The translations under genes were made by a program, and so were the position numbers. Shown one piece after another: positions 1 through 42,692 of a stretch of 42,692 nucleotides of DNA (the first letter of the stretch is position 1; each line of letters begins with the position of its first letter). The stretch is taken from NCBI GenBank assembly GCA_017560765.1, contig JAFZEI010000033.1:1-42692 (forward strand). Direction: 5' to 3'. Under the pieces are notes generated by a model. That model was given only the letters and a program-made list of their open reading frames with translations. It searched no databases and was not told where the DNA came from. This DNA is from Clostridia bacterium (GTDB taxonomy: Bacteria; Bacillota; Clostridia; UBA1212; UBA1255).

Positions 1-20
1 ACGATGAGTACCGAGAAAAT

Positions 21-135
<115 letters not shown>

Positions 136-141
136 ATTTAT

Positions 142-177
142 GAAAATCCCATGCGAGCAAGCGTGGGATTTTCACTT
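142..177 (+). terminator. Intrinsic terminator of the rRNA operon
   Basis: Arms 142-154 and 161-173 form a 13-bp stem with one G-U pair around a 6-nt loop, followed by a T-rich stretch. It sits directly after the 5S gene and probably ends the rRNA transcript. The A run in the left arm means it could also work on the other strand. Confidence 0.8.
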
Positions 178-187
178 TATTTTACTA

Positions 188-216
188 TTGACAATATTAT
201 GTGTTAATAGTATAAT
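188..216 (+). promoter_or_regulatory. Consensus promoter for tRNA-Gln
   Basis: TTGACA at 188-193 and TATAAT at 211-216 are separated by exactly 17 bases, a perfect sigma-A consensus. The -10 box ends 21 bases before the tRNA, so the tRNA has a separate promoter rather than reading through from the rRNA operon. Confidence 0.88.
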
Positions 217-237
217 CTTGAGGCTAACAAAATATTT

Positions 238-313
238 TGGGGTGTAGCCAAGCGGTAAGGCACCAGACTTTGACTCTGGCATTGCGCTGGTTCGAATCCA
301 GCCATCCCAGCCA
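238..313 (+). tRNA. tRNA-Gln (anticodon TTG)
   Basis: This is a full cloverleaf. The acceptor stem TGGGGTG pairs with CATCCCA, the anticodon stem CCAGA/TCTGG carries loop CTTTGAC with anticodon TTG at 270-272, and the T arm has GGTTCGAATCC. The CCA end is encoded at 311-313 after discriminator G310. The weak U-A first pair is typical of tRNA-Gln and is a known identity element for glutaminyl-tRNA synthetase. A glnS gene is present in this window at 33244-34920. Confidence 0.95.
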
Positions 314-350
314 AAAATCCGTACATGTATGTGTGCGGATTTTTACTTTT
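313..350 (+). terminator. Intrinsic terminator after tRNA-Gln
   Basis: Arms 313-325 and 332-344 form a 13-bp stem (one G-U pair) with loop TGTATG, ending in T runs. It begins at the last base of the CCA end, so the tRNA is a single-gene transcript. Confidence 0.8.
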
Positions 351-419
351 TCATTTTTCATTGAATCGGAGAGTACTGATTTTTGGTATAACGTAGAGAA
401 GAAAGGCGGTGTGTTGTAT

Positions 420-893
420 ATGAATTTCGCTCATTGCGATACAGACGAAAAGTATCTCACGCTGCATGATTGCGTTGCTGATCGAGCATATTTTGAAAAT
501 GGCAAGTTGGGATTTGAATTTAATGACGGATTTTGGATTTCGCCTGACCATCCAGAAAGCAATCTATCCGAACTTGTAAGAACGGATTTTTCAAAGGTTG
601 AGTATAAATTAGAAGACGGTGCTGATTACGACGTCACAATATACATTTTCAAGAAAAATCTTTTCAATAAAACAATCCGAATCGAGTGGACGATTCAAAA
701 GTTGCTAAAAAGTATCAACTGCGGTAAATACAAATTGGAATTTTTGTATCAATACATTGACTACAATTCCAAAATGATTGAGTGTAGATTGAAATTTGAT
801 AAGAAGCCATATGACCAAGAATGCATTATGAAGATTTCCGCAACTGAAACTCGTTATTACTGGAACAATTTGCGAGAGGATAGATTGTGGTAA
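420..893 (+). CDS. Hypothetical protein (157 aa)
   Basis: I do not recognise the family with certainty. The ATG at 420 is chosen because AAAGGCGGT (402-410) lies about 9 bases upstream. A longer frame back to 237 runs through the tRNA gene and cannot be real. The protein is soluble, aromatic and acidic in its first half (HDCVADRAYFENGKLGFEF, then DGFWISPDHPESNLS) and more basic in the second. It has no signal peptide or membrane segment. The composition and small size resemble the many small beta-rich accessory proteins of Clostridia, including immunity-type proteins, but this is only an impression. It sits beside a broken gene and a small membrane protein, consistent with a variable patch after the rRNA/tRNA genes. 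Confidence 0.65.
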   Translation: MNFAHCDTDEKYLTLHDCVADRAYFENGKLGFEFNDGFWISPDHPESNLSELVRTDFSKVEYKLEDGADYDVTIYIFKKNLFNKTIRIEWTIQKLLKSINCGKYKLEFLYQYIDYNSKMIECRLKFDKKPYDQECIMKISATETRYYWNNLREDRLW

Positions 894-1104
894 TTTATAT
901 TACATAGATTCGTTTGCAAATATTAGAGTTGAAAATTCGGTGGAATCGGGAAACGCTGAAATTGTAATCATTATTGACGGATTATATTATTGTTCTGTTG
1001 ATGTTAATCAAGATCAATCTATTATGATACAAGACGTTCGTGACAAAGAAGTGATTATAAATCTCGCGGGTGAGGAAGCAAAAATGAAAATTGATGTGAC
1101 ATGA
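887..1104 (+). pseudogene. Frame-broken small gene remnant
   Basis: A 70-codon stretch from 895 to the TGA at 1102-1104 reads as a plausible protein (IDSFANIRVENSVESGNAE, then IIIDGLYYCSVDVNQDQS) but has no start codon in its frame. A GTG at 887, with GAGAGGA (874-880) six bases upstream, starts in a different frame and stops after six codons. Joining the two by a single base change near 898 would give a 70-75 aa protein. The likely reading is a gene inactivated by a one-base deletion, or a sequencing error. It overlaps the end of the upstream gene, as operon partners often do. The function is unknown. Confidence 0.4.
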
Positions 1105-1149
1105 GTATATTGATTATACATATATCAACTATCACGAGGAGAATTTAAA

Positions 1150-1431
1150 ATGAGAATGATGTTAAATATCTTGAATATTGTTTTTACAATTATAATGATA
1201 ATATGGGACTTAATTGAGTTTTTAGCAGTACCGGCATTTTTTGTTATAATAGGTTTGTTTAATTCATTTTCTTGGCAATACTATGTCATTACAATTGGGG
1301 GATATTTTTTGCTTTTTATTATTTTTGAGATAGTAACGCATTTTGTTTTTAAAGCCTTAGACAAAAAGTATACACCAATATTAGAGAAAAAGTTTGAAAA
1401 GCATTTTAATAAATTTTCACGGGGGAATTGA
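1150..1431 (+). CDS. Small membrane protein (93 aa)
   Basis: The ATG at 1150 has GAGGAG about 8 bases upstream. The protein has two hydrophobic segments, roughly residues 5-37 and 46-68, followed by a basic tail (KALDKKYTPILEKKFEKH), so it is probably a two-helix inner membrane protein with a cytoplasmic positive C-terminus. I recognise no domain. It could be an immunity-type or bacteriocin-related membrane protein by size, but nothing shows this. It is followed by a weak AT-rich hairpin (1452-1471) and then by the promoter of the murA cluster. Confidence 0.6.
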   Translation: MRMMLNILNIVFTIIMIIWDLIEFLAVPAFFVIIGLFNSFSWQYYVITIGGYFLLFIIFEIVTHFVFKALDKKYTPILEKKFEKHFNKFSRGN

Positions 1432-1451
1432 TTATATATTAAAACTTTCAC

Positions 1452-1475
1452 GATACTAATTTTATAGTATCTTTG
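1452..1475 (+). terminator. Weak hairpin after the small membrane gene
   Basis: GATACTA (1452-1458) and TAGTATC (1465-1471) form a perfect 7-bp AT-rich stem with a 6-nt loop followed by TTTG. It may be a weak terminator. The short T run and low GC make this uncertain. Confidence 0.3.
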
Positions 1476-1535
1476 TGTCAGAGTAATGAAGAAAAAATTG
1501 AAGAAAAAACTGAGAGGCAAAAAACTATTTTATTG

Positions 1536-1564
1536 TTGCGGCACAGCATGCTTTATGATATACT
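1536..1564 (+). promoter_or_regulatory. Probable extended -10 promoter for murA cluster
   Basis: TATACT at 1559-1564 is preceded by TGA at 1556-1558, an extended -10 (TGn) element. A weak -35 (TTGCGG, 1536-1541) sits 17 bases upstream. It lies about 55 bases before murA and could drive the whole murA-walJ-rlmH-ispE run. Confidence 0.5.
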
Positions 1565-1624
1565 GTCTTGGGTTAAAAATCGCAAAAAGCGAAACAAAAA
1601 AACATTTCAGAGCAGGTGTTGGAT

Positions 1625-2902
1625 TTGTGTAAATTTATGATAACAGGCGGTCAAACGTTAAATGGGGAGTTAACGGTAAGCGGCAGTAAAAATGCTGTGT
1701 TGCCCATTATTTGTGCTACAGTATTAGCCGGTGGCCCTTGTACAATAGAAAATATTCCTAATATTGCAGACGTTCATTCTATGTTGAATATCCTAAAGAA
1801 ATTAGGTGCTGATGTAGAAAAATTAGATAAAAATACTATAAAAATAGATACAACCAATATAAATACATACGAGGCAACTTTTGATTTGGTAAGCAAATTA
1901 CGAGGGTCGTATTATTTGATGGGAGCCTTTTTGGGTAGGTTTGGCAAGGCGGTTGTTTCGTTACCGGGAGGATGTAAGCTGGGAACAAGGCCTATTGATC
2001 AACATTTGAAAGGTTTTCAGGCCTTGGGGGTTGATATAGAAGAGGCTTACGGTAAAATAACTGCAGAGACTTACGATAAAGAAGGCTTGATGTATGCAAA
2101 CAATATCTATCTTGATGTGGTTTCCGTAGGAGCAACAATAAATCTTATGTTGGCTGCTTGCAGAGCCGCAGGTCAAACAGTTATTGAGAATTGCGCCAGA
2201 GAACCTCATGTAGTTGATGTTGCAAATTTCTTAAACTCTATGGGTGCAAAAATTAGAGGAGCAGGTACTGATATTATTAAAATTACCGGTGTGCCACATT
2301 TGCATGGCGTGCAAACGTATTCTGTAATACCGGACCAGATAGAAGCCGGCACGTATATGATTGCTGCTGCAGCTACAGGTGGAAATGTTACTGTGAAAAA
2401 TATCATTCCAAGACATCAGGAGTCACTTACAGCAAAGCTTTTAGAAATGAACGTGGGTGTTGAGGAAGGCGAGGATTGGATTCGTATATATAATAATGGA
2501 GTAATTCAGGCGGCTAATGTAAAAACATTGCCGTATCCCGGTTTCCCTACTGATATGCAACCACAAATAACAGTTCTTTTATCGTTAGCAGATGGTACAA
2601 GTAAAATTGTTGAGAGCGTGACGGATTTCCGTTTTCAATATACAGAGGAGCTTAAAAGAATGGGAGCCGATATTACTGTAAATGGCAAAATGGCAATGGT
2701 TTCCGGACCTAAAAAGCTTAAAGGCATGACAGTTCAGGCGCCTGACCTTCGCGGCGGTGCGGCACTTATAATAGGTGCGCTTGCAGCAGAGGGTGAAACA
2801 ATGATTCAAGATGTTCAATTTATTGACAGAGGCTATGATGATATCGTGGGTAAACTTCAAAGCGTAGGAGCGAAAATCGTGCGCGTGGAGGATGACGATT
2901 AA
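1625..2902 (+). CDS. murA: UDP-N-acetylglucosamine 1-carboxyvinyltransferase
   Basis: This enzyme transfers enolpyruvate from PEP to UDP-GlcNAc, the first committed step of peptidoglycan synthesis in the cytoplasm. Motifs match the EPSP-synthase fold family: SGSKNAVLP with Lys22, the catalytic loop LPGGCKLGTRPID with Cys117 (the fosfomycin target), PGFPTDMQP with the catalytic Asp, and DLRGGAAL near the end. The length, about 425 aa, is standard. The start is not an ATG. AGCAGG (1611-1616) is 8 bases before the TTG at 1625, which gives an N-terminus that aligns with known MurA proteins; GTG 1616 and TTG 1619 are alternatives. The next gene begins 2 bases after the stop. Many Firmicutes carry two murA paralogues and I cannot tell which this is. 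Confidence 0.95.
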   Translation: MCKFMITGGQTLNGELTVSGSKNAVLPIICATVLAGGPCTIENIPNIADVHSMLNILKKLGADVEKLDKNTIKIDTTNINTYEATFDLVSKLRGSYYLMGAFLGRFGKAVVSLPGGCKLGTRPIDQHLKGFQALGVDIEEAYGKITAETYDKEGLMYANNIYLDVVSVGATINLMLAACRAAGQTVIENCAREPHVVDVANFLNSMGAKIRGAGTDIIKITGVPHLHGVQTYSVIPDQIEAGTYMIAAAATGGNVTVKNIIPRHQESLTAKLLEMNVGVEEGEDWIRIYNNGVIQAANVKTLPYPGFPTDMQPQITVLLSLADGTSKIVESVTDFRFQYTEELKRMGADITVNGKMAMVSGPKKLKGMTVQAPDLRGGAALIIGALAAEGETMIQDVQFIDRGYDDIVGKLQSVGAKIVRVEDDD

Positions 2903-2904
2903 AT

Positions 2905-3693
2905 ATGATAAAATTCTGCAGTCTTTATAGCGGCAGCAGCGGTAATAGTATATATTTAGGGACAGAAAACACTCATATCTTAGTTGATGCGGGAGTAAGC
3001 GGTGTTCGTATCGCGAATGCTTTACGTGAGATTAATGAAAACCCAGAGGATGTGAGTGCTCTTTTGGTTACGCATGAGCATTCCGACCACGTTAAAGGGG
3101 CCGGAATTTTTTCACGTAAATATAATGTGCCGATTTATGCCAGAGAAAAAACTTGGAATGCTATGCGGCGAGAGCTTGGGAAATTGCCTGATTACAATAT
3201 TCGTATTATAGAGAAGGATTATTTTACGATTGGAGATATTGAGGTTTGTAATTATTCTATTCCTCATGATGCTGCAGATCCGGTGGCGTATACTTTTTAT
3301 GTTTGTAATAAGAAAATTTCAATTGCTACGGATATTGGTTGTTTAACAGAAGATATTTACAAAAATGTAATTGGAAGTGATATTGCGTTAATAGAGTCTA
3401 ATCATGACCTTGATATGCTTAAAAACGGGAGATATCCTTTACCTCTTAAACAACGAATTTTAGGTAATAACGGGCATTTGTCAAATGTAAATGCCGCAGC
3501 ATTTGTAACAGAATTAGTAAGAAACGGTACAAGCAATATATATTTGGGTCATCTAAGTCAGGAGAATAATTATCCTGAGTTGGCTCTTGAAGCAACCAGA
3601 TGTGCTTTGGCAGAGTGTGGTTTTGACATAAAAAAGGATGTACATGTTTGTGTGGCGTCAAGAGAACATTACAGTGAGGTGATACAGCTATGA
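2905..3693 (+). CDS. WalJ/YycJ-like metallo-beta-lactamase-fold hydrolase
   Basis: The protein (262 aa) has the metal-binding motif HEHSDH (His57, His59, Asp61, His62) and the N-terminus FCSLYSGSSGNS typical of the YycJ/WalJ family. Further metal ligands are plausible at SIPHDAADPVAY and in the GHLS segments. Family members are soluble metal-dependent nucleases or phosphodiesterases. In Bacillus, yycJ lies in the walRK region with rlmH downstream. Here rlmH follows directly with a 4-base overlap, so that part of the synteny is kept while walRK is absent from the window. GGAGG lies about 14 bases before the ATG, a little far. The exact substrate is not known from the sequence. Confidence 0.88.
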   Translation: MIKFCSLYSGSSGNSIYLGTENTHILVDAGVSGVRIANALREINENPEDVSALLVTHEHSDHVKGAGIFSRKYNVPIYAREKTWNAMRRELGKLPDYNIRIIEKDYFTIGDIEVCNYSIPHDAADPVAYTFYVCNKKISIATDIGCLTEDIYKNVIGSDIALIESNHDLDMLKNGRYPLPLKQRILGNNGHLSNVNAAAFVTELVRNGTSNIYLGHLSQENNYPELALEATRCALAECGFDIKKDVHVCVASREHYSEVIQL

Positions 3694-4154
3694 TGCATTT
3701 TAATATTATTTGTGTCGGTAAGATAAAAGAAGCTTATTTACAAACAGCTATAGCTGACTATGTAACAAGGCTGTCAAAATATGTAAAAATAGACATTATT
3801 GAGGTACCGGAGGATAATAGTCCCCAAACGGAGAAACGTATAGAGAAAGAGGGAGAAATGTTGTTAAAGAGAATTTCTTCTAATAGTTGTATTGTAGCTC
3901 TTGATTTACACGGCAAAGAGATTTCGTCGGAAAAATTGGCAGAATATATCAGTAACAGAGCTGTTTCAGGATGTTCTGACTTTTCCTTTGTGATAGGTGG
4001 ATCAGACGGAATATCTAAGGCTATTACGTCAAAGGCGGATATGCGACTTTGCTTGTCGCCCATGACTTTTACACATCAGATGACTAGATTGATTATAGCA
4101 GAGCAACTCTACAGAGCAATGAAAATCAATAACGGGGAGCAATACCATAAATGA
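3690..4154 (+). CDS. rlmH: 23S rRNA pseudouridine-1915 N3-methyltransferase
   Basis: RlmH is a SPOUT-class methyltransferase that methylates pseudouridine 1915 in helix 69 of 23S rRNA, using SAM, on assembled ribosomes. The 154-aa length is typical. Diagnostic segments are the start NIICVGKIKEAYL, the SAM-knot motif FVIGGSDGIS, LSPMTFTHQMTRL, and the conserved C-terminus LYRAMKINNGEQYHK. It overlaps the upstream hydrolase and the downstream ispE by 4 bases each (ATGA), indicating translational coupling. Two ATGs stand in tandem at 3690 and 3693 and either may be used. Confidence 0.96.
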   Translation: MMHFNIICVGKIKEAYLQTAIADYVTRLSKYVKIDIIEVPEDNSPQTEKRIEKEGEMLLKRISSNSCIVALDLHGKEISSEKLAEYISNRAVSGCSDFSFVIGGSDGISKAITSKADMRLCLSPMTFTHQMTRLIIAEQLYRAMKINNGEQYHK

Positions 4155-5047
4155 AAAACAGTGTTACAGTAAAGGCATATTGTAAAATTAATTTATCTCT
4201 GGATATAAAGGGAGTGCGAAGTGACGGAAAGCATGAAGTAGATATGGTTATGCAGTCACTGCCGTTATATGATATTTTAGAAATAAGAAAAATAGAGGCA
4301 TCAAATAACGAAATTATGCTTAGAACAAATGCAGAGTGGGTTCCTACAGATAATAGGAATACAGCTTATAAGGCAGCGGAGTTGTTAAGGAGAGATTTTT
4401 CACAAATTGATTGCGGTACAGAAATTTTCATAGATAAGAGAGTGCCGGGATGTGGGGGATTAGGTGGCAGCAGTTCAGATGCTGCCGGCGTACTTATAGG
4501 TATGAATGAGTTGTATGGACTTGAACTTTCTCTTGAGGAATTGCAGAAATATGGGGCGCAAATTGGTGCAGATGTGCCATTTTTGTTAAAATACGGTGCT
4601 GCTATTGCTACGGGAACGGGAACAGAGCTGAAATATATTGAGCCTTTGAGGGAGGGCGTTTTGCTGCTTGTGAATTCCGGAGCAGAGGTTTCTACAAAAG
4701 AGGCATATAAATTGTATGATATATTAGAAGAGAGCGGACGGATTCCGTATGAGGCACATACAAATGCAGAGGAGACTGCTGAGGCAATGGTAAAGGGACT
4801 TGATGCCCTTGCGGGGAAAATGAAAAATGTTTTAGAGTTCCCGGCTTTTTGTATGGTGCCGGAAATATCAAACATTAAAAATGAAATCGCAGCGGCAGGC
4901 GCTACGGTGGCTATGATGTCAGGAAGCGGGGCGACTGTTTTTGGCATATTTAAAAATGACCAAAAGGACAAAGCTTTAAAGGCAAGAGAAAAGTTTAATG
5001 AGCGAGGTTGGTTTACATTTATATGTGATTTTGAAAATTTAAAATAA
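4151..5047 (+). CDS. ispE: 4-(cytidine 5'-diphospho)-2-C-methyl-D-erythritol kinase
   Basis: IspE phosphorylates CDP-methylerythritol in the non-mevalonate (MEP) isoprenoid pathway. The 298-aa GHMP kinase shows the N-terminal substrate motif KAYCKINLSL, the ATP-binding glycine loop VPGCGGLGGSSSDAAG (residues 98-113), and catalytic Asp141 in IGADVPFLLKYGAA. The C-terminal GHMP motif MMSGSGATVFGIF is also present. It is coupled to rlmH by a 4-base overlap. Its presence implies that the organism makes isoprenoids by the MEP route, as Clostridia generally do. Confidence 0.96.
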   Translation: MKNSVTVKAYCKINLSLDIKGVRSDGKHEVDMVMQSLPLYDILEIRKIEASNNEIMLRTNAEWVPTDNRNTAYKAAELLRRDFSQIDCGTEIFIDKRVPGCGGLGGSSSDAAGVLIGMNELYGLELSLEELQKYGAQIGADVPFLLKYGAAIATGTGTELKYIEPLREGVLLLVNSGAEVSTKEAYKLYDILEESGRIPYEAHTNAEETAEAMVKGLDALAGKMKNVLEFPAFCMVPEISNIKNEIAAAGATVAMMSGSGATVFGIFKNDQKDKALKAREKFNERGWFTFICDFENLK

Positions 5048-5058
5048 AAGGGTATACT
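5031..5058 (+). promoter_or_regulatory. Probable promoter for cls
   Basis: TTGAAA (5031-5036) and TATACT (5053-5058) are 16 bases apart. The site overlaps the 3' end of ispE and lies just ahead of the cls ribosome binding site at 5076-5083. It would let cls and the following genes be expressed apart from the murA-ispE transcript. Confidence 0.55.
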
Positions 5059-5091
5059 GTACAACACATAACAAAAGAGGAGGACAGTGCT

Positions 5092-6729
5092 GTGCAGAGA
5101 AAGCGTAAAGAAAGTAATGTAGACAGAACTGAGGATATCAAAAGAATAAAGCAGCAAGTGAAAAAAAGACCAAAGCGTAGAAAAGCCGATATGAGAAGGT
5201 TGTTAGTTGCTGCGGTTATTTTTGTGGCTCAGTTAGTATTTTTGATATGGGCTCTTTACAGAATGAATGCCTTTTTGTTGACTTCATATATTATTTTCCA
5301 ACTTATTGGTGCAGTTGCGGTTGTTCGCATCGTATTAAATCGCAATAATCCTTCATACAAGATTGCTTGGATTGCACTTATTTTATTAGTGCCTGTGTTG
5401 GGTCTTGTATTTTATTTAATGTGGGGGAGAGGCAGTTATCCTCAGAAAAGAAAAAAGGTTTTACCGGAAATTGCTCAAATGAAGGTGCCTTTATACAGAA
5501 ATTCAAAGGAAACAGAAAAGCAGTTAGAAAGGTTATTTCCGAATCAAGAAAGAATAATGAGATATCTTTGTAATGCGGGATTTCCGATTTATCAGGAGAC
5601 TGCTGTGACATATTATGATTTGGGAGATGCGTTTTTCCCGGCTATTATTGAGGATATAAAAAAGGCAAAAAAGTTTATTTTTATGGAATTTTATATTTTA
5701 TCAGAAGGCGATTTATGGCAGGAGATACTTGCTATACTTAAACAAAAAGTGGCTGAGGGGGTTGAAATACGTATTTTATATGATGATTTCGGTTGTATAA
5801 CGTGTTTACCAAAACAATTTGATAAAGAACTTAATAAGATTGGCATAAAAACTGCGGCCTTTAATGTAATCAAACCGGTTGTGAATAATTTTTATATGAA
5901 TTATAGAAATCATCAAAAAATTTGTGTTATTGATGGTAACATCGGATATACGGGAGGTGCCAATATAGCAGATGAGTATGTAAATACTGTTGAAGCTTTT
6001 GGACATTGGAAAGATACAGGTGTCAGGCTTGCAGGACGAGGCGTTTGGAGTCTTACTGTAAATTTCTTGCAAATGTGGAAGTATTGTGCTTATAATAAGA
6101 AGTGCGGTTTGCAAGATGAGGAGTATCGACATTATGCACCAGGTGAGTCTTTTTGTGCAAAGTATGCTGACACGAGGGGATTTGTGCAGCCTTTTTCCGA
6201 CGGTCCGATGAGAACACCGGGGGAGAATGAGGCAGAGGCTGTTTATATGCAAATGATAAATACAGCCAAGAATTATATTTATATTACAACACCGTACCTT
6301 GTACCGGATAATGAAATGCTTGTGGCATTGAGGTTGGCGGCTCAAAGCGGTGTGGATGTACGTTTGATAACACCAGGAGTTTCCGATAAGGGATATGTAC
6401 ATCTTGTTACGCAGTCGTATTATGGCACTTTGCTTTCTGCCGGTGTGAAGATTTATGAATATTTGCCCGGTTTTATTCATGCAAAGAGCTTTGTTTCAGA
6501 TGATGAAGCGGCTGTGGTAGGTACTATAAATATGGATTTTAGGTCATTTTATTTGCATTTTGAGAATGGTGTAAGGCTATGCGGAAATAAGGCTGTTTAT
6601 GATATTCGAGATGATTTTATAAATACATTGGAATATTGTGAGAAAATTGATTATAATAAGTGGCGAAATAGACCGTGGTATAAAAAAGCGGCTCAGGGCA
6701 TTTTAAGATTATTTGCTCCGCTGTTGTAA
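5092..6729 (+). CDS. cls: Cardiolipin synthase
   Basis: This membrane enzyme condenses phosphatidylglycerol molecules to cardiolipin. The 545-aa protein has a basic N-terminus (KKRPKRRK), two membrane helices at about residues 35-58 and 62-82 plus a third hydrophobic stretch at 90-111, then two phospholipase-D domains. Both HKD motifs are intact: His274, Lys276, Asp281 in NHQKICVIDG and His463, Lys465, Asp470 in FIHAKSFVSDD. The start is GTG at 5092, with AGAGGAGG (5076-5083) eight bases upstream. The next gene starts 19 bases after the stop, so they are probably cotranscribed. The length is somewhat above the usual 480-510 aa because of the N-terminal extension. Confidence 0.93.
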   Translation: MQRKRKESNVDRTEDIKRIKQQVKKRPKRRKADMRRLLVAAVIFVAQLVFLIWALYRMNAFLLTSYIIFQLIGAVAVVRIVLNRNNPSYKIAWIALILLVPVLGLVFYLMWGRGSYPQKRKKVLPEIAQMKVPLYRNSKETEKQLERLFPNQERIMRYLCNAGFPIYQETAVTYYDLGDAFFPAIIEDIKKAKKFIFMEFYILSEGDLWQEILAILKQKVAEGVEIRILYDDFGCITCLPKQFDKELNKIGIKTAAFNVIKPVVNNFYMNYRNHQKICVIDGNIGYTGGANIADEYVNTVEAFGHWKDTGVRLAGRGVWSLTVNFLQMWKYCAYNKKCGLQDEEYRHYAPGESFCAKYADTRGFVQPFSDGPMRTPGENEAEAVYMQMINTAKNYIYITTPYLVPDNEMLVALRLAAQSGVDVRLITPGVSDKGYVHLVTQSYYGTLLSAGVKIYEYLPGFIHAKSFVSDDEAAVVGTINMDFRSFYLHFENGVRLCGNKAVYDIRDDFINTLEYCEKIDYNKWRNRPWYKKAAQGILRLFAPLL

Positions 6730-6748
6730 AAATATAAAGGGGTTTGTT

Positions 6749-8416
6749 ATGAGGACAGACATAATTGAATTAATACAATTAATTTCTAAAGAACACGCAA
6801 ATGAAGAAAGTGAAAGAAAAGCGCTAAGAGAGCTGTATGATGAATATCGTATACCTTTTTATTTCACTGCATTGTGTTTTTTTAAAGACGAAAAAAAGGC
6901 TGTTGCAGCGGCAACAGAGGCTTTTAGGAGAATTGAGGCTTCGGCTTATCGTTTTGACGAAGAATTAAATGCTGAATATTGGTTTTTTGATGTAATATAC
7001 ACTTTATGTGCCAATGCTGCAGATAAAGATAAAGGACACGCCACAACCGGCATTCCGTACATTCCTAAGGAGTTAATGCAAGCACCGGAGGTATACATAA
7101 AAATATATTCTGAACTGGAAGCAGCAGAAATAGCATCGTTAGCGGGTAAGAAAAGAACAGAAATCAATAAGATATTAAAAAATAAAGATATATGTGATGT
7201 TATAAAGGATATAGCTCCTCAGCATTGTCCTGATTTTTGGGAAGATGTTACAGAAAATAAAGCAACAGGTTTTGAGACATATTCTGAAAAGGAACGAAGC
7301 AAAACAGAAAAGGAGCAACGCGCTCAAAAACGCTCAGTAGACCTTAAGCGAATTGTTGCAATAGTTTTGGTTGTTGCATTTGCGTGTTCGGCGATAACTG
7401 TGGGGATATTACTTATTACAAAAAAATTTGGTAGCGATATAGATAAAAATGAAGCGCATGAAGATATAACATTACAATTTAATAATAGTATTGCTGTAGC
7501 AGAAATGGACGGGGCAATCTACTATTGCGCAGATAATGCTATGTATAAATATGACACAACAACAAAAAAGAACATAAAAATTTCAGATGATTTTCCTAAA
7601 GAGATATTAAGTGACGGTACATTTATTTATTATAGAAATAATGATGATGGCTATTTGTACAGAATTGACAGTGAAGGCAACAATAAAATATTGCTTTGCA
7701 ATGTTCCCGGGGTAGCTATGGCTTTGTATGATGGCAAGGTTTACTTTTCTGACGGAGACGGAATATACAGAGTGCCCTCGGGTGGCGCAGAGATTTCAGA
7801 AGCGGAGCTACTGCTTGATATCTCCACGGATGCTAATCTTTATTGTGTGGATACTGCAATTCATTCTTCGGGAAATGTTTTTTTTGCTTCGGGTATAGGT
7901 AAAGGAGTACATCATATTACAGAATTTAACGGGGCGCCATCTATAGAGGGAATTTTCAATGAAGAAGTTTATGCTTTAATAATAGATAAAGATAAGCTGT
8001 ATTTTGATTGCAAGGATGTTGGCGGCAAAATCTTATTATATTGTTTTAATATTGATGAATATCTTACAGCGGAGAAAAATGAGAGATTTTTCCCTAAAGT
8101 AGTTTCTGACTCTGAAGGAAAGAACATTGAACTCGTTACGGGAGCTTTTGATGTAAGTGATGGTAAGATATTTTTTGCAGGAGAGGAAAATGATGTTTCT
8201 GTATTATATATGTTGGATGAGGAGAAAAAGCTGAGTAAGGTGTGCGAAATTCCGCCGAGTGAAGCTAATGCGAGAAAAAAATTAGTAATAAGTGATGTTC
8301 ATGTTTTTGGAGAAAAAGTTTATTATTTTTGCTCTGATGGCAAAGCAGGAGGGGACAGAGCATTTTTTGAATACAACATGAATACAAGTGAAACGAATAA
8401 AATATTTGAAAGTTGA
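6749..8416 (+). CDS. Sigma-like / transmembrane / propeller-like fusion protein
   Basis: The start is ATG 6749, with AAAGGGG six bases upstream; a longer frame to 6713 lacks a site. The 555-aa protein has three parts. Residues about 27-90 resemble ECF sigma region 2 (LYDEYRIPFYFTALCFF, then AYRFDEELNAEYWFFDV), and residues about 112-146 resemble a degraded region 4 helix-turn-helix (LEAAEIASLAGKKRTEINK). A charged linker leads to one membrane helix at residues 202-224. The rest (about 245-555) is a beta-rich extracellular domain with repeated units such as IYYCADNAMYKYD, FIYYRNNDDGYLYRID and VYFSDGDGIYRVPSGG, like DUF5050-type propellers. The simplest idea is a membrane-tethered sigma or anti-sigma-like sensor of the cell envelope. 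The sigma-like part may have lost DNA binding. Neighbours are lipid and envelope genes. Confidence 0.75.
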   Translation: MRTDIIELIQLISKEHANEESERKALRELYDEYRIPFYFTALCFFKDEKKAVAAATEAFRRIEASAYRFDEELNAEYWFFDVIYTLCANAADKDKGHATTGIPYIPKELMQAPEVYIKIYSELEAAEIASLAGKKRTEINKILKNKDICDVIKDIAPQHCPDFWEDVTENKATGFETYSEKERSKTEKEQRAQKRSVDLKRIVAIVLVVAFACSAITVGILLITKKFGSDIDKNEAHEDITLQFNNSIAVAEMDGAIYYCADNAMYKYDTTTKKNIKISDDFPKEILSDGTFIYYRNNDDGYLYRIDSEGNNKILLCNVPGVAMALYDGKVYFSDGDGIYRVPSGGAEISEAELLLDISTDANLYCVDTAIHSSGNVFFASGIGKGVHHITEFNGAPSIEGIFNEEVYALIIDKDKLYFDCKDVGGKILLYCFNIDEYLTAEKNERFFPKVVSDSEGKNIELVTGAFDVSDGKIFFAGEENDVSVLYMLDEEKKLSKVCEIPPSEANARKKLVISDVHVFGEKVYYFCSDGKAGGDRAFFEYNMNTSETNKIFES

Positions 8417-8427
8417 GGGTATTTGAA

Positions 8428-9396
8428 GTGAAAGGGTTATTTATTATTAATCCATCTTCGGGCAAACAAATAAATCAAGGAAAAGCAATACAAACAATTA
8501 CAGAGTTGTTGAGGGATGGAGTAATTGAAGAAGCTACTGTGTTTTACACAAGGGCTAAGGATGATGCAAAAAACAGAACAATTAAGGCAAGTAAAGAGGA
8601 TTATGATTTTGTTGTGGCAGTGGGAGGAGACGGTACAGTCAATGAGGTTGTAGCTGGACTTTATACAACAGGAAGCAAAATGCCAATGGCAATAATGCCA
8701 TCCGGCACAACAAACGATTTTGCCACGTCTGTAGGAATTGTTCCGACAGTTGTCGGTTTGTATTATCTTATTAAAGATTTTAATGTGGTGCCTACGGATA
8801 TAGGTTGCTTCAATGAAAAGGATTATTTTTTAAATGTTGCTGCAGGTGGAATATTATCTGAAGTAGCGCATAATGTAAGCATCGAATCAAAAACAATGTT
8901 GGGCAAAACGGCATATATTACCAGCGGAATGAAAACTATAGCTGAAAAGGGGTTTAAGACAACGCGATTACTTTTTGAAATTGACGGAGTTAAAGAAGAA
9001 ATTGATGTGTACTTCTTTATTTTAGCAAATTCAAAAAGCGTGGGAGGATTTTCAAAAATATGCGCAGATGCAAAAATCAATGACGGGTATATGGATTTGT
9101 GCATTATTAAATCTCTTGACATATTAAATGCGGTGCCGATTTTTACATCAATTCTTGATGGCTCTCACAAGAATAACAAAAACGTAGAATATCGTCAGGT
9201 TAGAGATGTTAAAATTTCTGCTATTGATGAAAATACCGTTTTCCACCTTGACTGCGATGGAGAATATGCAGGGGAACTTCCGATGCACGTAGAAGTTTTA
9301 AAAGAGGGAGTAAATTTACTTTTACCTACCGAAAGTCGCAAAACGAAAAACATTGTTGCACAGCAAGATGAAACAAAAATACAGATAAGGGATTAA
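8428..9396 (+). CDS. Diacylglycerol/lipid kinase family protein
   Basis: The 322-aa protein belongs to the DagK/YegS family, which phosphorylates diacylglycerol or related lipids using ATP. It shows the N-terminal FIINPSSGK, the nucleotide-binding loop VGGDGTVNEVVAGL, MPSGTTNDFA, and a C-terminal beta-sandwich ending near HVEVLKEGVNLLL. The start GTG 8428 is preferred because TGAGGG (8414-8419) lies 8 bases upstream and the resulting N-terminus (VKGLFIINPSSG) fits the family; a TTG at 8413 is the alternative. It follows the sigma-like fusion gene by 11 bases and, with cls, makes a phospholipid-related group. It could be DgkB, which recycles diacylglycerol from lipoteichoic acid synthesis, but I cannot settle the substrate. 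Confidence 0.9.
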   Translation: MKGLFIINPSSGKQINQGKAIQTITELLRDGVIEEATVFYTRAKDDAKNRTIKASKEDYDFVVAVGGDGTVNEVVAGLYTTGSKMPMAIMPSGTTNDFATSVGIVPTVVGLYYLIKDFNVVPTDIGCFNEKDYFLNVAAGGILSEVAHNVSIESKTMLGKTAYITSGMKTIAEKGFKTTRLLFEIDGVKEEIDVYFFILANSKSVGGFSKICADAKINDGYMDLCIIKSLDILNAVPIFTSILDGSHKNNKNVEYRQVRDVKISAIDENTVFHLDCDGEYAGELPMHVEVLKEGVNLLLPTESRKTKNIVAQQDETKIQIRD

Positions 9397-10151
9397 TCTG
9401 TAACTTTAATTAGTCGATTTCCCGTATAATCGCAAGAAACAAGAGAATATTTTGTGCTGTTTTCCTTTAAATTAACATTTGTCCGGCGTGCTTCTTTTAT
9501 ATCAAAGGAGGTAAATCCGTGAATATGACCGTAATAGCAATGGGTAGCTCCTGAGCTCTCTATATGTTGGGTAAACAGAGTATCTTTTTGCTGATTAAAA
9601 GGCGGATAATGCATAAAAACATATAAATTACCTCTGTCTGAAACAGAAATATTTTCTAAAAGGACGGAGGCTTTTTTTAGAGAAGATTCAAGACGACCTG
9701 CTTCGCGTATATATATTTTATTATCCTCAGAGGGCTTATATTCATTATCGCCGGGACAAAGCCAACCGCGCGTGCCTGCGATAACATGTTTTTTGCCGCC
9801 GGAAGGCAATACCAAACTATCGTTATACATGAAAAAAATGGAATCCAATGCGTTGGCTTTTTTTAATTCTTCCATTTTTCTTGAGGTGGCCCACCAAAGA
9901 TCATGGTTGCCTTTGAGTAATATTTTTTTGCCGGGCATCCGGTGAATAAACAGTAAATCTTCTGCTGCATCTTCTGTACGAAGAGCCCAAGAATGGTCTC
10001 CCGGAAGCACTACAAAGTCATCCTCTTTAACGGTTGAAAACCAATTTTCTTTTATATTTTTCTCGTGATTTTGCCAAGCTCCACCGAAAATATTCATAGG
10101 TTTATCGGAAGAGAAAGAAAGATGTAAATCTGAAATTGTATATATAGCCAT
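9393..10151 (-). CDS. Calcineurin-like metallophosphoesterase
   Basis: The 252-aa protein carries the full metallophosphoesterase motif series: SDLHLS (Asp8, His10), VLPGDHSWAL, LKGNHDLWW, FMHYPPF and YGHIHGF. It has no signal peptide and should be a cytoplasmic dinuclear-metal phosphoesterase; the substrate is unknown. It follows uvrC with a one-base overlap of stop and start (TAATG), so the two are translationally coupled. It converges on the lipid kinase gene and the two stop codons overlap by 4 bases, with no terminator in between. Confidence 0.92.
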   Translation of the reverse strand: MAIYTISDLHLSFSSDKPMNIFGGAWQNHEKNIKENWFSTVKEDDFVVLPGDHSWALRTEDAAEDLLFIHRMPGKKILLKGNHDLWWATSRKMEELKKANALDSIFFMYNDSLVLPSGGKKHVIAGTRGWLCPGDNEYKPSEDNKIYIREAGRLESSLKKASVLLENISVSDRGNLYVFMHYPPFNQQKDTLFTQHIESSGATHCYYGHIHGFTSFDIKEARRTNVNLKENSTKYSLVSCDYTGNRLIKVTD

Positions 10152-12046
10152 TATTTATCCTCCTTTGACTTGTGGAAGTATTCATAAATATTCTTTGCAT
10201 TTGTTTTGCTTATACCTTTAACAGCCAACAAATCATTCTCTGTAGCATTTCGAATAGCTGCTAATGAGCCAAAATGTTTAAGCAAAGTAAATTTTTTCTT
10301 TTCTCCCACAGACGGAATGTTATCCAACTCTGACAGTCGGTATCTTTTCTTTGTCATATTGCGGTTTTGTGTAATAGCGAATCTGTGAGCTTCATTTTGA
10401 ATTGCGCTGATAAATCGCCAAAGCTCTATGTGCTCTTTTAAAACAAATTCTTTGTAGTTATTTCTATTGTCTATAACAGATGACATTCCATCAGCGAAAT
10501 TGCCAATAAGAGAACGAGTCCTGTGTTTATCGTCTTTAACCATACCATATATAGGAATATTAATTCCTTTCTCGCGTAGAATCGCCTCTGCCGCTGCTAC
10601 CTGACCGGCACCGCCATCAACTAAAATTAAATCCGGAAGATTTGTAAAACCTGCCTTGTTTTCGCTGTATGCGGACAATCTTCTGCGAAGCACTTCTTGC
10701 ATTGAACCTACGTCGTTGCGTTGTTGCACTTCTTTCATGTTGTATTTTTTATAACCTTTCTTATACGGAATGCCTTCTACAAAAACTACCAATGAAGCAT
10801 TTATTTCACTGTCGCCTGTGTTGGATATATCATAAGCCTCAATTCTTTGCGGCAGTTTATTAAGATTAAGCACATGTTGCAATATTTCTAAAGCTTTATG
10901 TGTTTGTACGTTTTCCGCGAATGAAGCAGTTTTGTTTGCAAGAGCAATACCGGCATTCATTTTTACCATTTTTACCAAGTTTTTCTTGTTCCCTCGCAAA
11001 GGAGTTATTATTTCGCATTTGGCACCTCGTATTTCTGTAAGCCATTGTTGCAAGAAATACCGGTCTTCCTGTTCTTCGGGAGTTTCTGCTTCGCACTCAA
11101 CATAAATTTTTGGCGGAATCACAAAATTTTCTCCATAGAATTGCTTTATAAAAGAGGTCATAATTATCTCATCGCTGTCTGTACCGGCTCCTTCAAAAAT
11201 AAAGTATTCGCGACCAACTACATTGCCGCTTCGAACGAAAAAGACTTGCAAACAAGCATCAACATTATTTTTTTCTATTGCAGTAACATCGAAATCGTCT
11301 TCTGAGACGGATACAATTTTTTGCTTTTCGGAAATTTGCTCTAAGGCTTTTAGTTTTTCCCTGTACATTGCTGCTTGTTCAAAATTAAGAGACTCTGCTT
11401 CTGAAAGCATTTTAGAGTGAAGTTTTTTTGATAGGTCATCTATATGCCCGTTAAGAAAGGCAATAACGTCATCGGTCATGGCAGAGTATTCCGTAGGGGA
11501 AATTTTGCCGCAACAAGGAGCTTTGCACAAACCTATATGATAATTCAGACAAGGTCTGTCATTTGTATTTGCTTGAATGTTTTTTTTGCAAGGTCTTAGT
11601 GGAATTACGCTTTTTATTGCATCAAGAGTTGTGTTTACTGCCCAAGTACTGTGATAAGGACCAAAATATTTTGCACCATCTTTTTGAACATTTCTGGCGA
11701 GCACAACACGAGGGAATGTTTCGTTTAAGGTAACTTTTATATATGGGAAGCCTTTATCGTCCTTAAGCAGTACGTTGTATTTAGGCTTATGCTTTTTAAT
11801 AAGGTTGTTTTCCAGCAGAAGAGCCTCATATTCGCTGTCGCAAACGATGTATTCAAAATGGTCTATTTGTGAAATCATAACGGTAATTCTGTTGCTGTGA
11901 GGAATATTCTGAAAATATGAGCGCACACGATTTTTGAGGATACGTGCTTTACCTACGTAAAGAACGGTGTTCTCTTTGTTTCTCATAATATAGACACCCG
12001 GTTTTTCAGGGAGTTTTTTTAAATCCTCTTGAATTATATTGTTCAT
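10151..12046 (-). CDS. uvrC: Excinuclease ABC subunit C
   Basis: UvrC makes both incisions in UvrABC nucleotide excision repair. Domains in order are a GIY-YIG nuclease at the N-terminus (KPGVYIMRN, then VLYVGKARILKNRV), a Cys-containing segment (RPCLNYHIGLCKAPCCG), a UVR helix-hairpin motif (LNFEQAAMYREKLKALE), the RNase H-like endonuclease domain (RIEAYDISNTGDSE and LILVDGGAGQV), and C-terminal helix-hairpin-helix repeats (LDNIPSVGEKKK, LAVKGISKTNAKNI). At 631 aa it is complete. Its promoter overlaps that of the divergent lipoprotein gene. A metallophosphoesterase is coupled downstream. Confidence 0.97.
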   Translation of the reverse strand: MNNIIQEDLKKLPEKPGVYIMRNKENTVLYVGKARILKNRVRSYFQNIPHSNRITVMISQIDHFEYIVCDSEYEALLLENNLIKKHKPKYNVLLKDDKGFPYIKVTLNETFPRVVLARNVQKDGAKYFGPYHSTWAVNTTLDAIKSVIPLRPCKKNIQANTNDRPCLNYHIGLCKAPCCGKISPTEYSAMTDDVIAFLNGHIDDLSKKLHSKMLSEAESLNFEQAAMYREKLKALEQISEKQKIVSVSEDDFDVTAIEKNNVDACLQVFFVRSGNVVGREYFIFEGAGTDSDEIIMTSFIKQFYGENFVIPPKIYVECEAETPEEQEDRYFLQQWLTEIRGAKCEIITPLRGNKKNLVKMVKMNAGIALANKTASFAENVQTHKALEILQHVLNLNKLPQRIEAYDISNTGDSEINASLVVFVEGIPYKKGYKKYNMKEVQQRNDVGSMQEVLRRRLSAYSENKAGFTNLPDLILVDGGAGQVAAAEAILREKGINIPIYGMVKDDKHRTRSLIGNFADGMSSVIDNRNNYKEFVLKEHIELWRFISAIQNEAHRFAITQNRNMTKKRYRLSELDNIPSVGEKKKFTLLKHFGSLAAIRNATENDLLAVKGISKTNAKNIYEYFHKSKEDK

Positions 12047-12082
12047 AAATTTTTGACCTTTTAATTAATTTTTATAGTAAAC

Positions 12083-12111
12083 AGTATAGCACATATTGAC
12101 TTTAGAGGCAA
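12083..12111 (-). promoter_or_regulatory. Probable uvrC promoter
   Basis: On the minus strand, TTGCCT (12106-12111) and TATACT (12083-12088) are 17 bases apart, about 37 bases upstream of the uvrC start. I see no DinR/LexA box of the Gram-positive type overlapping it. It overlaps the divergent promoter at 12096-12124. Confidence 0.6.
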
Positions 12112-12124
12112 AATCGTGAATAAT
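12096..12124 (+). promoter_or_regulatory. Probable promoter for the GH99-like lipoprotein gene
   Basis: TTGACT (12096-12101) and AATAAT (12119-12124) are 17 bases apart and each differs from consensus by one base. Transcription would begin about 30 bases before the ATG at 12160. It shares 16 bases with the uvrC promoter on the opposite strand. Confidence 0.55.
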
Positions 12125-12159
12125 AAAAGTACTATATTTTTAGAAGGAGCAGTGAATTT

Positions 12160-13392
12160 ATGAGAAGAATAAAAATCACAGCACTTATTATGGCTTTATG
12201 TATTTCTTTTTCTGTTGCAGTATCTTGCAAAGAAGGGACAAAGGAAGAGGACACAAGTTCTCCGGCAAAAATCAGACAAAATTATATTGACCATTTGAAC
12301 GAAAAGTATGCAGATTATACGGAGGTTGAATATGGTCTTGATATTACAAAGAAAACAGACATTGTATCCATTTGTTATTCTACATGGTTCAATGTTGTTT
12401 TGGGTAATAATAAAAACCCCCCAAATATTACGGAGATCTTAGAAAAAGGTGAAAAGACCGGCAGATATAATTGGGGAGGAGAGAATGCTTTCCATTACTG
12501 GGCAGAGCCGGCTTTAGGTTATTATAAGAGTGACGACGTTGATGTTATACGTACTCATATGACACAGCTTGCTGATGCCGGAGTTGACTTTATTATTATA
12601 GACAACACCAATATGGATAAGACGAGAACAAAGAACGGAGAATGGAGAAAGTACGTTACTTTGCCTTGTGAGGCTATTCTTAATACAATAGTAGAGATGA
12701 GAGGCGAGGGTCTTAAAACTCCTTACGTTGTATTTTGGAGTGGTTCTTGGTCCGGTACAGACTGGGCTGTTGTAGATAAAACGTATGATGATTTTCATGC
12801 AGAAGAAAAATGGAAGGATTGCTTCGTTTACTGGGATGGTAAACCGCTTACTTTGGTAACGAGTATGCCTTCTTCTAAGCCAAATAAAGAAGTTACCGTG
12901 CGTGAATTATTCGGACTTGATTCGGATTTGGGACCGGACAGATGGAGTTTCCTGCAACACATAAATGAAGCAAATCCGGATAAGGACGGATACACAGAAC
13001 AAATGTGTGTTTGCACTGCAGCTCAAAGATCATATATGTCAAAAAAATCTGCACAAGGCAGAGAACACGGTATATTTATGTATACACAGTGGTACAATGC
13101 TTTCCAGTACAGACCAAAGATTGTTACAATCACATGGTGGAATGAATGGGCTGCTCAGCGTAAAGTTCTTGATGGAGAATCTCATTTTACAGATAACTAC
13201 AATCAAGAATACAGCCGTGATATTGAGCCTATGAAAGGCGGACACGGAGATTTGTACTATCAGTGGACAAAAACGTACATTGATGCATATAAAAATTTAA
13301 AGGAATGTCCTGTTCTTGTAGATGATGGTTTTGCAGAGCAAGCAAAAGATGAAGCTTTGAGAAATTATGCTACATTACAGGAAAAAGAGTAA
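12160..13392 (+). CDS. Lipoprotein with GH99/GH71-like barrel
   Basis: The 410-aa protein starts with a lipoprotein signal (hydrophobic stretch, then VAVSCKEG, acylated Cys23), so it is anchored outside the membrane. The mature part looks like a TIM barrel of the GH71/GH99 type: WFNVVLGNN, ENAFHYWAEPALGYYKSDD, IRTHMTQLADAGVDFIIID, VVFWSGSW, and near the end ITWWNEWAAQR, where families of this kind carry catalytic acids. The known relatives are endo-acting alpha-mannanases or alpha-glucanases, but I cannot give a substrate. AAGGAGCAG lies about 11 bases before the ATG. It begins a run with NfeD, SPFH and a GH43-like gene, and a role in cell-surface glycan handling is inferred. Confidence 0.72.
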   Translation: MRRIKITALIMALCISFSVAVSCKEGTKEEDTSSPAKIRQNYIDHLNEKYADYTEVEYGLDITKKTDIVSICYSTWFNVVLGNNKNPPNITEILEKGEKTGRYNWGGENAFHYWAEPALGYYKSDDVDVIRTHMTQLADAGVDFIIIDNTNMDKTRTKNGEWRKYVTLPCEAILNTIVEMRGEGLKTPYVVFWSGSWSGTDWAVVDKTYDDFHAEEKWKDCFVYWDGKPLTLVTSMPSSKPNKEVTVRELFGLDSDLGPDRWSFLQHINEANPDKDGYTEQMCVCTAAQRSYMSKKSAQGREHGIFMYTQWYNAFQYRPKIVTITWWNEWAAQRKVLDGESHFTDNYNQEYSRDIEPMKGGHGDLYYQWTKTYIDAYKNLKECPVLVDDGFAEQAKDEALRNYATLQEKE

Positions 13393-13420
13393 ATTCAAAA
13401 GATGTTGAGGGGATTTTACC

Positions 13421-13861
13421 GTGGAATTTATAACAGATAATTTTTGGATTGTTTGGCTTGCAGTTGCCGGTATAATGCTTGTTGTTGAAATGAATACTAC
13501 TGCTCTCGTATCAATTTGGTTTGTTATGGGAGCAGTTGCTAGCGCAGTCGTTTCGTTCTTTTTAAAGAATATACCGGTTCAGATAGTTATATTTCTTGGA
13601 ATATCTTTTTTCTGTTTGTTTTTGTTCAGATTGCTTTACAAAGAAAAAATTATGACTAAGAATGGGGAGGATGCGGAATACTCTCCTGTAGGGAAGAAAG
13701 CAACTGTAGTAGAAACAGTTTCTTCTGTGGGAGGTAAAGTTCGTCTCGATGACGTATATTGGAAAGCTGTCTGTGAAGAAGAGACAGAAATTTCCGTAGA
13801 TAATATTGTGGTTGTTGTTGCCTCAGAAGGTACAACTTTAAAAGTGAAATTATTAAATTAA
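13421..13861 (+). CDS. NfeD family membrane protein
   Basis: The 146-aa protein has two or three N-terminal membrane helices (about residues 9-28, 30-48 and 52-70) and a C-terminal OB-fold beta-barrel (SPVGKKATVVETVSSVGG, then VRLDDVYWKAVCEEE). That is the short NfeD1b type, which partners with SPFH/stomatin proteins. The start is GTG at 13421, with GAGGGGA about 7 bases upstream. The SPFH gene follows 17 bases later, the classic NfeD-stomatin pair thought to organise membrane microdomains. There is no ClpP-like protease domain in this NfeD. Confidence 0.9.
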   Translation: MEFITDNFWIVWLAVAGIMLVVEMNTTALVSIWFVMGAVASAVVSFFLKNIPVQIVIFLGISFFCLFLFRLLYKEKIMTKNGEDAEYSPVGKKATVVETVSSVGGKVRLDDVYWKAVCEEETEISVDNIVVVVASEGTTLKVKLLN

Positions 13862-13878
13862 GTGAGGGGAAAACTATT

Positions 13879-14808
13879 ATGGATAAATTTATTGAAATTC
13901 TAATTATTGCATTAGGCGCATTAATTGTAATTGCTTTCATTAGAGGCTTTAAAATTGTACCTCAAGCTAAAGCTTATGTTGTTGAGCGTTTGGGAGCGTA
14001 TAAAACAACATGGAGTACAGGAGTACATTTTGTTGTACCTTTTATTGATAAGGTAGCAAATAAAATATCTCTTAAAGAGAATGTGGTGGATTTCCCTCCG
14101 CAGCCTGTTATTACAAAGGACAATGTTACAATGCAAATTGATACTGTAGTTTTCTTCAGAATAGTTGATCCGAAAATGTTTACTTACGGTGTTGAAAAAC
14201 CTATGATGGCTATTGAAAATCTTACAGCTACAACACTTCGTAATATCATTGGTGACTTGGAGTTGGATGCGACACTTACTTCTCGTGATGTAATTAATTC
14301 TAAGATTACACATGTCCTTGATGAAGCAACAGATCCGTGGGGAATAAAAATCAACCGTGTTGAGCTTAAAAATATTATGCCTCCAAAAGAAATACAAGAT
14401 TCAATGGAGAAGCAGATGAAGGCGGAGAGAGAACGTCGTGAAAAGATTTTGCAGGCAGAGGGTGAAAAGAAATCTGCTATTCTCGTTGCTGAAGGAGAAA
14501 AGCAGTCTGCTATTCTTCGTGCGGAAGCGGAGAAAGAGTCAGCTATCCTTAGAGCTGCTGCTGTGAAGGAAGCAAAAATTTTGGAAGCTGAAGGTGAAGC
14601 TGAGGCTATCAAAAAGGTACAAGAGGCTACAGCAAAGGGTATTGAAATGATAAACGAAGCAAAACCGAGCGACGGAGTAATTAAGCTTAAGGCATTAGAA
14701 GCTTTTGAGAAAGCCGCTGATGGTCAGGCAACAAAGATTATCGTTCCATCAGAAATTCAGGGGCTGGCAGGACTTGTTACGGGAATTGCCGAGACAGCAA
14801 AGAAATAA
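13879..14808 (+). CDS. SPFH/Band 7 (stomatin-like, QmcA-type) protein
   Basis: The 309-aa protein has one N-terminal membrane anchor (residues about 5-24), then an SPFH domain (KAYVVERLGAYKTTWSTGVH, then VVFFRIVDPKMFTYGV) and a long coiled coil rich in repeated Glu-Gly-Glu-Lys/Ala units (ILVAEGEKQSAILRAEAEKE). It ends with a short hydrophobic region (SEIQGLAGLVTGIAETAKK). Such proteins oligomerise at the inner membrane and scaffold microdomains or regulate membrane proteolysis. It is paired with NfeD immediately upstream. A GH43-like gene starts only 5 bases after its stop, with hardly any ribosome binding site of its own. Confidence 0.94.
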   Translation: MDKFIEILIIALGALIVIAFIRGFKIVPQAKAYVVERLGAYKTTWSTGVHFVVPFIDKVANKISLKENVVDFPPQPVITKDNVTMQIDTVVFFRIVDPKMFTYGVEKPMMAIENLTATTLRNIIGDLELDATLTSRDVINSKITHVLDEATDPWGIKINRVELKNIMPPKEIQDSMEKQMKAERERREKILQAEGEKKSAILVAEGEKQSAILRAEAEKESAILRAAAVKEAKILEAEGEAEAIKKVQEATAKGIEMINEAKPSDGVIKLKALEAFEKAADGQATKIIVPSEIQGLAGLVTGIAETAKK

Positions 14809-14813
14809 TTATT

Positions 14814-16436
14814 ATGAGTAAGCATTTTAAATTAGTTCTTCCTGATGAGGGCACAGAAGTATATATGCCAAGAGACACACAAACTTGGGGATACAGATAT
14901 GGACCGACAATACAATGTAATAATGGTATTGCGGAGGCGTGGTTTGCATCTCCCGGAGACTGTTTCGAAGCAGATTGGTTTACTTACAGACGATCGGAAG
15001 ATGGTGGTAAGTCGTGGTCTGACGAAAAAGTCGTTATGGCTCCTACACCTGATTCTATGGACTGGTATTCCGTATGTGATCCTGCTATTTTTAAATACGG
15101 CGAGTATTATTATATGGGGTATACGTCAACTGTGTTTGCAGATGGTGGCGGAGTCGGAAACAACGGTTTTGTTGGCAGGTCTAAATCTCCAACGGGTCCT
15201 TTTGAAAAATGGACGGGTGACGGTTGGGGAGAACGTCGTGTGGTAAATGGTAAAACTTGTCATTGGATAGGAAAACCGGCGCCGATTATCTATTTTGATG
15301 AGAATTGGAGAGATTGGGGTGCCGGAGAGTTTTCTTTTGTTGTTAAGGATGATGTTTTGTATATTTATTATACATGGATTACGCATACCTCTGACGGCGA
15401 ATTGTCAAACTCTACAAGAGTTGCCACAGCAGATATTACGAGAGAGGATTGGCCGGCTACTATAGTAGACAGAGGAGTTGCTTCTTGGAGGCCTACTGCC
15501 GGAAATGATTCTTATGATGTGGTTTTCTGTGAGGATTTACAAAAGTTCATATCCTTATCTACATGCAAAAGATTTTCTGAAAATAGTATGCTGGCAGTGC
15601 ATGAGTCAGAAGATGGCTTGCGTTTTAAAAAGATTAATGAGATAAAAGTTAATACAAGTTACATGTGTCATAATTGCGGAATTTCCGGAGATTATCATCA
15701 TCATATTAAATCGGGGGATTTAATGTTATTGGGATATGCTTATGGCAATAAATGGGGCAAGTGGGCTACACGTATTCACAGGTATGATTTTATGGCCATG
15801 GATGAAGACTTTTATTCCGAAGACGCCTTGAGTAATATAAGTAGAGAATCTTTACTTTGGAAGCGTGAAGAAAAACCGGCTAAAACGTATCTTACTATGG
15901 TAAAACCTCATTTTTTACGACTACACATAGGAGAGAGTGCAACTCCTGAATTTGTTTTTTATAATGTATGTTATGAAAAAGAGCCGGCTAAAAGCGTTTC
16001 TTTTAGTAATTATGATGATACAGTCATCTCAATTATTGACGGAGTTGTGACAGGACTTACCGAAGGCTATACATTTGTGGACGTAAGTCAAGATGGTTTT
16101 TGGTGCCAGATTCTTGTGTACGTCCACAAAGCGGATGTGATTTTTGATGATCCGAATAAAAAAGTTGTAGACGTTGTTCCTATGAAGAAAAAGTATACTC
16201 CCTCGTTATCGGGCAAAGAAGTAAAGCAAATTCGAGGTATGGCTACATATTCAGATTGCAGCAGAAAAGAAGTTTGTGAAGCTGTCGATGGTGTTGTATA
16301 CAAAAATCTTAATCCTGAAATCATTACAATTAACGAAAACGGTCTGGTTTATCCTACCGGTATTGTAGGTTTGGCAAAAGTTATAGTGATGTGCGGCGGC
16401 AAGAGCTTTGAAGTTGAAGTTGAAATCAAAGAGTAA
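14814..16436 (+). CDS. GH43/sialidase-like propeller with Ig-like C-terminus
   Basis: The 540-aa protein has no signal peptide. Residues about 25-350 look like a beta-propeller of the glycoside hydrolase/BNR kind: an Asp-box SEDGGKSW (61-68), a GH43-like CDPAIFKYGEYYYMGYTS (88-105), IGKPAPIIYFDENW and SWRPTAGNDSYDVVF. Two beta domains follow (about 365-440 and 455-540) that resemble bacterial Ig-like (BIG2) modules, with TVISIIDGVVTGLTEGYTFV in the first and EIITINENGLVYPTG in the second. Ig-like modules are usually extracellular, so the missing signal is odd; non-classical export or a cytoplasmic role are both open. Only a weak ribosome binding site precedes ATG 14814, so translation probably depends on coupling to the SPFH gene 5 bases upstream. 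No substrate can be named. Confidence 0.72.
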   Translation: MSKHFKLVLPDEGTEVYMPRDTQTWGYRYGPTIQCNNGIAEAWFASPGDCFEADWFTYRRSEDGGKSWSDEKVVMAPTPDSMDWYSVCDPAIFKYGEYYYMGYTSTVFADGGGVGNNGFVGRSKSPTGPFEKWTGDGWGERRVVNGKTCHWIGKPAPIIYFDENWRDWGAGEFSFVVKDDVLYIYYTWITHTSDGELSNSTRVATADITREDWPATIVDRGVASWRPTAGNDSYDVVFCEDLQKFISLSTCKRFSENSMLAVHESEDGLRFKKINEIKVNTSYMCHNCGISGDYHHHIKSGDLMLLGYAYGNKWGKWATRIHRYDFMAMDEDFYSEDALSNISRESLLWKREEKPAKTYLTMVKPHFLRLHIGESATPEFVFYNVCYEKEPAKSVSFSNYDDTVISIIDGVVTGLTEGYTFVDVSQDGFWCQILVYVHKADVIFDDPNKKVVDVVPMKKKYTPSLSGKEVKQIRGMATYSDCSRKEVCEAVDGVVYKNLNPEIITINENGLVYPTGIVGLAKVIVMCGGKSFEVEVEIKE

Positions 16437-16537
16437 AAGATTATGTGGGCGGTTAGTTTTTTGTCTTTATTCAGTAAAATCAAGACGATTATATTTAAAA
16501 ACATAAGTATAATAGCAAGAATTTCGTAATCTGACAT
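16349..16537 (-). CDS. Holin-like small membrane peptide (putative toxin)
   Basis: The frame opens with MSDYEILAIILMFLNIIVL, one hydrophobic helix at about residues 6-22 followed by NKDKK. This layout (short polar start, Glu at position 5, a single helix, a Lys-rich end) is that of the putative holin-like toxin family in Firmicutes, some of which act in type I toxin-antitoxin pairs. GCGGGGTGATTTT stands just before the ATG and is a strong binding site. Family members are usually 30-40 aa. Here the frame continues to 62 aa by reading antisense into the 3' end of the GH43-like gene, and only the first 30 residues look meaningful. I see no clear antitoxin RNA promoter. A terminator-like hairpin lies upstream at 16631-16660. 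Confidence 0.5.
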   Translation of the reverse strand: MSDYEILAIILMFLNIIVLILLNKDKKLTAHIIFYSLISTSTSKLLPPHITITFAKPTIPVG

Positions 16538-16630
16538 AAAATCACCCCGCTCTTTTATATTCGATTTTTTGGCTGTGTCGCTTGCGTTAGATAAATTAAA
16601 GCAACTTAAGGTTTATTGCATTTGGATATA

Positions 16631-16660
16631 AAAAAAGTCCCTGTATTTAGGGACTTTTTT
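16631..16660 (-). terminator. Intrinsic terminator after tRNA-Ser
   Basis: AAAAAAGTCCCT (16631-16642) and AGGGACTTTTTT (16649-16660) form a perfect 12-bp stem with loop GTATTT. The symmetry makes it active in both directions. It starts 4 bases after the tRNA-Ser CCA end on the minus strand. Confidence 0.85.
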
Positions 16661-16664
16661 AATG

Positions 16665-16755
16665 TGGCGGAAAGAGTGGGATTCGAACCCACGGTAGGCT
16701 CACACCTACGCCGGTTTTCAAGACCGGTGCCTTAAACCAACTCGACCATCTTTCC
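16665..16755 (-). tRNA. tRNA-Ser (anticodon TGA)
   Basis: This is a class II tRNA with a long variable arm (GTAGG/CCTAC). The acceptor stem GGAAAGA pairs with TCTTTCC, the anticodon loop is CTTGAAA with TGA (forward-strand TCA at 16718-16720), and the T arm is GGGTTCGAATCCC. Discriminator G is followed by an encoded CCA (16665-16667). It reads UCA and other UCN codons. Confidence 0.95.
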
Positions 16756-16788
16756 ATAAGAATAGTGACATTCGTCGAAAGCTCTTAG

Positions 16789-16817
16789 ATTATATAATAA
16801 AACTTTTTATATGTCAA
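16789..16817 (-). promoter_or_regulatory. Consensus promoter for tRNA-Ser
   Basis: On the minus strand, TTGACA (16812-16817) and TATAAT (16789-16794) are separated by exactly 17 bases, a perfect consensus, 33 bases before the tRNA. Confidence 0.88.
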
Positions 16818-16850
16818 ACTTTTTTTGTGAAGAAGTTTTTGCCTCGATTA

Positions 16851-16879
16851 TTGATTTATCAATATGGTTATGATATAAA
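16851..16879 (+). promoter_or_regulatory. Probable promoter for the membrane lipase
   Basis: TTGATT (16851-16856) and TATAAA (16874-16879) are 17 bases apart. The predicted start is about 40 bases before the ATG at 16926, and AAAGGAG precedes that ATG. Confidence 0.6.
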
Positions 16880-16925
16880 TTAAACAGTAAATGTCCACAA
16901 AAAGTATTTGTAAAAGGAGAACTAT

Positions 16926-18254
16926 ATGAGAAGATGTATAACATTATCAAATATTATTTATTGTATTTTAATCGTTTTCTTGCTTAACAGTTATTTGTTT
17001 GCAAAAAAATTCCCATATACACTTATATTGTTGATACCTCTTTTTATTTTACTGAATATTTTACCGGGTATAAATCCTAAAGGGACTAAAAAGTGGCGGC
17101 TTAAAATATGCAACCATGGCACGGTGCTTTTAGCGTTATTTATTTTTTCACTTGTTCCATCTTTGTTTTTTCACATCACATTAGCGTTTTATACGATTCC
17201 CAATGCATATCTGGATTTTGTATTTAGTGCTTTATATTGCATAATTTTATCTGCTTTACTTTTTTGGAACGGGATAATATGTGTGTATTGTACATCTTTA
17301 CAAATGGGAATAAAATGGCGCGTGATAGGCGCTCTTTGTGGCATGATACCCATACTTAATTTAATTATTCTTACCAAAATAGTTAATATTACATCTTGCG
17401 AGGTAGAGTACGAAATCGAGAAAGAGAGAATAACATCAAATCCCGACCTTGTTGAATTTTGCAAAACGAAATATCCGATTGTACTTGTACATGGTGTGTT
17501 TTTTAGAGATAATAAATTATTCAATTATTGGGGCAGAATACCGCATACACTCAAATTGCATGGAGCAACTATACATTACGGACAACATCAGTCTGCGTTA
17601 CCGGTTAAAGAAAGTGCAAGAGAGCTTGCGGCAAGAATAAAATTGATAGTAGAACGTTTCGAGTGTGAAAAAGTGAATATTATTGCCCATTCGAAGGGCG
17701 GTTTGGATTGCTGTTACGCCATATCGGAATTCGGAATGGCACCATATGTTGCTTCCTTAACAACGGTTAGCACACCACATAGGGGATGCTTATTTGCAGA
17801 AAGTCTTTTGCATTCAGTACCTGAAAAAATAAAAAATAAGATTGCACGTGCATATAATGTCAGCATGAATGTCATTGCAGAAGAAACACCGGATTTCTTA
17901 GCGGCAGTGAACGATTTGACAGCTAAAGCCTGTAAAGAGCGTAACGAAAAAATTTCTTTTCCCGAAGGAATATATACTCAAAGCGTTGGTTCTGTAATGA
18001 GTCGCCCACAAAAAGGGCGGTTTCCACTTAATATATCTTACCGGTATGTAAAAAATTTTGATGGCGAAAATGATGGGTTGGTCGGAGAGTCTTCTTTTGC
18101 TTGGGGAGAGAAATATACCCTCTTGCGTACAAATGGAGAAAGAGGTATTTCTCATGGAGATATGATAGATCTTAATCGTGAAAATATTAAGGGTTTTGAT
18201 GTTCGTTCTTTTTATGTCGAGCTTGTACATGATTTAAAAAAACAAGGATTCTAA
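16926..18254 (+). CDS. Membrane-anchored triacylglycerol lipase-like protein
   Basis: The 442-aa protein has about five membrane helices in the first 150 residues, then an alpha/beta-hydrolase lipase domain. The oxyanion region is PIVLVHGVFFRD, the nucleophile elbow is AHSKGG (Ser within IIAHSKGGLDCC), and candidate triad partners are Asp in FDGENDGLVGE and His in ISHGDMIDL. The order matches bacterial lipases of the VHG / GHSxGG type. The helices place it in the cytoplasmic membrane, though which side carries the active site is unclear. It stands alone between the tRNA-Ser and the glycan locus, with its own promoter. The natural substrate, an acylglycerol or a membrane lipid ester, is not evident. 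Confidence 0.82.
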   Translation: MRRCITLSNIIYCILIVFLLNSYLFAKKFPYTLILLIPLFILLNILPGINPKGTKKWRLKICNHGTVLLALFIFSLVPSLFFHITLAFYTIPNAYLDFVFSALYCIILSALLFWNGIICVYCTSLQMGIKWRVIGALCGMIPILNLIILTKIVNITSCEVEYEIEKERITSNPDLVEFCKTKYPIVLVHGVFFRDNKLFNYWGRIPHTLKLHGATIHYGQHQSALPVKESARELAARIKLIVERFECEKVNIIAHSKGGLDCCYAISEFGMAPYVASLTTVSTPHRGCLFAESLLHSVPEKIKNKIARAYNVSMNVIAEETPDFLAAVNDLTAKACKERNEKISFPEGIYTQSVGSVMSRPQKGRFPLNISYRYVKNFDGENDGLVGESSFAWGEKYTLLRTNGERGISHGDMIDLNRENIKGFDVRSFYVELVHDLKKQGF

Positions 18255-18287
18255 TAAGTAACAGCAGAAAAGACCTACGTTCCTTCG

Positions 18288-18316
18288 TTGATTTTTTATT
18301 TAGCCAATGATAAAAT
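18288..18316 (+). promoter_or_regulatory. Probable promoter of the first glycan operon
   Basis: TTGATT (18288-18293) and TAAAAT (18311-18316) are 17 bases apart, 37 bases before the galactanase ATG at 18353. It would drive the five-gene run to 24425. I see no clear cre site or inverted-repeat operator around it. Confidence 0.6.
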
Positions 18317-18352
18317 GAACCTGATCACAAAAAGGTGAAGAGGAGTTTTTTT

Positions 18353-19657
18353 ATGAGAATACTTACGAAAACTTTAACCATGGCTATAGCCGTAGCATTA
18401 GTGATATTAGTGCTTTTGCTATGTGCTTGTCAAAAAAGTGATTCAGAAAATAAAATAAATGTACAGTCAGACACACTTTATGTAGAAAAAGTAGAAAATA
18501 TGCCTAAGGACTTTATACTGGGAATGGATGCATCGTGCGTTCCGTCTCTTGAAGCAAGTGGTGTTAAATATTATGATCACAACGGAGAAGAAAAGGATGT
18601 TTATGAAATTTTAAGTGCTAATGGTATAAATTATATTAGAGTGCGCATTTGGAACGATCCTTTTAATGCAAGCGGCCAAGGTTACGGCGGAGGCAATTGC
18701 GATATAGAAAATGCTGTGAAAATCGGCAAACGAGCAGCAAAATACGGAATGAAGCTCTTGGTTAATTTCCATTATAGCGACTTTTGGGCAGATCCGGCAA
18801 AACAAATGGTGCCTAAAGCATGGAAAAACATGAATATTGAAGATAAAGCAGAAGCTTTGTATGCGTATACAAGAGAAAGCCTTAATAAGCTGAAAAAAGC
18901 CGGAGCAGACATAGGAATGGTTCAGATTGGAAATGAAACTAACGGAGCTATGTGTGGAGAGTTTTCAACAGAACTGGGTGGTTGGGAAAAAATTACACGG
19001 TTAATGTCAGCCGGTTCAAAAGCTGTAAGAGAAGTTTGTCCCAATGCCTTAGTAGCAGTGCATTTTGCAAATCCTGAGAAAGTTTCAAATTATGTAAGTT
19101 ATAGCACAAATCTTGATTATTATGGGGTGGATTATGATGTATTTGCTTCATCATATTATCCGTTTTGGCATGGAACTCTGGATAATTTGGCAGAAGTTCT
19201 TTCTGATGTTGCAGAAAAATATAATAAAAAAGTAATGGTAGCTGAAACTTCATACGCTTATACAGCCCAGGATACAGATTTTTACGGAAATACCATCGGA
19301 GACGGCGGTGGGATTGTTAAAAATTATCCATTTACAATACAAGGACAATCAAACCTTGTGCGAGATGTAGTAAACACCATGGTAAATAAAACCACAAATG
19401 GTATTGGTGTATTTTACTGGGAAGGAACATGGATTTCCGTAGGAGGAGAAAGTTATGAGGATAACCTTGCTCTATGGGAAAAGTACGGTTCCGGATGGGC
19501 TGCCTCTTATGCGACGGAATATGATTCGGAGGACGCAGGTAAGTGGTATGGCGGCTGTGCGGTGGACAACCAAGCCTTTTTTGATGCACAAGGAAAGGCG
19601 ACGGAGGCATTAAAAGTTTTTGGACTTTTAAGAGAGGGTAATAATATTTATAAATAA
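18353..19657 (+). CDS. GH53 arabinogalactan endo-beta-1,4-galactanase, lipoprotein
   Basis: This enzyme cuts beta-1,4-galactan, such as pectin side chains, at the cell surface. The 434-aa protein has a lipoprotein signal ending LLLCAC (acylated Cys26). The GH53 barrel is clear: FILGMDASCVPSLEASG, INYIRVRIWNDPF, GNCDIENAVKIGKRA and NFHYSDFWADPAKQ. The acid/base is Glu195 in QIGNETNGA and the nucleophile Glu298 in VMVAETSYAYT. ATG 18353 is preferred, with AAGAGGAG 7 bases upstream; an in-frame GTG at 18335 lies too early. It is the first gene of a five-gene run and is followed 24 bases later by a GH13 lipoprotein. A second, unsecreted GH53 ends the run. Confidence 0.95.
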   Translation: MRILTKTLTMAIAVALVILVLLLCACQKSDSENKINVQSDTLYVEKVENMPKDFILGMDASCVPSLEASGVKYYDHNGEEKDVYEILSANGINYIRVRIWNDPFNASGQGYGGGNCDIENAVKIGKRAAKYGMKLLVNFHYSDFWADPAKQMVPKAWKNMNIEDKAEALYAYTRESLNKLKKAGADIGMVQIGNETNGAMCGEFSTELGGWEKITRLMSAGSKAVREVCPNALVAVHFANPEKVSNYVSYSTNLDYYGVDYDVFASSYYPFWHGTLDNLAEVLSDVAEKYNKKVMVAETSYAYTAQDTDFYGNTIGDGGGIVKNYPFTIQGQSNLVRDVVNTMVNKTTNGIGVFYWEGTWISVGGESYEDNLALWEKYGSGWAASYATEYDSEDAGKWYGGCAVDNQAFFDAQGKATEALKVFGLLREGNNIYK

Positions 19658-19681
19658 ATAAGATTTATTGCGGAGGAAAAA

Positions 19682-21280
19682 ATGAAAAAAATTATTATTG
19701 TGTTATTGGCGGTGGTACTATTGATAATCTCAGCAGTGGGATGCGTACAAAAGGAAACAGTCACGGAAGTAAAACCAATGGTTGATCCCATAAAGGATAA
19801 TTATAGGACATTTTATCAGGTTTTTGTAGGATCGTTTTCGGATTCTAACAATGATGGTGTAGGAGATATACGCGGTATTATTAATCGTTTTGATTATCTT
19901 AATGATGGCGATATAAATTCCGGAAAGAGCCTTGGAGTGCAAGGAATTTGGTTATCTCCAATATTTACATCACCTTCATACCATAAATATGATGCAAAGG
20001 ACTATTACCAAATTGATTGGAGATTTGGCACAGAGGATGATCTTAAGGAGCTTATTTCTCTTTGCAAGAAGAGAAATGTAAAGCTTATACTTGACCTTGC
20101 GATAAACCATACTTCTGTCAACCACGAATGGTTTTTGGATTTTAAAGAGGCACGAATAAACGGTGATGTTGATAATAAGTACTATGATTATTATTCTTGC
20201 GTTAAGACAGAAGAAAAAGCAGGTGGCATTTCGTATCAGAAAATTGCCGGTGTTGACTGTTGGTATGAGTGCAATTTTTCCGGAAATATGCCTGAACTCA
20301 ACTTTGATAACCCTGATGTAAAAGAGGATATGCTTAAAGTAGCAAAATATTACCTTGATTTAGGTGTTGACGGGTTTAGATTTGATGCGGTGAAATATAT
20401 TTATTACGGAAATACAGCTAAGTCTGTTGATTTTTGGAAATGGTATATGGAAGAGCTTTACAAGATTAAGCCTGATATTTACTGTGTAGGTGAATGCTGG
20501 TCCGGAGACACAGAGATTCTCGATTATTACACTGCTATGAATTGCTTTAATTTTGGTATGTCTCAGGCAGAAGGTGCTGTTGCAAGAGCTGTAAAAGGTT
20601 CGTCTATTTCCACGTTTACAGGATATGTGGAATCATTGCAAGACAGCATTTACCGCAAAAATTCTAACGGAATGTTGATGCCTTTCTTGTCAAATCACGA
20701 CGTAGATAGAATTGCAGGTGCTTTTGTAACAGAAAATTACATGCGCATAGCAGCAAATATGTATTTATTATGCGCAGGTTCTCCGGTGATTTATTACGGA
20801 GAGGAAATAGGCATGAGGGGTTCAAGAGGTAGTGAAAATACAGACGCAAATCGCCGACTTGCTATGTTATGGGGAGATGAAGATGGTATAATGAACCCTG
20901 TCGGCTCCACTTATCCTGATGATAAACAAATTCAAACAACAGTTGCAGACCAAATAAAAGATGAAAACAGTCTTTATAATTATTATTGCAAGCTTATTTC
21001 AATTCGCCATAAATATCCGGCAATAGCTCGCGGTGATTACAGCTCATTTAGTTATGATTCATCTCTTGGAGGATTTATTATTCAATATGAAAATGAAACA
21101 TTTTTACTCCTTCATAATACAGATACAGAGGAGGCTACAATGGATTTAGCTGCCAATTCGGCACTTAAAGAATATAAATCTTGGTCTGTTGGAGATTTTA
21201 TTGGCGTAGGAAGTGCAAAAATTCAGGAAAACTCTGTTACTTTGAGTGGACAAACAAGTGTAATTATTAAGTGTAAATAA
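19682..21280 (+). CDS. GH13 alpha-amylase-family lipoprotein
   Basis: The 532-aa protein has a lipoprotein signal (ISAVGC, Cys21). All GH13 motifs are present: DLAINHT (about 138-144), GFRFDAVKY with nucleophile Asp235, VGECW with acid/base Glu271, and FLSNHD with Asp340. The N-terminus FYQVFVGSFSDSNNDGVGDI and a CVKTEEKAGG insert fit the extracellular alpha-amylase/neopullulanase group that acts on starch, maltodextrin or related alpha-glucans. It has a C-terminal beta domain. CGGAGG lies 7 bases before the ATG. Its place between galactanase genes is unusual, and the substrate may be an alpha-linked oligosaccharide entering by the same transporter. Confidence 0.95.
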   Translation: MKKIIIVLLAVVLLIISAVGCVQKETVTEVKPMVDPIKDNYRTFYQVFVGSFSDSNNDGVGDIRGIINRFDYLNDGDINSGKSLGVQGIWLSPIFTSPSYHKYDAKDYYQIDWRFGTEDDLKELISLCKKRNVKLILDLAINHTSVNHEWFLDFKEARINGDVDNKYYDYYSCVKTEEKAGGISYQKIAGVDCWYECNFSGNMPELNFDNPDVKEDMLKVAKYYLDLGVDGFRFDAVKYIYYGNTAKSVDFWKWYMEELYKIKPDIYCVGECWSGDTEILDYYTAMNCFNFGMSQAEGAVARAVKGSSISTFTGYVESLQDSIYRKNSNGMLMPFLSNHDVDRIAGAFVTENYMRIAANMYLLCAGSPVIYYGEEIGMRGSRGSENTDANRRLAMLWGDEDGIMNPVGSTYPDDKQIQTTVADQIKDENSLYNYYCKLISIRHKYPAIARGDYSSFSYDSSLGGFIIQYENETFLLLHNTDTEEATMDLAANSALKEYKSWSVGDFIGVGSAKIQENSVTLSGQTSVIIKCK

Positions 21281-21295
21281 AAGGAATTTTTCTAA

Positions 21296-23098
21296 ATGGA
21301 ACAAAAATTTATAGTAAATATTATTCATAGACCGGAGCTTTCTCCTGAGTATGCTGAGAAAGCTTTGGGTAAAGGAAAAGGGGTTCGCGATGAATCACTT
21401 GAGATATTTAAGTTTCAGCAAGATTGTGCACATAAATACGGACTGAAAACAACGATACAAATAACGTATGCCTCACTTTTTTCGGATATCATAATAGAAA
21501 TGGCGAAAGAAGACCACGACAAGTACGGAGATGAAATAGGACTGTCGTTGCTTGGTCTGCCTTGCCCTGAGTTCAAAGCAAAATATCAAACGGAAGATTT
21601 TTGTATTTGGATGTTTGATGAAAACACGAAAAAGGAAATAATTGATGATGTTTTTGGTAAATTCTATGAAAAATTTGGTTTTTATCCTCAGTCAACAAGC
21701 AGTTATTTTCTTGATGCTTTTACGATAAACTATATTAAGAAGAATTATCCTGAGGTAAAATGTGCAGTTGCCACTTGTTGGGAAGAAGGTCCCAAGGCTT
21801 ATCATACATGCAATAACTCTTGGTATACATTTATGGATGGCGGACCGTGGAATCCTTGGATTCCGTCAAAAGCAAACTCTCATTGTCCTGCTTCTTGTGA
21901 AGAGGACGACTCAGGTATAGTCGCAATACCTCATCTGTCACGTGATTTGATGGCTTGCTTTGACGGAAATGGTTCAAACTTTGGTACGCATCCTCAAAAT
22001 GTGCTCCGTGGAATGATTTATTATAAAGAAAATGGAGAGTATGAGTATCCGTATCTATATAATTTAATAGATCAGTACAGACATCTCGCAAAATATAATA
22101 ACGGATACAGTTATAATATGATGTTTGTAGGACCCGGTTGGCTTAATCGCAGAGGACGATGGGAAGCTCCTTATGAACTTTTGGCAAAATCATATGATGA
22201 TGGTATGAAGTATTACGGCAAATTGAAGGCAGAGGGCAAGTTGGATGACATGACAATGAGCGAATTTGCCGATTATTACAGAAAGTCACATACCGAATAT
22301 AAAAAAGGAGAATGTGCACTTTGGAAAGATATACTTTACGGAAGCAACAAAGAGTATTTCTGGTACGCTGATCCTGCAATGAGAACGTGTTTTGATTTTA
22401 ATCAAGGCGGTGCGCTGATAGATTTACGACCATATATTGCTCGTATACCACAAAAAACAGGAATAGGAACAGATAATGTATATGATGCGTCGTATCCGTA
22501 TCTTATTCAGATTAATTATCGTGCCGGATATTTTACGCATTATGCAGGTGCCGGTACGATTCGATCCTGTAAGGTAAGCTGCAGAGGAGAAAGTACAGAT
22601 CTTTGTCTATGCAGAACCATGGCAAAATTTGAAAGAGTTGAAAGTGGAGTAAAACTTACTACAGATCCTGTCACTGTAACACTTGGCGGAATTGATATAG
22701 TAATTCAGTCAATATTTACAATATTGGACGCAGAAGGTAAAATTATTACTCAGCGTAAAATTTTAAATGATATTAATGAGAATGTAACTTTTGAAGAGTA
22801 TTTTACAGGTGGCTTTGGTACAACCGAATATCAAGCAGATATGTCAAATATTATTTTGAATGTGGATGATGAAAAAATAAATTATTCTTATCTTGGAAGA
22901 AAAGTCACAAAAAAATGCGCTGACATTGCAAGAGTAGAGATACCGGATGTTATTACTGCCGTTGAAATGGGTGGAGACAATGATGAAGCTACAGTAGAAG
23001 AGGGCATTGCCTTTTCGCCTGTATATCATTTATCTTTGCGCAAAACTATAAGCAAAGGAGAGATAAAAACATGGCTCAAGCTACAAAAGGCGAATTGA
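21296..23098 (+). CDS. Unrecognised 600-aa protein, possible barrel hydrolase
   Basis: I do not recognise this family. It has no signal peptide or membrane segment, so it is probably cytoplasmic. The first 330 residues resemble the GH57/polysaccharide-deacetylase type of barrel: DEIGLSLLGL, FYEKFGFYPQSTSSYFLDAF, NYIKKNYPEVKCAVATCWEE, and a Cys/Trp-rich stretch (FMDGGPWNPWIPSKAN, SHCPASCEEDDSG). The rest (about 380-600) is beta-rich and may be an accessory sandwich domain. It starts 15 bases after the GH13 gene and its end overlaps the zinc-ribbon gene by 28 bases. The binding site for ATG 21296 is weak, so translation may be coupled to the GH13 gene. By context it handles imported sugars or oligosaccharides. 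Confidence 0.7.
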   Translation: MEQKFIVNIIHRPELSPEYAEKALGKGKGVRDESLEIFKFQQDCAHKYGLKTTIQITYASLFSDIIIEMAKEDHDKYGDEIGLSLLGLPCPEFKAKYQTEDFCIWMFDENTKKEIIDDVFGKFYEKFGFYPQSTSSYFLDAFTINYIKKNYPEVKCAVATCWEEGPKAYHTCNNSWYTFMDGGPWNPWIPSKANSHCPASCEEDDSGIVAIPHLSRDLMACFDGNGSNFGTHPQNVLRGMIYYKENGEYEYPYLYNLIDQYRHLAKYNNGYSYNMMFVGPGWLNRRGRWEAPYELLAKSYDDGMKYYGKLKAEGKLDDMTMSEFADYYRKSHTEYKKGECALWKDILYGSNKEYFWYADPAMRTCFDFNQGGALIDLRPYIARIPQKTGIGTDNVYDASYPYLIQINYRAGYFTHYAGAGTIRSCKVSCRGESTDLCLCRTMAKFERVESGVKLTTDPVTVTLGGIDIVIQSIFTILDAEGKIITQRKILNDINENVTFEEYFTGGFGTTEYQADMSNIILNVDDEKINYSYLGRKVTKKCADIARVEIPDVITAVEMGGDNDEATVEEGIAFSPVYHLSLRKTISKGEIKTWLKLQKAN

Positions 23099-23331
23099 AT
23101 TTTCGTTGTCCCTCATGCTTTATGAGAGATATTGATATTGATATGTTTTTCGACGAAGAGAAGAAAGAGTATTACTGCCTTCGTTGTGGTTTCACAGGGA
23201 AAGAGGATGATGTTTTGCGCCTAAATGAAATGGCTCGCTATCGTTATCGTGCAATGAAACTTCGCGTTGTTGATTTCGGAGAGGACAATGAACCTGTTAA
23301 ATTTGCTGAACATAAGGGAGGCACACAATGA
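23071..23331 (+). CDS. Small zinc-ribbon protein (86 aa)
   Basis: The protein carries FRCPSCFMRD and YYCLRCGFTG, two CxxC knuckles about 22 residues apart, which form a zinc ribbon. The C-terminal half is charged (RYRYRAMKLRVVDF) with no other motif. AAAGGAG precedes the ATG by 10 bases. The start lies 28 bases inside the preceding 600-aa gene, and its own stop overlaps the second GH53 gene by 4 bases (ATGA). Such tight packing suggests it works with one of its neighbours, or that it is a regulator carried in the operon. The zinc ribbon alone does not tell whether it binds DNA, RNA or protein. Confidence 0.75.
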   Translation: MAQATKGELNFRCPSCFMRDIDIDMFFDEEKKEYYCLRCGFTGKEDDVLRLNEMARYRYRAMKLRVVDFGEDNEPVKFAEHKGGTQ

Positions 23332-24425
23332 TTCTCGGCATAGATGTTTCAACTTATATTGAGGAGCTGGAGCACGGAGCAAAGTTTTTTGATGGAGACG
23401 GAGTGATTGATCCTCTTGATGCCTTTAGGAGTAATGGCGTTGATTTTATGCGTATAAGAGTATGGAATGACCCTTACAGCGAAGAAAAAGAGCCGTACCT
23501 TGCAGGAAATTGTGATATAGAGAATTATATTAAACTAGGCAAACTTGCAAAAAGCAAAGGATTTCATCTTCTTATGGATTTACACTACAGCGATTTTTGG
23601 GCAGACCCGGCTAAACAAATGACACCAAAGGCGTGGCGAGGACTTTCCGTAGAGGAAATTACAGCTAAAGTGTATGATTTTACGAAAGATTGTTTAAAAA
23701 AAGCGCGTGAAGAAGATGTGCTCCCTGAACTTGTACAGGTAGGAAACGAAATTACAAACGGCTTTTTATGGCCTTTGGGCAAATTGGAAGAGAATGGCAA
23801 AAGAGGAAATTATGAGACTTTTTGTAAATTTGTAGAAGCCGGATGCAAAGCCTGCAGGGAAGAAGCACCTGAGACCCAAATAATACTTCATCTTGAAAGA
23901 AGTAATGACAAAGAAGTTTACAGAGAGTTTTTTACAAATATGCAAGAAAAGCATATAGATTATGATATTATAGGTGCCTCGTATTATCCTTATTGGCATG
24001 GCACGCCGGAGGAATTGTTTGCGAATTTAAAAGAGTGTAAGCGATTTGGTAAAAAAGTCATGGTAATGGAGCTGGGATACGGCTTTACTTTAAAACCATA
24101 TCTTCTTGAAGGAGAGGAATGCCGGCTTGTTATTGATTCGGAAAGGGCTTATGTGCCCGGTTTTACGGAAAGGTATCCTGTATCGCCGCAAGGACAGGCG
24201 GATTTTATCAGAGATTTTATATCGGAAGCAAAAGTAAATGAAATTGACGGGATTTTTTACTGGGAACCATTGTGGCTTCCCGGAGATGGGATTTGTTGGG
24301 CTTCTGAGGCAGGTCAGAAATATATTCATGAAGAAGGCAAATCCACTTCTAATGAGTGGGCAAATCAATGCTTATTTGATTATGATGGCAAAAAATTACC
24401 GGGGTTTGATGCGTTTAAAATATAG
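23328..24425 (+). CDS. GH53 endo-beta-1,4-galactanase, cytoplasmic form
   Basis: The 365-aa protein is a second GH53 enzyme and starts directly with the barrel (MILGIDVSTYIEEL), with no signal peptide. Family motifs are FMRIRVWNDPY, GNCDIENYIKLGKLA and LHYSDFWADPAKQM. The acid/base is Glu141 in QVGNEITNG and the nucleophile Glu248 in VMVMELGYGF. It differs from the secreted paralogue at 18353 mainly by lacking the signal region. By position it could cut imported galacto-oligosaccharides inside the cell. It overlaps the zinc-ribbon gene by 4 bases and is the last gene before the transporter promoter. I see no hairpin terminator after it. Confidence 0.93.
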   Translation: MILGIDVSTYIEELEHGAKFFDGDGVIDPLDAFRSNGVDFMRIRVWNDPYSEEKEPYLAGNCDIENYIKLGKLAKSKGFHLLMDLHYSDFWADPAKQMTPKAWRGLSVEEITAKVYDFTKDCLKKAREEDVLPELVQVGNEITNGFLWPLGKLEENGKRGNYETFCKFVEAGCKACREEAPETQIILHLERSNDKEVYREFFTNMQEKHIDYDIIGASYYPYWHGTPEELFANLKECKRFGKKVMVMELGYGFTLKPYLLEGEECRLVIDSERAYVPGFTERYPVSPQGQADFIRDFISEAKVNEIDGIFYWEPLWLPGDGICWASEAGQKYIHEEGKSTSNEWANQCLFDYDGKKLPGFDAFKI

Positions 24426-24456
24426 TATTATTTTGTTCACAAAAAAGATATAAGTA

Positions 24457-24484
24457 TTGACATATTTTTTTTAAAATATATAAT
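24457..24484 (+). promoter_or_regulatory. Consensus promoter of the sugar-transport operon
   Basis: TTGACA (24457-24462) and TATAAT (24479-24484) are both perfect and 16 bases apart. The spacer is almost pure A/T. The AGGAGG-bearing binding-protein gene starts about 50 bases later. This predicts strong transcription of the solute-binding protein. Confidence 0.85.
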
Positions 24485-24534
24485 TGGTATTAAGCCTATT
24501 AGGTGAAAAAGTAATAAATTCAGGAGGGTTTCTT

Positions 24535-26094
24535 ATGAAAATGAGAAAAATCATGACACTCGTGTTAGCTGTTGCTATGATCGTTACATGTTTTGCAGCT
24601 TGTGGCGGTAATACTACTCCTAACACACCGGCTGCAGGTACAAACGCAGCAGATGTTGATCTTACAGGTACATATAAGATCACAATGTGGGTTTCAGAAA
24701 AAGAGGGTGTTGCTGATCAGTTCAAGCAACAAATCGCAGCTTTTGAAGCAGCAAACCCGGGAATTAAAATCGATGCAAGCATTGAAGGCGTTACAGAGGC
24801 TGACGCAGGTTCTAAAATTGTAAACGACGTTGCTACAGCTCCGGATCTTTACTGCTTTGCACAGGATCAGCTTGCTCGTCTTGTACAGGCTAAGGCTCTT
24901 GCAAAACCCGGCAAAGGTGCTGCTGAGACAATAAAGACAAACAACGATGCAGGTTCTGTTGCTGCCGCAACTGTTGCAGGTGAGCTTTATGCTTATCCTA
25001 TGACAAGCGACAATGGTTACTATATGTACTATGACAAGAGCATCATTTCAGATGCTGACGCAGAGAGCCTTGAGAAAATCATCGCTGCTTGTGAAGCTAA
25101 CAACAAAGTATTCCGTTTTGCTCTTGAGAATGCATGGTATACAGCTTCTTTCTTCTTTGCTACAGGATGTAAATCTAACTGGACAATGAACGAAAAGGGT
25201 GAGTTCTCTTCTGTAGAAGATACAATTAATTCTGCTGAGGGACTTATTGCTATGAAGGGTATGCAAAAACTTGCTCAGTCAAAATGCTATGACGGCAATG
25301 CAGATATATTCACAGATGCAGGCGTAGTTATTACAGGTATTTGGAATGCAACAGCTGCTGCTGACCACTTTGGTGAAAACCTCGGTGCTACAGACCTTCC
25401 TTCATTTGAAGTAGATGGCAAATCATATCACCTCGGTTCTTATACAGGTAACAAACTTATGGGTGTTAAACCTCAGACAGACTCAAAGAGAGCTGCTGTT
25501 CTTTCTAAACTTGCTCAATATTTGACAGGTAAAGAGTGCCAGAGCCAAAGATTTGAGAGCTTCGAATGGGGTCCGTCAAATAAAGAAGCTCAAGCTTCTG
25601 AGAAAGTACAGTCAAACATTTCTCTTGCAGCTCTTGCTAAACAAGGAGAATTTGGTGTTCCTCAAGGACAAATTCATGGTTCTTGGTGGGATATAGCTAA
25701 GGTTCTCGGCGCAGAGGCTAAAGCAGCTCAAAGCGAAGATGATCTTAAGACAGCTCTTACAGAGTACAAAGCTGCTATTGATGGTTTGTTCCAAATGACA
25801 GATGAGCAGAAGAACGCTTGGTCTGTTATCGGTAATATCTGCAATACAAATTGGGATACAGATATTGCTATGACGGAAGGTCCTGACGGCACATTTACAT
25901 CAGATGTTCTTGAGTTAAAAGCAGGTCAAGAATATAAAGTACGTCAAGGTGCTTCTTGGGATGTTAACTTTGGTGCTGAAGGATTCAACAGCGCAACTAA
26001 CTGTGTTGTAGAAGCAGACGGCAAATATAAAGTTCAGCTCGTATGGGACGGCGCACAAACAGGTACTATTACACTTATCCCCGTTCAAGGATAA
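24535..26094 (+). CDS. Sugar ABC transporter solute-binding lipoprotein with extra beta domain
   Basis: The 519-aa lipoprotein (signal to CFAACGG, Cys23) is a family 1 (MalE-type) sugar-binding protein: YKITMWVSEKEGVADQFKQQ, FEAANPGIKI, DLYCFAQDQLARL and AYPMTSDNGYYMYYDKS. The core ends near residue 430. The last 90 residues add a beta-rich domain (WDTDIAMTEGPDGTFTSDV, YKVRQGASWDVNFG, KYKVQLVWDG) that looks like a SusE/SusF-type or other carbohydrate-binding module. ATG 24535 is chosen since AGGAGG (24522-24527) is 7 bases upstream. It should capture oligosaccharides released by the surface GH53 and GH13 enzymes. Permease genes follow after a hairpin terminator. Confidence 0.93.
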   Translation: MKMRKIMTLVLAVAMIVTCFAACGGNTTPNTPAAGTNAADVDLTGTYKITMWVSEKEGVADQFKQQIAAFEAANPGIKIDASIEGVTEADAGSKIVNDVATAPDLYCFAQDQLARLVQAKALAKPGKGAAETIKTNNDAGSVAAATVAGELYAYPMTSDNGYYMYYDKSIISDADAESLEKIIAACEANNKVFRFALENAWYTASFFFATGCKSNWTMNEKGEFSSVEDTINSAEGLIAMKGMQKLAQSKCYDGNADIFTDAGVVITGIWNATAAADHFGENLGATDLPSFEVDGKSYHLGSYTGNKLMGVKPQTDSKRAAVLSKLAQYLTGKECQSQRFESFEWGPSNKEAQASEKVQSNISLAALAKQGEFGVPQGQIHGSWWDIAKVLGAEAKAAQSEDDLKTALTEYKAAIDGLFQMTDEQKNAWSVIGNICNTNWDTDIAMTEGPDGTFTSDVLELKAGQEYKVRQGASWDVNFGAEGFNSATNCVVEADGKYKVQLVWDGAQTGTITLIPVQG

Positions 26095-26120
26095 TGTTTT
26101 CAGATTTTAATTGATAGGAT

Positions 26121-26145
26121 AGGGTGAGTCATTTTGACTTGCCCT
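26121..26145 (+). other. Hairpin between binding-protein and permease genes
   Basis: Arms 26121-26131 and 26135-26145 form an 11-bp stem with two G-U pairs and a 3-nt loop. It has no T tail. It probably stabilises the 3' end of the upstream mRNA, or acts together with the terminator that follows. Confidence 0.55.
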
Positions 26146-26159
26146 GCCTTAAAGCAATG

Positions 26160-26190
26160 AGGCATTGTGTATCTACAGACAATGCCTTTT
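26160..26190 (+). terminator. Partial terminator inside the transport operon
   Basis: AGGCATTGT (26160-26168) and ACAATGCCT (26179-26187) form a perfect 9-bp stem with a 10-nt loop, followed by TTTTCGTT. The permease gene starts only 24 bases later and I find no clear promoter in between, so some readthrough must occur. This would give more mRNA for the binding protein than for the membrane parts. Confidence 0.7.
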
Positions 26191-26213
26191 CGTTATAAAA
26201 AGGAATTTTTATT

Positions 26214-27785
26214 ATGAAAAAATTAAGCGATTTAGATTATTTAAAGCTCAACAAATTCCAGGCCTTTTTATATAAGCTTAAATTATTCTTTTGTGCTATC
26301 CCCTTGTGGTTTAAGGGTATTGGAATAAAGATATTGAATTTTTTTAAGAGCTGTGGCTTGGGTATCAAGAATGAGATTGTTGACATAATTACTACATTTA
26401 CAAAAGGTAATTGGGCTGTTAAAATTTCTTTCTTTATTTTTGGTTTCGGAAATTTCTACTACGGACAGATATTAAGAGGTATACTGTTCTTAGTGTTTGA
26501 GATAGTTTTTATAGGTTATATGTTCGTCCCGAGCGGAGGCGCATATTGGCTTTCTAAGGGCAATTGGTTCAATACTGGTGCTACAGTAGGTACTGTACAA
26601 AGTCAAACGGTTTATAATGAGATTTTGGATGTTGATGTTTTGATATCCGGTGACGACTCAGTAAAAGTAATGCTGTATGGTCTTCTCACCATAATTTTTA
26701 TTATAGCATTTATTTATACGTGGAGATTGCAAGTAAAGCAATGTCGCATTTGCATGGGTATTACTGCAAAAGGAAAAAAAGTAAAAAGCGGTAAAGATGA
26801 TTTGAGATCACTTCTTGACGATCAGTTCCACAAAACACTTTTGTCCTTGCCATTATTTGGTATTTTGGCATTTACTGTGCTTCCTATCATTTATATGACG
26901 ATTATTGCTTTCACAAGCTATGATGCGGCGCATGACGGATATGCCAACTTGTTCAGCTGGGTAGGTCTTGAGAATTTCAATGAGCTGTTTAATTTCGGAA
27001 AAGGCGGTCTTGGTCTTGCTTTCGGCGAAATATTAGGTTGGACACTTATGTGGGCATTTTTTGCAACATTTACAAACTACTTCCTCGGTATGTTCGTTGC
27101 GATAATGATTAATAAGAAAGGCATTAAGATAAAAAAATTCTGGAGAACAGCTCTTGTTATGACAATTGCTATTCCGCAGTTTGTATCACTTCTCTATGTG
27201 GCGAAACTTTTTGACGGCTCAGGTATTATAGGAAAATTACTTCTTAATTGGGATTTGATACCTGAATCTATGCTCGCCTTAAATCAGCAGTCGTTATGGC
27301 AAAATGAAATTTCATCAAAGATTCTTTTGATTGTACTTAATATTTGGGTAGGTATACCGTACATCATGCTTATGGCAACAGGTATTCTTATGAATATTCC
27401 TCAAGACCTTTATGAGTCATCTCGTATTGACGGTGCTAAGCCATGGCAGCAATATACAAAGATTACACTCCCTTATATGATGTTCGTTATGGGTCCTTAC
27501 CTCTTGACCAGCTTCGTAGGTAACCTTAACAACTTTAACGTTATCTATTTGCTAACGCAGAACAATCAGCTTATCAATACGGAAATTGGCACGGCGGGCG
27601 GCGTTTCCGTAACGTATACGGATTTGCTGATAACGTGGTTGTATAAGATGACGTTAAACAGTGCAGAAAGTAAATATTATTTGGCTTCTATTATTGGTAT
27701 TTTAGTATTTGTAGTAGTAGCGATACTGTCATTGATAGTATACAACGTAATCCCGTCTACTAAAAACGAGGAGGATTTTAGCTGA
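26214..27785 (+). CDS. Sugar ABC transporter permease, MalF-like, with N-terminal extension
   Basis: The 523-aa inner membrane protein has the conserved EAA loop YESSRIDGAKPWQQYTKITLP, which docks to the ATPase, and the MalF-type core from about residue 205 (LFGILAFTVLPIIYMTIIAF). The first 200 residues are an extra part. They hold a basic cytoplasmic start, a helix region with FGFGNFYYGQILRGILFLVF, and another helix near 148-170 before a charged linker (KGKKVKSGKDD). Close MalF homologues also carry N-terminal additions, but this one resembles a TM2-like segment. AAGGA precedes the ATG. The MalG-like gene overlaps the stop by one base. Confidence 0.94.
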   Translation: MKKLSDLDYLKLNKFQAFLYKLKLFFCAIPLWFKGIGIKILNFFKSCGLGIKNEIVDIITTFTKGNWAVKISFFIFGFGNFYYGQILRGILFLVFEIVFIGYMFVPSGGAYWLSKGNWFNTGATVGTVQSQTVYNEILDVDVLISGDDSVKVMLYGLLTIIFIIAFIYTWRLQVKQCRICMGITAKGKKVKSGKDDLRSLLDDQFHKTLLSLPLFGILAFTVLPIIYMTIIAFTSYDAAHDGYANLFSWVGLENFNELFNFGKGGLGLAFGEILGWTLMWAFFATFTNYFLGMFVAIMINKKGIKIKKFWRTALVMTIAIPQFVSLLYVAKLFDGSGIIGKLLLNWDLIPESMLALNQQSLWQNEISSKILLIVLNIWVGIPYIMLMATGILMNIPQDLYESSRIDGAKPWQQYTKITLPYMMFVMGPYLLTSFVGNLNNFNVIYLLTQNNQLINTEIGTAGGVSVTYTDLLITWLYKMTLNSAESKYYLASIIGILVFVVVAILSLIVYNVIPSTKNEEDFS

Positions 27786-28945
27786 TGAAAACTTTGTCTA
27801 AAATATTTTTGTGGATTGGAATTGTATTAGGTTTCATTTCCTGTAATATGGCAATAAACCTTGTAGCAGATTCATTCTCTGTCGGCGGTTGGTGGTTACT
27901 TTTAATGAGAATCCTTTCTGTAGTTCCGGTAGTTGTAGGTATTATTTCAATACTTAAAATCGAAAGAGCTACAAGCAGAAAAGAGTTACTTCCTTATGCA
28001 ATCGTAACAATTATACTGTGCTCTCCTTTGGCAGGTATATTTATGATGTGCATAAAAGACGTTGTTTTAAAGCTTAACTCCTTTAAGGGAAAAAGTCTTC
28101 TCGGCGCAAAAGCCAGCAGACGACTTGGCAATATTGCAGTTTACGTAGCCCTTGTGCTGATAACACTTATCTGGTTGTTCCCGTTCTTTGGTATAGTTTT
28201 AGAGTCTTTCAGAGTTGAGACAACAGCACAGGTAAGTTATTTGTGGCCGAAAGAATTTGGTTTTGATAATTACATAAGATTATTTAAGGAAACAGATTTC
28301 TTTAGATGGTTTGTCAATACAGGTATTATGGGTATTGCGACAGCCTTTTTACAAACGATTTTCGTATTGTCTATGAGTTATGTGTTATCCAGACTTAGAT
28401 TCAAAGGCAGAAAAGGCTTGATGAACTTCTTGCTTATTTTAGGAATGTTCCCAGGCTTCCTCACAATGCTTCTTATTTATAAAGTGTTTAGTGACTTTGG
28501 TTTGACAGAGAGCATGGCGCCTATAGGACTTATTATCGTATACTGTGCAAGTAGCGGTATGGGTTATTACGTATCAAAAGGTTTCTTTGATACAATACCA
28601 AAGAGCTTGGACGAAGCGGCACGAGTTGATGGTGCTACAAGATTCCAAATTTTCTACAAGCTTATTTTGCCACTTTCAAAACCGATTGTAATTTATACAA
28701 TCCTTATGGGATTTATGGCACCTTGGGGTGACTTCATGCTTGCAAGTTATTTGATTCACGAAAACAGTCAAGGTATGAGCGTTGCAGTAGGTATGTTTGA
28801 ATGGCTTTCTAAAACCAATGTAAATACACATTATACAATGTTCTGTGCTGCCGGTGTTGTTATAGCAATTCCCGTTACTGCCGTGTTCTTAGCATTACAA
28901 AAGTATTATGTTGAGGGCGTAACAGGCGGAGCAGTTAAAGGATAA
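27785..28945 (+). CDS. Sugar ABC transporter permease, MalG-like, with N-terminal extension
   Basis: The 386-aa protein has the EAA loop DEAARVDGATRFQIFYKLILP and the usual MalG core from about residue 110 on. The C-terminus (ALQKYYVEGVTGGAVKG) is the family signature end. MalG-type permeases are normally about 280-300 aa. Here some 100 residues at the front carry three more hydrophobic segments (about 5-25, 35-57 and 72-92). The ATG shares a base with the stop of the MalF-like gene (TGATG), so the two subunits are translationally coupled. It pairs with the MalF-like subunit as the channel. Confidence 0.94.
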   Translation: MKTLSKIFLWIGIVLGFISCNMAINLVADSFSVGGWWLLLMRILSVVPVVVGIISILKIERATSRKELLPYAIVTIILCSPLAGIFMMCIKDVVLKLNSFKGKSLLGAKASRRLGNIAVYVALVLITLIWLFPFFGIVLESFRVETTAQVSYLWPKEFGFDNYIRLFKETDFFRWFVNTGIMGIATAFLQTIFVLSMSYVLSRLRFKGRKGLMNFLLILGMFPGFLTMLLIYKVFSDFGLTESMAPIGLIIVYCASSGMGYYVSKGFFDTIPKSLDEAARVDGATRFQIFYKLILPLSKPIVIYTILMGFMAPWGDFMLASYLIHENSQGMSVAVGMFEWLSKTNVNTHYTMFCAAGVVIAIPVTAVFLALQKYYVEGVTGGAVKG

Positions 28946-28958
28946 TAGGAGGAAAAAT

Positions 28959-30083
28959 ATGGCTTCAGTTAAATTAACAAATGTAAAGAAAATATACGGT
29001 AAAGACACAGTTGCGGTACAGGATTTCAATCTTGATATTGCCGATAAAGAGTTTATTGTTTTTGTAGGACCTTCAGGTTGCGGTAAATCTACTACACTTC
29101 GTATGATTGCAGGTCTTGAAGATATTTCAGCCGGTACTGTTGAGATTGATGGTGTTGTAGTTAATGACCTTCAACCAAGAGACAGAGATATTGCTATGGT
29201 TTTCCAGAACTATGCGCTTTACCCGCATCTTACGGTATTTGAGAATATGGCATTTAGTTTGAGACTTAAAAAAGTGCCTCAAGAAAAGGTTTATGAGAAA
29301 GTAACACAAGCCGCAGAGGTTCTTGGCATTACAGAGTACCTTACAAGAAAACCGCGTGCTCTTTCAGGTGGACAGAGACAGCGTGTTGCTATTGGTCGTG
29401 CTATGGTTCGTGACAGCAAGGTCTTCCTTATGGATGAGCCGCTTTCAAACCTTGATGCTAAACTTAGAAATCAAATGAGAGCAGAGATTATTCTTCTTCG
29501 TCAAAAGATTGATACAACATTTATCTACGTAACACACGACCAAACGGAGGCTATGACTTTGGGCGATCGTATTGTTATTATGAAAGATGGTTTTGTTATG
29601 CAAGTCGGTACGCCTACAGAGGTATTTGATATGCCTGATAATCTTTTTGTTGCTGAGTTTATCGGTGCACCTAAAATGAATACCTTTAAAACAGATCTTA
29701 TTTGTGAAAACGGCAAATACTACGTAACACCTTATGGAGCGAAGATAGAAATTACAGGTAAAAAAGCAGAAATGCTTAAGGAGAAGGGCATAAGCTCAAG
29801 AAGTTTGATTCTTGGTGTGCGCCCGGAGCACTTTAAGATTGCAAAAAAAGATGATCCATCTGCTATTCCTTGCAAAATTACTGTTAACGAAATGATGGGA
29901 AGCGAGCTTCATCTTCATGTTGTTGAAGACAACGGAGACAAACTTATTGTTCGTATTCCTACAATTTCTCTTGATGATGAGGAACGTAATTCACTTGTAT
30001 ACGGAGCTACAATTTATGTAACCTTCGAAGGCAAGGTTATGCATTTCTTCGATGAAGAAACAGAAAAGAATCTTCTTGTGTGA
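28959..30083 (+). CDS. Sugar ABC transporter ATP-binding protein, MsmX/UgpC-type
   Basis: The 374-aa ATPase energises sugar import. Walker A is GPSGCGKST, the Q-loop is FQNYALYPHLTVFENM, the signature is LSGGQRQRVA, Walker B is VFLMDEPLSNLD, and the H-loop is VTHDQTEAM. The C-terminal part (about 240-374) is the TOBE/OB-fold regulatory domain (LILGVRPEHF). In Firmicutes one MsmX often serves several sugar transporters from a separate locus; here it lies in the operon, 13 bases after the MalG-like gene. AGGAGG precedes the ATG. Confidence 0.96.
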   Translation: MASVKLTNVKKIYGKDTVAVQDFNLDIADKEFIVFVGPSGCGKSTTLRMIAGLEDISAGTVEIDGVVVNDLQPRDRDIAMVFQNYALYPHLTVFENMAFSLRLKKVPQEKVYEKVTQAAEVLGITEYLTRKPRALSGGQRQRVAIGRAMVRDSKVFLMDEPLSNLDAKLRNQMRAEIILLRQKIDTTFIYVTHDQTEAMTLGDRIVIMKDGFVMQVGTPTEVFDMPDNLFVAEFIGAPKMNTFKTDLICENGKYYVTPYGAKIEITGKKAEMLKEKGISSRSLILGVRPEHFKIAKKDDPSAIPCKITVNEMMGSELHLHVVEDNGDKLIVRIPTISLDDEERNSLVYGATIYVTFEGKVMHFFDEETEKNLLV

Positions 30084-30105
30084 TTTATCTTGATAAAAAT
30101 AAGAA

Positions 30106-30145
30106 GAGCCAAGTTACTTAATAATAGTACTTGGCTCATTTTTTA
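30106..30145 (+). terminator. Intrinsic terminator of the sugar-transport operon
   Basis: GAGCCAAGT (30106-30114) and ACTTGGCTC (30129-30137) form a perfect 9-bp stem followed by ATTTTTT. The opposite strand has a shorter T run, so it may also serve the converging radical-SAM gene that ends at 30143. Confidence 0.85.
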
Positions 30146-31522
30146 TTTGCCGAAAATTGAGTTATAAAGTTTTAACTTCTTCTCTATGGGAACAGCACAT
30201 CCGTCGTCAAAGCCTGTATGCGGATCATCTTCTGCTTGAGGAATAAGACAATAGTTGTAGTAGTCCATAAAAGTATTGTAGCTCGATTTAAAATTATCCC
30301 ATTTACGCATACCTGCTAAAGGATCAAGTACAATGCGCTGGTAGAATATATCACGCAATTTAAAAGCTAAATGCAAATATTTGATTTGAAAATAAGTATC
30401 CATAAATTGTGCTTCTGTTTCACCCACAACATTTACAGTATAATAAAGTTGAATGTATATTTTCTTGGCGAGAATATATTTTACTGTCTCATATAAATCA
30501 TTATTGGAAAAATGCTTGCCGTTTTCATTGCGAAGCTGCTCGTTGCCACTAATGGGAGAAATTTCTAAAATAGTATTTTTATTGTCAAATGTTATGGAAA
30601 TCTCATCAATAAAATCCTTAGTAGGCAGTTGGAAACATTCAAGATATAAGCCCGGCTTTGCACCTGTTTCTCTTATGCGAGCAAATAATTCTTTATAATA
30701 ATCCTTGCCAAACATTTGAAAATCGTGACTGGGCGAAACGCGAATGCCCTTCTGTGCAAGAGCGTAAAAATCTCCCGCAAGCTTTTCCGGACTTCTTTTT
30801 ATTACGTTACAACGACGGAATAGGGCGTTCATGTTATCTTTAGCACCGCAGCAGTAAGCACAGTTATATAAGCAGCCACGGGCCACACAAATCCACTGCG
30901 CCCCGCTTTTTCGAAAACCGCCGCCTGTACAGAGAAAAGGCAGTTGTTCGGAATGCTCAAAAAAGTCAGTTCTTACGCAATCCAAGTCTTCAAGAGTGGT
31001 CTGCACCCATTTTTCTTCTGAAGTAATTATGGTGTCATTTTGTCTTCTGATAAGATTAGGGATGGAAGTGATTTTAATATCATTTCTGCCTAACAGATAA
31101 TCCGTGAGCATCGCCATGGGCAAATCGCTGTCGCCGGTGACAATATAGTCTACACAAGGAAAGTTCTCTGCAATTTCATTACCATAAATTGTACTTGTAT
31201 ATCCACCTATTACGGTAGGAATATTAGGATGAAAATTTTTAGATTGTTCCACAATATATAAGGCACCGAAAGAATGCTCGTACCAATGAAGATCTGTCAT
31301 TAGTATTTTGTATTCTATGTCTTTAAAAACAGATTCAAGATCAAATTGAGGGTCTATTGAAAATTCTAAGGCAAGATTAATTCCAATGACATTAACTCCG
31401 GTATCACGAATTTGATTCAAGATAGAAATAATACCCATGGGGACAACACCGTATTTTGTACTTTCTGAAGTCTTAGGATTTCTGCCGGAATGAATGTACA
31501 GTATATCGCATTTTTTTGCCAT
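30143..31522 (-). CDS. Cobalamin-binding-domain radical SAM protein
   Basis: The 459-aa protein has an N-terminal Rossmann-like B12-binding domain (PTVIGGYTSTIYGNEIAE, VDYIVTGDSDLPMA) and then a radical-SAM core with the cluster motif CLYNCAYC (Cys217, Cys221, Cys224) and a C-terminal helical part. Enzymes of this layout use a 4Fe-4S cluster, SAM and often a cobalamin to methylate or rearrange unactivated carbons in antibiotics, lipids or cofactors. The usual cluster partners, such as a precursor peptide or other biosynthesis genes, are not beside it, so the substrate is open. It has its own promoter and a GGAGG binding site (minus strand). It is a single-gene unit converging on the sugar transporter. 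Confidence 0.85.
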   Translation of the reverse strand: MAKKCDILYIHSGRNPKTSESTKYGVVPMGIISILNQIRDTGVNVIGINLALEFSIDPQFDLESVFKDIEYKILMTDLHWYEHSFGALYIVEQSKNFHPNIPTVIGGYTSTIYGNEIAENFPCVDYIVTGDSDLPMAMLTDYLLGRNDIKITSIPNLIRRQNDTIITSEEKWVQTTLEDLDCVRTDFFEHSEQLPFLCTGGGFRKSGAQWICVARGCLYNCAYCCGAKDNMNALFRRCNVIKRSPEKLAGDFYALAQKGIRVSPSHDFQMFGKDYYKELFARIRETGAKPGLYLECFQLPTKDFIDEISITFDNKNTILEISPISGNEQLRNENGKHFSNNDLYETVKYILAKKIYIQLYYTVNVVGETEAQFMDTYFQIKYLHLAFKLRDIFYQRIVLDPLAGMRKWDNFKSSYNTFMDYYNYCLIPQAEDDPHTGFDDGCAVPIEKKLKLYNSIFGK

Positions 31523-31568
31523 TGTTTTGCCTCCTTAAATAAAACAATATGATTGTACTTTGTGAAGA

Positions 31569-31597
31569 ATACTAACACACGCTAAAATGAAAGTCAA
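31569..31597 (-). promoter_or_regulatory. Probable promoter of the radical-SAM gene
   Basis: On the minus strand, TTGACT (31592-31597) and TAGTAT (31569-31574) are 17 bases apart, about 45 bases before the start codon. Confidence 0.65.
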
Positions 31598-31690
31598 TAT
31601 TATGAGCAGTCGTCGTTATTCTACTTGATTAAATCAAAATAATCATATAAACTTGTAGCATATTTTTGTTTGCATTATTGGGAGGCTGTT

Positions 31691-32644
31691 GTGAAAATAT
31701 TTTTGTTTTTCTTAGGGGCGTTGATTTTTGTATTTACTCTTATAATGATAGGCGTTTTTATTTATGTTTTTGTCAGAAGAAATAATAAAACTGTTGATGA
31801 CATAGACTCTTATGAGGATAATTTTCTTTGCACATATAAAGATGTGCTAAAGCGCGGAATGAAATATATAGTTGAAGCCGAGCACCAATGGGTTTCTACA
31901 GAAAGTTTTGACGGTCTAAAACTTTCTGCACGATTTTACCCTTGTGTCAAACCTAATAAGAAAACAGAAAAAACAATCATTCTTTTTCATGGGTATAGAT
32001 CAACCGGCAGCAGAGATTTTTGCAGTGCAGTTCAAATGTATCATGAGAATGGTTTTAATGTATTACTTGTTGATCAGAGAAGTCATGGAAAAAGCGAAGG
32101 CAAACTTATCACTTTTGGCATAAAGGAAAGTTATGATGCAGTATCTTGGGTAGAATTTATACTTGATAGATTCGGAGAAACTACACCGGTTTTTTTTAGT
32201 GGTCTATCTATGGGGGCTTCAACAGTAATGATGGCTGCTGATAGAAATTTGCCTAATAACGTCCGAGGAATTATTGCGGACTGCGGTTTCACGTCACCTG
32301 CGGAGATTATAAGCCTTGTTGCAGCACGGAATTTTCATGTTAAAAGCAAGCTGATTATTCGCATTCTTGATATCATGTGTAAACTTGTTGGGGGATTTAC
32401 CATATACGGCATAAATACAGAGGAAATTTTGGCAAAAAGTCATATACCTATATTGTTTTTTCACGGAGCTGCAGACAGTTTTGTTCCGTGCAATATGAGC
32501 ATAAGGAATCATAAGGCTGCCATTGGAGAAAAAAAGATTTATATAGTTGATAAAGCAGAACATGGCGGTAGCTTTTTGGTAGAACCGGAGACTGTTTCCG
32601 GGGCTTTAAGAGAATTTTTTGAAAGATACGGAGATATATTATGA
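31691..32644 (+). CDS. Membrane-anchored alpha/beta hydrolase
   Basis: The 317-aa protein has one N-terminal membrane helix (about residues 2-27), then an alpha/beta-hydrolase domain: oxyanion region IILFHGYRSTGSRD, nucleophile Ser in FSGLSMGAS, Asp in FHGAADSFVPC and His in AEHGGSF. It resembles the BAAT/dienelactone-type hydrolases often annotated as lysophospholipase-like. GTG 31691 is taken as start, with GGGAGG (31680-31685) five bases upstream, and this puts the hydrophobic anchor at the very N-terminus. A TTG at 31670 is the alternative. It overlaps the HAD phosphatase gene by 4 bases (ATGA), so the two form a coupled pair. The substrate is unknown. Confidence 0.85.
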   Translation: MKIFLFFLGALIFVFTLIMIGVFIYVFVRRNNKTVDDIDSYEDNFLCTYKDVLKRGMKYIVEAEHQWVSTESFDGLKLSARFYPCVKPNKKTEKTIILFHGYRSTGSRDFCSAVQMYHENGFNVLLVDQRSHGKSEGKLITFGIKESYDAVSWVEFILDRFGETTPVFFSGLSMGASTVMMAADRNLPNNVRGIIADCGFTSPAEIISLVAARNFHVKSKLIIRILDIMCKLVGGFTIYGINTEEILAKSHIPILFFHGAADSFVPCNMSIRNHKAAIGEKKIYIVDKAEHGGSFLVEPETVSGALREFFERYGDIL

Positions 32645-33282
32645 AAAATTTTATTTGGGATTTTGATGGTACTTTGTTTGATACGTATACGCACACAGTT
32701 AAGATTCTTCATCAACTGATGGAAGAAGTAGGAAAGCCTTGCGACTATAATGTGCTTTTTTCAAAAAGCAGACGTAGTTTAGGAGAGGCAAGGGAATATT
32801 GCAAAGCAACAGATGAAGAATGGGCAGAATTTTACAAAAGAGAAGGCATTATTGAGCTTGAGCCTATCGCCCTGCCTTATGAAGGAGCAGAACAAACATT
32901 AAAAATGATTATTTCCAATGGAGGTAAAAATTATATTTATACCCACAGAGATGCAGTTACTTTTAAATATTTGGAAAAATATGGTTGGATGGGGTATTTT
33001 GAAGGTTTTGTTACGAATGAACATAATTTCCCTCACAAGCCGGCTCCGGATGCACTTTTGTATATGATTAGAGAGTTTAATTTAAATCCGGAGGAAACTA
33101 TAATGATAGGAGACAGGGAAATTGACGTTTTAAGCGGTAAAAATGCCGGTATCCACGCATGCCTCTTTACAGAGGGGAATACCGACATTCAATATATCGA
33201 ACAAATTAAATTCACAAAAGCAGATTATGTTGCAGACAGTATGTCAGCTTTTCGCAACTTGTTTTTTCCAACTGTCCTTTAA
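32641..33282 (+). CDS. HAD-family phosphatase
   Basis: The 213-aa protein has the HAD motif [11 protein letters not shown] (nucleophile Asp7, Asp9), motif II in NYIYTHRDA, a Lys in [12 protein letters not shown], and motif [15 protein letters not shown]. It resembles phosphoglycolate phosphatase or other small-molecule phosphatases of the PGP/PGMB subgroup, with a cap domain at about 15-80. It is coupled to the hydrolase upstream. The last 39 bases overlap the 3' end of glnS on the opposite strand. Confidence 0.9.
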
Positions 33283-34920
33283 AGAAACAGTTCTGTTAAA
33301 TACAGGTTTTTCTCTTGTATGATCATCATCACTGCTAAAGAAACCGTTGCGTAAGAACTGGAAGTGTGCGTTTTTATCACAGTCAGCCAAATAAGGCTCT
33401 ACAACAGCATTTTGGCAAATTGTAAGAGAATCAGGATTAAGCTTCTCTGTAAAGTCTCTGCCATCAGAATCATCCATCGGATCCGGTTCGCTGAAAAGCT
33501 GGTCATAGAGACGAATTTCCGCAGGAACTGCATCGTGCGCCGAAACCCAATGAATTGTACCCTTAACTTTACGCTCAGGGAGCCAGCCGCCGCGAGAAGC
33601 AGGATCGTATGTGCAATGAACAACAGTTACATTACCATCATCATCTGTCTCATAAGAAACAACTTTAACATAATAAGCATATTTAAGACGAACTTCATTA
33701 CCGGGGAATAATCTGAAATATCCCTTAACAGGTTCAATCATAAAGTCAGAACGCTCAATATACAGTTCTTTAGAGAAAGCAACTTTACGAGAGCCCATTT
33801 CCGGATTCTCCGGATTAACTTCTGCGTCAAATTCTTCAATTAAGCCATCGTCGTAATTATCAATAACGAGTTTGATAGGATCAAGAACTGCCATACCGCG
33901 GGGCGCAATTTTATTAAGGTCCTCACGAATGCAAAATTCAAGCAAACCATAATCAACAACACTGTAGCTTGTAGAAACACCTACAGTATCAATGAAATTG
34001 CGAATAGAAGCAGGAGTGTATCCACGTCTTCTTAAACCACAAAGTGTAGGCATACGAGGATCATCCCAACCGTTAACAATGCCGGACTCAACCATTTTGC
34101 GAAGGTATCTTTTACTCATCATTGTGTAAGTGATATTAAGACGAGCAAATTCGTTTTGACAAGGAGCCGGATCGAAAGGACCGCATTTTTCCACAACCCA
34201 ATCATACAAAGGTCTGTGGTCCTTAAAACCGAGGTCACACAAGGAGTGAGTAATACCCTCAAACGCATCCTCCAAAGGATGAGCAAAGTCATACATAGGA
34301 TAGATGCACCATTTGTCGCCTGTATGATGGTGATTCATGTGAACAATTCTGTAGATAACAGGGTCACGCATATTCATATTAGGTGAAGCCATGTCAATTT
34401 TTGCACGAAGAACTCTTTCTCCGTCAGCAAATTCACCGTCGCGCATTCTACGGAATAAATCTAAATTCTCCTCTACGCTGCGGTCTCTGTACGGGCTGTT
34501 TTTACCGGGCTCAGTCAATGTGCCGCGGTATTCGCGAGTCTCGTCAGCAGAAAGGTCGCAAACGTAAGCAAGACCATCTTTTATAAGTCTTTCCGCACAT
34601 TCATACATGCGTGGAAAATAGTCAGAAGCATATAAAACCTCTTTCCAGTCGTAACCCAACCAATGAACATCGTTCATTATAGCCTCCACATACTCAGTGT
34701 CTTCTTTTGTAGGGTTTGTATCATCGAAACGTAAGTTGCAGTAGCCGCCATATTTTTCTGCTGTGCCGAAATCCACGCAAATGGCCTTGGCATGTCCTAT
34801 GTGCAAATATCCGTTAGGCTCCGGCGGAAAACGAGTATAAACTGTCTTGCCGTAATATTTACCGCCTTCTGCAATATGCTCTTCAACAAGGTCGTGTATA
34901 AAGTTATTGTTTGATTCCAT
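33244..34920 (-). CDS. glnS: Glutaminyl-tRNA synthetase
   Basis: GlnRS charges tRNA-Gln directly with glutamine. The 558-aa class I synthetase has [16 protein letters not shown] (HIGH motif), the tRNA-Gln/Glu catalytic region ([17 protein letters not shown]), [16 protein letters not shown] (KMSKS variant), and C-terminal anticodon-binding beta barrels. Length matches E. coli GlnRS. Its start follows gltX by 32 bases with GGAGG upstream, so it is the second gene of a gltX-glnS operon. Most Firmicutes lack glnS and make Gln-tRNA by GatCAB transamidation, so its presence marks a subset of Clostridia, probably from old lateral transfer. The HAD gene overlaps its end on the other strand. Confidence 0.96.
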
Positions 34921-34952
34921 AATATTTAATCCTCCTGATTAGAGTTTTGTTA

Positions 34953-36431
34953 TTAAATTAATTCTTTGTTGAGCTTTTCTAAGCCTATCTCAAGTCTTCG
35001 AACAGTCTCGTTATAGCCTAAAATTTCCGCAAGCTCAGTAGCTCCGCCGGGACTTACTTCCTTGCCGCTTAAAGCAGTTCTGACAGGCCAGAGTATTTGG
35101 CTGTTTTTAACCTCACATTTAGCAGCGAGTTCACAAAGAACAGCGTACAACTCAGAAGATTGCCATTTGCTGCAAAGCTCAGCTTCGTTTTCTTTAAAGA
35201 AAGCAATAATCTTTTCCAGATTAGCTTTGGAATTTTCTTTGTCTGTCTTCATCTTTTTGTGACAGTAAATTGCAGTATCATAATCCGGCAACTCTTTGAA
35301 GAAATCAATTTTCTCCGGAATATCTGTGAGAATTTCTGTTCTTTGCTGAATAAGTGCGGCAATTTTGTTTAAATCCAATACGGAATCCTCGCCTACAACC
35401 GCAGTTATATACGGTTTTGCCATTGCCATGAAATCTTCGGGAGTAGCCTTGCGAATATACTCTGCATTCATCCATTTGAGTTTTTCTATATCAAATATAG
35501 AGGGAGATTTGCTTAAACCATCTATTGTAAAGTTCTCTTCAAGTTCTTTGAGAGTGAAGAACTCACGTGTGCCTCCGGGGCTCCAGCCTAAAAGAGCAAT
35601 GTAGTTAAGAATAGCCTCTGCCAAATAACCCTTTTCGATAAGGTCTTGGAAGGAAGCATCTCCATTTCTCTTTGAGAGCTTATGCTGAGCATCTTTCATA
35701 ACACTTGGTACGTGAACATAAGTAGGAATATCCCAACCGAAAGCCTGATAAAGGATGTTGTATTTAGGTGTAGAAGATAAATATTCGTTACCGCGAACAA
35801 CATGTGTGATTTTCATAAGGTGGTCATCTACTACATTTGCAAAATTGTATGTGGGTAAACCGTCTGATTTAATGAGAATTTGATCATCTAAAGTCTCATT
35901 ATCAACAGTGATATCGCCGTAAACAACATCGTGGAAAGTTGTTTTGCCCTCTCTTGGAACTAACTGACGTATAACATAAGGTTTACCTTCTGCAAGGTTT
36001 TTATCAATTTCTTCTTGTGAAAGAGTAAGGCAATGTCTGTCATAGTTGAAAGAAGCACCGAGTTCTCCGTCGTTTGTTTTTAAAGACTCAAGTCTTTCTT
36101 TCGTACAGAAGCAGTAGTAAGCAGCTTTCTTTTCTACAAGCTGTTTAGCATACTCAAGGTAAATGCCGCGACGTTCGCTTTGTATATACGGGCCGTATTC
36201 TCCACCGACACCGGGACCTTCATCATACGAAATGCCTGTCATTTCAAGTGTCTTGTAAATAACATCCATAGAGCCTTCTACAAAACGCTCTTGGTCTGTG
36301 TCTTCTATTCTTAATATGAATTGTCCGCCTTGTGAGCGTGCAATTAAATATTCATATAATGCGGTTCTTAAGTTACCGATATGCATATATCCCGTAGGAC
36401 TTGGCGCAAATCTTGTTCTTGTTACAGCCAT
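34953..36431 (-). CDS. gltX: Glutamyl-tRNA synthetase
   Basis: GltX charges tRNA-Glu with glutamate. The 492-aa class I enzyme has [20 protein letters not shown] (HIGH-type), [10 protein letters not shown], the KMSKS-like [10 protein letters not shown], and the C-terminal helical anticodon-binding domain ending [17 protein letters not shown] 36431 is chosen over GTG 36446 because GAGGT lies 8 bases before it and the family N-terminus begins there. It is first in an operon with glnS. With a separate GlnRS present, this GltX probably charges only tRNA-Glu, though I cannot show it from sequence. Confidence 0.96.
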
Positions 36432-36470
36432 AAATTTATACCTCACATTTGTATATACTTTAACCTACTA

Positions 36471-36499
36471 ATAATATAGCCAAATCAGCCTAAAGTCAA
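36471..36499 (-). promoter_or_regulatory. Probable gltX-glnS promoter
   Basis: On the minus strand, TTGACT (36494-36499) and TATTAT (36471-36476) are 17 bases apart, about 40 bases before gltX. A GCCTAAA/TTTAGGC hairpin spanning about 36485-36515 overlaps the -35 region and could weakly end the upstream exporter transcript. No T-box leader fits in this short gap. Confidence 0.6.
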
Positions 36500-36507
36500 T
36501 TATTTGT

Positions 36508-37749
36508 TTAGGCCTTTCGTATTGCTTTTATAATAGCGGACATTTTGGGAGGTGTGCCGTAGAGGAGTACACCAACACGGTATATTTTGGCGGAAAGCGC
36601 ACCGATGCCAACAGTTGAGGCCACAAGTATAGCAATTGAAATTGCAATTTCGTAAACGGGTACTGTGCTCATTGCAATTCTTGTAAACATAGCCATAGGA
36701 GAGAAAAAAGGTACATAAGAGAAAATCTTTATAAATGTACCATCTACATCACCGGAGGACATTGAAGTGACAACTATAAAGAAGCCCGCTATAAATAATA
36801 TTGTAATCGGCATAACGGAGGTATTTATATCTTCAAGCCTTGAAGCAGTAGAGCCGACCGCACCAAACATAAAGGCATATATAAGGAATCCCAGCACAAA
36901 GAAAATAAGCATGTAAATAAGTATTTCAGGTGGAATATTAAAAATGGATTCTATTATAAAATTATCTCCCCAAAATGACTCGTTGATTTGATAGAATACA
37001 ACTGCAGAACCGAAAACTGCAGCAATTTGTATTAAACCGGCAATGCAAGATGCTATAACTTTACCAAACATCATGGATGTTGGGTTTGCGCTTGTAATGA
37101 GAAGTTCCATTGCTCTTGAACTTTTTTCTGTGGCTACATTTGTTGCAACCATTTGTCCGTAGAGAAGAATAACCATATAAAGAGCAAAAATCATAATATA
37201 TGTATAGAAGAAATTTTCTGTTTGGTCTTTGCCGAGACTTTCTACTTCGCTTGTGATTTGTATTTTCATAACTTCGCCTGCCTGCTCTGCTGTCATGCCG
37301 CTGTTTATCATAGCATTCATTTGATAAATTTGTTGTAATACAGTGTTGGCGATTTCAGTATTTGCATCATACAAAGAGAGATTATTTACGTAATATGTAT
37401 ACGAAGTCGGACCTGTCATAACAAAGGCACATTCTGCTTTTTGAGAGCTGATTTCTTCTTTGATAGTATCTATCTCTTCACTTGCAATTTGCACATTGTA
37501 ATCTGTAAATGATGCCGCAAAAATTTCTTGAACCATATCTGCTTGAGAAGGGTCATCAGCTTTTACAAGCATTATAGGTAGATTAGCAACGCCTTCACTA
37601 GATTGTTCCCTACCTGTGAGTGCCATAATGCGTGGGAAGAACATCACAATTGCAATAAGCAATACGAGAAAAATTGTGATACCTACAAATATTTTGTTTC
37701 TGAAAAAGTATTTGAGTTCGAATTTGAGTATTTTACCGAATTGTTTCAT
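36508..37749 (-). CDS. NatB-like ABC-2 type exporter permease
   Basis: The 413-aa membrane protein has one N-terminal helix (about residues 20-42), a large extracytoplasmic region (about 45-180), and five or six helices in the C-terminal half, the ABC-2 layout of NatB/YhaP. VATNVATEKSSRAMELLITS is the conserved cytoplasmic loop of this family. It starts 5 bases after the ATPase gene, with AGGAGG inside the end of that gene, so the two are coupled. Relatives export sodium or unknown compounds; the substrate is not clear. Confidence 0.9.
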   Translation of the reverse strand: MKQFGKILKFELKYFFRNKIFVGITIFLVLLIAIVMFFPRIMALTGREQSSEGVANLPIMLVKADDPSQADMVQEIFAASFTDYNVQIASEEIDTIKEEISSQKAECAFVMTGPTSYTYYVNNLSLYDANTEIANTVLQQIYQMNAMINSGMTAEQAGEVMKIQITSEVESLGKDQTENFFYTYIMIFALYMVILLYGQMVATNVATEKSSRAMELLITSANPTSMMFGKVIASCIAGLIQIAAVFGSAVVFYQINESFWGDNFIIESIFNIPPEILIYMLIFFVLGFLIYAFMFGAVGSTASRLEDINTSVMPITILFIAGFFIVVTSMSSGDVDGTFIKIFSYVPFFSPMAMFTRIAMSTVPVYEIAISIAILVASTVGIGALSAKIYRVGVLLYGTPPKMSAIIKAIRKA

Positions 37750-37754
37750 CAGAT

Positions 37755-38654
37755 TTAGTCCTCCTTTGCGTTGTCGCCTGCATATTCCACGAAAATATCA
37801 TTAAGTGAGGGTTCAAATACTTTCACTTCATCTACATCGTAGTCTTGTATAATTTGTGTCATAACTGCTTTTTTGTCATTCGGTGAGGACAGACGAACCA
37901 ATAATGCACCATTTCCTATTGCAGTGCAATTATCACCGAAAGCTGCGGAAATGGCAGCAGGATTTTCCGTACGAACAACGAGACGGTCGCGCGGATAGTC
38001 ACGTTTAATTTCGTGAAGGTTGCCACATAATGCAACCTTGCCGCCGTTTAAAATGGCAATACTGTCACAAAATTCTTCTATATAACTCATTTGATGACTT
38101 GAGAAAAGTACGATTTTGCCTTGTGTGATTTGTTCTTTAACTACATCTTTTAAGAGCATAGCGTTGACGGGATCGAGACCGGAGAATGGCTCGTCGAGTA
38201 TAACAATGTCAGGATTGTGAGCAAGTGCTGTTATCAGCTGTATTTTTTGTTGATTGCCTTTAGAAAGTGTGTCTAAGCGTTTGTTGCGGTATTCCGTCAT
38301 GTCAAGCCTATCTAGCCAATAGTCTATGGCTTTAATGGCATCTTTGTGCTTCATGCCTTTAAGTTCGGCGAAATATATAAGCTGGTCGATTATGATTTTT
38401 TTGGGATAGAGTCCTCTTTCCTCGGGAAGATAACCGAAGCTTACCTTATTGTAATTAATTGGTTTGCCATCAATAAGGACTGCGCCTTCGTTTGCGGGGA
38501 ACACATTCATCAAGATTCTGATTGATGTTGTCTTGCCTGCACCATTACGACCGAGTAGGCCAAATGCCTTACCGCCTTCTGCTTTAAATGATACTCCGGA
38601 GAGGACTTTATTTTCTCCGAAGGATTTTTCGATGTTTTTAAGTTCTAATAACAT
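37755..38654 (-). CDS. NatA-like ABC transporter ATP-binding protein
   Basis: The 299-aa ATPase has Walker A LLGRNGAGKTTS, the signature LSKGNQQKIQL, Walker B IVILDEPFSGLDP, an H-loop FSSHQMSYIEEF, and a C-terminal extension (about 215-299) ending in KVFEPSLNDIFVEYAG, which is usual for the NatA/YhaQ exporter ATPases. GGAGAC lies 8 bases before the ATG on the minus strand. It powers the permease encoded just downstream. Confidence 0.94.
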   Translation of the reverse strand: MLLELKNIEKSFGENKVLSGVSFKAEGGKAFGLLGRNGAGKTTSIRILMNVFPANEGAVLIDGKPINYNKVSFGYLPEERGLYPKKIIIDQLIYFAELKGMKHKDAIKAIDYWLDRLDMTEYRNKRLDTLSKGNQQKIQLITALAHNPDIVILDEPFSGLDPVNAMLLKDVVKEQITQGKIVLFSSHQMSYIEEFCDSIAILNGGKVALCGNLHEIKRDYPRDRLVVRTENPAAISAAFGDNCTAIGNGALLVRLSSPNDKKAVMTQIIQDYDVDEVKVFEPSLNDIFVEYAGDNAKED

Positions 38655-38756
38655 TTTTAATTGTCTCCTTAATATGTTTATATGAGAATTATGTAAACAT
38701 TGAGTAATATTTTATCATACAGGAAGAAAAAAGAGTAGTAAAAGGCATATTGTTTA

Positions 38757-38785
38757 TTGAAAATTTACAGTTTTTTAAGTATCAT
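38757..38785 (+). promoter_or_regulatory. Probable promoter of the serine hydrolase gene
   Basis: TTGAAA (38757-38762) and TATCAT (38780-38785) are 17 bases apart, 30 bases before the ATG at 38815. The 160-base gap shared with the divergent natA-like gene is otherwise AT-rich without clear features. Confidence 0.5.
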
Positions 38786-38814
38786 AAAAGAAAAACAAAT
38801 GGAGGTAAGTTAAT

Positions 38815-39681
38815 ATGAGTAAATTTTTGGAAGATTTTCGTGACTATATAAAAGGCACAGGCAAAAATGTTTTGCGTATTGCAGAAATAAAAGGAGACGG
38901 CGAGCCTGAATCTTTAGAACTTCAATCTGTAAGCAGATGTCAGGACGTGTATTCCGTAGCAAAAGCTTTTGCGGTTACGGCTGTAGGTTTTCTGGTTGAT
39001 GAAGGAAAGTTGTCCGTAGATGCAACAATCACAGAGCTTTTGGGAGAGGATTGTCCCGAAGGGTATCAACCGTTATGGGAAAAAACCACGTTGGATATGG
39101 TTATGAGGCATCATATAGGTTTGCCCCTTGGTTTTCTTGATATTGATGGTGAAGATGCGCTTTCGTTCGGCAAGGATTATTTGGCATATATGATGAGATA
39201 TCCTTTAAGTAAAGAGCCGGGCTTGGAGCATTGTTACACGGATGCTGCATATTATCTTGTTTCGCGTATTGTTGAAAAGTATGCAGGAAAAACCATGGAT
39301 AACTTCTTGTGGGAGAAGCTGTTTTTGCCTTTGGAATTTTATGAGGCGGCTTGGAGCCATTGTCCGATGGGGCATGCTATGGGAGCAACCGGCCTTTATA
39401 TCAGAGTTGAAGACATGGTAAAACTGGGCGCTCTTTACATGTATGGCGGCGTTTGGAAAGGCACGCGCCTTTTATCGGAAGAGTGGGTAAACACAGTTTT
39501 GACAAGAGGTTATGAGCTTAATTATGCAGGCTTTTCAGGTTGCTATGGTAAAGGCGGAATGGCAGGCCAAATGCTCCTTGTTGTAACAAAGGAGCAGAGA
39601 GTTGTGGCTTGGCAAAGCTATGATGGCAGCTCTTTTACAGATCTTATCAAATTTGCAGCAGAATATCACGAGGATAATTAA
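38815..39681 (+). CDS. Serine hydrolase, class C beta-lactamase family
   Basis: The 288-aa protein has the catalytic SxxK motif in YSVAKAF (Ser47, Lys50) and a Tyr motif YTDAAYYLVS (Tyr141-Asp143), the order of the beta-lactamase/DD-peptidase/esterase EstB superfamily. A Gly-rich stretch (GKGGMAGQ) near residue 248 is where the third motif stands. It has no signal peptide, so a cytoplasmic esterase-like role is more likely than a drug-resistance or wall role. AATGGAGG precedes the ATG by about 8 bases. The stop overlaps the PBP gene stop on the other strand by 4 bases. Confidence 0.88.
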   Translation: MSKFLEDFRDYIKGTGKNVLRIAEIKGDGEPESLELQSVSRCQDVYSVAKAFAVTAVGFLVDEGKLSVDATITELLGEDCPEGYQPLWEKTTLDMVMRHHIGLPLGFLDIDGEDALSFGKDYLAYMMRYPLSKEPGLEHCYTDAAYYLVSRIVEKYAGKTMDNFLWEKLFLPLEFYEAAWSHCPMGHAMGATGLYIRVEDMVKLGALYMYGGVWKGTRLLSEEWVNTVLTRGYELNYAGFSGCYGKGGMAGQMLLVVTKEQRVVAWQSYDGSSFTDLIKFAAEYHEDN

Positions 39682-42056
39682 GGCTTGCAGATAGGACAAG
39701 TATTATCGGAGTGAGATATTTCGTATTTCCAGTCAGGAACGTATTGTCCGTGCAAAATGGAAATAAATGTCTTTTCTGAAATCTGTCTGTATGTGCCGGT
39801 ATAAGTGTATGTTGTAGAAGCTTTGCAGTAAGGTCCTGCAATATAGTTTTTACCCATATTGTCTTTGCCGGCACTGCAGAGAGTAACTGTTCTGTGGAAA
39901 TTACAATATTGCGTAGGCTCCGTACCTACAGCAAAAGTTCCCGTTATAATGCAGTTGCCTCTGGGGTCTTTATTACAAGCCTCAGTAGGGAGCATATTGG
40001 AATATTTGCAGACATTAATGTTTGTTACGTTATTTACTTTTTCAAATTCTACAGCAGGAAGTTCTGCGTGAACTCTGTTCATTACTTTTGCCCACAATTT
40101 TGCCGCAGCACCGCTTTCCGCAGATGTCATACTTTTTTGCATTTCATAACCGTACCAAACTGCACAAGTATAATAAGGAGTGTAACCACAGAACCAGTAG
40201 TCGTATGTGCTTGTTGTGGTACCTGTTTTGCCTGCAGTAGGCATACGTTCGCCTTTGGCATTATAAACTTGCGCTCTGTAACCCGTTCCGTCTGTAACAA
40301 CAGATTGCAGAAGGTCTGTCATAATTGCAGAAGTACGATAATCTTCATAAACAACAGAAGGCGAACCGGTATTTGTTATTATTGTTTTACCGTTTATATC
40401 CTCTATGTGTGTAAAAGTTATTGGCTTATAGTATGTGCCGCCATTTGCAAACGGAACGTATGCCGCACACATCTGCTCTGTTGTTACACCTGTTGTGAAA
40501 CCACCTAAAGCAAGCGAAAGGTGTGTTTCTGACGTTCTGTCAATACCAAGATTTTTAAGATATTGCAAGTTTGTTGACACATGTCCTTTGTATAATGAAA
40601 CTGCGGCAATATTTGAAGATTGCTCCAAGGCATATCTTAATGTTATACGTCCGTTATATGCTTTGTTGTAGTTTGTAGGCCAAGGTTCCTCGGGATTTTG
40701 GGGATCCAAAAAGACAGGAACATCGTCTATTGTGGAATTTAAGTTGATTACATGTTGGTCCAAAAGAGGAGCATAAACAAGGAGTGGCTTTATGGATGAA
40801 CCCGGTTGTCTGTAAGCACTTGTGGCAAAGTTAAAGGACAGACTCTGCGTTTTTTCACCGTAACCGCCATATATAGCTTTAACAAAACCTGTTTTTTGAT
40901 CCATAATTACAATTGATGACTGTGCCATGTCATCGGGATCGCTGTAAAGGTGGTTTACAGGGAAATTTGCAACATTGCAGTATTCTTCATCCACAATCTT
41001 TTGTATATCAGGGTCTTGTGTTGTGTATATTTTAACGCCGCCTTGATAAATAAGGTCTTTTGCTTCTTGATTTGTATAGCCTGCCGCTACAAGTGCTTCT
41101 CTGGCATCTACAAGAACAGCATCTACGAAATAGCTGTAAATAGAGGCAACTGCAACTTCCTGTCTATAGTCATCGTTGATTACTAATTTTTCTTGTATTG
41201 CAGCGATATATTCCTCGTCAGTAATAAAGCCGCATTCCAACATTTTATCTAAAATGTTTATCTGTCGGTCATAACAATTAGCTCGTCCTTTAGAGGTGAG
41301 AGGATTATACCGACCGGGGTTGTTGGTGATACCGGCAAGAAAAGCACATTCCGCAAGGCTCAAATCCGAAACGTTTTTATTGAAATATGCTTGTGATGCT
41401 GCTTTTACGCCATAAATGTTTTGCCCCATATAAATTATGTTCATATAGAGCTCCATAATTTCATCTTTATCTAAGTCTTTTTCTAAACTGAGGGCTCTCC
41501 ACTGCTCACGTATTTTTCTCGGAACGCTGCGGGAATCATCGCCGGTTACATTTTTTACAACTTGTTGTGTGATTGTACTGCCTCCGTGGCTTCCCATGCT
41601 TGGAATAACGTATCCCAAAAAGGCGGCAATTGTTCTTTTTAAATCAACACCGGTGTGTGTGTAAAAACGCTCATCTTCTATGGCTACAAAAGCCTTTGCA
41701 AAATAATCGGGAACTTCTTCGATTTCTACTAACTGCCTGTTTTCATTTGCTGTGCCTTGTATGCTCACAAGTTCGTTGCCCTTGCTATCGTATATAAACG
41801 ACGTAAGTGCTGTAGAATTGGTAATGTCGAGATCTTCTGCCGTAAGGGGCTTTGTTGTGATAATACAGCCGGCAACGACTCCTATCAGTAAGCCTCCCAA
41901 AATACAGCCTACTACCAGAAGTATGGCAATGCATGTTTTAACTATAGTTTTAAAAGAAACCCAAAAACCTTTGGCAATATCCTTGCCCGAGGGTTTCTGT
42001 TTGAATGTTTTCTTGTTGACTTTTCTACGGGAAATACCGCTTCTTTCTGGTTCCAT
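39678..42056 (-). CDS. Class A penicillin-binding protein (PBP1A type)
   Basis: The bifunctional enzyme (792 aa) polymerises and crosslinks peptidoglycan outside the membrane. It has a cytoplasmic basic start, one membrane helix (about residues 38-67), a GT51 glycosyltransferase domain with FVAIEDERFYTHTGVD (Glu127) and STITQQVVKN, and a transpeptidase domain with Ser420-Lys423 (PGSSIKP), SSN (480-482) and KTG (610-612). ATG 42056 is chosen because AGGAGG stands 6 bases before it; an in-frame GTG 18 bases earlier would place that site inside the gene. The last 115 residues are Cys-rich (CKYSN, CNKD, CNFH, CSAG, CPICKP at the end), unusual for an extracellular tail. Confidence 0.96.
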   Translation of the reverse strand: MEPERSGISRRKVNKKTFKQKPSGKDIAKGFWVSFKTIVKTCIAILLVVGCILGGLLIGVVAGCIITTKPLTAEDLDITNSTALTSFIYDSKGNELVSIQGTANENRQLVEIEEVPDYFAKAFVAIEDERFYTHTGVDLKRTIAAFLGYVIPSMGSHGGSTITQQVVKNVTGDDSRSVPRKIREQWRALSLEKDLDKDEIMELYMNIIYMGQNIYGVKAASQAYFNKNVSDLSLAECAFLAGITNNPGRYNPLTSKGRANCYDRQINILDKMLECGFITDEEYIAAIQEKLVINDDYRQEVAVASIYSYFVDAVLVDAREALVAAGYTNQEAKDLIYQGGVKIYTTQDPDIQKIVDEEYCNVANFPVNHLYSDPDDMAQSSIVIMDQKTGFVKAIYGGYGEKTQSLSFNFATSAYRQPGSSIKPLLVYAPLLDQHVINLNSTIDDVPVFLDPQNPEEPWPTNYNKAYNGRITLRYALEQSSNIAAVSLYKGHVSTNLQYLKNLGIDRTSETHLSLALGGFTTGVTTEQMCAAYVPFANGGTYYKPITFTHIEDINGKTIITNTGSPSVVYEDYRTSAIMTDLLQSVVTDGTGYRAQVYNAKGERMPTAGKTGTTTSTYDYWFCGYTPYYTCAVWYGYEMQKSMTSAESGAAAKLWAKVMNRVHAELPAVEFEKVNNVTNINVCKYSNMLPTEACNKDPRGNCIITGTFAVGTEPTQYCNFHRTVTLCSAGKDNMGKNYIAGPYCKASTTYTYTGTYRQISEKTFISILHGQYVPDWKYEISHSDNTCPICKP

Positions 42057-42095
42057 AGAAATCCTCCTTGACACATAAAGTGTATAGATATCTAC

Positions 42096-42123
42096 ATTAT
42101 AGCATGTTTTTATCTAAATACAA
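42096..42123 (-). promoter_or_regulatory. Probable PBP promoter
   Basis: On the minus strand, TTGTAT (42118-42123) and TATAAT (42096-42101) are 16 bases apart. TGC precedes the -10, an extended -10 element. It lies about 40 bases before the PBP start. Confidence 0.7.
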
Positions 42124-42152
42124 AACTTTTGTAAAAATGATAATTAAGATGG

Positions 42153-42180
42153 TTGACTTTGTGGGCAGATACTTTATAAT
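42153..42180 (+). promoter_or_regulatory. Probable promoter of the last gene
   Basis: TTGACT (42153-42158) and TATAAT (42175-42180) are 16 bases apart, 45 bases before the ATG at 42226. It is divergent from the PBP promoter without overlap. Confidence 0.7.
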
Positions 42181-42225
42181 ATACAGCAACTTATAAAAAA
42201 GAGACTCATGATGAGGGATGAGAGT

Positions 42226-42692
42226 ATGGGATTACTTATAAATAAAAAGGTGTCGGCACGACTTGCGAACAAGCTTAAAAGTATTGAGGTTGCAGAAGAT
42301 CCTTTTTTGTTTGTGATAGTCGGTGATTTGTCTTTAAAAAGCATGTATTGTGAAACCATAATGGCCGTTTCTTCAAAACGAATTGTTATTGCGGAGGAAG
42401 CATCAGAAAAATCCGAAATGATTTACAATATAGCTGATATAGAAAAAGCAACGGTAAAAAGAATGTACGGCAATGCTGTGATGAGGTTTACAATAAATGG
42501 CAAGACTAAAGAAGTTTTCAGATTTACATACTCAATAGCGGCACTTTGTGACTCGTCGGCACTTTTTATTAATAACGTGCATAACGGAGCAGATGCAGAG
42601 GCAGAATTTCAACTGATAGATGCTACGTATGAGAAATTAATGAATACGTGTCCAAAGTGCGGCAGGACTCTTTTAAGCAATGGCTCGGAATG
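42226..42692 (+). CDS. N-terminus of a probable ABC exporter (partial)
   Basis: The gene runs off the window after about 155 codons. ATG 42226 is taken as start, with GAGGG 8 bases upstream; ATG 42208 is in frame and possible. The visible part is soluble and mixed alpha/beta: MGLLINKKVSARLANKLKSI, then DIEKATVKRMYGNAVMRFTI and VFRFTYSIAALCDSS, then TYEKLMNTCPKCGRTLLS, the first half of a zinc knuckle. From memory, this N-terminal layout (a small PH-like domain, then a CPxCGR zinc ribbon) precedes the membrane domain in a group of Clostridial ABC exporters of the ATP-binding/permease type. The decisive transporter part is outside the window, so the call is provisional. Confidence 0.5.
   Translation, partial: MGLLINKKVSARLANKLKSIEVAEDPFLFVIVGDLSLKSMYCETIMAVSSKRIVIAEEASEKSEMIYNIADIEKATVKRMYGNAVMRFTINGKTKEVFRFTYSIAALCDSSALFINNVHNGADAEAEFQLIDATYEKLMNTCPKCGRTLLSNGSE

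Follow-up and report, generated by a model that had tools for sequence, protein, structure and literature searches.

A single-pass membrane protein joining a sigma-like domain, an anti-sigma-like segment and a DUF5050 propeller in one clostridial order

A sigma-like domain at the head of a membrane protein raises the question of whether the protein is a sigma factor held at the membrane or a protein that uses the sigma fold for another purpose. The question is posed by a gene of a Clostridia bacterium in a window of 42,692 nucleotides (the whole stretch of DNA analysed, contig JAFZEI010000033.1). An earlier note, made from the sequence alone, described the product as a sigma-like N-terminus, one membrane helix and a propeller outside the cell. 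Two readings were offered there: a sigma that stays tethered until proteolysis frees it, or a scaffold that descends from a sigma, has lost DNA binding and has gained a sensor role. The reading frame encodes 555 residues from the ATG at 6749 on the + strand, with the ribosome site AAAGGGG just 5' of it and the stop codon TGA at 8414-8416. A TTG at 6713 was ruled out as the start, since the ATG at 6749 has the better ribosome site and alignment fit. The features of the locus are the following.

5092 to 6729, + strand: cardiolipin synthase gene (cls), upstream neighbour (TIGR04265, 1.5e-107).
6749 to 8416, + strand: fusion gene with sigma-like, anti-sigma-like, transmembrane and DUF5050 parts, 555 residues plus stop.
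6749 to 7027, + strand: region 2-like domain of an ECF sigma, residues 1-93, with an acidic region 2.3-2.4.
7028 to 7180, + strand: degenerate sigma region 4-like domain, residues 94-144, its helix-turn-helix (HTH) turn about 4 residues shorter in the window's genus.
7181 to 7333, + strand: juxtamembrane segment, derived from an anti-sigma, residues 145-195, with an invariant Pro161 within a PD motif.
7331 to 7429, + strand: single transmembrane helix, residues 195-227 by hydropathy (helix 188-226 in the model).
7481 to 8413, + strand: extracellular DUF5050 beta-propeller, residues 245-555, from profile match and fold.
8413 to 9396, + strand: YegS/DagK lipid kinase gene (TIGR00147, 4.5e-57), whose TTG at 8413 overlaps the stop of the fusion.

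The family profile, AlphaFold2, hydropathy and the DUF5050 match agree on the proposed layout, and the profile matches of the two neighbours bear out their earlier naming as cls and a lipid kinase gene. The C-terminal 310 residues, previously described as repeated beta units, match DUF5050 (PF16472) with an E-value of 9.7e-14 and 51.7 bits, against a gathering cut-off of 27. In the whole-protein model (mean pLDDT 85) they form a beta-propeller, the best solved relative of which is 3s25 (9.8e-10). Each of the 28 relatives has one hydrophobic segment; the segment of the window protein encloses the helix first placed at 202-224. In none of the 28 relatives is the N-terminal side of the helix poorer in lysine and arginine than the opposite side, which indicates an N-in/C-out topology. 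The fusion protein is most likely a single-pass membrane receptor. The lipid kinase gene has an alternative start, GTG at 8428, and its 4-base overlap with the fusion depends on the start chosen.

The window protein alone has no sigma match in Pfam, and its NCBIfam matches are marginal (SigW, E 0.0064; TIGR02937, 0.012). We therefore built a profile of 28 orthologues. Searched against the PDB, this profile finds SigK with an E-value of 3.5e-13 and, with one of 1.7e-11, SigW, where the match falls into two stretches corresponding to regions 2 and 4. Taken singly, 20 of the 28 members match Sigma70_r2. In the AlphaFold2 model of residues 1-164 (pLDDT 92, pTM 0.87), the helices of region 2 and region 4 are present. 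The best fold matches are the complexes SigW:RsiW, CnrH:CnrY, AlgU:MucA, SigK and RpoE:NepR, followed by RNAP-bound ECFs and PhyR. The top fold E-value is modest (5.1e-4), and so the claim of homology is carried by the sequence profiles. By profile, the case for a sigma origin of the family is decisive; from the single window sequence it is marginal.

Within the window's order, 30 of 31 genomes have the full architecture (16/16 and 14/15 in two samples). The only genome of the order without it, G016, is 84% complete. A homologue survey had been suggested earlier, and it finds the same fusion in none of the genomes sampled outside the order. In the class sample, the best non-order matches score 79 bits, cover residues 3-160 only and are open frames of about 200 residues. 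In the phylum sample of 398 genomes, with E-values up to 1e-25, only the window's own copy was found. A contig scan with the single window protein yielded just one close relative, and the sole relative with a name is the Oscillospiraceae MAG SIG426. The recurrence in 30 of 31 genomes dismisses the reading of the gene as a chance or one-off product. In a tree of the sigma parts, all 28 fusions lie on one side of one branch with 100/100 support. The sequences thus support a single origin of the fusion, before the order radiated.

For each of the standalone ECFs nearest to the fusions (L060-L067, L069, L070 and L114-L117), the next gene is of anti-sigma type, and its product combines a short helix at the N-terminus with a PD motif and a membrane helix. 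The scanned partners of L060, L116 and L117 carry RsgI_M and PepSY domains, and that of L071 carries DUF4179 instead. When a profile of the juxtamembrane segment of the fusions is compared with the other ORFs of all loci, 627 in number, such anti-sigma partners take the first ten ranks. The matches lie nearly all at residues ~2-32 of the partners (best, 1.1e-6); most are individually weak, and the argument is their ranking among the 627 ORFs. Pro161 of the window protein, in the PD motif, is invariant across the family. Since the first ~30 residues of the anti-sigma partners match the juxtamembrane segment, the protein is best read as an end-to-end fusion of an ECF sigma gene and its membrane anti-sigma. 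Outside the order, a split form is found in G205 (L074:799-1882), where an ECF gene is accompanied by a separate anti-sigma-like membrane protein that starts a DUF5050 domain (1.3e-8). Both genes look short or broken, the ECF being seemingly truncated in region 4, and the split form is therefore taken as supporting evidence only.

To see what has become of the sigma surfaces, we set three groups side by side: 20 standalone ECFs, 5 fusions of the window's genus and 23 fusions from beyond that genus. The columns that differ are presumably core-binding residues (equivalents of sigma70 D403 and Q406) and promoter-binding residues, an assignment we make by analogy with sigma70 and RpoE. Region 2.3-2.4, taken together with the basic stretch that follows, has a mean net charge of +5.2 (3 to 9) in the standalone ECFs, against -2.6 (-5 to -1) for the 23 fusions and -3.6 for those of the window's genus; the 28 fusions are monophyletic, so this change is one phylogenetic event and rank tests on it are not independent trials. 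The Gln of region 2.2, present in 17 of 20 standalone ECFs (His in the others), is gone in 28 of 28 fusions, being replaced by V, A or I in 23/23 and by T, A or S in the window's genus. At one position of the region 4 recognition helix, 20/20 ECFs have a Lys or Arg, whereas Glu stands there in 23/23 fusions and in 4 of the 5 of the window's genus; for the latter, the alignment of region 4 requires a 4-residue gap. Of the features of a functional ECF, regions 2 and 4 are present by profile and fold, and the core-binding Gln, the basic region 2.3-2.4 and the basic recognition helix of region 4.2 are absent. The position three before the Gln, an Asp equivalent to sigma70 D403, is acidic in 23/23 fusions and A, N, L, T or S in the window's genus; four positions after it, a Glu is kept in 28/28. 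Some contact with the core may therefore survive in the fusions, as judged by these two residues.

The sigma part is strongly constrained. Its dN/dS is 0.05-0.11 in non-saturated pairs outside the window's genus, with dS above 1 in many of the pairs used, and is below that of the propeller in most pairs; within the window's genus, dN/dS is largely saturated and uninformative. Several other new residues are fixed in 23/23 fusions outside that genus, which argues against simple decay. The surface changes are, on the alignment and the tree, one ancestral set that has been maintained since. The sigma domain is more degenerate in the window's genus, which has a shortened interdomain linker and HTH turn and a long sigma branch (1.78). 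A member in G002 (L003:1504-3102) has lost almost the whole stretch between the sigma regions, while its propeller is ~68% identical to that of the window. This deletion suggests that the sigma-like domain is undergoing reduction in the window's genus.

The window's genome also contains a tandem array of ECF sigmas with long C-terminal extensions (L144, G000:C15:1500-12500; also L039, L041 and L043). Two of its proteins have 540 and 548 residues, and a further frame exceeds 1000. Their HTH motifs look normal, and no membrane helix was seen in them by eye.

The presence of sigma and sensor in one chain, which the earlier note took as unusual, is true of this protein and is not in itself new. 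ECF-anti-sigma fusions are known as IutY (ECF243), SCO4117 (ECF52), ECF48 and ECF53 (PMC8999054, PMC5826349). Like the present fusion, they have an N-terminal ECF, an anti-sigma segment, a membrane helix and an extracellular part in one chain. However, they are active or presumed active sigma factors, whereas the sigma surfaces here are rewritten. In addition, ECF52 has a zinc-finger domain and a carbohydrate-binding module, and the ectodomain of the present fusion is a DUF5050 propeller; the zinc-binding ZAS motif of ECF52, HxxxCxxC, occurs in 0 of 28 fusions, and a zinc-dependent anti-sigma domain was rejected on that ground. The second comparison is with PhyR, a sigma mimic that serves the general stress response of alphaproteobacteria; the promoter and core sites of its sigma fold are degenerate, and it acts by protein binding (PMC8103513). 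The fusion resembles PhyR in its degenerate sigma sites and has a weak fold match to PhyR chains. However, PhyR is a soluble protein with a receiver domain and NepR as its binding partner, whereas the fusion is a membrane protein with an outside propeller; no C-terminal receiver domain was found in the window protein, where DUF5050 is the only domain beyond the helix. The closest relatives of both cytoplasmic segments are the clostridial pairs of an ECF gene and an RsgI_M/PepSY or DUF4179 gene, but these are two genes, keep a basic region 2.4 and the HTH and have different ectodomains. DUF5050 propeller proteins (EUBREC_1955, PDB 3s25) share the family and fold of the ectodomain, but 3s25 is a propeller only, of 295 residues, without a sigma-like domain. 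Among the papers of an open-access collection that mention DUF5050, none concerns sigma factors by title and abstract. Within this non-exhaustive collection, a membrane sigma mimic that is nearly universal in its order, has a propeller as sensor and is nearly fixed beside a lipid kinase appears to be a new combination of two known kinds.

A YegS/DagK-type lipid kinase gene lies directly 3' of the fusion in 26 of the 27 loci with DNA there (25/26 initially, plus G018 once a longer downstream stretch was taken), at a distance of a few to ~180 bases. L018 (G012:C103) is the sole fusion locus with downstream DNA in which the lipid kinase gene is missing from this position. The cls gene is less regular; it precedes the fusion in family f5 and in the majority of f1 members, and was not found adjoining it in the examined loci of f4 and f6. 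Thus, of the neighbours surveyed at the suggestion of the earlier note, dagK is nearly constant and cls belongs to two families. Genes for UvrC and a phosphoesterase nearby are also partly syntenic, and the linkage to the kinase and cls is therefore suggestive but no proof of function. The link to envelope lipid stress proposed earlier fits these neighbours, which are its sole basis.

We consider it probable, from the sequences, that the protein is a one-pass receptor whose cytoplasmic part is a promoter-blind sigma mimic, similar in kind to PhyR, and not a releasable sigma. The rewriting of the DNA- and core-facing surfaces, together with strong purifying selection, favours a scaffold without DNA binding over a sigma liberated by proteolysis, and of the two original proposals it is the scaffold that we retain. 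A functional ECF sigma tethered to the membrane and released by regulated intramembrane proteolysis, as for IutY and as proposed for ECF52, would have the same architecture, and both sigma domains and an anti-sigma-like segment are indeed present; the site-2 protease homologue in the genome is near universal and neutral as evidence. However, no member has a basic -10-binding region (it ranges from acidic to neutral), the region 2.2 Gln and the basic residue of the recognition helix are replaced, and the window's genus has a shortened region 4. We regard a tethered sigma as unlikely. At the other extreme, the sigma part could be a decaying pseudo-domain without a remaining role, with only the propeller of importance. 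The window's genus has features that would fit such decay (the shortened region 4 and linker and the long sigma branch), but outside it the constraint on the sigma part is no weaker than that on the other parts of the protein, and several residues are newly fixed there in 23/23, which makes this very unlikely.

If the domain is a scaffold, its partner has to be considered. A specific form of the preferred receptor reading is an adaptor that directly controls DagK, and Cls where present, via the sigma-derived domain and without the transcription machinery. The position of dagK and, in f1 and f5, of cls is consistent with this, as is the membrane-lipid theme that the products share. However, operon linkage alone is no sign of contact, other genes of the locus are partly syntenic too, and cls does not adjoin the fusion in the examined f4 and f6 loci. 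Such an adaptor is possible, and we put it forward as a tentative form only. Alternatively, the domain might titrate the RsgI-type anti-sigma of the nearest ECF paralogue in the manner of PhyR, in line with a closed sigma fold like that of anti-sigma-bound forms and PhyR and with descent from RsgI-linked ECFs. The distribution largely rejects this idea: RsgI_M is found in 7 of 29 genomes of the order and is absent from the window's genome, and RsgI_N (PF12791) is found in only 2 of 29, whereas the fusion is near universal. We give such titration hardly any weight.

For the receptor with a promoter-blind sigma mimic, the following course can be proposed. On the evidence of the sequences, an ECF sigma gene was joined to the start of the adjacent anti-sigma gene, comprising its N-terminal segment and membrane helix, with a DUF5050 domain as the ectodomain. 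The propeller would bind a ligand in the envelope, and binding could alter the closed packing of sigma2 and sigma4 across the single helix. The sigma-like domain would then relay the signal via another protein and not by transcription initiation. Candidate partners are, in order, the operon-mate lipid kinase DagK, the core RNA polymerase, for which the domain would be a decoy, and an anti-sigma factor, after the model of PhyR and NepR. The result would probably be an adjustment of envelope lipid metabolism. In its boldest form, which we think improbable as a whole, the protein would be the first transmembrane sigma mimic, an order-wide receptor made of a sigma and its own anti-sigma that exerts non-transcriptional control of DagK at the membrane.

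Fused ECF-anti-sigma proteins are generally regarded as sigmas that can be released, and to our knowledge sigma mimicry has one well-known case, PhyR. The split relatives and the standalone ECFs supply the evolutionary steps towards the fusion, and the almost constant position of dagK beside it opens a possible role in envelope lipid control to direct testing. If the proposal is true, a transcription factor fold would have been recruited in this order as a part for signalling at the membrane.
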